DNA of 33,202 nt, taken from assembly GCA_011605775.1 (NCBI GenBank), contig JAAOZN010000075.1, positions 1 through 33,202 of the forward strand. Direction: 5' to 3'. Origin of the DNA: Nitrososphaerota archaeon. Its GTDB lineage: Archaea > Thermoproteota > Nitrososphaeria > Nitrososphaerales > JAAOZN01. Positions 1 to 33,202 of the stretch are shown one piece after another; position 1 is the stretch's first letter, and each line of letters begins with the position of its first letter. The notes beneath the pieces were generated by a model. The model saw nothing but the letters and a program-made list of their open reading frames with translations. It was not told the DNA's origin and made no database searches. The position numbers were made by a program, and so were the translations under genes.

Positions 1-2
1 AC

Positions 3-104
3 TACTCCTTGAGTTTCGAGCATCCACAGTATCGGGCTGAGAAGCTAGAGGTAAAGTTAGAGAGAAGCACCTATATTGGCTACGTCTTCCTGGAAAAGAC
101 CTAA
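3..104 (+). CDS. C-terminal end of an unidentified protein (5' end outside window)
   Basis: An open frame enters from the left edge and runs 33 codons to a TAA at 102-104, ending in the residues GYVFLEKT. The fragment is charged, and I do not recognise a family in so short a piece. Its position just before livH makes a transporter partner such as a substrate-binding protein possible, but nothing in the residues shows this. Between this stop and livH lies a weak inverted repeat (TTCTCTC at 107-113, GAGAGAA at 131-137) that could help end its transcript. Confidence 0.4.
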   Translation, partial: YSLSFEHPQYRAEKLEVKLERSTYIGYVFLEKT

Positions 105-175
105 AATTCTCTCAACTTTTAACTTGACGAGAGAGAAAGAGCGCTGATATTATCAAAGGGTTCGAGATAACAAAA

Positions 176-184
176 TTTAAATAA
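176..184 (+). promoter_or_regulatory. TATA box of livHM
   Basis: TTTAAATAA is centred about 29 bp before the ATG at 209. That is the spacing expected of an archaeal TATA box driving a leaderless or nearly leaderless transcript. No Shine-Dalgarno-like sequence lies before the ATG. Confidence 0.55.
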
Positions 185-208
185 CGATTTTGAGGCAATA
201 GAGTTAAA

Positions 209-1069
209 ATGCTTGTAGACGCTCTAATCAGTGGCATACTCTTTGGCGGGATTTACGCATTAATAGCAAGTGGTTTTTCCATAGCGCTTAGCTTTACAAG
301 GGTGCTGAATCTGGCGCACGGAGAGATTATGACATTTGCGTCGTACTTTTGCTATTTCCTCTTCAAGTCGTTGGGTATTGATCCATTTCTCTCATTACTT
401 ATTATCTTACCGTTATTCTTCTTGGTAGGATTCACATTTTATAGCGGGCTTTCAAGATATTCCAGTAAGGCTAATGTGGAAAGCGTACTTCTCCTGTTTA
501 TTGCGATCTCAACTATATTACAGAATCTCGGTCTTCTCTTCTGGTTGTCGACTCAAAGATCCATTACGCTCAGCTACTTTGTAAACCCCATTATCATTCT
601 CGGAATCAATATTTCTCCAATCTACTTGATAGGTGGTCTTGCAGGTTTTGTTACCATTTTGGGGCTACACGTCTTCTTGACGAAGACTAAAAGCGGGTTG
701 GCTATTCGCGCTATTCCACAGGATCCAGAGCTGGCAGCTACAACCGGAATAAACTATTTCCTTATGGGGCGAATAGCATTTGGTCTAGCATTTCTATGCG
801 CTGGGTTAGCTGGAGCAATGGTAGCAGTAATGTTCACTTTTAATCCAACCAGTGGATTAAGCTCACTATTGATAGCTTTGTCGGTTGTTGTGTTAGGTGG
901 TTTAGGTAGTATCTTTGGATGTCTTGTGGGAGGACTAATATTGGGAGTGGTGGGTTCGCTTGCTTCCTATTATTTCGGCTCTGGTGTTCAGTTACTGGTC
1001 GGCTACATAATCTTCTTGATCGTTCTCTTGATCAAGCCAAAGGGGTTGTTCGGGCGTTATGTACTCTAA
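209..1069 (+). CDS. livH: Branched-chain amino-acid ABC transporter permease LivH
   Basis: One of the two membrane permeases of a HAAT-type ABC importer for branched-chain or other hydrophobic amino acids. The 286-residue protein is almost entirely hydrophobic helices. It carries the family hallmark near residues 31-40 (RVLNLAHGEI) and the cytoplasmic loop IRAIPQDPELAATTGIN near residue 170, which contacts the ATPases. Length fits LivH proteins, which are near 290-310 residues. It overlaps livM by 11 bp, so the two are co-transcribed. The substrate-binding protein is not visible in this window, and the ATPase genes lie on the opposite strand. Substrate is inferred from family only. Confidence 0.9.
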   Translation: MLVDALISGILFGGIYALIASGFSIALSFTRVLNLAHGEIMTFASYFCYFLFKSLGIDPFLSLLIILPLFFLVGFTFYSGLSRYSSKANVESVLLLFIAISTILQNLGLLFWLSTQRSITLSYFVNPIIILGINISPIYLIGGLAGFVTILGLHVFLTKTKSGLAIRAIPQDPELAATTGINYFLMGRIAFGLAFLCAGLAGAMVAVMFTFNPTSGLSSLLIALSVVVLGGLGSIFGCLVGGLILGVVGSLASYYFGSGVQLLVGYIIFLIVLLIKPKGLFGRYVL

Positions 1070-2006
1070 ATACGGTAAGGTAAAAGGCGTAACCTTATCA
1101 AAGTCGCTACTTTTCCTAGTGATTGGTGTTCTGCTAGTCTTTTTACCTCTTATAATTCCCCCATATTGGGTTGTTTTGCTATTCTTTTACTTTGTCAGAT
1201 TAACCTTGGCACAAAGCTGGAATCTAGCTGGAGGTTACTGTAATTTAATTAGTTTAGGACAAGGCGCTTTCGCAGGCGTAGGAGCATACACAACTTTCTT
1301 ACTCTACTTTAATGGAGTACCAGTAGAAGTGGCTTTAGTAGTTGGAGGGGTTATAGCCGCTTGCTTTGCTGCCTTATTATCTAAGCCTCTATTTAGACTG
1401 AGGGGGATATACTTTACAATAGGCACATTAGCTCTTGGTGAAATCTTAAAGCTTGTTATAATAAGAGCACCATATCTAGGTGGTAGCTGGGGGTTACACA
1501 TAACCTCGTTACCAGCTTATTATTCTTCCCTATACCTTTATTATCTGTCGTTAATTTTCAGCGCAGTAGCTTTGGTTGTAATATGGAAGATTACAAGATC
1601 CTCGATGGGTTGGGCTTTGAAATGTATACGTAATGATGAGGATAGCAGTGAGTTGGTTGGCATTAACACGTACAAATATAAGGTTTATGCGTTTATGATT
1701 CATGCCTTCTTCACCGCACTTATGGGCGGGCTATTAGCACTATATACGCTGCATATAGAGCCTTACACTATCTTCAGCTTATCGCTTTCTATCGAGGCAT
1801 TAACAATAACCTTTATCGGAGGGAGGGGAACATTCCTTGGGCCGTTTATTGGCACCGCAATTATGACAATGCTTTCACATTACCTTGCTACTTATTATAC
1901 TCTCCACTTGGTCATAGTAGGGGCTATACTATTAGCGATCATCCTCTTCTATCCTGAGGGGATAATCGGAGGGCTGCAAAGGAAATTTAGATTTAAGGGT
2001 CTGTAA
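1059..2006 (+). CDS. livM: Branched-chain amino-acid ABC transporter permease LivM
   Basis: Second permease subunit of the importer, 315 residues. The LivM signature is near residues 53-75 (WNLAGGYCNLISLGQGAF), followed by RGIYFTIGTLALGEI and the coupling loop KCIRNDEDSSELVGIN near residue 188. About nine to ten hydrophobic segments are visible. The ATG at 1059 lies inside the end of livH, so translation is probably coupled. The TAA at 2004-2006 is directly followed by the complement of the livF stop codon at 2007-2009, leaving no base between the two converging genes. Confidence 0.9.
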   Translation: MYSKYGKVKGVTLSKSLLFLVIGVLLVFLPLIIPPYWVVLLFFYFVRLTLAQSWNLAGGYCNLISLGQGAFAGVGAYTTFLLYFNGVPVEVALVVGGVIAACFAALLSKPLFRLRGIYFTIGTLALGEILKLVIIRAPYLGGSWGLHITSLPAYYSSLYLYYLSLIFSAVALVVIWKITRSSMGWALKCIRNDEDSSELVGINTYKYKVYAFMIHAFFTALMGGLLALYTLHIEPYTIFSLSLSIEALTITFIGGRGTFLGPFIGTAIMTMLSHYLATYYTLHLVIVGAILLAIILFYPEGIIGGLQRKFRFKGL

Positions 2007-2711
2007 TTATTGAAGACCGAAGTAAGCTTTTTTAATTTCATCTTCTTTGGCTTCTTCTCGTAATCCTTCCCAGACAATCCGTCCCTTTCTCATTACATAT
2101 AGTCTGTCACATATATGCAAGGCTCGACGTATGTTTTGATCGACTAATAAAAGCGTGAGACCACGAGATTTTAACTTTTCAATCACCTTATATAATTGAG
2201 CGGTAAGTATCGGACTTAGCCCCAACGAAATTTCATCAAATATGCAGAGTTTAGGTCTTAAAATCAAGGAGCGGGCGATGGCAAGCATCTGCTGCTCACC
2301 TCCACTTAACGTTCCGGCTAGCTGCTTTTTTCTCTCCTTAAGTATTGGGAAGAGCTCATAGACTTCCTCGAGTGTTTCGCTAAACTTTTCTTTGGCTTCC
2401 GGTGTAGTTGCGGCTATCTGTAGGTTTTCTAAAACCGAGAGATAGGGGAAGACCCTCTTACCCTCTAAAAGACAGGCGATGCCTCTCCTTACAATCTCGT
2501 GAGCGCTTAGGTTATCTATTCTACTCCCTTGGTATTCAATACTTCCGTCTTTAGGATGTAACAAGCCAATTATAGTTTTAATAGTGGTTGTTTTTCCTGC
2601 GGAATTTTGTCCACCTAGGAAGACGATTTCTCCTTGGTTAACTTTAAGGCTGACATCATATAATACTTGTATGGCTCCATAAAAAACATCGATGTTATTG
2701 ACTACGAGCAT
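2007..2711 (-). CDS. livF: Branched-chain amino-acid ABC transporter ATPase LivF
   Basis: Cytoplasmic ATPase that powers the LivHM permease. With the chosen start it has 234 residues: Walker A GQNSAGKT at 34-41, signature LSGGEQQ near 136, and Walker B LCIFDE followed by a LivF-type D-loop. An in-frame GTG at 2718-2720 would add three residues and overlap livG by 8 bp. I prefer the ATG at 2709-2711 because AGGTGA sits 5 bases before it and it begins one base after the livG stop. Its position directly after livG indicates co-transcription. Family and role are secure; substrate range is not. Confidence 0.9.
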   Translation of the reverse strand: MLVVNNIDVFYGAIQVLYDVSLKVNQGEIVFLGGQNSAGKTTTIKTIIGLLHPKDGSIEYQGSRIDNLSAHEIVRRGIACLLEGKRVFPYLSVLENLQIAATTPEAKEKFSETLEEVYELFPILKERKKQLAGTLSGGEQQMLAIARSLILRPKLCIFDEISLGLSPILTAQLYKVIEKLKSRGLTLLLVDQNIRRALHICDRLYVMRKGRIVWEGLREEAKEDEIKKAYFGLQ

Positions 2712-2712
2712 C

Positions 2713-3432
2713 TTATTCACCTATGTACGCTTTAACTACCACCTCGTTTTTCAATACTTCATCCACAGAACCCTCGGCGATCTTCCTACCCTCGTTTAAA
2801 CAGATAAGCCTCTGACAGCTTTTACTAACAGCATCCATTATATGCTCAACCCAAACTATGGTCATTCCCCACTCTTTGTTTAATCGTTCTATCAGCAATC
2901 GCGCGTCCCTCATTTCAAGCTCGCTTACACCTGCTGCTAGCTCGTCCAAGAGCAGCAACTTAGGCTGTGTGTTCAAAGCCCTTGCTAACTCGAGTAGTTT
3001 TAATTGAACACCAGTTAGTTTACTTGGCTGCTCCTCTCTTAATTCCCATAACCCTACAAATTGTAGGATCTTCGCCGTATTTTCTATAACCTCACCTTTA
3101 TCCATTTTACGTCCAAAAATACCGCCCATCATCACGTTTTCAAATATAGTCAAAGTTAAGAAGGGTTTGGGGATTTGGTTGGTTTTAGCGATTCCTAGAT
3201 GAATTATTTTATGTGGTGCTAATCCGGTTATCCGATTACCTTCAAATACAACGTTACCGCTGGTAGGTGGGTACATGCCTACTATCAGATTTAAGAGAGT
3301 TGATTTACCAGAACCATTCGGACCGATCAGCCCAACAATTTCTTTTTCGTTAATCTCGCAGCTGAATTCTTCGAGAGCAACTAGTCCTCCGAACTTCTTG
3401 GTTAGACTTTTACATTGTAAGAGAGGAGGCAT
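2713..3432 (-). CDS. livG: Branched-chain amino-acid ABC transporter ATPase LivG
   Basis: The other ATPase of the importer, 239 residues. Walker A is GPNGSGKS at 37-44. The typical LivG segments after it include IAKTNQIPKPFLTLTIFENV. Walker B is LLLLDE and the H-loop is VWVEHIMDAV. The signature loop reads LTGVQ instead of LSGGQ/LSYGE, a deviation to note although LivG proteins vary here. It lies 13 bp after pyrK on the same strand, but a TATA-like sequence inside the end of pyrK gives it a likely promoter of its own. Confidence 0.9.
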   Translation of the reverse strand: MPPLLQCKSLTKKFGGLVALEEFSCEINEKEIVGLIGPNGSGKSTLLNLIVGMYPPTSGNVVFEGNRITGLAPHKIIHLGIAKTNQIPKPFLTLTIFENVMMGGIFGRKMDKGEVIENTAKILQFVGLWELREEQPSKLTGVQLKLLELARALNTQPKLLLLDELAAGVSELEMRDARLLIERLNKEWGMTIVWVEHIMDAVSKSCQRLICLNEGRKIAEGSVDEVLKNEVVVKAYIGE

Positions 3433-3445
3433 CGATTTTTCTTAT

Positions 3446-4297
3446 CTAAGCCCCTTTATGTATTTTTCGAAAGGGTAACTCGGTTGGAAAGCCTTTGATC
3501 AACCCCGGTTTTAGCGCGGGCTTTCCCCAGATGCTTTCAAAATCCTTCAGCTGTTTTTCGTCGAATACGGGTCCGTCTCTACAGACAAGGTATCTTCCTA
3601 TGGCGCAGGAGCCGCAGAGGCTTATGCTGCACTTTATGTATCTTTCTAGGCTTGCTTGAATAGGGATTTTGTTGGCTTTTGCTATATAATAGATTTTCTT
3701 TATCATCTCTTCTGGTCCGCAGGTGTAGATCTGGTCGAATCTGCTTTCTTTGAGTATGTTGCTTAGTGGGTCTGTTGCCACACCCTTAAACCCTAGGCTT
3801 CCATCTTCAGTTACGTAAATCAGTTCTACGCCTTGCTTTTCTAAGCGTCTGGCTCTTGGGAGTAGGGGTATGGTGTCTGCTGTCTGCCCGGCTAAGATTA
3901 ACGTAACCCTTCTTCCGCTTTCAACGAGCTTTTCAGCCAGAGGCATTAATGGGGCTATACCTGTTCCGCCTCCCACGAGTAGGTTTGAGTAGCCTTTGGT
4001 GGCGAAGCCTCTGCCATATGGTCCTCTAACCCAGATTGTTTCACCCGCCTTCTTTTTACAGAGCTTCTCGGTACCTCTGCCTACTGGTCTGACTGTTATG
4101 GCTGCTAGTGCGCCGATCTCTGATAGGCTCATGGGGCACTCGTTCTCAGAGGGGACCCAGATCATGACGAACTGACCGGGCTCGGCTTTCGAACATGCTT
4201 CGTCTCTGAACCTTATGGTGTAGGTTATATTCGAATCTCTTTCTACCGACTCCACTTTTACCGCCCTTATTCGGTCAATTTTTATGCGCGAGTCCAA
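3446..4297 (-). CDS. pyrK: Dihydroorotate dehydrogenase electron-transfer subunit PyrK
   Basis: FAD and [2Fe-2S] subunit that passes electrons from PyrD to NAD+ in class 1B dihydroorotate dehydrogenase (pyrimidine synthesis). The 283-residue protein has a ferredoxin-reductase-like FAD domain (PGQFVMIWVP, ITVRPVGRGTEKL), an NAD domain (GGTGIAPLMPLAEKL), and cluster ligands C223, C228, C231 and C239 just before RDGPVF. The only sensible start is a TTG at 4295-4297, which overlaps the end of pyrD by 23 bp and implies translational coupling. The longer C-terminal tail after the cluster is modestly beyond the usual 250-260 residues. Confidence 0.9.
   Translation of the reverse strand: MDSRIKIDRIRAVKVESVERDSNITYTIRFRDEACSKAEPGQFVMIWVPSENECPMSLSEIGALAAITVRPVGRGTEKLCKKKAGETIWVRGPYGRGFATKGYSNLLVGGGTGIAPLMPLAEKLVESGRRVTLILAGQTADTIPLLPRARRLEKQGVELIYVTEDGSLGFKGVATDPLSNILKESRFDQIYTCGPEEMIKKIYYIAKANKIPIQASLERYIKCSISLCGSCAIGRYLVCRDGPVFDEKQLKDFESIWGKPALKPGLIKGFPTELPFRKIHKGA
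3455..3467 (-). promoter_or_regulatory. TATA-like element of livG inside the end of pyrK
   Basis: On the minus strand AAAAATACATAAA is centred about 28 bp before the livG ATG at 3432, the spacing of a leaderless promoter. It lies within the last codons of pyrK, so livGF may be transcribed both from pyrDK readthrough and independently. Confidence 0.35.
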
Positions 4298-5183
4298 CTA
4301 CTTCAGCCACGCTCCTATAGCCTTTTGACTTCAGGTATGATGCTAATCCTTTGCGGATCTTTCTGAAGACCTCTAAGCCCCCGTATGCTACAGCCGAACC
4401 TATCTGAAGCGCTGATGCTCCTGCTAGGAGGTATTCTACCGCGTCTCGCCAAGTTGATATGCCGCCTGAGCCTATGATGGGGATCTTTATGCTCTCGTAG
4501 ATTTCGTAGACACATCTTAGTGAAATGGGTTTGAGCGCTGGTCCTGAGAGCCCGCCCACCTTGTTTGAGAGTATCGGTTGCGCTGCCTCAACATCTATAG
4601 CCATAGCTCTGATTGTGTTAGTAGCCGTTATAGCATCAGCTCCAGCCTTTTCAGCGGCCTCTGCTACCTCAACTATGTTAGGTAGGTTCGGTGAGAGTTT
4701 GACGAAGATGGGTTTACTAGAAGATTGTTTTACATACCTCACTATCTTCTTGACGAGCTTAGGGTCGTGCCCAACCTCTAAACCCACACCCTTAACGTGA
4801 GGACATGATAGGTTCAGCTCATATGCTTTAGCGCAGCTCCCCTCAAACACCTTAGCGAGCTCCCCAAATTTCTGGGCATCTTCCGCAAAGAGGCTTACTA
4901 CTACCGGTTGATTCTGATCTTTGATCTTCTTAAGCTCCCTTAGGAAGGCTTTAGCGCCCGGGTTCGCTAAGCCTATCGCATTTATGTACCCGCACTCAAC
5001 AGCTACGATCGTTGGGTTTCGATATCCTTCTCTCGGCTCTAAGCTTATGGACTTGGTCACCACCGCTCCTGCGCCAGACTCCAGAGCCCTCAGGAGGAGT
5101 TCTGCTGAATCGCCTAAGATGCCTGAGGCGAGCATAAGCGGGTTCTTCATCCTTAGCCCTCTTAGGTCTACACTCAGGTCCAC
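4275..5183 (-). CDS. pyrD: Dihydroorotate dehydrogenase catalytic subunit PyrD (class 1B)
   Basis: FMN enzyme that oxidises dihydroorotate to orotate, the fourth step of de novo UMP synthesis. It shows KNPLMLASG near the start, the catalytic-Cys loop NLSCPHVKGVG, substrate residues in TATNTIRAM, and the phosphate-binding GSGGISTWRDAVEYLLAGASALQIGSA region (key Gly residues). A TTG at 5193-5195 gives 306 residues. I chose the GTG at 5181-5183 (302 residues) because the product then begins MDLSVDLRGL, like other PyrD proteins, and because the TATA-like TTAAAAAG at 5211-5218 places the transcript start near 5189. Pairing with pyrK supports class 1B. Confidence 0.9.
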   Translation of the reverse strand: MDLSVDLRGLRMKNPLMLASGILGDSAELLLRALESGAGAVVTKSISLEPREGYRNPTIVAVECGYINAIGLANPGAKAFLRELKKIKDQNQPVVVSLFAEDAQKFGELAKVFEGSCAKAYELNLSCPHVKGVGLEVGHDPKLVKKIVRYVKQSSSKPIFVKLSPNLPNIVEVAEAAEKAGADAITATNTIRAMAIDVEAAQPILSNKVGGLSGPALKPISLRCVYEIYESIKIPIIGSGGISTWRDAVEYLLAGASALQIGSAVAYGGLEVFRKIRKGLASYLKSKGYRSVAEVVGLAHKN

Positions 5184-5210
5184 CGCTGTCTTCAATTAGG
5201 CTCAGTGTAT

Positions 5211-5234
5211 CTTTTTAACCACACATGTATAAGG
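5211..5234. promoter_or_regulatory. Divergent promoters for pyrDK (-) and nop5-fibrillarin (+)
   Basis: On the + strand TGTATAAGG at 5226-5234 is centred 26-27 bp before the nop5 TTG at 5257. On the - strand TTAAAAAG (5211-5218) is centred about 32 bp before the preferred pyrD GTG at 5183. The two boxes are only about 8 bp apart, so the two transcription units could interfere with each other. Confidence 0.5.
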
Positions 5235-5256
5235 ATTATGCGACAAGTGGTTAGAG

Positions 5257-6450
5257 TTGGAGTCAACTGTTTTGGCTACGGAGGCTGGGTTGGTGCTGGT
5301 CGATGAGGGGTTGAAGCCTTTGCTAGCGAGGCCTTATGGTGCTGAGCCCTTTAACGCATATAGGCTACTCCTACTAGGCGAACCGAACACCTCTCTTGAA
5401 GAGTTCTTGAAGGAAGCAGCAACCTTGGGGGTTAGTGAGTTCAAGGCTGTGGAGGAGGGTGTGAGGGCTGCTGTAGAGGCGCTTGGCTATAAATGTACTC
5501 TGGTAGGGGAGGATGTTGCCGCTAGGCTTAAGGAGAAGAAGCTCGATCTGATCGTTACCTCAGGGTTGGTTGATAGCTCTGCGGAGGCTGAGGAGCTTGT
5601 GCGTGAGGCAGCCATCTATTTGGCTGAAGCTAAGATTAGAGAGGCTTCTGCTAAACCGGATCTTCAAGTGATACAATCCATACAGGCGTTAGATGAAGTG
5701 GATAAGGCAGCCAACATATTTAACTCACGCTTAAGAGAGTGGTACGGTCTGCACTTCCCAGAGCTCTCAGATATTCTATCTGAGCCGGAGCAATACATCG
5801 ATTTCATATTGACTGTTGGTCATAGGGATCGTGTAAAGGATTTTGTCAGCGAGTTAAAGCTCGCTGAGAAGAAGGTTAAAGTCATACTTGAGGCCTCAGA
5901 GAAGTCAAAGGGCGCTGAAATAAGAGAGGAAGACCTTAGCAGGGTGAGGATGCTCGCTAAAGAGGTCAAGGATCTCCACGCATTAAGAAAGTCACTCCAA
6001 AGGCACATAGAGGTGACGATGAGTAAAATAGCACCTAACTTGACCGCTATTGCGGGAGCCACGATAGCCGCGAGGCTTATAGCGAAAGCTGGTGGCTTGG
6101 AGAAGTTGGCTAGGTTGCCTGCGAGCACTATACAGGTCTTGGGTGCTGAGAAGGCGCTCTTTAGAGCACTGCGTACGGGTGCGCCTCCACCTAAGCACGG
6201 GATAATCTTTCAGCATAAGCTCGTTCATTCAGCCCCTTCTTGGCAGAGGGGTAAGGTGGCTAGGTCTCTTGCTGCGAAGATAGCGTTGGCGGCTAGGGTT
6301 GACGCCTATAGGGGTGAGAGGGAAGAAAGGCTTGACACGCAGTTAGAGAAGAGGATAGAGGAGATCAAAGCAAAGTATCCGAAGGCGCCTAAACCATCTA
6401 AACAGAAGGGGGCTAAGTATGGGGCTAAGAAGCGGAGAAATAGGAAGTAG
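5257..6450 (+). CDS. nop5: Nop5/Nop56-Nop58 box C/D RNP core protein
   Basis: Scaffold of the archaeal box C/D sRNP: it binds the L7Ae-RNA complex with its NOP domain and fibrillarin with its N-terminal domain, giving guide-directed 2'-O-methylation of rRNA and tRNA. The 397-residue protein has an N-terminal fibrillarin-binding domain (1-120), a coiled coil (about 200-250), and the conserved NOP domain (IAPNLTAIAGATIAARLI, RTGAPPPKHGIIFQH, APSWQRGKVAR). The tail is rich in Lys and Arg. The TTG start at 5257 is supported by a TATA box at leaderless spacing. It overlaps the fibrillarin gene by 32 bp. Confidence 0.95.
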   Translation: MESTVLATEAGLVLVDEGLKPLLARPYGAEPFNAYRLLLLGEPNTSLEEFLKEAATLGVSEFKAVEEGVRAAVEALGYKCTLVGEDVAARLKEKKLDLIVTSGLVDSSAEAEELVREAAIYLAEAKIREASAKPDLQVIQSIQALDEVDKAANIFNSRLREWYGLHFPELSDILSEPEQYIDFILTVGHRDRVKDFVSELKLAEKKVKVILEASEKSKGAEIREEDLSRVRMLAKEVKDLHALRKSLQRHIEVTMSKIAPNLTAIAGATIAARLIAKAGGLEKLARLPASTIQVLGAEKALFRALRTGAPPPKHGIIFQHKLVHSAPSWQRGKVARSLAAKIALAARVDAYRGEREERLDTQLEKRIEEIKAKYPKAPKPSKQKGAKYGAKKRRNRK

Positions 6451-7108
6451 GCTGATTAGGTTAGAGGTTGATGGGCAGAGTAGGCTTGCCACTCTAAACC
6501 TAGCGCCCGGAGTGAGCGTGTACGGCGAGAAGCTGGTGGTGGTTGGGGGTAAAGAGTACAGGGTATGGGATCCGTTTCGAAGCAAGCTGGCAGCAGCCAT
6601 ACTTAAAGGGCTTAAGGATATAGGTCTAAGGGAAGGGCATAGCGTCCTCTACTTAGGCGCATCTACAGGCACAACCCTCAGCCACGTCTCAGATATAGTT
6701 GGTGAGAGGGGTGTGGTCTTTGGTGTAGAGTTCTCGGCTAGAGTTGCTCGAGAGCTGATAGAGCGGGTAGTTAAACATAGGAGGAATGTTGTGCCGATAG
6801 TTGCTGATGCTAGGCATCCTAGGCTCTACCCCTCCATATATGGTAAGGTCGATCTGGTTTACTGCGACATAGCCCAACCAGACCAGACGGAGATAGCGGT
6901 GGAGAACTGTAGAATCTATCTTAAGAGTGGGGGGAAGCTGCTGCTGGTGGTTAAGTGTAGAAGTATAGATGTAGCGATGGAGCCTACTTTAGTTGTGAAG
7001 CAAGAAGCATCGAAGCTCAAGGAGAGCGGTTTCAAGATCAACCAAGTTGTTGAGCTCGAGCCCTTCGACAAAGATCACGCGCTCATATACGCTGAGCCTC
7101 AAGAATAG
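6419..7108 (+). CDS. flpA: Fibrillarin-like rRNA/tRNA 2'-O-methyltransferase
   Basis: SAM-dependent 2'-O-methyltransferase, the catalytic subunit of box C/D sRNPs. The 229-residue protein has the fibrillarin hallmarks YRVWDPFRSKLAAAI, the SAM loop VLYLGASTGTT, GVEFS, VADARHP, VDLVYCDIAQPDQ, the catalytic Lys in VVKCRSID and the His in FDKDHALIYA. The ATG at 6419 lies inside the Lys/Arg-rich tail of nop5, so the two interacting proteins are translated from one message. Length matches archaeal fibrillarins, near 230 residues. Confidence 0.95.
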   Translation: MGLRSGEIGSRLIRLEVDGQSRLATLNLAPGVSVYGEKLVVVGGKEYRVWDPFRSKLAAAILKGLKDIGLREGHSVLYLGASTGTTLSHVSDIVGERGVVFGVEFSARVARELIERVVKHRRNVVPIVADARHPRLYPSIYGKVDLVYCDIAQPDQTEIAVENCRIYLKSGGKLLLVVKCRSIDVAMEPTLVVKQEASKLKESGFKINQVVELEPFDKDHALIYAEPQE

Positions 7109-7154
7109 AAAGGTATTAAGGAGGGCTGAAGGAGATCTATGAGAAGGTGAGCTC

Positions 7155-7544
7155 ATGATTAAGGTTAGAGATATCATGGTTTCACCAGTAATAACGGTTG
7201 ATGTGAACACAAGCGTTGAGGAGGCTTGCAGAATAATGGGTGAAAAGCACATAGGAAGCGTCATCGTAACCGAAGGCGGGAAACCAGCTGGAATCTTCAC
7301 CGAAAGAGACCTTCTAACCAAGATCCTCTTAAAAGATGTGAAGTTGCTGAAAGAGAGGGTTAAAGAGTTTATGAGCAGCCCCCTTACCGTCATCACCCCG
7401 GACTTCGAACTAAGAGAGGCGGCTAGGGTTATGACTCAACTAAAGATTAGGAGACTGCCAGTTGTGCAGGAGGGGCATCTGCTAGGTATCATAACTTCAG
7501 CAGACATAACCAGGGCGATAGGGGAGAGCCCCCTCAGCATATAA
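7155..7544 (+). CDS. Two-CBS-domain protein
   Basis: A 129-residue protein made only of two CBS motifs, which bind adenosine nucleotides as a pair. The first half reads VRDIMVSPVITVDVNTSVEEA through GIFTERDLLTKIL; the second has VKEFMSSPLTVITPDFELREAA through GIITSADITRAIG (key repeats only). There is no catalytic domain, so a sensor or regulatory partner role is likely, but the target is unknown. AAGGTGA lies 4 bp before the ATG. It follows fibrillarin by 46 bp and precedes a zinc-finger gene, suggesting one operon. Confidence 0.85.
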   Translation: MIKVRDIMVSPVITVDVNTSVEEACRIMGEKHIGSVIVTEGGKPAGIFTERDLLTKILLKDVKLLKERVKEFMSSPLTVITPDFELREAARVMTQLKIRRLPVVQEGHLLGIITSADITRAIGESPLSI

Positions 7545-7558
7545 GAGGTTAGATTCGC

Positions 7559-7756
7559 TTGAGTAGGAGTGTCAAGCCAGCTAGATGCGTTGAATGCGGT
7601 CGCCTCATACCTGAAGAGGAGGCTTCTTGGAGGGTCTGCTCTATGTGTGGTGACAGCATCTGCCTAGAGCACACATACTATATGCGTGTCAAGCGAACTG
7701 GACTCTACGACACATACTTCGACGTGGTTAGGGTATGTAAGAGGTGTAAGATCTAG
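7559..7756 (+). CDS. Small zinc-finger protein of unknown function
   Basis: A 65-residue protein with a cross-brace-like set of metal ligands: CVEC at 9-12, CSMC at 27-30, C35 with H38, and CKRC at 61-64. That is enough for two zinc sites. The TTG start at 7559 is supported by GAGGT at 7545-7549, nine bases upstream, and the gene begins 14 bp after the CBS gene. I do not recognise a named family; it looks like an AN1- or FYVE-like treble-clef fold, but that is a guess. Its TAG ends one base before the convergent enoyl-CoA hydratase gene. Confidence 0.7.
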   Translation: MSRSVKPARCVECGRLIPEEEASWRVCSMCGDSICLEHTYYMRVKRTGLYDTYFDVVRVCKRCKI

Positions 7757-7757
7757 C

Positions 7758-8516
7758 CTACTTCTTGGATAGGAAGGCTTTTAGACCCTCCTGCGCCTCT
7801 GGGCTGCTTATAACTAGGTTGAAAGCTGCGCGCTCTAGTGTTTGAAGCGTCTCTCTATCGGAGTCTAGAGATCTGTTTACGGCTTGCTTTATGAGGCGGA
7901 GTGCAAAGCCACTCTTAGAAGCCAGCTTAGTAGCTAGCTCCATAGCAGCCTCCTCGAGCTTCTCATTGGGTACAACTTGGTTCACAAGTCCAGCCTCATA
8001 CGCGCGTTTGGCGTCCCACCTATCCCCTGTGTAGAGGAGCTCTTTAGCTCGCCTCAACCCTATTATACGAGCCAACCTAATGGTCGAGCCCCCGCCGGGC
8101 ATAAGACCTCGATTAATGTGCTCATCGCCAAAGATCGCCTGCTCAGAAGCGACGACTAGATCGCAGCAGAGGGTCAACTCAAGCCCCCCAGCTAGAGCAT
8201 AGCCATTCACAGCAGCGATCACAGGCTTATCTAAACACTCAATCTTAAAGAAGACTTCATCAAGCATCTGAATATAATCAAAGATCCTATTCTGCTGTGC
8301 CTGCGCCATAAACTTCAGATCGGCGCCAGCGCAGAACGCTCTACCGGAGCCAGTCAACACAACAACCTTTATCTGCTGATCTTGCTCAACATCATCTAAC
8401 GCCTGCTTTAATTCGTTGAGTAAGGTTGGGCTCAGGGCATTCAGAGCCTCCGGCCTATTTAATGTAATCTTTGCAATAGGTGCCTTCTTCTCTAAAATGA
8501 TCTGAGTGAAAGGCAT
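7758..8516 (-). CDS. Enoyl-CoA hydratase/isomerase (crotonase family)
   Basis: Hydrates trans-2-enoyl-CoA to 3-hydroxyacyl-CoA or a related crotonase reaction. The 252-residue protein shows the CoA/oxyanion-hole segments SGRAFCAGADLKF (57-69) and NGYALAGGLELTLCCD, with the two catalytic glutamates of true hydratases in place: E113 (GGLELTL) and E132 (GDEHINRGLMPGGG). C-terminal dimerisation helices are present. Both glutamates favour hydratase activity over other crotonase reactions, but substrate chain length cannot be told. It is a single-gene unit with its own TATA-like element. Confidence 0.85.
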   Translation of the reverse strand: MPFTQIILEKKAPIAKITLNRPEALNALSPTLLNELKQALDDVEQDQQIKVVVLTGSGRAFCAGADLKFMAQAQQNRIFDYIQMLDEVFFKIECLDKPVIAAVNGYALAGGLELTLCCDLVVASEQAIFGDEHINRGLMPGGGSTIRLARIIGLRRAKELLYTGDRWDAKRAYEAGLVNQVVPNEKLEEAAMELATKLASKSGFALRLIKQAVNRSLDSDRETLQTLERAAFNLVISSPEAQEGLKAFLSKK

Positions 8517-8540
8517 ATACCTTCACGTCACCAACCCTTC

Positions 8541-8550
8541 TCTTAAAGTT
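8541..8550 (-). promoter_or_regulatory. TATA-like element of the enoyl-CoA hydratase gene
   Basis: On the minus strand AACTTTAAGA is centred about 29 bp before the ATG at 8516, predicting a leader of only about 3 nt. Confidence 0.4.
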
Positions 8551-8586
8551 TTTGTAGCTAGGGTGCCGCTTAACAGTTGATGGGGC

Positions 8587-9073
8587 GTGGTTTCAATAGC
8601 GCTTCCCAAAAAGATTGAGGAGAGGTCGAAAGAGGAGGCTGAGAGGACTGGTGCCTCAGAGGAGGAGCTTATTGTTGAAGCGCTAGCGAAGGCGTTCAAT
8701 GAAAACCTTGACCCAGAGGTAAGAATCGAGATCCACCTAAAACTTTCAGAAAAATTCCTGAAGGAGGCGGAAGAACTTTTGAGAAAAGGCGATCTCACCC
8801 AGGCATCAGAGAAGGCTTGGGGGGGCTGCTTCTCAAATCGTAAAGGCTTTCGCTGCAAAAGAGGGGAGGGAGCTTAGAAGCCACGGAGAGCTACACCAAC
8901 AAGTCGCCAAGATCGACAGACAAGCTAAGGGTGAGGGGATAAGGTCGCTTTGGCAGTCTGCTGGTATGCTTCATCAGAACTTCTATGAAAACTGGCTTCC
9001 TCAGGAGATGGTCAAAGCTAACATTGAGGATGTGAAGAAGTTTGTGGAGAAGATGAAGATGCTTCTAAAATGA
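8587..9073 (+). CDS. RHH-PaREP1 (HEPN-like) protein, frameshifted at a G7 run
   Basis: A GTG at 8587 (MVSIALPKKIEERSKEEAER) opens a ribbon-helix-helix-like segment (1-45) followed by LKLSEKFLKEAEELLRKGD and ASEKAW, the hallmark of the PaREP1 family, whose helical fold is related to HEPN domains. In the seven-G run 8819-8825 the frame breaks and the reading frame then stops at 8877. With six Gs it continues as AWGAASQIVKAFAAKEGREL and SHGELHQQVAKID and ends at TGA 9071-9073, giving a normal-looking 161-residue protein. The downstream codons are well preserved, so the lesion is recent, a slippage site, or a sequence error. No toxin or antitoxin partner is visible nearby. Confidence 0.7.
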
Positions 9074-9114
9074 TTAAAGCACTTAAAGCTGGCTTTCGTA
9101 AAGATAGTTTGTTT

Positions 9115-9263
9115 CTCCGCCTTGAATAGTAGAGGCGAGCTTCTCCTCGACTGAAGTTGGGAGCTTCCAGCGTTTGGAGTAGGCTTTGCGCCTGTCTCCT
9201 CATCTGCTGGTTCGGGGGTCTCACAGCTCCCCCATCCCATAGAGCTCGTTACCCTATGGGCTA
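9115..9263 (-). ncRNA. Orphan TnpB-type guide RNA (omega/reRNA) scaffold or relic
   Basis: Read on the minus strand, 9263-9135 aligns without gaps over 129 nt with 19816-19944, the 3' end of the tnpB element. The first 101 nt differ at only 4 positions. The last 28 nt are diverged (about 13 matches) but keep a basal 4-bp stem (CTCC/GGAG) and end AGCTCGC against AGCTCAC. There is no tnpB coding sequence upstream. In characterised TnpB systems this region is the RNA scaffold and the bases after the right end are the guide; here these would be CTCTACTATTCAAGGCGGAG (9134-9115). A TATA box lies about 77 bp upstream of the scaffold. Homology is direct observation; RNA function is inference. Confidence 0.5.
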
Positions 9264-9336
9264 AACTTCCATTTCACCTCGCCACGTAGGCTCATAGGTC
9301 ATCGCAACATGCTCAAATATCCCTCATCTTTTCATC

Positions 9337-9344
9337 TATTTAAA
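9337..9344 (-). promoter_or_regulatory. TATA box upstream of the orphan guide-RNA scaffold
   Basis: On the minus strand TTTAAATA predicts a transcript start near 9314, about 50 nt before the orphan TnpB-element scaffold. No reading frame longer than 13 codons lies between, so the transcript would be essentially non-coding. Confidence 0.4.
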
Positions 9345-9412
9345 CCTAGCCCATTCATCCCGAGCTAAAGATCTAGGTTTTCTGGGAACCCGTCTTTATG
9401 AAGGGTTCAACT

Positions 9413-9420
9413 CTAATATA
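9413..9420 (+). promoter_or_regulatory. TATA box of the Y-family polymerase gene
   Basis: CTAATATA is centred 22-28 bp before the ATGs at 9439 and 9445, predicting a leaderless transcript. Confidence 0.45.
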
Positions 9421-9438
9421 TGTGGGGATCTTGATCTG

Positions 9439-10551
9439 ATGGTGATGGTTGAGCGGGTAATAATGGAGGTGGATCTGGACTACTTTTATGCTCAGTGTGA
9501 AGAAGTTAGAAACCCCGCTCTTAAAGATAGACCCGTGGTTGTCTGTATCTACTCTGGGCGTGGGGGTGATAGTGGTGCTGTCACCACAGCGAACTATGTT
9601 GCTAGAAGGTATGGTGTGCGCTCCGGTATGTCTATTGTAAGGGCTAAGCGGCTTCTCCAAGGCGTTGATGCGGTCTTTCTCAAAGCAGACCTAGACTACT
9701 ACGATGAGGTCTCCCGGAGGGTAATGAACATACTCAGAGGCTACGCTGATGTATTCGAGGAGGTTAGTGTTGATGAGGCCTACCTTGATGTAACAGATAG
9801 GGTTAGAGGGGATTATGAGGAAGCTAAGCGGCTCGCTCTAAAGATCAAAGATGAGATCAAACGGGTTGAAAAACTAACCTGCTCAATAGGCATAGGGCCA
9901 AATAAGGTCATAGCGAAGATAGCTTCAGACTACCAGAAGCCAGATGGGCTTACGGTAGTAAGACCTGAGGAGGCTGCTGGGTTCATAGCGAAGATGGATG
10001 TCGATAAGCTCCCGGGTGTGGGCGCTAAGACGAAGAAGTTGCTTGATGAAATGGGTGTGAAGACCATAGGCGACCTCGCTAAGCAAGACCCTCAGAAGCT
10101 CGTCTCAATCTTCGGGATGAAGATTGGAAACTACCTTTACAATGCTGCAAACGGTAGAGACGATGAGCCTGTAAAGGAGAGGACCGAACCCACTCAGTTC
10201 AGTAGGATCATAACTTTGAAGCAAGATGCCCAGACGGTGAATGAGGCTGAGGGGTATATAGATGAAATCTGCCGAGACCTCTACGCTAAGGTTTCCTCTC
10301 AGGGCTACGCCTTTAAGAGCGTTGGTGTGTTCTGTGTAAGCGACGCTCTATCAACATATTCACGCAGCGAGACATATGAGCATCCTCTCGACGGATATGA
10401 TAATCTGAAGAGCGTTTCTATCGCGCTCTTAGCTAGGCTGCTTGAAGAGGAGAAGATAAAGATCAGGAGGGTGGGTGTTAGGGTTTCTGATCTCGTCAAG
10501 AAGCGCGGTCAGAGGACGCTCTATGAATACCTAACCTCTACGGCTGAGTGA
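9439..10551 (+). CDS. dbh: DNA polymerase IV, Y-family (Dpo4/Dbh)
   Basis: Translesion DNA polymerase that copies past damaged bases. The 370-residue protein carries the palm metal-binding sites EVDLDYFYAQ (D12) and SVDEAYLD (D112, E113), the steric-gate Tyr in DYFYAQ, the finger segment SGAVTTANYVARRYGVRSGM, and a helix-hairpin-helix in the thumb (KLPGVGAKTKKLLDEMGVKT). The little-finger domain occupies about 240-350. The C-terminal tail lacks an obvious PIP box, although LYEYLTSTAE is terminal. An ATG at 9445 is an equally good start given the TATA position. It overlaps the convergent ferredoxin gene by 14 bp. Confidence 0.93.
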   Translation: MVMVERVIMEVDLDYFYAQCEEVRNPALKDRPVVVCIYSGRGGDSGAVTTANYVARRYGVRSGMSIVRAKRLLQGVDAVFLKADLDYYDEVSRRVMNILRGYADVFEEVSVDEAYLDVTDRVRGDYEEAKRLALKIKDEIKRVEKLTCSIGIGPNKVIAKIASDYQKPDGLTVVRPEEAAGFIAKMDVDKLPGVGAKTKKLLDEMGVKTIGDLAKQDPQKLVSIFGMKIGNYLYNAANGRDDEPVKERTEPTQFSRIITLKQDAQTVNEAEGYIDEICRDLYAKVSSQGYAFKSVGVFCVSDALSTYSRSETYEHPLDGYDNLKSVSIALLARLLEEEKIKIRRVGVRVSDLVKKRGQRTLYEYLTSTAE

Positions 10552-10963
10552 TCTTTATCGCTTGAACGGGGCACTGAGTTTCACAAGCCAAGCAGAAGAT
10601 GCAGTCCTGCTCCCTCACCGGGTCAGACTTATCTGTCCTATATTTTTCGTGCAACTCACCTTCAAGAGGCCACTTATCCTTCCCTGTACCAGCCTGACCC
10701 TCGTTTAGAGCCCACTCAAAGACGTTGACTGGGCAAACATCCATGCAGATGCCGTCGGCGATGCAGCAGTCCCAGTCTACAGCCACCTGTGTGCCGTGTA
10801 TGCCCAGCTTTGTGGGGTAGGGTTTGCCGTCTCCATCCAACCGCTGCTTGCCTTCAGCCCTCACCTTATGCCCCTTATGCTCACCTGTGATCGGATATTC
10901 ATCAACCTTCTTCAGAAAATCCGCATCTATGGGTTTGGGTTTAAAGTCAACCTCCCTTACCAA
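10538..10963 (-). CDS. zfx: Zinc-containing seven-iron ferredoxin
   Basis: Small electron carrier of the Sulfolobus/Thermoplasma type, typically the acceptor for 2-oxoacid:ferredoxin oxidoreductases. In 141 residues it shows the zinc ligands H29, H32 (GEHKGHK), H56 (GIHGT) and D114 (SDPVREQ). The first cluster motif is C67-IAD70-GIC73-C77-P, in which Asp replaces the second Cys and predicts [3Fe-4S]. The second is C121-C124-C127-C131-P for [4Fe-4S]. Compared with the roughly 103-residue Sulfolobus protein it has a longer N-terminus and an inserted loop (about 85-110) between the cluster motifs. The start is TTG at 10961-10963; an in-frame stop lies three codons upstream. Confidence 0.92.
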   Translation of the reverse strand: MVREVDFKPKPIDADFLKKVDEYPITGEHKGHKVRAEGKQRLDGDGKPYPTKLGIHGTQVAVDWDCCIADGICMDVCPVNVFEWALNEGQAGTGKDKWPLEGELHEKYRTDKSDPVREQDCIFCLACETQCPVQAIKITQP

Positions 10964-10992
10964 GGCGCATCAAGTAGGATGTGCCGGCGCAG

Positions 10993-11004
10993 ATGTAAAT
11001 ATTT
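10993..11004 (-). promoter_or_regulatory. TATA box of the zinc ferredoxin gene
   Basis: On the minus strand AAATATTTAC lies about 37 bp before the TTG start, giving a predicted leader near 10 nt. Confidence 0.45.
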
Positions 11005-11082
11005 TTCTGCTAAGATATTAGGATAAGGTGTGTAGTTTTTGCTACCCGCTCTCCTCAATTAACACCTTGCTATGGTAAACGC

Positions 11083-11090
11083 TTATATTC
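11083..11090 (+). promoter_or_regulatory. TATA box of the FAD-dependent oxidoreductase gene
   Basis: TTATATTC predicts a transcript start near 11112. This favours the GTG start at 11122 over the upstream TTG at 11101. Confidence 0.45.
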
Positions 11091-11121
11091 TGTCAAAAGG
11101 TTGGTCTGTCAAGGGAAGCCG

Positions 11122-12501
11122 GTGCCGAAAGAGAAGTATGATGTAATCATAGTTGGCGCAAGCCCAGCTGGCATATTCGCTGCATTGGAGTTAACGAGGA
11201 AGTCAGATCTAAGCGTGCTTATAATCGACAAAGGGAAGGACATCTCCCAGCGCCAACACCAAGGTGAGTCTCTAATAAGCGGGTGGGGTGGAGCCGGAGC
11301 TTTCAGTGACGGTAAACTCAACTTCTCCACAACGTCAGGTGGGTGGTTGAGGGAGTATGTTGGGGTTGAGCGGCTGAAGCAGCTAATGGATGAAGTTGAT
11401 AAGATCTACCTTGAATTCGGCGCATCCAATCAGGTATATGGAGTTGACCTTGACGAGATAGCGCATATCGTGAGAAAAGCAGCCTTCGCAGGTTTGAAGC
11501 TGATACCGTTTAGAATACGCCATCTGGGTTCAGACATGGCGCCGCTCATACTACAGAGGATGAAGAAGGCTCTGGAAGAGAGGGCGGAGATTAGGCTTGA
11601 AACCGAAGTGACGAAGATATTGACCTCAAACGATGTTGTGAGCGGTGTTGAGTTAAGGAGCGGCGAAAAGATCTACGCTGAGCACGTTATCGTAGCAGCT
11701 GGAAGAGCTGGTGCGAGCTGGCTTAGGCAGGAAGCAGCTAGGCTTGGGATAAAGCTGATGGCAAACCCAGTTGATATAGGGGTGAGGGTTGAGGTTCCAG
11801 CAGCTATTATGCAAGAGATAACCGATGTCCTCTATGAGCCCAAGTTCCTCTTCTACTCCAAATCCTTTGACGATAGAGTGAGGACGTTCTGCGTCTGCCC
11901 AAATGGGTTTGTGGTGCCTGAGTATACAGATGACTTGGTTACTGTGAATGGGCATAGCTACTTGAATAAGAAGAGTGATAACACGAACTTCGCCCTCCTT
12001 GTCAGCACCAAGTTCACCGAGCCTTTCAATGACCCTATAGCGTACGGCAAGTATATAGCTAAATTAGCAAACCTTCTGGTAGGTGGGGTTATGGTTCAGA
12101 GGCTGGCTGACTTAGATGAGGGTAGAAGGTCGACACCAGAGAGGCTGGCGAAGAGCATAGTCGAGCCAACATACAAAGACGCTAAGCCAGGTGATCTGAG
12201 CTTCGTATTACCCGCAAGGTACCTTATAGGCATAAAGGAGATGCTTCAGGCGCTGGATAAAGTCACACCAGGGGTCTACAGCAAACACACCCTACTCTAC
12301 GGGGTTGAGGTTAAGTTCTATTCGTCGAGGTTAGAGCTGAGTAACTGCTTAGAAACCAGGATAAAGAACCTCTTCGCTATTGGGGATGGTGCTGGGATTA
12401 CACGCGGCTTGGTCCAAGCCTCAGCCTCAGGTCTGATAGCTGCTAGAGAGATCCTAGCTAGGAAGGGCATAGACGCTGAGAAAAAGAGCGTAGGTATTTA
12501 A
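11122..12501 (+). CDS. FAD-dependent oxidoreductase (COG2509-type)
   Basis: Flavoprotein of the large uncharacterised archaeal/bacterial family once called NAD(FAD)-utilising dehydrogenases. A Rossmann FAD site follows the start (YDVIIVGASPAGIFAALEL, the GxGxxG-like GASPAG). A glycine-rich GWGGAGAFSDGKLNFS segment follows near residue 60, and the C-terminal FAD contact LFAIGDGAGITRGLVQASA closes the fold. The middle (about 215-360) is a substrate domain with no recognisable catalytic motif. A TTG at 11101 gives 466 residues. I chose the GTG at 11122 (459 residues) from the TATA position and a purine-rich AAGGGAAG just upstream. Substrate is unknown. Confidence 0.8.
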   Translation: MPKEKYDVIIVGASPAGIFAALELTRKSDLSVLIIDKGKDISQRQHQGESLISGWGGAGAFSDGKLNFSTTSGGWLREYVGVERLKQLMDEVDKIYLEFGASNQVYGVDLDEIAHIVRKAAFAGLKLIPFRIRHLGSDMAPLILQRMKKALEERAEIRLETEVTKILTSNDVVSGVELRSGEKIYAEHVIVAAGRAGASWLRQEAARLGIKLMANPVDIGVRVEVPAAIMQEITDVLYEPKFLFYSKSFDDRVRTFCVCPNGFVVPEYTDDLVTVNGHSYLNKKSDNTNFALLVSTKFTEPFNDPIAYGKYIAKLANLLVGGVMVQRLADLDEGRRSTPERLAKSIVEPTYKDAKPGDLSFVLPARYLIGIKEMLQALDKVTPGVYSKHTLLYGVEVKFYSSRLELSNCLETRIKNLFAIGDGAGITRGLVQASASGLIAAREILARKGIDAEKKSVGI

Positions 12502-12502
12502 A
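12495..12502 (+). promoter_or_regulatory. TATA box of nnrD
   Basis: TATTTAAA overlaps the stop codon of the oxidoreductase gene and is centred about 31 bp before the nnrD ATG. Confidence 0.5.
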
Positions 12503-12529
12503 CCCCGCACCTCTAGAGATGCGTAAGCG

Positions 12530-13402
12530 ATGCCAGAAGAGTTAGCTACGGTAGAGACCTCTGATGAGATAGTATACTTAGCATACAGGGCTAGACGCAG
12601 GAATTCGAGGAAAGGTGAGAATGGTAGGGTTCTTGTGGTCGGTGGGAGCTACCTATACCACGGAGCACCCCTACTTTCAGCGCTAGGGGCATCTAAGGTC
12701 GGTGTGGATCTGGTCTACTTGGCCGTGCCGAATGTGATAGCAGCGCCGATCAGAGCCTACTCACCTACATTCATAGTCCTACCGCTGCCAGACGCTAAAC
12801 TCACAGTTGGCTGCGTGAACAGGCTTCTGAAGTGGCTTCCTGAGGTGGACGCTGCGGTAGTAGGCCCGGGTTTAGGTAAACAGAAGACTGATGGTATGAA
12901 GAAGCTGGTTAGAGAACTTGCTCTTAAAGGTGTGAAGGTCGTGTTAGACGCTGATGCCCTAAGAGTAGAAGTGACTCAAGAGGTAGCTGGTAAGCCAAGC
13001 GTGCTCACCCCGCACCAAGGAGAGTTCAAAAGGGTCTTCAGCAAAGAGCTTGATGAGAAGCTGGAGAGCAGAGCCACAGCGCTAAAGGAGGCAGCCGCGC
13101 AAGCTAAGACAACGATCCTCCTAAAGGGTGCCGTAGACATAATCTCAGATGGAACTAGAGTAGCGTTCAACAGAACTGGTACACCAGCCATGACCGTAGG
13201 AGGTACGGGTGACGTTTTGGCGGGTGTGGTTGCCGCCTTCCTCGCTTTGGGCGCTGAGCCTTTTGCAGCGGCTGCTGCTGGCGCATATATTAACGGTTTG
13301 GCCGGTGAGGCTGCTGAGAAGGAGCTTGGTCTACATATAACTGCTGTTGATGTGGCTGGGAAGATACCTTATGTGTTGAAGCGCTTTGACCGAGTAGGCT
13401 GA
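12530..13402 (+). CDS. nnrD: ADP-dependent NAD(P)H-hydrate dehydratase
   Basis: Repairs hydrated NAD(P)H (NAD(P)HX) back to NAD(P)H using ADP. The 290-residue protein is the YjeF C-terminal, ribokinase-like domain: GRVLVVGGSYLYHGAPLLSA near 35, GPGLGK near 118, VVLDADAL, LTPHQGEF, LLKGAVDIISDG, and the catalytic GGTGDVLAGVVAAFLALG near 225. The partner epimerase domain (YjeF N-terminal) is absent, so it is a stand-alone dehydratase. The first 20 residues are an extra N-terminal stretch. The gene is separated from the methyltransferase by 6 bp. Confidence 0.9.
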   Translation: MPEELATVETSDEIVYLAYRARRRNSRKGENGRVLVVGGSYLYHGAPLLSALGASKVGVDLVYLAVPNVIAAPIRAYSPTFIVLPLPDAKLTVGCVNRLLKWLPEVDAAVVGPGLGKQKTDGMKKLVRELALKGVKVVLDADALRVEVTQEVAGKPSVLTPHQGEFKRVFSKELDEKLESRATALKEAAAQAKTTILLKGAVDIISDGTRVAFNRTGTPAMTVGGTGDVLAGVVAAFLALGAEPFAAAAAGAYINGLAGEAAEKELGLHITAVDVAGKIPYVLKRFDRVG

Positions 13403-13408
13403 ATACCG

Positions 13409-14113
13409 TTGCCTAGCTATGGGCTCGGTTCACTCTGGAGCAGAATAGAGGATGCGCTCAGAGGGCTGATACCAGTCTACGACAAGGTAAATAGAGTGAT
13501 CTCTTTAGGCCAAGACCTCAGGCTGAGGCGCCTAGCTGTGGCTAAAGCGATTAAGGGTAGGGATCTTTTAGTACTTGATGCTGGCTGCGGACCCGGTACG
13601 ATGAGCAAAACAATCCTCGACTTAACAGATTGCGTGAAGCAGATCATACTCCTCGACCCCCTTAAAGAGATGCTTAAGCAGTCTAAACATAGGTTGGGTG
13701 ATGAGAGGTGTGCGTTTGTGCAAGCGATCTTCGAACACCTGCCTTTCAAAGCCGGCTTATTCGATGCTTCTGTCAGCGCTTTTGCACTCAGAGATGCCTT
13801 TGATCTAACCAGAGCGCTCACCGAACTCAGCCGTGTAGTTAAGTGTGGTGGGGTTATGCTGATCTTGGATCTAGGTAAGCCCAGCAGTAGGCTGCTTCAA
13901 GCTGCCATTGGAGTTTATTGGCGGATCTTGGCGCCGCTCTTAGCTTCAGCCTACATAGGCAAAGAAGGGCTAATCTATAGGCTACTTTACCACACGTACC
14001 TCAAGCTACCAACTAACGCTCATCTAAAGGAGATGGTTGGGAGGCTTTTTACACGAATCGAGTTGGAGGAGAGGATGATGGGTGGAGTGATTATACTCTT
14101 GGCTGTGAAGTAG
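13409..14113 (+). CDS. UbiE/MenG-like SAM-dependent methyltransferase
   Basis: Class I methyltransferase. It contains the UbiE-type opening YDKVNRVISLGQDLRLRR (44-60 region), the SAM loop VLDAGCGPGT, LPFKAGLFDASVSAFALRD and the post-motif ELSRVVKCGGVMLILDLGKP. These match enzymes that C-methylate demethylmenaquinone or related quinones, so a role in respiratory quinone synthesis is plausible. No other menaquinone gene is in the window, so the substrate is inferred. The start is TTG at 13409, six bases after nnrD, suggesting one transcript with it. Confidence 0.75.
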   Translation: MPSYGLGSLWSRIEDALRGLIPVYDKVNRVISLGQDLRLRRLAVAKAIKGRDLLVLDAGCGPGTMSKTILDLTDCVKQIILLDPLKEMLKQSKHRLGDERCAFVQAIFEHLPFKAGLFDASVSAFALRDAFDLTRALTELSRVVKCGGVMLILDLGKPSSRLLQAAIGVYWRILAPLLASAYIGKEGLIYRLLYHTYLKLPTNAHLKEMVGRLFTRIELEERMMGGVIILLAVK

Positions 14114-14136
14114 CATCGTCACCATCTTTTTAACCC

Positions 14137-14143
14137 TTATAAG
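14137..14143 (+). promoter_or_regulatory. TATA box of the HtrA-like protease gene
   Basis: TTATAAG is centred 26 bp before the ATG at 14166, so the message is predicted to begin at that codon. Confidence 0.5.
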
Positions 14144-14165
14144 CTTGGTTCAGCATAGTGGTCTT

Positions 14166-15551
14166 ATGCTTGGCAGAACAGCCTCAGCAGCTGCGGTGAT
14201 CTCAGTTGTTGCTTTAGTTTTAGCTGCTATAAGTGGGTACTTCGTAAACTTACAGGAGAAGAGAGCCGAGGACCTTAACGCTGATGTGGCTGATCTACGA
14301 TATAGGTTGCAAAACATAGAGGCTAAGGTTCAGAACCTATCTCAGAGCGCTTCTCAGCTATCGAATCAGATGAATCAGCTAGCGAACACAAATGTTAGGT
14401 TGCTGAGTGAGATAGCAGCGCTCAACCAAAGCGTGCCGACACAGACTCTCGTTGAGATAATTTCAGCCCTAAACCAGTCGCTAACATCAAAGCTGGATAT
14501 GCTGAACCAGAGCTTAACAGCGTTGAAGGAGAGGGTTGCTGAGACCGAGCTGAACGTCTCACAATTAAACTCAACCATAACGGCGATGAATAAGGAACTA
14601 GCTACTATAAGTAGACAGACGCCTGGTAGGGTTTATGAGAAGGTCTACAAGTCGGTTGTGGTTATAAGGACATCGCTGGGGCAGGGCTCAGGCTTCGTAT
14701 ATGGTGAGAACCTGATCTTAACGAATTGGCATGTGGTAGAGGGAGTTAACGAAGCTGATATTCAATTCTATGATCAGACGAGAACCGCTGCTGCTGTCTT
14801 AGCGACAGACCCGTACTCTGATGTGGCTGTGCTGAAGATCGATAGGAAGCCGGCTGATGCTCTTCCTCTAAAACTAGGGAACTCTTCAGCGATATGGATA
14901 GGGGAGACTGTAGTAGCCGTAGGTAACCCACTTGGGTTGACAGGCAGCCTCTCAGTAGGTGTGATAAGCCAAGTCAATAGGCTCCTAGACCTTGAACCGA
15001 TCATAGTACCAGTCCTACAGCTCGACATAACCATAGCGCCGGGCAGCTCAGGCGGCCCGCTTCTGAACTTAGATGGTGAGGTTATCGGCATAACTAACGC
15101 AGGCACATCCGTAGGCTTTAGCTTCGCCATACCCTCAAACATGGTTAAGAGGGTAGCCTCAGACCTCATATCAAAGGGCTATTACCAGCACCCCTACTTC
15201 GGCTTCTCCGCGATAACACTAACCCCTGAAATCATTAAAAGGTATAACATACTGGATGTTGATCCCTATCAGAACGGGCTCATGGTAATAAAGGTTGAAC
15301 GTAACACCCCTGCTGAGAAGGCTGGATTAAGGGCTGCGACGCTAGTAAGAACGCTTACAGGCTCTGCATATAAGCCTGGTGATATAATATTGGCTATCGA
15401 CGGTAGGCGGACATACACTAACGAAGATTGGTTTGCATACGTTTCTCTGAACGTTTCACCCAACCAGAAGGTTGTTTTGACCATACTCAGGGAGGGAAAG
15501 ACCATCAACTTAGAGATTATACCTACTGCCAGACAACCTTACCAAGGCTAA
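14166..15551 (+). CDS. Membrane-anchored HtrA/Deg-like serine protease with PDZ domain
   Basis: Surface protein-quality-control protease. Residues about 5-27 form a signal anchor (ASAAAVISVVALVLAAISGY). Residues 30-150 are a predicted coiled coil rich in N-x-S/T sequons (NLS, NQS several times, NVS, NST), fitting an extracellular glycosylated stalk. The trypsin-like domain has the full triad: H189 in LTNWHVVEG, D219 in DPYSDVAVL, S295 in APGSSGGPLL. One PDZ domain covers about 335-455 (GLMVIKVERNTPAEKAGLRA, GDIILAIDG). A TTG at 14145 could add seven residues; the TATA position favours this ATG. The substrate is unknown. Confidence 0.88.
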   Translation: MLGRTASAAAVISVVALVLAAISGYFVNLQEKRAEDLNADVADLRYRLQNIEAKVQNLSQSASQLSNQMNQLANTNVRLLSEIAALNQSVPTQTLVEIISALNQSLTSKLDMLNQSLTALKERVAETELNVSQLNSTITAMNKELATISRQTPGRVYEKVYKSVVVIRTSLGQGSGFVYGENLILTNWHVVEGVNEADIQFYDQTRTAAAVLATDPYSDVAVLKIDRKPADALPLKLGNSSAIWIGETVVAVGNPLGLTGSLSVGVISQVNRLLDLEPIIVPVLQLDITIAPGSSGGPLLNLDGEVIGITNAGTSVGFSFAIPSNMVKRVASDLISKGYYQHPYFGFSAITLTPEIIKRYNILDVDPYQNGLMVIKVERNTPAEKAGLRAATLVRTLTGSAYKPGDIILAIDGRRTYTNEDWFAYVSLNVSPNQKVVLTILREGKTINLEIIPTARQPYQG

Positions 15552-15611
15552 CATTAATCCTACAGCTTAAATACCTAATCTACTCGATACCTTGCCTAGA
15601 GGTCTTAAGAG

Positions 15612-15755
15612 TTGCCGCAAGCATACTGCGTAAAATGCAGAAAGAAGGTTGAAATAAAGGACCCCAAACCCACCACACTCAAGAACAACAAGCCAGCAAT
15701 CGTAGGCGTATGCCCGAACTGCGGAACCAAAGTATTCAGAATCGGAAAGGCTTAG
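15612..15755 (+). CDS. DUF5679 family small zinc-ribbon protein
   Basis: A 47-residue protein starting at TTG 15612, with GAGGT at 15599-15603 eight bases upstream. It begins MPQAYCVKCRKKVEIKDPK and continues to VCPNCGTKVFRIGKA. The two CxxC pairs (CVKC, CPNC) can hold one zinc. This matches the short archaeal DUF5679 proteins, which have no assigned function. It follows the protease gene by 60 bp and is probably read from the same transcript. A hairpin with a T-run follows directly. Confidence 0.8.
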   Translation: MPQAYCVKCRKKVEIKDPKPTTLKNNKPAIVGVCPNCGTKVFRIGKA

Positions 15756-15802
15756 AGGGGAGACCTAACCCCCTCACCTTACCTTTTTCTCACCCAGTAA
15801 GG
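15755..15802. terminator. Two nested hairpins with T5, probable bidirectional terminator
   Basis: GAGGGG (15755-15760) pairs with CCCCTC (15770-15775) and is followed by CTTTTTCT. CCTTAC (15777-15782) also pairs with GTAAGG (15797-15802). It lies between the converging DUF5679 and helicase genes, where a terminator for both would be useful. Confidence 0.5.
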
Positions 15803-15861
15803 GGGCTAGCAGACCTGCTACATCATTAAAAATTACCTTTCAGCATTCTAGAGAGGGCTGA

Positions 15862-18432
15862 TTAAACTATTGGTTTCTCCGCAACCCCCTCTTCGATCTT
15901 TATAATCGTCCTCACACCTTCTCTCATCTTTTTCAAGACTTCTATGGCTCCTCTTTTCAGCAGAAATTCGTTGTTGTTGCCGCATCTGTAGGAGTAGGTG
16001 CATCTTGGGCAGCCTGTCTCCGACTCGCACCTACACCCCTCCACTATTTCTAAAGCGCTTCTATGCGCCTCCTCGAATCTATCGTATAGGGCTTTTGTAG
16101 CCCCGTTTCCTCCTACAGCACCATCGTAGATGTAGATCAGCCCGGTCGCACCTAGGCTTATGCCTCCCATGTCTTCTGCCGCACCCCCTGTTATTGGGTT
16201 GGTCGCTTCTATCATCAGATGCTCTGTGGCGTGGAAGCTGCTCATCAAAGCGTACTCCTTCTGCTCAGCATATCTTTGGAGGGTTTGGTCTGGGGTCGGT
16301 GCTTTGAAGACTATGCCTTTTGTGCTGAATCTGTAGGTTACTGGCTGCTGGAGGAGCACCGGCTTACCTTTAGCTGTTGGGTTGTTGATGTCCACATTCA
16401 CATACCCTATCACCTTCTTCTCTATCTCCAACTCAACCCGCTTAACCTCCATACCATAGACTCTTTTCGACTCGATCTCGCTCAATATTCTCGGCCACTC
16501 CTCCTTAAGCGGTCTTGTGAAGTACGGGTAGTTGTGGGGCAAAGTTTCGAGCTCAGCGTAGCTTCTAGCACCATCTATCTTCAGAACCTTGCTGCGGTAT
16601 CTTACACCCGCGTGCAGATAGACCGCTTCCGGGTGAAGCTCATCTAATGCTTGAGGTAGAGACCTCTCACCAATCCTCCTACCGTTAAAGAGTATTGTAA
16701 CATTCTCACCACTCCCTCTTATGTTATATGCTGCTAAGATCCTTCTGGCTACAGCGATGTCTGGCTTAAGTAGATCCTTGAATCTGCGGAGCAGACCTTT
16801 TGAGGCAAGGTTATCTATTATCTGCTCATATCCTTGAAACTCGTCTCTGCTGATTGGTTTGTCTAAGGCTGCTGCTAAGATCTGCTTCTCAGCAACCGAC
16901 GGGTTGTAGGGATCTGCGTAAGCCTGCTCTATGTTCTTAAAGTATTCTTCGGGGTGGTTTCTATAGTATTGGCTTATGGGGTCGTTATCTCTTAGGAGTA
17001 GGAAGATGAGCGCCTCTTGCCCTCTTCTACCAGCCCTACCAGCCCTCTGTATCAACCGATTCACAGGTACTAGATCTGAGACCACCGCATCAACAGAGCC
17101 TATATCCAAGCCTAGTTCTAGTGTGGGTGTTGCTGAGATCGCTTTGATCGTGCCTTTTCTGAAGCCATCCTCAACCTTCCTCCTCCACTCCTCTGGTAAT
17201 CCGGCTCTATGCACAGCGATATCTACGCCCTCCCGCTTAGCGTAGTAAGCATTCAACTCAGCACCAAGGTGTGAGCTCGAGAAGATCAGGGGCTTATACC
17301 CCGCCTTAAACAGCCTCTTAATGGTATCCACTACCAGCGCTCGGTGGCTTCGCAGAGTGGGGAACAAGATTGTGAAGTGTAGTATGCCGTGCCTGCCCTC
17401 ATCCTCTTGGATCACCCTAAATCTTCGCCCAAAGAGCGTATTGCAGAACTCAGCCGGATTCGCTACGGTAGCCGAAGCAGCTATTATCTGAAGCCTACCT
17501 GCAAGCCGCTCAAGCCTCTTCACTATAAAGTGGACGTTTGAGCCGAATGTACCCTTATACACGTGCACCTCATCAACCACCAGCATCCTCACCGTATGGA
17601 GCAGCCGGCTGAACGCAGTTCTATGTAGTAGATGGTGGTGTATGGTGTCGAAGTTGGTCAGCACGATGTGAGGGGGCTCAAGTAGAATGCGCTCCCTATC
17701 CCTTCTAGGAGTATCCCCGTCAAAAACGTCCACACCAACACCAACCGATTCAGCCAACATTCTAATCTTATGCAGCTGGTCACGTGCAAGCGCCTTGGTT
17801 GGGTAGATGAAGAGGGCTTTGATCTTCGGCTGCTCTACACGTAGCCCACCAAACTTGCTACTATATGTTGAGAGCGTAGTCAACACAGGTAGGGTAAAAG
17901 CCTCTGTCTTACCGCTACCAGTAGGTGCCACGATCACAACATCCTCACCATTGAGTATGTGCTTGATGGCCTCTTCTTGGAAGCTGTAGAGGTGCTCTAC
18001 ACCCATCATCTCCAGCGTCTTCACAAGTGGTTGTGGTAGGTTGAGGGAAGAGGGTGCACTACCTGGCTTAGGCTTAGCTTCCTCTATAACATTATAAGCT
18101 ACAACATAGTCTTGCTTAGATGTTAAAGCGTCGTAAACTACAGCCGGGATGCTGTACCCTTTCTTCTCCACATCACCTATTATACGCCGAATCTCCTCCC
18201 TCTTGCGGATAAAACCCTCCTCCTCTAAGAGATCTTCAAGAGGCTTCTTCACATCTATCTTCCCTGTGTCGTAGGCTAAGAGCATCTGCAGATACTCTTC
18301 ATCCTCACCCCTACCTCTGCTTTCGAGTATGTGTTTTAACTCACATTTCTTGCAGTAGAATAGCGCTCTACCATCGTAGGTTCGCTTCACCTCAAGCCTA
18401 GATCCACATCTTGGACACCGATACTTCTGCAC
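15862..18432 (-). CDS. SF2 DNA helicase of the MrfA/Hrq1 (DUF1998) type with N-terminal zinc ribbon
   Basis: Probable 3'-5' DNA repair helicase. It shows an N-terminal zinc ribbon (YRCPRCGS, FYCKKC), Walker A APTGSGKT (K near 175), FIYPTKALARDQ, the DEVH box in VVDEVHVYKG, ASATVANP, TPTLELGLDIGSVDAVV and QRAGRAGRRG, then a C-terminal DUF1998-like region with the cysteine cluster CRCESETGCPRC and YRCG (about 800-817). The four-Cys region is the hallmark of B. subtilis MrfA and yeast Hrq1, linked to crosslink repair. A GTG at 18447 gives 861 residues. I chose the in-frame GTG at 18432 (856 residues) because it sits 26 bp from a TATA box; only five residues differ. Confidence 0.9.
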   Translation of the reverse strand: MQKYRCPRCGSRLEVKRTYDGRALFYCKKCELKHILESRGRGEDEEYLQMLLAYDTGKIDVKKPLEDLLEEEGFIRKREEIRRIIGDVEKKGYSIPAVVYDALTSKQDYVVAYNVIEEAKPKPGSAPSSLNLPQPLVKTLEMMGVEHLYSFQEEAIKHILNGEDVVIVAPTGSGKTEAFTLPVLTTLSTYSSKFGGLRVEQPKIKALFIYPTKALARDQLHKIRMLAESVGVGVDVFDGDTPRRDRERILLEPPHIVLTNFDTIHHHLLHRTAFSRLLHTVRMLVVDEVHVYKGTFGSNVHFIVKRLERLAGRLQIIAASATVANPAEFCNTLFGRRFRVIQEDEGRHGILHFTILFPTLRSHRALVVDTIKRLFKAGYKPLIFSSSHLGAELNAYYAKREGVDIAVHRAGLPEEWRRKVEDGFRKGTIKAISATPTLELGLDIGSVDAVVSDLVPVNRLIQRAGRAGRRGQEALIFLLLRDNDPISQYYRNHPEEYFKNIEQAYADPYNPSVAEKQILAAALDKPISRDEFQGYEQIIDNLASKGLLRRFKDLLKPDIAVARRILAAYNIRGSGENVTILFNGRRIGERSLPQALDELHPEAVYLHAGVRYRSKVLKIDGARSYAELETLPHNYPYFTRPLKEEWPRILSEIESKRVYGMEVKRVELEIEKKVIGYVNVDINNPTAKGKPVLLQQPVTYRFSTKGIVFKAPTPDQTLQRYAEQKEYALMSSFHATEHLMIEATNPITGGAAEDMGGISLGATGLIYIYDGAVGGNGATKALYDRFEEAHRSALEIVEGCRCESETGCPRCTYSYRCGNNNEFLLKRGAIEVLKKMREGVRTIIKIEEGVAEKPIV

Positions 18433-18451
18433 ACAATCTTTACTCACAGGC

Positions 18452-18462
18452 TTTTAATAAAA
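18452..18462 (-). promoter_or_regulatory. TATA box of the MrfA-like helicase gene
   Basis: TTTTATTAAAA on the minus strand is centred about 26 bp before the GTG at 18432, and only about 10 bp before the alternative GTG at 18447. It therefore favours the shorter form. Confidence 0.45.
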
Positions 18463-18659
18463 GCCTTATCTCCACCTCCTCCTTACACAAAGAATTGAAA
18501 GCCTTGGCTTCAAGGCTTAGGCTTCTTTGTCCTGACAGGAGAGATCTCATCTAGGGGCGTCGGGCGGATATTGAAAGTTGATGAGCTAGCGAAGCTGGGC
18601 CTAGATGCTAGACAGAATTTCAAACAGAGAATTGAAATAAGCTTCGTCACCCTTTTTAT

Positions 18660-19944
18660 ACTCCCCGAGGAGGTTCTGCTGTGCAGGCGTAGCTTCGGGG
18701 ATGTTTCATGCAGAAGGATGTTCAGATATGTGTGGTTGGGAAGGTTTTCAAGCCTAATAGAGTGAAGGTTTTAGCCTTAAACAGAGCCCTCAGCAGCTAC
18801 TTTGGGCTTGTGAAGTGGTATCTCCACTTCAACTCTAGGTCCAAGAGTTTTCTGCACGAGAACTGCTATGCGACAGCTAAAGAGCTCTTCGATCTCAACA
18901 CAGCTTTAATCCAAACTGCGAGGGACAAGGTTGTTGAAATCTTGCAGAGCTTCGCAAAAAACAAGAAAGAGGGCAGCGTTTTAAGGCTCAAGAGGATATC
19001 CATACGCTTCGATAGGAGATGCTACAGCTTCTCTAAGACGACAAACGTTCTAACGCCGTACTGGCTGACGCTAAGCCTGAACAGAAAGGAGAGGGTCAGC
19101 CTGCCGATAGTCTTCGGAGAAAGGCAGAAACAAAGGATTGAGGAAGCTTTCAGAGGAGAGTGGCGATTCACGACAGTTGAAATGGTTAAACGTGGTGGAG
19201 ATTGGTATGCTCATTTCGTTCTTAAGAAGGCTGTCGAAGTTCCCGATGAAACCGAGACCGTGATAGCGGTGGATAGAGGTGAGCACAATCTAGCCGTTGC
19301 AGTAGCCATATCAAAGAACAACCCGAATAAGCCCAAAAAGGGTCGGTTCTGGAGAGGCGAGGAGATCAAGAGGATAAGAGGGCTCTATGGGCATATCAGA
19401 AGGAGGCTTCAGGAAAAGAGGCTTCTGAAGAAGGTTAAGGAGCTTAGGGGAGAGGAGAGGCGCAAAGTAAACCAGCAACTACACATCATAGCCAACCAGA
19501 TAGTCGCCTACGCTAAACAGTTCCCCAAGCCGATAATAGTGATGGAAAACTTGAACGGAATAAGGGGTATCTTCAAGAAGTCTGAGAAGCTAAATAGAAG
19601 ATTCCACAGCCTACCGTTTAGAAAGCTACAAACCATCATAGAATACAAGGCTCTCCACGAAGGAATAGAAGTCAGATACCTAACGAAGAAGGAGACAAAA
19701 AATACTTCGAAGACATGCCACAGATGCGGGTATGTTACCCAAGTTAGGGGCAGAATCTTTAGGTGTCCAAAATGTGGAATCGAGTATGACAGAGACTTGA
19801 ACGCTTGTGTTAACATAGCCCATAGGGTAACGAGCTCTATGGGATGGGGGAGCTGTGAGCCCCCCGAACCAGCAGATGAGGAGACAGGCGCAAAGCCCAC
19901 TCTAAAGGCTGGAAGCCTCGCCCCTTTAGGGCGGGGCAGCTCAC
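18660..19944 (+). mobile_element. IS1341-type (IS200/IS605 family, tnpB-only) insertion element
   Basis: The only gene is tnpB; no Y1 transposase tnpA is present. Proposed left end is just after TTTAT (18655-18659), with a 7-bp left-end hairpin at 18662-18701. Proposed right end is TCAC at 19944, after a 9-bp hairpin (19915-19923 with 19929-19937, loop CTTTA). Removing 18660-19944 joins TTTAT to TTGAATAAG, and the cofE frame then reads through Lys (AAA) to TAA, giving the same C-terminus as now. This reconstruction supports the ends but was not checked against an empty-site genome. There is no target duplication, as usual for the family. Confidence 0.65.
18662..18701 (+). repeat. Left-end imperfect palindrome of the tnpB element
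   Basis: TCCCCGA (18662-18668) pairs with TCGGGGA (18695-18701) around a 26-nt loop, directly inside the proposed left end. Subterminal hairpins are the recognition sites of the family's single-strand transposase, which would have to act in trans here. Confidence 0.5.
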
Positions 19945-19952
19945 TTGAATAA
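18708..19952 (+). CDS. tnpB: TnpB, RNA-guided RuvC nuclease (OrfB, IS200/IS605 family)
   Basis: In characterised members TnpB binds an RNA from the element's right end and cuts DNA next to a target-adjacent motif, which keeps the element at its donor site. The 414-residue protein appears intact: helical N-terminal domain (1-150), RuvC I D189 (VIAVDRGEHN), RuvC II E280 (IIVMENLNG), zinc ribbon C337/C340 and C353/C356, RuvC III D361/D363 (YDRDLNACVNI). The last 40 residues (from MGWGSCEPPEP) are Gly/Pro-rich and lie over the RNA scaffold. The final codons and TAA at 19950-19952 fall past the proposed right end, within cofE sequence. The start is the ATG at 18708. Confidence 0.92.
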   Translation: MQKDVQICVVGKVFKPNRVKVLALNRALSSYFGLVKWYLHFNSRSKSFLHENCYATAKELFDLNTALIQTARDKVVEILQSFAKNKKEGSVLRLKRISIRFDRRCYSFSKTTNVLTPYWLTLSLNRKERVSLPIVFGERQKQRIEEAFRGEWRFTTVEMVKRGGDWYAHFVLKKAVEVPDETETVIAVDRGEHNLAVAVAISKNNPNKPKKGRFWRGEEIKRIRGLYGHIRRRLQEKRLLKKVKELRGEERRKVNQQLHIIANQIVAYAKQFPKPIIVMENLNGIRGIFKKSEKLNRRFHSLPFRKLQTIIEYKALHEGIEVRYLTKKETKNTSKTCHRCGYVTQVRGRIFRCPKCGIEYDRDLNACVNIAHRVTSSMGWGSCEPPEPADEETGAKPTLKAGSLAPLGRGSSLE

Positions 19953-19964
19953 GTCTTCCTTTAG
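19816..19964 (+). ncRNA. Candidate TnpB guide RNA (omega/reRNA) with guide in cofE
   Basis: By analogy with known TnpB systems the scaffold is the 3' end of tnpB through the right end (to 19944) and the guide is the flanking sequence TTGAATAAGTCTTCCTTTAG (19945-19964). The 9-bp terminal hairpin and ungapped conservation of the whole 129-nt block at 9135-9263 support a structured RNA. The matching target would be TTTAT followed by the guide, which is exactly the empty cofE site. Transcript ends are inferred. Confidence 0.55.
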
Positions 19965-20687
19965 CGGCCTTATAAGATACTTAGCGCCAACAAACCCAAC
20001 CTCGTATTCATACCCTCTTATAAGAGCAGCTGGGCACATCTTCGTCTTACCCATCACGAGCTCAGCGGCTGAAGCGAGCTCATCAGCGACCGCTATCTCA
20101 GTGACCTTCAACACCTTTCCAAATGTGTCTGGTTTGCCTCTGTAATCTAGGATAGGGTTAAGCCCATAAACACCTATGGCGAACTGAACCTGCCCTCTGC
20201 GCCAAGCTCTCCCATATGTGTCGGTTATTATTACTGCTGGCTTAACACCAGTCCTAGCCTCTATCTGCTCAGCTATCTTCTCAGCTGAGCGGTCTGGGTC
20301 TTTAGGTAGGAGGGCTGCGTATCCTTCAGGCACATTTGACTGGTCTACTCCAGCGTTTGCGCAGACTATCCCAAGCTTTGTTCTCGTTATTATTATGCCA
20401 CGCTCAACTCTCAAGACCATCCTACTCTCTTTTAGAATCAGCTCCACGATTCTAGGGTCTTTATTCAAGCGCCTTGCTAACCTCACCGCTTTCGGTGAAG
20501 GCTTTACACCATCGAGTTTAACGAGCCTACCCTCAGCCTTTGAAACCGCTTTCGAGGTGACTACAATTATATCGCCCTTCAAGATGGCTAGATTGTTCTT
20601 CGCTAACGCTTCAGCCAAAGCTTCACCTAACCTAACACCCTTTCTGATTTCGCCTAACCCAGTTATAGGGTAGATGGAGACGGTCAT
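19941..20687 (-). CDS. cofE: Coenzyme F420-0:L-glutamate ligase CofE
   Basis: GTP-dependent ligase that adds gamma-linked glutamates to F420-0, the last step in making the F420 cofactor. The 248-residue protein shows the family segments ILKGDIIVVTSKAVSKAEGR, ITRTKLGIVCANAGVDQSNV, the metal-binding IITDTYGRAWRRGQ, GYEYEVGFVGAKYLIRP, and a C-terminus in EDLFK. It implies F420-dependent oxidoreductases in this organism. It starts at ATG 20687, 13 bp after the dehydrogenase-like gene on the same strand. Its stop codon (TGA, complement of 19941-19943) and third base of the last Lys codon appear to come from the inserted tnpB element. Confidence 0.93.
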   Translation of the reverse strand: MTVSIYPITGLGEIRKGVRLGEALAEALAKNNLAILKGDIIVVTSKAVSKAEGRLVKLDGVKPSPKAVRLARRLNKDPRIVELILKESRMVLRVERGIIITRTKLGIVCANAGVDQSNVPEGYAALLPKDPDRSAEKIAEQIEARTGVKPAVIITDTYGRAWRRGQVQFAIGVYGLNPILDYRGKPDTFGKVLKVTEIAVADELASAAELVMGKTKMCPAALIRGYEYEVGFVGAKYLIRPLKEDLFK

Positions 20688-20700
20688 CTCCCTTACCGTC

Positions 20701-21696
20701 CTACTTGTAGTGTAGGGGTTGCAGATCCCTCATGGTCTTAAGCCCTGGTTTAGTCTTTAGCAGTGGCCAGATAGAGTTCACTACGATGGCTGCTGTCGCC
20801 ATATCTCCTTGTATGGCTGGCTTTATCATCTGATTAACCTCTGGTTTGCCTCTAATGTGTATGCGGTCATACTCCTCTTCTGCTCCGATGTAGGCTTTGA
20901 AGAGCAGGGTTATGCGCGCTCCCCCATCCACATATCCTCGTGCTATCTGTTGAAGCCCAGCAACCCTACCAGCTGGTACGGTGTAGTAGGGGCTGCTTAC
21001 CTGCTTAGATGCTAATATTGGTGTGGGTTGCTCAGCCTCTATACGCTGAAGCCTCCAACCTAAGGCGTCACATATCATCGCTATGGATTCCTCAAGCCCA
21101 ACGTGCCCAGATATCTCTTTCCCCACGATCTTAGATGCGAACTCTTCTTCACTAAGCGCTACACCGATCTTTCTCTGAAAGGCTTGTCTTCGGTGTGAAG
21201 CGTCGATAACACGCTCCACAACTATGCTCTCAACTTCTTGGCAAACTGTTGTGAGGAGTGTGACTAAGGTATCCATTAAGAAGCCTGGGTTTATCCCTGT
21301 GCCGAGTATGCGGACCCTGTTCTTCTTCGCCAAGTGGTCGAGGTTCTTCGCTAAATCAGGGTGCTTATAGAATGGGTAAGATAACTCCTCGCAAGTTGAG
21401 ATTACGTTTGCCCCCTCTTTTACACATTCCACTATCTGCTCATACACATCTTGCAGATAGGAGGAGGTTGCGTGTAGAATCAGATCAGGTTTAGATTCTT
21501 TAAGAGCCCTACGATAATCTGAAACGACTTTAACACCCGTCACCCCAGACCCTAAGATGACTCCGAGGTCTTCACCAACGTGTCTCACTAGATCTGATGC
21601 GCCCACTATCTTCAATCCGCTCTTCTTCGATGCGAGTTTAGCGATCTCTAACCCTATAGCACCTAACCCGATCTGAAGAAACCTTAACTCCTTCAA
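20701..21696 (-). CDS. 2,4-diaminopentanoate dehydrogenase-like (DapB-fold) oxidoreductase
   Basis: The 331-residue NAD(P)-dependent protein begins with a Rossmann site FLQIGLGAIGLEIAKLA and continues with a DapB-like N-terminal domain (HATSSYLQDVYEQIVECVKE, NVISTCEELSYP, GINPGFLMDTL). The C-terminal half resembles the DAP-dehydrogenase C domain (VDGGARITLLFKAYIGA). Characterised relatives oxidise 2,4-diaminopentanoate in ornithine fermentation, but no other ornithine-pathway gene is here, so another amino-acid substrate is possible. Start is TTG at 21694-21696, supported by a TATA box at leaderless spacing. It is probably co-transcribed with cofE. Confidence 0.78.
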   Translation of the reverse strand: MKELRFLQIGLGAIGLEIAKLASKKSGLKIVGASDLVRHVGEDLGVILGSGVTGVKVVSDYRRALKESKPDLILHATSSYLQDVYEQIVECVKEGANVISTCEELSYPFYKHPDLAKNLDHLAKKNRVRILGTGINPGFLMDTLVTLLTTVCQEVESIVVERVIDASHRRQAFQRKIGVALSEEEFASKIVGKEISGHVGLEESIAMICDALGWRLQRIEAEQPTPILASKQVSSPYYTVPAGRVAGLQQIARGYVDGGARITLLFKAYIGAEEEYDRIHIRGKPEVNQMIKPAIQGDMATAAIVVNSIWPLLKTKPGLKTMRDLQPLHYK

Positions 21697-21720
21697 CCCA
21701 CTTTAGCCTAAGGCGCTCTC

Positions 21721-21728
21721 TATTTAGG
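21721..21728 (-). promoter_or_regulatory. TATA box of the diaminopentanoate dehydrogenase-like gene
   Basis: On the minus strand CCTAAATA is centred 28 bp before the TTG at 21696, indicating a leaderless transcript with a TTG start. Confidence 0.5.
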
Positions 21729-21794
21729 GCTATCTTCCTTAATCTGAAAGACAGATAATTCTGAGCTAAGCGTAAAGATGGGGGGGCCGTTACC

Positions 21795-22340
21795 CTACAT
21801 AACAATATTTAACCTCTGCTCGTTTGTGGTGAAGTCTCTGCTTCCTAGATGCATTATTATCTGAACCTTAGTTGGGTCGAAGGTTCTTTTGAACAGACCT
21901 TGGTTAACTCTTGCCGCTACTACCTCGCCTACGAAGAATGTGTGGTCTCCTGTGCGGACGCTTTGCACAACTTTACACTCTAGATGCGCTACACACTCTA
22001 GGATAGAGGGGGCGTTAACCTTCAGAGAGGGTATGGGGGTTAGCTTCGTTTCTTTAAACTTATCGACTTCACACCCAGAGTGCTCGCCGCAGAATACTGT
22101 TTGCTCAATTAAGTCTATTGTAGGTATGTTGACCACAAATTCCCCAGACTTTGCTATGATGGCGTGGCTGTAGCGCTCCAACCCCACTGAGATTCCTAAG
22201 AGAGGCGGGTTATGGGATAGAGGTGTGGACCAAGCTAAGGTTATGATATTAGGTTTGCCAGCGTAGGCGCAGCTCACTAGTACAGTGGGTCTCGGATGCA
22301 TGAGGCGTAGGGCTAAGTTAAGAGGCACTTCTTCTTTCAA
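21795..22340 (-). CDS. Flavin reductase-like FMN-binding protein
   Basis: The 181-residue protein has the flavin reductase split-barrel fold: RPTVLVSCAYAGKPNIITLAW, SVGLERYSHAIIAKSGEFVVN, CGEHSGCEVDKF, and LECKVVQSVRTGDHTFFVGEV, which are the FMN-contacting segments. Members are NAD(P)H:flavin reductases or FMN-binding oxidoreductases; the partner is unknown. Start is TTG at 22338-22340; an in-frame GTG at 22328 is possible. A TATA-like CTTTTATT at 22373-22380 (minus strand) fits the longer form. It is 98 bp upstream of the dehydrogenase-like gene, which has its own promoter. Confidence 0.83.
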   Translation of the reverse strand: MKEEVPLNLALRLMHPRPTVLVSCAYAGKPNIITLAWSTPLSHNPPLLGISVGLERYSHAIIAKSGEFVVNIPTIDLIEQTVFCGEHSGCEVDKFKETKLTPIPSLKVNAPSILECVAHLECKVVQSVRTGDHTFFVGEVVAARVNQGLFKRTFDPTKVQIIMHLGSRDFTTNEQRLNIVM

Positions 22341-22372
22341 ATCAGAACACTAAACATATCTACGCGAGGTAG

Positions 22373-22380
22373 AATAAAAG
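22373..22380 (-). promoter_or_regulatory. TATA box of the flavin reductase-like gene
   Basis: On the minus strand CTTTTATT lies about 36 bp before the TTG at 22340, leaving a predicted leader near 11 nt. Confidence 0.35.
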
Positions 22381-22478
22381 GTTTGATCACGCAGATCGAA
22401 GAAAAAAATAGTACTGAGTATTAAGAAGAGTAAGGTTTAGAAAAAGATTTTGAGTTTCTACCAAAAGATTTACAACAT

Positions 22479-22510
22479 TGCTTCACTTATTCAAACCAAA
22501 AAGTGAAGCA
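22479..22510. repeat. 10-bp perfect inverted repeat upstream of smc
   Basis: TGCTTCACTT (22479-22488) is the exact complement of AAGTGAAGCA (22501-22510), separated by 12 bp. It lies 65-96 bp before the smc ATG and just upstream of a TATA-like CTTAAATCC (22527-22535). This is the size and place of an operator, although a transcript hairpin ending the region is also possible. Confidence 0.45.
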
Positions 22511-22574
22511 GAAGTTAGCCATCACACTTAAATCCCCATTCAAGCCACTAAGGGTTAGAAGACCGAGAGTAGAG

Positions 22575-25500
22575 ATGGCTTTCATAAAGAGGCTTGAGAT
22601 TAGAGGCTTCAAGTCTTTTGGTGAGAAGACCGTATCTTTAAAATTTGAGCCTGGGTTGACGGCGATAACAGGTCCTAATGGTGGTGGTAAGAGTAACTTA
22701 ATAGATGCTATACTCTTTGCGTTAGGCGAGAACAGCCCGAAGGCGCTTAGAGTCAATAAGTTATCTTCTTTGATATATGATGGCGGCGAAAATAAGCCGC
22801 CCTCTGCTAGGGTTACTGTGGTCTTCGATAACAGCGACAAATCTATCCCCATTGACTCAGAAACCGTAACAATTACTAGGGAGACGGATCAGAAGGGCGA
22901 AAGCACATATTATCTGAATGGCAAAAAGACTTCGCGAAATGTTGTTACCGAGATACTTGACTTAGCGCTAATCACTCACGAGGGGTTCAATATAGTTCCT
23001 CAAGGGATGGTTATGCACATCTCAGAGATGCTTCCTGATGAGAAGAGGAGGCTGATAGAGGATATCGCTGGTGTATCACCTTTTGACGCAAAGAAGGCCG
23101 AAGCACTCAAGCAGCTCCAAGAGGCTGATATGAGGCTGCAAGTCGCTATGGCGCGTATAGGCGAGATAGAGCATAGAGTGTATTCTCTAGAAGGTGAGAG
23201 GAACGATCAGCTTCGACTAAGACACCTTGAGGATGAGTTAAGGTGGGTGAAAGCGCTGATAGCCTCGAGAAACATAGCCTTGGCTAGAAAGAGGAAAGAA
23301 GAGGAGGAGGCCAAAGCCAAAGAGAACTCCGCTAGGCTACAGGAACTTAACAGCAGGTTAAACGATCTTAGGGCTGAGATAGCAAGAGTGGAGGAGGAGA
23401 AAAGGAACTTCTTGACAACAGTTGTTGACACTTCAGGCGGAAGGCTGGTTGAGCTGCAGTCTCAGATAGGTAAGCTTCTCTATGAGGAGGAGAGAGTTAG
23501 GAGCGAAAAGGCGAAGGCATCGCACAGACTTCTTGAGTTGGAGGAGACCCTACCTAGATTAAAAGAGGAGCGGCAAACCCTAGTTGCTGAAAAAGAGGGG
23601 CTGGAGAAGCAGATCAAAGAAGACGAGCAGAAGTTGAAAGCGCTTGAAGGTGAAAAAAAGGTTCTGGAGAAGAGCATAACTCATCTACAAAAGGAGAAGG
23701 AGAGGCTGCAGCAGGTGATACAAACATTAAGCGGCAGAATCGAGAGGTTAAGGGTTGGGCAGAGTAGGCTTACAGCCCGCTTGACCGAGCTGAGGTCTCA
23801 GGTTGAGCTGGATAGGCAGAGGATGAGTATGCTTGAGGAGAATCTGAAGAGCGTAAAGGAGAGGTCGGCAAGCTTCTTAGAGACGCTCAGCAACCTTGAG
23901 CAGAACCTAAACCAGATTCTCCAGTTTAAAGAGAGTGAAGAGGGTGCTCTAACTCAATTGAGAGAGGAGGCTGAGGCGTTAGCTAAGAGAAAGGAGGCTG
24001 TTGAGAAGGAGGTCGAAGCGGCTTTAGAGGTGCTCGAGAGGGCAAGCAAAAAGATCCTTCAACTCGACGCCCAGCACACAACCTTAGAGAAGATCGCGCC
24101 AGATGAAGTATCGGTTAGCCTTCTGATTCAGGCAGCAAAAGATGGGTCGGTAGAGGGGGTAGTAGGTAGGTTTAGGGATCTGATCTCCTTTAAAGATGAG
24201 TATAAAGCTGCGGTCTTGTCTGCTGCTGGTGAGTGGTGCGATGCGCTTGTAGTCGCTGATGTTAAGGCGATGCTTAAAGTGGCTGAGGTTGCTAAGAAAC
24301 TCAAAGTTAAGAGGCTTAAACTCATACCCCTGTCAGAGGTTTCGGAGTCTGAGGCGGTAAAGCCGCCTATGCTTGAAGGAATCGTAGGAGCGTTGGCAGA
24401 GCATGTGGATTGCGACGCTGGCTTCAGAGGGTTGGTGAACTTTATATTAGGTGATGTGGTTTTGGCTGAGTCGCCTAGATACGCTTACTTGGCTTCGCAA
24501 CAGGGGCTGCGTGCTGTAACTCTCCAAGGCTTATTGTTTGAGCCCATGGGTAAAGGATTCACGATAGGGTTCTCAGATAGGCTAGAGGCTCTAACCACGA
24601 TGCTTGGGTATAAATCGGGTAAAGAGGAGGTCGCCAAAGCTCTACAAGCCTTAAGAGAGATGATTAGGAAGCGTAAAGCCGATCTAGCAGCCCTAGATAA
24701 AGAGCTAACTCGGCTTAAAGAGGAGCAGATTAAGAAGAGGATTAGAGTTGAGCGGATAGAGGCTGAAGCAGCAGCCCTCTCAAAAGCCGTAGAAAGATAC
24801 ACTAGGCTTGGGAATAAGGTGAAGCGGAGAATAGTGGTAGAGGAGCAGAGAGTCGAAGCGATGCGTAGGCGGATAGACAGAAAGCTTCAAACTATAGGGA
24901 GGGTAGAGTCGATGCTGAAGACTATAGAGGAGAGGATAAAAGAACTTTCATCAAAGATCCCTGCAGAAGAGGAGCGTTCAGCGGCTGAAGAAATCGCATC
25001 TAAGCAGAAGATCGTAGAAGATCTAGCAGCTCAGATGAGAGAGCATCTGACGGCGTTAGCGAAGAAGAAGAGTGATCTAGAGTATAGGCTAATGCCGAGC
25101 ATACAAGATGTAGAGCAGAAGCTGCAAAAATATTCGGCTGAGGCTAAGGAGCTAGAGGTGCTCATAAAATCCTCTGAAGAGAGGCTGAAAACCATATCTC
25201 AAGATCTTCAATCTCTAAAAGAGGAGGAGGCTGCACTACTTCAGCAGTCGAAGCAGAGCAGGGCTCTAATAGAGGAGTATGAAAGTAGGCTTAGGCACCT
25301 TAGATCTCAAGAAGAGGCGCTGCGGCGCTCCATTAGTGTCGTTGAAAAGGAACTTCTGATAAACAACAGAAACCTTGAGATGCTTGCTGATGCCGAGAAT
25401 AGGTATCTTAGTGAGCTTTCGATCTACGGGTACACCGATCCACTAGAGTATTTTGAGGGTGTGGATGAGTTGCTGAAAAAGCTGAGTGAGGAGTATGAGG

Positions 25501-26120
25501 AGCTCAGGAGGCAAGTCAACCTTCTGGCAGACGCTCAGTACAAAGAAGCTTACGTAGGTTATAAGAACCTTTCAGAGCGGAGGAATCAGCTTGAAGTCGA
25601 GAGGGATAAGATCATCGAGTTCATCGAGAAGGTTGAGGCTGAGAAGAGGAAGGTCTTCATGAGCACCTTCGAGAAGATAGATCGGGAGCTACGCACAGTC
25701 TTTTCAAAGATCACTGGCGGCTCAGCTTGGCTTGAACTTGAGAATCCCGATGACATATTTGGTAGTGGGGTGTTCTTGATGACTCAGTTCCCCAACAAAC
25801 TACCTAGAGAGTCGAGCACGGTTAGCGGGGGTGAGAAGACTGTTGCAGCGGTCTCGTTTATACTTGCAATACAAGCAGTCTACCCCTCACCCTTCTACTT
25901 ATTCGATGAGATCGATGCTCACTTAGATGCTGTTAACGCTGAGAAGGTCGCGGCGCTGCTGAAAGAGAGGGCTGAGAAGGCTCAGATAATCGCTATTTCG
26001 CTGAGAGATACATTCATAGCGAAGGCTAACACAGTGTATGGGGTATACTTGGTTAAGGGGGTATCGAACGTAGTCAAGTATAGACCGAGCATAGAGGTGG
26101 CAGCAAGAAGCGTTGAGTAA
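22575..26120 (+). CDS. smc: Chromosome segregation ATPase SMC
   Basis: Condensin ATPase that, with ScpA and ScpB, organises and separates chromosomes. With the ATG at 22575 it has 1181 residues and begins MAFIKRLEIRGFKSFGEKTV, exactly like other SMCs. A GTG at 22503 would add 24 basic residues not typical of the family and lies in the inverted repeat, so I rejected it. Walker A is GPNGGGKS (33-40); two long coiled coils flank a hinge (about 510-640, GVVGRFRDLI through RLKLIPLSEV); signature VSGGEKTV and Walker B FYLFDEIDAHLD close the head. The gene overlaps scpA by 8 bp. Confidence 0.95.
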   Translation: MAFIKRLEIRGFKSFGEKTVSLKFEPGLTAITGPNGGGKSNLIDAILFALGENSPKALRVNKLSSLIYDGGENKPPSARVTVVFDNSDKSIPIDSETVTITRETDQKGESTYYLNGKKTSRNVVTEILDLALITHEGFNIVPQGMVMHISEMLPDEKRRLIEDIAGVSPFDAKKAEALKQLQEADMRLQVAMARIGEIEHRVYSLEGERNDQLRLRHLEDELRWVKALIASRNIALARKRKEEEEAKAKENSARLQELNSRLNDLRAEIARVEEEKRNFLTTVVDTSGGRLVELQSQIGKLLYEEERVRSEKAKASHRLLELEETLPRLKEERQTLVAEKEGLEKQIKEDEQKLKALEGEKKVLEKSITHLQKEKERLQQVIQTLSGRIERLRVGQSRLTARLTELRSQVELDRQRMSMLEENLKSVKERSASFLETLSNLEQNLNQILQFKESEEGALTQLREEAEALAKRKEAVEKEVEAALEVLERASKKILQLDAQHTTLEKIAPDEVSVSLLIQAAKDGSVEGVVGRFRDLISFKDEYKAAVLSAAGEWCDALVVADVKAMLKVAEVAKKLKVKRLKLIPLSEVSESEAVKPPMLEGIVGALAEHVDCDAGFRGLVNFILGDVVLAESPRYAYLASQQGLRAVTLQGLLFEPMGKGFTIGFSDRLEALTTMLGYKSGKEEVAKALQALREMIRKRKADLAALDKELTRLKEEQIKKRIRVERIEAEAAALSKAVERYTRLGNKVKRRIVVEEQRVEAMRRRIDRKLQTIGRVESMLKTIEERIKELSSKIPAEEERSAAEEIASKQKIVEDLAAQMREHLTALAKKKSDLEYRLMPSIQDVEQKLQKYSAEAKELEVLIKSSEERLKTISQDLQSLKEEEAALLQQSKQSRALIEEYESRLRHLRSQEEALRRSISVVEKELLINNRNLEMLADAENRYLSELSIYGYTDPLEYFEGVDELLKKLSEEYEELRRQVNLLADAQYKEAYVGYKNLSERRNQLEVERDKIIEFIEKVEAEKRKVFMSTFEKIDRELRTVFSKITGGSAWLELENPDDIFGSGVFLMTQFPNKLPRESSTVSGGEKTVAAVSFILAIQAVYPSPFYLFDEIDAHLDAVNAEKVAALLKERAEKAQIIAISLRDTFIAKANTVYGVYLVKGVSNVVKYRPSIEVAARSVE

Positions 26121-26757
26121 AGAAGCGATAGCCAAAGAGCCGCTGAACATACTGGTCAACCCAGACCTCATCAGGAAGCAGAAGCCTTGGAGGATTGATA
26201 TAGCATACCTCTTAAACCTCTTTCTTAACTTCATATCTAAGCTGGAGAGTTTAGATCTTCGGCTCTGCGGCTCAGCAGCCTTATCCTCAGCACTAATCTA
26301 CCGCCTAAAGGTAGAAGCACTCTTCCTCAGCGAAAGAATGAGCGAAGAGAAGAGACCAGTCGATGTAGGTGACATACCCTTCATACTATCGATGCCCATA
26401 AGATACGAGCTACACACAACATCTGTTGAGGATCTGATAGCAGCCCTACAGAGGCTGGTGGAGGAGATCACAGCCAGAACCGAACCCGAGCGACCTAAGC
26501 CTGTTAGTAGAGAGCCTGTTGTGGAGATCGACCAATTCATAAACCGGCTTAAAGAGAGCCTAGAGCCATTTAAGGCTTCGCTGCTTGAGATGTTGAAAAG
26601 CGGACCCATCCTATTCTCAACGCTGGTTAAAGGTAAGAGTGTGGTGGAGGCTGCGAGGGTATTCATCTTCCTACTCTTCCTAGCGTCTGATGGCGTAGTC
26701 TTTTTAGAGCAGATCGAGGAAGATCTGTTGATTACTGGTGCAGCAGGGTTTGTCTGA
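26113..26757 (+). CDS. scpA: Segregation and condensation protein A (kleisin ScpA)
   Basis: Kleisin that bridges the two SMC heads. The 214-residue protein has the N-terminal ScpA segment KQKPWRIDIAYLLNLFLNFI and DLRLCGSAALSSALIYRLKVEALF, a variable middle, and a C-terminal winged-helix with LKSGPILFSTLVKGKS. It is shorter than bacterial ScpA, as is usual in archaea. The TTG start overlaps the smc stop (TTGAGTAA), consistent with coupled translation. It in turn overlaps scpB by 20 bp. Confidence 0.9.
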   Translation: MSKEAIAKEPLNILVNPDLIRKQKPWRIDIAYLLNLFLNFISKLESLDLRLCGSAALSSALIYRLKVEALFLSERMSEEKRPVDVGDIPFILSMPIRYELHTTSVEDLIAALQRLVEEITARTEPERPKPVSREPVVEIDQFINRLKESLEPFKASLLEMLKSGPILFSTLVKGKSVVEAARVFIFLLFLASDGVVFLEQIEEDLLITGAAGFV

Positions 26758-27271
26758 TGAAGGTGAGGCTAAGGCGAGGATCGAAGCTGCGCTCTATGTG
26801 TCTGGTAGACCTTTGTCTGCTGAGGAGCTCGCTAAAGCCGCTGGGTTTACTTCGAAGAGGAGAGCGATAAGGCTGGCGCGCTCACTTATGCAGTCTTATA
26901 GCTCCTCTGAGCACGCTATACAGATAGTTGAGTACTCGGGGAACAGGTTTGCGATGCAGCTGAAGCCTCAGTTCGCTAAGGTTGCTAAGCGCTTCTCTAT
27001 GAAGCCGCTTCTCCCGCAATCAACCCTAAAGACGCTTACATACATAGCCTTCTTCCAACCGATCACATCCCAGGATCTGGCTGAGAAGCGTGGGCCACAG
27101 GTCTATCAGCATATAAAGCAGCTCGAGCAGATGGGGTTCATAGAGGGAGAGCCGTCTGGGAAGACGAAAATCTACCGAACCACACCGGCCTTCGCAGAAT
27201 ACTTTGGTCTAAGCCAAGATGTAGAGCAACTTAAAAAAGAGCTACAAGCGAAGGCTATGAAGCTGATCTAG
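26738..27271 (+). CDS. scpB: Segregation and condensation protein B (ScpB)
   Basis: Winged-helix dimer that binds ScpA in the SMC complex. The 177-residue protein shows RIEAALYVSGRPLSAEELAK, LMQSYSSSEHAIQIVEYSGN, LPQSTLKTLTYIAFFQPITS and GPQVYQHIKQLEQMGFIEG, the two tandem winged-helix domains of the family. The GTG at 26738 is the earliest start; a TTG at 26750 is possible. It completes an smc-scpA-scpB operon with both junctions overlapping. Confidence 0.9.
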   Translation: MQQGLSDEGEAKARIEAALYVSGRPLSAEELAKAAGFTSKRRAIRLARSLMQSYSSSEHAIQIVEYSGNRFAMQLKPQFAKVAKRFSMKPLLPQSTLKTLTYIAFFQPITSQDLAEKRGPQVYQHIKQLEQMGFIEGEPSGKTKIYRTTPAFAEYFGLSQDVEQLKKELQAKAMKLI

Positions 27272-27335
27272 CAAACCCTTACTGAAATCACTTTCCTCTA
27301 AATATAGGGGAACAGTCTCATCAGCGTAGCACAAA

Positions 27336-27345
27336 CGATATATAG
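27336..27345 (+). promoter_or_regulatory. TATA box of the AIPR gene
   Basis: CGATATATAG predicts a transcript start near 27367, practically at the ATG of a 10-codon reading frame at 27365 and about 25 nt before the AIPR ATG at 27390. Confidence 0.5.
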
Positions 27346-27364
27346 TGAAGTGCAGAAATAAGCC

Positions 27365-27397
27365 ATGTTACTTTGGGATGAAGTAGCAGATGTATGA
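27365..27397 (+). other. Possible 10-codon leader ORF before the AIPR gene
   Basis: ATG at 27365 reads MLLWDEVADV and stops at TGA 27395-27397, overlapping the AIPR ATG at 27390 in another frame. It begins where the leaderless transcript is predicted to start, so it could couple or limit translation of the AIPR gene. So short a frame may be chance. Confidence 0.2.
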
Positions 27398-29127
27398 GAA
27401 AATTAAAGAAGAAATAAAACAACCATACTACCAACAGAATTTTGATAACGATGGTCAAAGATTCGTGGCCTGGTATTTACGAAATATTCATTTGAGGGAC
27501 CCTAATCAGACGAAATACGACATCACCGATGGTCCTGATGATAAGCAGATTGATGCCATAGTGATAAATGACGACAATTCGACTGTTTATGTCGTTCAGG
27601 GGAAGTTCATAGGAGCTTCGAGGGTTGATGCCGAACCTCTACACGAAGTTCTTTCTTTGTGGTTACAATTGAGGAATTTAGTTAAGTTGCAAGAAACGGC
27701 TAACGAAAAGCTGAAGAGCAGACTAGCTGAACTTTCAACCGCGCTGGAAGAAGACTATGCCGTAATATTTGAACTCGTCACAACTGCAAACTTGACCGAA
27801 ACTGCAAAAAAAAGACCTTAAGGCATTCCAAGAAGCATTAGCAAAAGACGAAAATCTGCCTGCATCTCTTGTTCTTGTTGACAGTGACGAATTGAAAAGA
27901 AGATATGAAATGGTGTTAGAGCGCGAGCTTCCTTCCCTTGACTACTCACTCACTCTTGAGCAAGGAAAATACCTACATATGCAGCTCGCTGGAACACAGG
28001 TGATTATCGCAGCAATACCTCTTAGAGAATGTGTAAGATTACCAGGCATAAGGGATGGCACTCTTTTTCGGAAGAACGTTAGACAATTCATGGGTCTTAA
28101 CAACACTGTGAACAAGAGTATTAAAGCTACGATTTACAGCGATAGGCATAGAGATTTCTTCTTTTACCATAATGGGATCACGGCGATCTGCGATAAGTTA
28201 GAGCTAAATAATCACATTTTAACGCTGAGAGGACTAAGCGTGGTGAACGGATGTCAGTCTCTGAACACAATATTGGCTTGTAGCGAAAAAGTAAAAGAAC
28301 TTGATGACACTTATGTTCTATTTAGGTTTTACGAAATACCACAACGGGACAGAGCGGACAGAATCAGCATTTCTACTAATTTTCAGACCGCTGTTAAACC
28401 CAGAGATTTAAGGAGCAACGATAAGAGAGTGCTGAACCTAAAGAAGTCATACGAGCAAAGATATCCGCAGGGTTACTTTATTACGAAAAGGGGGGAGGAA
28501 GCACCAGCTGACAAAGACAAAGAATATGTGGTTGATCTCGTAGATGTGGGTAAGTGGTTTATCTCATGGCACTCACAAAGACCGAACTTTGCATACAGCG
28601 AGACAAGAATCTTTGATAAGTTTTTTGAGCAGCTGTTCAAGAGAGAATATGATCCTGAAAATGTTCAAGCTTTGAATTTTTGGATGAAAGAAATAATAAA
28701 AGGTTGGACGGGTGAAAATCCTTTTGGGCTGAACGAATCGTTACTAGCGATGAAAGCTTACGCGCCATACCATGTCCTGTTTGCGGTATCCCAGTTCTTT
28801 GCCATTGCCAGTAATTGTTCAGATAGGGTTCCTAGTCCTAAGGTAGTGTATGAGCAAGCAAAGAGTAAGAACGCTGTTGAACAAATCGTCAAGTTTGCAG
28901 CTTCGTCTGTTAACGTTGCTTTAGAAATTGCCGTCGATGAACATTCATCTTCTCATAAAATATTTAGTCCCCAAAACTGGATTAAAGCCAAAACATCTTT
29001 AAGCGGGATCAAGACCGTCATAACGACTCAATTGAAGATGCTCCATACCTTTCCAGGAGGCAAGGAACTTGAAGAGGTCTTGAAAGTTCCAAAAGAGGCA
29101 TTCGAATACAGGTGGGAGGCAGACTAA
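27390..29127 (+). CDS. AIPR-family abortive-infection/phage-resistance protein, frameshifted at an A8 run
   Basis: Predicted defence protein. The first frame (27390-27821) carries a restriction-endonuclease-like core: D55 in DDKQIDAIVI and Q70-x-K72 in VYVVQGKF, a PD-(D/E)XK variant. The second (to TAA 29127) has the AIPR domain: RQFMGLNNTVNKSIKATI, FFFYHNGITAICD, LSVVNGCQSLNT, ISISTNFQTAVKPRDLRSND. The frames are separated by one surplus A in 27806-27813. With seven As the protein continues AKKDLKAFQEALAKDENLPA without a break, for 578 residues. An in-frame ATG at 27892-27910 could start only the C-terminal part. Codon use is more AT-rich than the flanking scpB and S8e genes, fitting transfer. 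Confidence 0.8.
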
Positions 29128-29140
29128 TCCCCTTTTAGAA

Positions 29141-29155
29141 CAACCAAGATGGTTG
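29141..29155 (+). terminator. Short hairpin after the AIPR gene
   Basis: CAACCA and TGGTTG pair around an AGA loop, 14 bp after the stop codon, inside a wider imperfect repeat (AATCCCC and GGGGTATT). No strong T-run follows, so termination is only suggested. The rest of 29156-29357 holds no gene I can support; it contains two GTTAATAG direct repeats (29259, 29270) 11 bp apart. Confidence 0.3.
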
Positions 29156-29357
29156 GGGTATTAAACCGATAGGGGAGAAGAATCAGAGATCCCGAAGCTC
29201 TCTCTCAATCGGCTCAGGAAAATGAAAAAAGACAATCCTACCAGAGAGTATTAAAATAGTTAATAGGATGTTAATAGAGTTGTTAAGATATGGTCAAGGT
29301 TATAAGAGGACACTGAGGTTTGTGGGTCTTTACACTCCTACCAAATGCAAGCTTGCT

Positions 29358-29588
29358 TCAACTTATCTTGGAAAGTAGGTGCTCTACTGTTTCTCTTCTA
29401 AATTTTGCCAGCTCAAGAAGCGCGTTCATCAAACCTTTCTTCGACGCATCGAGTATTTCGACTGAAACCACCCACCCCTCATCATAGCCTAAGATGCCGT
29501 CGTTATCAAGCAGCTCCTCATTCACTAAAGCTCCCTCTCTAACCTTAAGGATCTGAACGTCAGCCTCAGGACCGTGTTGAACGATCAA
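29358..29588 (-). CDS. Small conserved-looking protein of unknown function
   Basis: A 76-residue acidic protein (MIVQHGPEADVQILKVREGA, GYDEGWVVSVEILDASKKGL) with a C-terminal helix, LLELAKFRRETVEHLLSKIS. I do not recognise the family. Start is TTG at 29586-29588: no other start codon lies between it and an upstream in-frame stop, and GGGAG lies 6 bases before it. Frame, codon use and the SD-like element look like a real gene. It is divergent from the S8e operon and may share its promoter region. Confidence 0.55.
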   Translation of the reverse strand: MIVQHGPEADVQILKVREGALVNEELLDNDGILGYDEGWVVSVEILDASKKGLMNALLELAKFRRETVEHLLSKIS

Positions 29589-29682
29589 ACCCGTCTCCCA
29601 GACCTCTTTCTTCTTGCGCCAGCATCCTAAAAAATTCTTTTAGTAGACAGATGCTTATCGGGGCAGCAAGGAACCCTACAAC

Positions 29683-29690
29683 CTTTTATA
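29683..29690 (+). promoter_or_regulatory. TATA box of the S8e-SRP19-trm1 unit
   Basis: CTTTTATA predicts a transcript start near 29713, about 16 nt before the S8e ATG, with a short AGGGG just before the start codon. Confidence 0.5.
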
Positions 29691-29728
29691 TCCTAAAGTA
29701 GGAGAGTGTTGTCTGCTGTGACAGGGGC

Positions 29729-30112
29729 ATGGTGAAGGCTGTAGAGAACCTACTTAAGAGAAAGATTACAGGCGGTAGGAGGAAAGCAGCGCGCTCAAGA
29801 AGGGCGTATGAGCGAGACCGATACCCCGCTGAGACCACGATAGGTGAAGACGAGATTGTGATCCGCAGGGTAAGAGGCGGTAATATTAAAGTCGCTGCGA
29901 AGAGTGTTCAATACGCCAATGTTGTTGATGAATCAAAGAAGGTTGTGCGTGTAAAGATTCTTGGTGTGGCTAAGAACCCAGCTAACAAAGACTACGAGCG
30001 TAGACAGGTGATAACTAAGGGGACGATCATAAAGACTGAGCTGGGGTTGGCTAAAGTTACATCCAGACCGGGGCAAAATGGCGTGGTAAATGCTGTGCTT
30101 GTGAAAAGTTGA
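29729..30112 (+). CDS. rps8e: Small-subunit ribosomal protein eS8
   Basis: Archaeal/eukaryotic-type 30S protein. The 127-residue product has KITGGRRKAARSRRAYERDR, the PAETTIG motif, RRVRGGNIKVAAKS, ANVVDESKKVVRVKILGV, NPANKDYERRQVITKG and TSRPGQNG, all diagnostic of S8e. The N-terminus before TGG is unusual (MVKAVENLLKRK), whereas most S8e start with a short WQG-type segment; in-frame codons upstream offer nothing better. The end overlaps SRP19 by 4 bp. Confidence 0.93.
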   Translation: MVKAVENLLKRKITGGRRKAARSRRAYERDRYPAETTIGEDEIVIRRVRGGNIKVAAKSVQYANVVDESKKVVRVKILGVAKNPANKDYERRQVITKGTIIKTELGLAKVTSRPGQNGVVNAVLVKS

Positions 30113-30414
30113 AGGAATACGACCACCTAATAATATGGTTGGATTACTTTAACTCAACCCTATCTAGGGCTGAGGGTAGAAGAGTGCCCCTAGACAAAGC
30201 GGTGAAGGCACCCACGTTAGATGAACTCTGCCAAGCAGCCTCGCTCCTCGGCTATACACCTAAGCCTTTTCAGGCTCGACACCCCAAGAGAAGCCACATC
30301 CAATCTGGGTACATAGCGATAGAGAAGAAGATGAATAAGACTAGGGTGATCTACGAGTTAGCCGAAGCTCTTCGCAGAGTAAGAGGAGGGCAGCAACCTA
30401 AGCCCACTAAATAG
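30109..30414 (+). CDS. srp19: Signal recognition particle 19 kDa protein
   Basis: Binds 7S RNA and primes assembly of SRP54 for membrane-protein targeting. The 101-residue protein begins KEYDHLIIWLDYFNSTLSRAEGRRVPLDKAVKAP (key first and last residues), then LCQAASLLGY and the basic KRSHIQSGYIAIEKK, standard for archaeal SRP19. The TTG at 30109 overlaps the S8e stop (TTGA), so the two are translationally coupled. Confidence 0.92.
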   Translation: MKEYDHLIIWLDYFNSTLSRAEGRRVPLDKAVKAPTLDELCQAASLLGYTPKPFQARHPKRSHIQSGYIAIEKKMNKTRVIYELAEALRRVRGGQQPKPTK

Positions 30415-30438
30415 TCATCCAAAAAGAGGTAGGCTCGC

Positions 30439-31590
30439 TTGGTATCTGAAGATGAGGTGGTGGAGGTTAAAGAAGGCAACACGATAATCTTAGCCCCAAA
30501 ATCAAGCATATTTAGCAAAATCCCACCAAAATCACCCGCCTTCTACAATCCTGCAGCCAAGCTGAGTAGAGATGTTTCGCTGAAGATCTACAGCGCCTAT
30601 GTTAGTTTACTAGGCGTTGATGTAACCTTTGCCGATGTGCTTTCTGGTGTGGGTGCGAGAGGGCTTCGGGTAGCTAAAGAATGCCATAAGATTGCTCGAG
30701 TCTACCTCAACGATTTAAACCCTAAAGCGATCGAGCTGGCTAAGAAGGCGGCGGAGTTGAACGGTGTGTTTGATAGATGTGTCTTTTCAACCAAAGATGC
30801 GCTGGTCTTTTTGGCTGAACATTCAGCACCACGAAGCCGCTTCGATATAGTGGATATCGACCCCTTTGGTTCCCCTCTGCCCTATCTACCAGCGGCTCTA
30901 AGGGCGGTTAAGCGAGGCGGTTTGATCTCCCTTACAGCAACAGACACAGCTGTGTTATGTGGAGTATACCCTAAGGTAGCGTTGAGAAGATATGGTGGAT
31001 CTTCTTTGCGGTGTGAATATGGTAATGAAGTTGGGGCTAGGCTTCTCCTCAGCGCAGCAGCGAGGCAAGCCATGAGCATAAACGCGGGTATAACTCCTGT
31101 GTTTGCGCACGCAAGTAGACATTACATCAGAGTTTACTTTACGTTGGAAAGCGGCGCCTCAAAAGCGGATGAAAACTTGGATAAGATAGGGTACATAAAC
31201 CAGTGCAGTAAATGTGGCTACAGAGAGAGCGGAGAGCGGAGAGAGCTCTGCCCAACGTGTGGAGCAAGGATGTTGAGTGCGGGTCCTCTTTGGGTTGGTA
31301 CACTCTTCTCAAATAGGGTTCTTGAAGCCGCTTTGAAGCTTAGATCAGAACATAAACTCGAGGATAAGATCTTCACCATAGCCTTGGATGAGTGTGATCT
31401 TCCACCATCTTACTATACTGTGGATGAGTTGGCTAAGCGGCTGAAGGTAGTGACGCCATCTGTTAAAGATGTTATAGGCGCTCTTAGGGCTAGAGGGTTT
31501 AGGGCTGCTAGAACCGTATTTAACCCAAAGGGTTTAAGGACTGATGCGCCGAAAGAGGCTGTTGAGGAGACTGTTTTAGGTCTGAAGTAG
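30439..31590 (+). CDS. trm1: tRNA (guanine(26)-N2)-dimethyltransferase Trm1
   Basis: SAM-dependent enzyme that makes m2,2G at tRNA position 26. The 383-residue protein has FYNPAAKLSRDVSL, the SAM loop VLSGVGARGLR, the catalytic IDPFGSPLPYLPAALRAV, TATDTAVLCGVYP, the RHYIRVYF strand, and the zinc ribbon CSKCGYRES and CPTCG. A C-terminal domain covers about 300-380. The TTG start at 30439 has GAGGT eight bases upstream. It ends 15 bp inside the converging rlmE gene. Confidence 0.93.
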   Translation: MVSEDEVVEVKEGNTIILAPKSSIFSKIPPKSPAFYNPAAKLSRDVSLKIYSAYVSLLGVDVTFADVLSGVGARGLRVAKECHKIARVYLNDLNPKAIELAKKAAELNGVFDRCVFSTKDALVFLAEHSAPRSRFDIVDIDPFGSPLPYLPAALRAVKRGGLISLTATDTAVLCGVYPKVALRRYGGSSLRCEYGNEVGARLLLSAAARQAMSINAGITPVFAHASRHYIRVYFTLESGASKADENLDKIGYINQCSKCGYRESGERRELCPTCGARMLSAGPLWVGTLFSNRVLEAALKLRSEHKLEDKIFTIALDECDLPPSYYTVDELAKRLKVVTPSVKDVIGALRARGFRAARTVFNPKGLRTDAPKEAVEETVLGLK

Positions 31591-32193
31591 GTCTTGCTCG
31601 GGTTTGTATCCTTTACATATTAAATATAGTTCGCTGCTCTGTCCTCTGCTCGCTGGCGGCTTCGTTATATCTACCTTCTCGAAGACCTTCTTCAGCTGAG
31701 CTTTTACGATCTGAAGCTCCTCTCCGTCAAAGACCTTTAAAACCGCTGAGCCAGAGGGCTTTAGTAGATGGGGCATCAGCGAGATCGCTCTTCTTGTCAA
31801 CTCTATCTGTCTGATGTGATCGAGGTTCCAAATACCGGACACATTAGGTGAGAGGTCTGAGAGTACAACATCGACCAGACCCCTAGTGTAGTATTTGACC
31901 GCATCAACGAGATCTTCGCTGAAGACATCCATCTTTAGAGTTACGACATTCTCAGCAATAGGCTGGATGCCCTTTAGATCCACACCGACGACAAGCCCCT
32001 CTGCACCAACTCTTTCAGAAGCCACTTGAAGCCAGCCGCCGGGTGCTGAGCCCAGATCTAAGACTTTATCTCCTTCTTGAAAGATGTGGTAGCGTTTATC
32101 TATCTGTATGAGTTTGAATGCTGCTCGGCTCCTGTAGCCTTGGGCTGCTGCGAGGCGTCGATATAGGTCTCTTCTGGCTTCTCTTAACCTCAA
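31576..32193 (-). CDS. rlmE: RlmE/FtsJ-like 2'-O-ribose methyltransferase
   Basis: Methylates a ribose 2'-OH in 23S rRNA or tRNA. The 205-residue protein has SRAAFKLIQIDKRY, the SAM loop VLDLGSAPGGW and the complete catalytic tetrad K27, D113 (LSDLSPN), K153 (VLKVFDG) and E188 (SSELYLI). Whether rRNA (RlmE) or tRNA (Trm7-like) is the substrate cannot be told. The start is TTG at 32191-32193. It lies 17 bp after the TFE-beta-like gene on the same strand, probably one operon. Confidence 0.9.
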   Translation of the reverse strand: MRLREARRDLYRRLAAAQGYRSRAAFKLIQIDKRYHIFQEGDKVLDLGSAPGGWLQVASERVGAEGLVVGVDLKGIQPIAENVVTLKMDVFSEDLVDAVKYYTRGLVDVVLSDLSPNVSGIWNLDHIRQIELTRRAISLMPHLLKPSGSAVLKVFDGEELQIVKAQLKKVFEKVDITKPPASRGQSSELYLICKGYKPEQDLLQT

Positions 32194-32210
32194 TACTCAA
32201 TAAACACCCT

Positions 32211-32615
32211 CTATTGGTTCACTTTGTTGTCTTGAGCGTTAGCTATGTAATCTCGCCTAACCCACTCTACAAGCTTATCACAGGTGTAGGGTGTGACCAC
32301 GCCATTAGGTGCACATTTACTCTCTGAGCCACAGGTTATACAGGGGGCTTGCTCTATCGATTTTATCTGAATCGGTAGGCGCAGTGGTGTAAGTTTATAT
32401 GTCCATCTCCCGTTATCGAGGACCCGCTCCCTCTTCACAAGCCCCCTCTTCTCTAGCCTTATCGCTAACCTCGACCCGTCTCTGCTAGTTAGGTTAAGTT
32501 TCTTCCAGAGTTCGCTCTGAAGAACCCCCTCTTTACCGTGCTCTACAACCAGCTTGTACACTCTGGAGGTGAGGTCGAGTCCCTTCTCTTCTTTGCCGTC
32601 TGCTTGCTGCTGCAT
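32211..32615 (-). CDS. TFE-beta-like (RPC34/RPC39-related) winged-helix Fe-S protein
   Basis: Probable subunit of archaeal transcription factor TFE, which helps RNA polymerase open promoters. Residues about 18-78 form a winged helix (VYKLVVEHGKEGVLQSELWK, DGSRLAIRLEKRGLVKRERV). The C-terminal cluster motif has C92, C95, C101 and C112 in CITC, ESKC and TPYTC followed by DKLVEW, matching the [4Fe-4S] domain of TFE-beta and human RPC39. An ATG at 32627 would add four residues. I chose the ATG at 32615 from a TATA box at leaderless spacing and GGGGTG just upstream. The expected partner TFE-alpha is not in the window. Confidence 0.82.
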   Translation of the reverse strand: MQQQADGKEEKGLDLTSRVYKLVVEHGKEGVLQSELWKKLNLTSRDGSRLAIRLEKRGLVKRERVLDNGRWTYKLTPLRLPIQIKSIEQAPCITCGSESKCAPNGVVTPYTCDKLVEWVRRDYIANAQDNKVNQ

Positions 32616-32637
32616 AGCACACCCCATTTATCTTATT

Positions 32638-32645
32638 GTTTTAAG
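32638..32645 (-). promoter_or_regulatory. TATA-like element of the TFE-beta-like gene
   Basis: On the minus strand TCTTAAAA is centred about 26 bp before the ATG at 32615, in the gap after ltaE. Confidence 0.35.
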
Positions 32646-32659
32646 ATAGGTGAGGAGTT

Positions 32660-33202
32660 TTATATCAACTTTTTTATGCAGATTTCGTTTACAGCATCCA
32701 AGGTCTCGAGTATGTCCTCCCTAGTTATGCCTCGATGCGTAACCATACGGATCACGTTCCCTCTTAATGTAAGAGCCTTCACACCGTACTTCAAGAGCTT
32801 CTCTACAAATTCTTTGCCTGTGAAGCCTAGGTCTGAGACGTCAAACATAACTATGTTGGTTTGAACCCTTCTAAGATCTATCCTTATGCCATCTATCTTC
32901 GCTAAACCTTCAGCTAACAGGCGTGCGTTGGCATGATCTTCTCTCAGCCTATCAACCATCTTCTCAAGCGCAACTAAACCGGCAGCAGCTATAATGCCAG
33001 CTTGCCTCATCCCACCATCCAGCATCTTTCGCATTCTACGAGCCCTCTCTATAAAGGAACTAGAGCCTACCACGAGTGAACCTATGGGTGCGCTAAGACC
33101 CTTCGAAAGGCAGAACATAACCGAATCAACAGGAGCAACAAGCTCCTTAACATCTACACCAAGCGCTACCGCAGCGTTAAATATGCGTGCACCATCAAGA
33201 TG
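32660..33202 (-). CDS. ltaE: Low-specificity L-threonine aldolase (5' end outside window)
   Basis: PLP enzyme that splits threonine/allo-threonine into glycine and acetaldehyde. The frame enters at the right edge at HLDGARIFNAAVALG, the cofactor Asp region, followed by the PLP-Lys motif DSVMFCLSKGLSAPIGS, then RMRKMLDGGMRQAGIIAAAG, the Gly-rich active-site segment. It ends at TAA 32660-32662. About 180 of the usual 340 residues are visible, all of them in frame. A Met at 33118 is internal and not the start. The gene is 44 bp upstream of the TFE-beta-like gene. Confidence 0.9.
   Translation of the reverse strand, partial: HLDGARIFNAAVALGVDVKELVAPVDSVMFCLSKGLSAPIGSLVVGSSSFIERARRMRKMLDGGMRQAGIIAAAGLVALEKMVDRLREDHANARLLAEGLAKIDGIRIDLRRVQTNIVMFDVSDLGFTGKEFVEKLLKYGVKALTLRGNVIRMVTHRGITREDILETLDAVNEICIKKLI

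Follow-up and report, generated by a model that had tools for sequence, protein, structure and literature searches.

Close parallels to the locus analysed here have been described as PATE elements and as the guide RNAs of tnpB-bearing transposons. The nuclease TnpB is guided by RNA from the right end of its element (PMC8612924) and processes its own RNA (PMC10278001), and the accessible portion of a further study reports that it drives retention and spread of insertion sequences in plasmids, with gene-drive activity (PMC11870625). The accessible portions of the two PATE reports, on Haloquadratum walsbyi (PMC3119063) and Halanaerobium (PMC7290912), do not describe these elements as guide-RNA carriers. 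The Halanaerobium PATE contains the final 58 nt of tnpB and a 160-nt right end (PMC7290912, as far as accessible), and may itself be such a carrier.

The window, that is, the whole stretch of 33,202 nucleotides under analysis, contains a short minus-strand unit (Table 1) that resembles both systems. As with PATEs in the accessible portions of their descriptions, the unit has near-terminal palindromes of IS605 type and lacks terminal inverted repeats, is too short for a transposase and belongs to a kind that moves without its own, and, in its second copy on contig C52, shows no target duplication; unlike PATEs as described there, its interior consists of a promoter and a complete omegaRNA gene. 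The right-end scaffold with a guide taken from the flank is shared with the omegaRNA (reRNA) of IS200/IS605 tnpB elements such as ISDra2 (PMC8612924, PMC10278001) and with haloarchaeal sotRNAs (PMC12558985), and the unit has the sequence and structure typical of the tnpB family.

Extent and parts of the unit

The sequence-only reading had described a guide-RNA-like block matching the 3' end of the resident tnpB element, preceded by a promoter of its own. BLASTN of positions 9000-9450 against the window bore this out: minus-strand 9263-9163 matches 19816-19916 at 97/101 positions without a gap (E 2e-43), and the last 28 nt (9162-9135 versus 19917-19944) diverge at equal length, as claimed. The proposed TATA box is present at 9344-9337, and a tblastn search with 8 TnpB queries found 0 aa of TnpB coding upstream of the orphan scaffold, again in agreement. 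The block is thus real, and its true extent is larger than proposed, continuing left to about 9397 and including a transposon left end.

Specifically, a covariance model of left ends (R2), for which solely tnpB- or tnpA-bearing elements (A5) served as input, matches the window at 9395-9333 (E about 1e-10), so that the upstream half of the unit is a canonical IS200/IS605-type left end, hairpin plus TATA box. This model was used instead of a strict regular-expression search, which gave 16/43 versus 1/288 control windows and missed many left ends. In the tnpB relatives compared (Bathyarchaeota, Terraquivivens, Odinarchaeia, Baldrarchaeota and Methanomethylicales), elements mostly start with TTTAT or a close variant, followed by (A)AAG.GGTGCCCAGAAAACC-hairpin-GGGATGAATGGGC and then a TATA box, and the spacing from left end to TATA box is alike in tnpB-bearing and standalone units by sequence comparison. 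The supposed promoter of a bespoke orphan locus is therefore the usual left-end promoter of the element family, in a unit that occurs twice in this genome and recurs in other archaea. Most units have TTTAT/NTTAT as their left flank; TTCAT at the window copy is 1 base off this consensus.

The scaffold model (R1), whose 12 training sequences include the orphan, aligns end to end at 145 bits with 9135-9265 and likewise with the tnpB copy at 19814-19944. This full-length match indicates that the conserved scaffold stops at the right end of the element and that the guide would come from the flank. Subterminal palindromes of IS605 type thus occur at both ends of the unit (R2 on the left; R1 and the family alignment on the right), and the short 263-nt interval holds no transposase gene. 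The orphan scaffold folds at -49.7 kcal/mol (z -2.43), and a scan of the window at Rfam gathering scores gave no match. A terminal hairpin of the type GCTCCC..GGAG.AGCTCRC is found in most relatives examined, in the orphan and in the second copy, and the right end of the resident tnpB (GCCTCGCCCC..GGGGC) is the family outlier. The step from high to low identity, previously taken as special to the orphan, is thus attributable to an odd right end in the tnpB copy, the orphan having the usual one.

The leader that stands in place of tnpB is likely a compressed tnpB remnant. A k-turn/C-D-box domain (GATGAC..CYGAG) was considered and is not claimed, the remnant being simpler and preferred because part of this stretch aligns by eye with tnpB codons that encode DRDLNA and tnpB elements have the 5' GGGATGTTCCC motif as well; a mini-ORF (MTYEPTWRGEMEV) was dropped, as it lacks conservation in a relative from genome G160. 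The arrangement GGNATGTTNCCGATGAC, small hairpin, CYGAG precedes the scaffold in standalone units of several genera.

Beside the mini-element lies a frameshifted PaREP1 gene, and the two together form one insertion, flanked by an enoyl-CoA hydratase gene on one side and a dinB-like gene on the other. These genes are adjacent in the same-genus genome G001 and in G002, where the insertion is absent; with the PaREP1 island missing there, relatives yielded no empty site of the copy in the window.

Table 1. Coordinates of the mini-element, its relatives and neighbouring features (window positions unless a contig or locus is named)
Feature	Position	Strand	Basis or remark
Whole mini-element, 263 nt	9135..9397	-	Left end, promoter, leader, omegaRNA scaffold, right end
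Left end (LE), imperfect hairpin GGTTCCCAGAAAACC..GGGATGAATGGGC, plus promoter	9333..9395	-	Model R2, 44.7 bits, E 9.6e-11
TATA box TTTAAATA	9337..9344	-	Read from sequence
Leader in place of tnpB (GAGGGATATTTGAGCATGTTGCGATGACC...GGCGAGG...)	9266..9332	-	Other genera have standalone units with a related leader
Other units sharing the leader	L091, L092, L096, L101, L104-L112, L120-L124, L145, L077		
Complete omegaRNA scaffold, end AGCTCGC	9135..9265	-	Model R1 1-131/131, 145.2 bits
Terminal right-end hairpin within scaffold	about 9164-9139	-	
Guide position, flanking sequence CTCTACTATTCAAGGCGGAG	9115..9134	-	Placed directly after right end
TTCAT, position of target-side motif	9398..9402	-	Adjoins element on left; compared with family left flanks
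PaREP1 gene, frameshifted	8587..9070	+	PF05942
Insertion of PaREP1 gene plus mini-element	8517-9438		
tnpB, IS1341-type, transposase-less	18708..19952	+	Pfam PF07282, E 6e-20; PDB TnpB and Cas12f matches
omegaRNA scaffold of resident tnpB, divergent right-end hairpin	19814..19944	+	Model R1, 144.9 bits
TGA stop supplied to DUF763 gene	C52:11229-11231 (L013:5229-5232)		
TGA stop supplied to F420-ligase-like gene beside tnpB	19941-19944		
Solo right-end hairpin fragment	C77:19289-19309		
Apparent second pair, seemingly separate RNA copy	C87:9402-9520 (L014:4903-5020)		Related units in G150, G283
Apparent second pair, omegaRNA-like 3' end of other-type TnpB	C51 (L017:2147-2269)		
Two adjacent ORFs, second of AIPR family	27390-29127		PF10592

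The second copy, mobility and the resident TnpB

A whole-genome search of the window's own genome (G000) revealed a second full copy at C52:10969-11231, its boundaries set by the empty site in G001. It is 89% identical to the window unit over 260 nt (C52:10970-11229), a match that covers the scaffold plus about 128 nt upstream of it; its left end is recognised by R2 (E 1e-9) and flanked on the left by GTTAT. Two convergent genes, one histone-deacetylase-like and one DUF763, flank the copy, which lies precisely between their stop codons. At its empty site G001 reads ..ATATGCTAT directly followed by AGCCCCC.., and the occupied site reads ..ATATGTTAT, then the unit, then AGCCCCC.., so that compared with G001 the insertion is clean and without target duplication, the mark of an IS200/IS605-type element that has moved. 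The directly observed ends, second copy and clean insertion therefore identify a tnpB-less mini-element. The earlier suspicion of a relic of a sibling element came close as to origin, and its notion of a random truncated end fails, the C52 copy having moved as a complete unit. tnpB has been lost from the unit and tnpA is absent, as in other family members; the left end with its promoter, the scaffold and the right end are kept.

The right-end terminus GCTCAC, on the other strand GTGAGC, gives a neighbouring gene its TGA stop in two insertions (Table 1). Elsewhere in the genome, contig C77 has a right-end hairpin fragment by itself (ACTTCAGTCGAGGAGAAGCTCAC), with no scaffold.

Between the two copies, the scaffold differs at 5/101 positions, the left end at 6/58 and the leader at 2/66; scaffold divergence is not clearly below that of the left end or leader, and hence no extra constraint on the scaffold is visible in this pair. 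The C52 copy lacks 10 nt at the TATA region, which, together with the TTCAT flank and the GCTCGC terminus (each 1 base off consensus), suggests that both copies may be decaying. The two same-genus genomes yielded neither scaffold nor unit. Y1 TnpA (PF01797) was found neither in the window's own genome nor in 20 relatives; it is present in G438, G128, G150 and G283, and the tnpA-bearing elements of G128, G150 and G438 have the same left-end core. Since Y1 TnpA is needed in trans and none was found in the genome, the unit is probably immobile now, and the TnpA required for movement in this lineage would be one that is no longer seen.

A candidate partner lies in the window itself. The resident TnpB shows RuvC motifs DRG, MEN and DRD and a zinc finger on reading of its sequence, is apparently intact, and has no inactivated RuvC of the TldR type. 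No canonical left end was found upstream of its gene by the regular-expression search or R2. Scaffold similarity to the resident tnpB is 0.94 for the orphan and 0.93 for the C52 copy, the next best tnpB reaching 0.90; both standalone scaffolds are thus closest to the resident tnpB, ahead of every other tnpB in the set. The proposal that a guide-RNA unit with a promoter but no tnpB could supply TnpB in trans is supported by this similarity and by the intact appearance of the protein. What appears to be a second pair occurs in the same genome: C51 encodes a different type of TnpB, whose gene has an omegaRNA-like 3' end, and C87 carries a copy of this RNA that appears to be separate. The window also carries two adjacent ORFs, the second encoding an AIPR-family protein; the AIPR family is linked to abortive phage infection.

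The search for guide targets that had been proposed turned up none with a motif. With as many as 3 mismatches allowed, the guide CTCTACTATTCAAGGCGGAG had no other match in the five genomes G000, G001, G002, G003 and G150, and a single 17-nt match in a viral contig is preceded by AAGTAA, without the target motif, and is therefore taken as chance. The guide of the C52 copy gave no match in the target search; against the G001 empty site, 17/20 positions match as read from the alignment. No other target is expected under the retention model set out below, because the target would be the empty insertion site itself.

Recurrence in other archaea and scaffold pairing

R1 scaffold matches occur in 58/398 Thermoproteota genomes. 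Upstream of the 91 loci examined we found 29 near-full tnpB genes, 13 remnants and 43 cases with no tnpB, with too little sequence at the other 6. A left end lies close upstream of the scaffold at 30 of the 91 (R2), all from the groups without tnpB or with too little sequence. These loci have the compact layout of left end, TATA box, a gap of about 66 nt and scaffold. Where measurable, the gap between left end and scaffold is about 43-80 nt (median about 66), compared with about 1.1 kb in tnpB elements.

To gauge ascertainment, a left-end scan was run on 727 kb from G150, G438 and G283 and gave 47 matches, including 37 units without a tnpB- or tnpA-like ORF; R1 matches are present in 19 of these and a second scaffold family in about 7 others. 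About 26/37 ORF-less units in the sampled contigs therefore keep a scaffold of one of two families, a fraction biased upward, as the contigs were partly picked for holding scaffolds. The second family matches the 3' end of the C51 TnpB and the unit on C87, both in the window's genome. A further scaffold model, R3, took standalone units as its input and proved unnecessary.

Pairing was evaluated in 18 standalone scaffolds against a structure derived mainly from tnpB-linked scaffolds. Pairing holds in 93.7% of cells, and both sides have changed in 57 cells; shuffles gave 18.1 such cells and slid controls no more than 19. Standalone scaffolds are thus structurally intact across lineages, which is compatible with repeated origin out of tnpB elements; the covariation among them may be partly inherited from such repeated origin. 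For the standalone units in G139 and G146 there is no close TnpB (the best match has 35% identity in G139 and E 8e-9 in G146), indicating that some units persist without a partner. Both are single-contig genomes with several standalone scaffolds, possibly orphaned guide units.

Proposed retention in trans, its alternatives and known systems

Judged from sequence comparison, the unit is probably a selfish, non-autonomous IS200/IS605-type mini-element, PATE-like, with an insertion-specific guide and use of the resident TnpB in trans. The left-end promoter would give a short RNA of leader, scaffold and about 20 nt of flanking guide; resident TnpB would bind this RNA in trans and cut an empty copy of the insertion site, and repair from the occupied copy would restore the mini-element. 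By borrowing TnpB, an element that has kept promoter and omegaRNA would gain the same retention benefit. A guide that is identical with the insertion site could not come from any other source, and the TnpB protein could, which would explain why the nuclease was dropped and the guide gene kept. The comparison suggests that small transposons may keep an insertion-specific guide and borrow a relative's nuclease, a reading that draws on the recurrence of similar units in several other archaeal genomes.

It is rather unlikely that the unit is instead a dead relic. Such an element, having suffered an internal deletion, would have moved when TnpA was still available, would by now be decaying and no longer transcribed, and would retain its omegaRNA merely for want of elapsed time. 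The missing TnpA, the deviating TTCAT flank and GCTCGC end, the 10-nt loss on C52, the lack of excess scaffold constraint between the two copies and the persistence of units in G146 without a close TnpB would all suit such a relic. However, the compact layout with a full scaffold recurs in many genomes, most sampled left-end units without ORFs keep the scaffold, and pairing is held by compensatory changes across standalone units. The absence of TnpA also bears on a domesticated guide, in which the host would keep TnpB and standalone guide RNAs for regulation or defence after losing TnpA and stripping the tnpB gene of its left end; the resident tnpB indeed has no canonical left end, and its scaffold and the standalone ones remain closely matched. 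This we consider very improbable, since scaffold and unit were not found in the two same-genus genomes, the guides are mere insertion flanks, and no other genomic or viral target with a motif was found. Finally, a coincidental fusion of a truncated tnpB 3' end to an unrelated promoter could be entertained from the window, where solely a 129-nt block resembles the tnpB copy, but deserves practically no credence: the promoter belongs to a left end that an independent model identifies, and the fusion is refuted by the same arrangement on C52 as a precise insertion with an empty site.

Chances are about even that hot-spring archaea harbour a recurrent class of mini-transposons, with at least two omegaRNA families, in which the nuclease was shed and promoter and guide RNA are kept under selection, as miniature parasites of TnpB-mediated retention, the guide being insertion-specific and TnpB shareable. 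PATE-like elements have so far been regarded as repeats that lack a transposase and end in palindromes; should many of them contain functional guide-RNA genes, TnpB would be a shared resource of the cell, and a single nuclease gene could drive the retention of numerous mini-elements that differ in target. The guide of each mini-element should then direct TnpB to its own empty site. Such sharing would also give a simple reason for keeping omegaRNA after tnpB loss. The units would, moreover, offer naturally occurring, compact TnpB guides that act in trans, together with candidates for their partner proteins.

Altae-Tran et al. reportedly described, in 2021, standalone, trans-acting omegaRNAs of IscB. 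There, as here, guide units lie apart from the nuclease gene; here the nuclease is TnpB, the hosts are archaea and the unit has clear mini-element ends. Unlike the omegaRNA of tnpB elements, the RNA of the unit lies outside the tnpB mRNA and would start at the left-end promoter with a short leader. Overall, what is already known is the PATE-like character of its ends, size and insertion style; what is new, relative to the accessible portions of the open-access literature, is the guide-RNA gene inside.

What the first reader, a model, noticed from the sequence alone, without database searches (positions are those of the whole stretch)
27390..29127. Two-part AIPR defence gene with nuclease-like N-terminus split at an A8 run
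A PD-(D/E)XK-like core (D55, Q70-x-K72) and an AIPR domain are in two frames, joined cleanly if one A of 27806-27813 is dropped. Both parts are well preserved and the in-between sequence is fully coding in the shifted frame. The full protein might be made by polymerase slippage, limiting a toxic defence nuclease, or the gene may be phase-switched off. It has its own promoter and stands between core genes scpB and S8e.
Basis: partly seen in the sequence, partly recalled or inferred. Interest (0 to 1): 0.55.

Follow-up and report, generated by a model that had tools for sequence, protein, structure and literature searches.

The report
Frame-broken archaeal AIPR nuclease gene
A horizontally acquired antiviral-type nuclease gene in an archaeal draft genome is split by a one-base frame break at a run of eight A's; it looks like an ordinary recent break or a sequencing error, not a programmed switch.

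Summary
The sequence observation is right. A8 at 27806-27813 separates a 143-codon frame (27390-27821) from an open frame ending at 29127; read through, they give a 578-aa protein colinear with 46 intact relatives. It is a stand-alone fusion of an N-terminal PD-(D/E)XK nuclease domain (D55, Q70-x-K72 invariant in all 46) and an AIPR domain that may have a ParB/Srx-like fold. The 2.4-kb piece carrying it is absent from both sister species, whose scpB is followed directly by S8e: horizontal gain. The read-through protein keeps all 85 residues invariant in the relatives, so the break is very young or not real. Programmed slippage is not supported: none of the 48 relatives readable at the site has A8, the -1 frameshifting known in archaea gives the wrong frame, no RNA structure follows, and the break falls inside the nuclease domain. 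The same assembly has four other clear homopolymer frame breaks, one in this contig (PaREP1 gene, G7 at 8819-8825). Most likely a sporadic homopolymer indel: a real loss-of-function mutation or an assembly error, which only raw reads can separate. New member of a known family; low interest.

The parts
27276..29676 (.). horizontally acquired insert between scpB and S8e (2.4 kb, GC 41.5%)
   Evidence: Sister genomes G001 and G002 align on both sides and lack it; boundaries by blastn, approximate
27390..27821 (+). frame-0 part of the AIPR nuclease gene: PD-(D/E)XK motif D55, Q70-G71-K72; ends in a stop just after the A8
27806..27813 (+). A8 run, the position of the frame break
   Evidence: one of six A8 runs in 1.62 Mb
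27814..29127 (+). second-frame part: end of nuclease domain, AIPR domain (possibly ParB/Srx-like), C-terminal helical region
29358..29588 (-). 76-aa DUF2283 ORF inside the same insert
   Evidence: PF10049 E 7.8e-5, 23.2 bits vs cut-off 23
26738..27271 (+). scpB, left flank
   Evidence: PF04079 E 3.3e-35
29729..30112 (+). ribosomal protein S8e gene, right flank
   Evidence: PF01201 E 9.8e-37

Best explanation
A stand-alone AIPR-family defence nuclease gene was acquired by horizontal transfer and sits between scpB and S8e. The intact protein (inferred) uses its AIPR domain, probably of ParB/Srx type, to bind a nucleotide or DNA-linked signal and to gate the N-terminal PD-(D/E)XK DNA nuclease. 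In this assembly the gene is interrupted by a sporadic one-base length change at an A-run, inside the nuclease domain: either a recent inactivating replication-slippage mutation (about 0.45) or a homopolymer assembly error in an intact gene (about 0.37). No programmed read-through is needed. Shown: gene identity, horizontal gain, position of the break, absence of decay elsewhere, lack of conservation of the A-run, other homopolymer breaks in the same assembly. Inferred: biochemical activity, antiviral role, and which of the two sub-cases holds.
For: 46 of 50 relatives are single intact ORFs colinear with the read-through protein. None of the 48 relatives readable at the site has A8. The read-through protein has 0 deviations at 85 invariant positions, and dN is 0.14-0.18 against its three closest relatives with saturated dS in both halves. 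The insert is absent from G001 and G002, and 1 of 400 class genomes (G000 itself) has a match at E<=1e-60. Other homopolymer frame breaks in G000: A8 in a NucS_C gene, A7 in an integrase-like gene, G7 in a PaREP1 gene of this contig, C6 in a molybdopterin oxidoreductase gene. Other relatives are independently broken (4 of 50: foreign insertion, nonsense codon, N-terminal loss, internal deletion). The GeneTack paper (PMC3711429, passages) classes isolated frame breaks confirmed by homology as sequencing errors or indel mutations.
Against: A8 is rare here (6 in the genome; about 76 expected from base composition alone), and two of the three A8 runs inside genes (judged by eye) are breaks in nuclease genes, which could hint at something selected. 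Most of the broken genes look accessory, while in-frame A7 runs such as the one in SMC are intact. Sister genome G001 shows no break, but numbers are small: 0 breaks with 25 spanning runs of 38 checked, against 4 clear breaks and 46 spanning runs of 94 in G000.
Confidence: 0.82

Rival explanations
1. RNA polymerase slippage on the A8 makes a minority of transcripts in the joining frame, so that a low dose of the nuclease is made.
For: A-run exactly in the frame overlap; both halves preserved. Deinococcus IS elements are said to use runs of eight As (PMC1088944, passages).
Against: A-run absent from 48 of 48 readable relatives, including the 73%-identical ones, which make the protein in one frame. 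In a large proportion of bacterial genomes the length selected against is nine (PMC1088944 abstract). The break lies inside the nuclease domain, so the short product would not be a complete domain.
Confidence: 0.08
2. Phase variation: the A-run switches between lengths in the population, turning the defence gene on and off.
For: Homopolymer in a defence-type gene; several other genes of the genome are out of frame at homopolymers.
Against: A8 is short for a DNA phase-variation tract (from general knowledge), no second allele is visible, and no other strain of the species was found.
Confidence: 0.07
3. Ribosomal frameshifting of the fucA1 type known from Saccharolobus solfataricus.
For: Archaeal precedent at an A-rich heptamer, with full-length sister genes having one A fewer (PMC8211752, passages).
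Against: That mechanism is -1; this gene has a +1 step, so the slippery heptamer leads into the wrong frame. No stem-loop downstream (folds more weakly than its shuffles, z +1.5).
Confidence: 0.02
4. The gene is now a working two-subunit system made from two ORFs.
For: Both ORFs are long and well preserved.
Against: The cut lies within helix 137-152 of the nuclease domain; the first downstream start is a TTG at 27892, about 70 nt past the stop, with no clear ribosome-binding site seen by eye; no relative has this arrangement.
Confidence: 0.01

Closest known systems
AIPR (Pfam PF10592) / AbiU (PADLOC PDLC02357)
   Same: C-terminal domain matches well above cut-off
   Different: AIPR/AbiU1 proteins have been described with an N-terminal HEPN domain (PMC3506569, passage); here the N-terminus is PD-(D/E)XK. 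The PADLOC match covers model positions 243-512 only.
FokI / MspJI / EndoMS PD-(D/E)XK nuclease domains, Mrr_cat PF04471
   Same: predicted fold of residues 1-180 (VIA Z 10.1, 8.3, 7.2); D..QxK residues invariant
   Different: 11-14% identity only; no solved relative by sequence
ParB/Srx superfamily: ParB-N, DndB, SspE
   Same: residues 199-336 align with ParB N-domains (Z 5.8, rmsd 3.2, 97 residues) and SspE (Z 4.2); the DndB N-domain has been placed with AIPR (PMC3506569)
   Different: Z below 8, so only suggestive; Dnd/Ssp genes were not looked for
fucA1 of Saccharolobus solfataricus (PMC8211752, passages)
   Same: archaeal gene split in two frames at an A-rich run, full-length in relatives
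   Different: fucA1 uses a -1 step and has a putative stem-loop; this gene has a +1 step and none

Membership tests
AIPR PF10592 | domain score above the curated cut-off | tested here: met
   128.3 bits vs 25; 43 of 43 relatives scanned also match
PD-(D/E)XK nuclease | D...(D/E/Q)xK catalytic residues conserved across the family | tested here: met
   D55, Q70, K72 invariant in 46 of 46 intact relatives
PD-(D/E)XK nuclease | restriction-endonuclease-like fold | tested here: met
   AlphaFold2 model of the relative L011 (pLDDT 84.6, pTM 0.46); VIA Z 10.1 to FokI over 142 residues. Against: Foldseek alone had no PDB hit at E<=0.001
PD-(D/E)XK nuclease | DNA cleavage activity | not testable with these tools
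   needs protein
ParB/Srx superfamily | ParB-N fold | tested here: inconclusive
   Z 5.8 to ParB-N domains, in the range the tool calls common
AbiU / abortive infection system | phage defence phenotype | not testable with these tools
   no assay; PADLOC sequence match only
programmed frameshift or slippage gene | slippery site conserved in homologues | tested here: not met
   0 of 48 readable relatives have A8
fucA1-type -1 ribosomal frameshift | -1 step joins the frames | tested here: not met
   frame step is +1
fucA1-type -1 ribosomal frameshift | downstream stem-loop | tested here: not met
   z +1.47 over 27814-27893
phase-variable gene | tract length differs between cells or strains | not testable with these tools
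   no reads, no second strain found

The most novel reading that the evidence does not exclude
This archaeon holds several accessory and defence-like genes (AIPR nuclease, NucS_C nuclease, PaREP1, an integrase-like gene) in an off state at homopolymer runs and switches them by tract slippage, a contingency-locus style of defence regulation in archaea. In the NucS_C gene the A8 even forms an in-frame A_AAA_AAA heptamer whose -1 step joins the frames.
Probability: 0.07. Interest if true: 0.65.

Novelty: new member of a known kind. Interest (0 to 1): 0.18.

Why it matters
It corrects an attractive but unsupported reading: a split defence nuclease need not be a regulated one. The useful by-product is a clean description of a horizontally mobile nuclease-AIPR fusion family: 46 intact full-length copies across bacteria and archaea, 85 invariant residues, a clear nuclease domain and a possible ParB/Srx-like regulator. 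It is a single-gene candidate for testing how AIPR proteins act.

Tried and rejected
Tried without result: phmmer of the C-terminal part and a profile search with A1 against PDB sequences (nothing, then two hits at E 0.65-0.69); plasmid and phage collections (no match at the limits used, 1e-40 and 1e-20); exact DNA of the site in viral contigs (none); tRNA and Rfam scans of the window (none).

Considered and rejected: a defence island or operon partner. The 20 neighbour proteins scanned, from 11 of the 50 relative loci, are mixed (transposases, HNH, helicases, housekeeping, unknown) with no recurrent partner. Mis-binning of the contig: rejected because both flanks are syntenic with sister genomes.

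A first codon-usage scan for frame breaks was too weak, did not report the known break and was replaced by an open-frame scan. Of the raw candidates I dropped L072, L097, L122 and L129 as adjacent separate genes or gene starts by eye, and kept L114/L141 (G8, MEDS/PadR) as uncertain. Ascertainment: relatives were found with the C-terminal part as query, so copies lacking it are under-counted. Alignment A1 leaves out 3 of 46 intact relatives (L026, L032, L051) as near-duplicates. One G7 run of G000 (C46:5725) was listed but not fetched. An earlier count said 13 G7 runs for G001; the right number is 11 of 19.

Full report
What is there. The window is the whole of contig C75 of a 107-contig archaeal draft genome, G000 (1.62 Mb, 99.58% complete, 3.89% contamination). 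The run A8 at 27806-27813 lies where a 143-codon frame (27390-27821) gives way to a second open frame that ends at 29127. The frames overlap in 27796-27818. The second part is an AIPR protein (PF10592, E 6.4e-37; PADLOC AbiU, E 2.7e-34).

Relatives. A search of species genomes gave 49 loci and of viral contigs one more. In 46 of these 50 the gene is one intact reading frame, colinear from end to end with the read-through protein of the window. Closest are two Methanophagales archaea and a viral-collection contig at 73% identity; others are from Bacteroidota, Bacillota, Ignavibacteria, Thermoplasmata and more (record titles), so the gene moves widely. Among 60 genomes drawn as relatives, 8 have only distant AIPR proteins (E 7.9e-20 to 5.0e-10), and the two same-genus genomes have none. 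Of 400 genomes of the class only G000 itself has a match at E<=1e-60.

Horizontal gain. In both same-genus genomes (G001, G002) scpB is followed directly by S8e. The alignments stop at window 27276 (27244 for G002) and resume at 29677 (29675 for G002). The 2.4-kb insert is poorer in GC (41.5%) than most of the flanks (about 47-49%), and also holds a small DUF2283 ORF on the other strand.

What the protein is. D55, Q70, G71 and K72 are among 85 residues invariant in all 46 intact relatives. AlphaFold2 on the intact relative L011, with an alignment of 43 sequences, gave pLDDT 84.6 and pTM 0.46. Foldseek found nothing at E<=0.001 in PDB. The second-look aligner placed residues 8-180 on FokI (Z 10.1, rmsd 3.3, 142 residues), AF1548 (Z 8.5), MspJI (Z 8.3) and EndoMS (Z 7.2), and residues 199-336 on ParB N-domains (Z 5.8) and SspE (Z 4.2). 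I read this as a DNA nuclease gated by a ParB/Srx-like nucleotide-binding AIPR domain. The fold of the first is well supported, that of the second only suggested, and the activity is inferred. The break at residue 141 lies in helix 137-152, inside the nuclease domain, so the picture of two domain-sized parts does not hold.

Age of the break. The read-through protein deviates at 0 of 85 invariant and 5 of 158 nearly invariant positions. Against its three closest relatives (L060, L011, L012) dN is 0.14-0.17 in the first part and 0.18 in the second, while dS is saturated. There is no decay: the break is very young or not real.

Is it programmed? Of the 48 relatives whose sequence at the site could be read, none has A8; the longest run is A7 in L025, in frame. 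A programmed site would be expected to be conserved. The step is +1, so the -1 mechanism described for archaeal fucA1 (PMC8211752, passages) leads to the wrong frame. Downstream RNA folds more weakly than its shuffles (z +1.5). The length at which slippage-prone A/T runs are selected against is nine in a large proportion of bacterial genomes (PMC1088944, abstract and passages), though runs of eight are discussed for some IS elements.

Is the break special in this genome? Nearly all runs of A or G of seven or more listed for G000 were collected with flanks (the window's own read directly; one G7 run not fetched): 94 distinct runs, 46 inside spanning frames of 150 aa or more. Four of the 94 sit at clear frame breaks: this one; an A8 in a NucS_C gene (C64; PF01939, E 1e-6); an A7 in an integrase-like gene (C33; no Pfam match, named by eye); and a G7 at 8819-8825 of this same contig, in a PaREP1 gene whose halves match PF05942 positions 2-32 and 31-115. 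Among shorter runs, a C6 break splits a molybdopterin oxidoreductase (PF00384 positions 1-220 and 253-352). A G8 between MEDS and PadR parts is uncertain. In G001, 38 runs were checked (all its A8 runs, 11 of its 19 G7 runs and some A7 runs), 25 of them in spanning frames, with no break; the numbers are too small to call the difference significant, and I ran no test on it. Homopolymer breaks are thus not peculiar to this gene in this assembly.

Breaks elsewhere in the family. Four of 50 relatives are also damaged, none at an A8: foreign sequence in place of the catalytic core (L014), a nonsense codon near residue 37 (L057, which also runs off its contig), loss of the first 168 residues (L048), an internal deletion (L059). 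Sporadic loss of this gene is ordinary.

Verdict. A sporadic homopolymer indel in a horizontally acquired defence-type nuclease gene, either mutation or assembly error. The GeneTack study treats isolated, homology-confirmed frame breaks in the same way (PMC3711429, passages). In print: the literature searches returned few papers on AIPR; I saw passages of PMC3506569, PMC2292703, PMC9122126, PMC3710099 and PMC10853773 and no description there of a PD-(D/E)XK-AIPR fusion, but these searches are too few to say that none exists.

Noticed in passing
window 8581-9070 (+), G7 at 8819-8825: A PaREP1-family gene is also split by a frame break at a G7 run in this contig; the two halves match consecutive parts of PF05942.
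   Followed up: yes
L068 1196-2208 (-), G000 C64:1825-1832: NucS_C-domain gene split at A8 with an in-frame A_AAA_AAA heptamer; the -1 step joins the frames, as in archaeal fucA1. Its C-terminal part has no match in 60 relative genomes.
   Followed up: partly
L088 979-3007 (+), G000 C21: Molybdopterin oxidoreductase gene split at a C6 run.
   Followed up: partly
L141 6392-6402, L146 1533-1541, L149 1681-1690: Long G tracts (G11, G9, G10) each preceded by four or five A's, in G000 and G002, at least one just ahead of an ORF; possible length-variable upstream tracts.
   Followed up: no
G000 whole genome: A8 is rare: 6 occurrences against about 76 expected from base composition alone (dinucleotides not controlled).
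   Followed up: partly
L014 3280-3560: In a Methanothrix copy the nuclease core is replaced by a foreign GC-rich sequence while the AIPR frame stays open.
   Followed up: no
window 29358-29588 (-): DUF2283 ORF carried in the same insert as the AIPR gene.
   Followed up: partly
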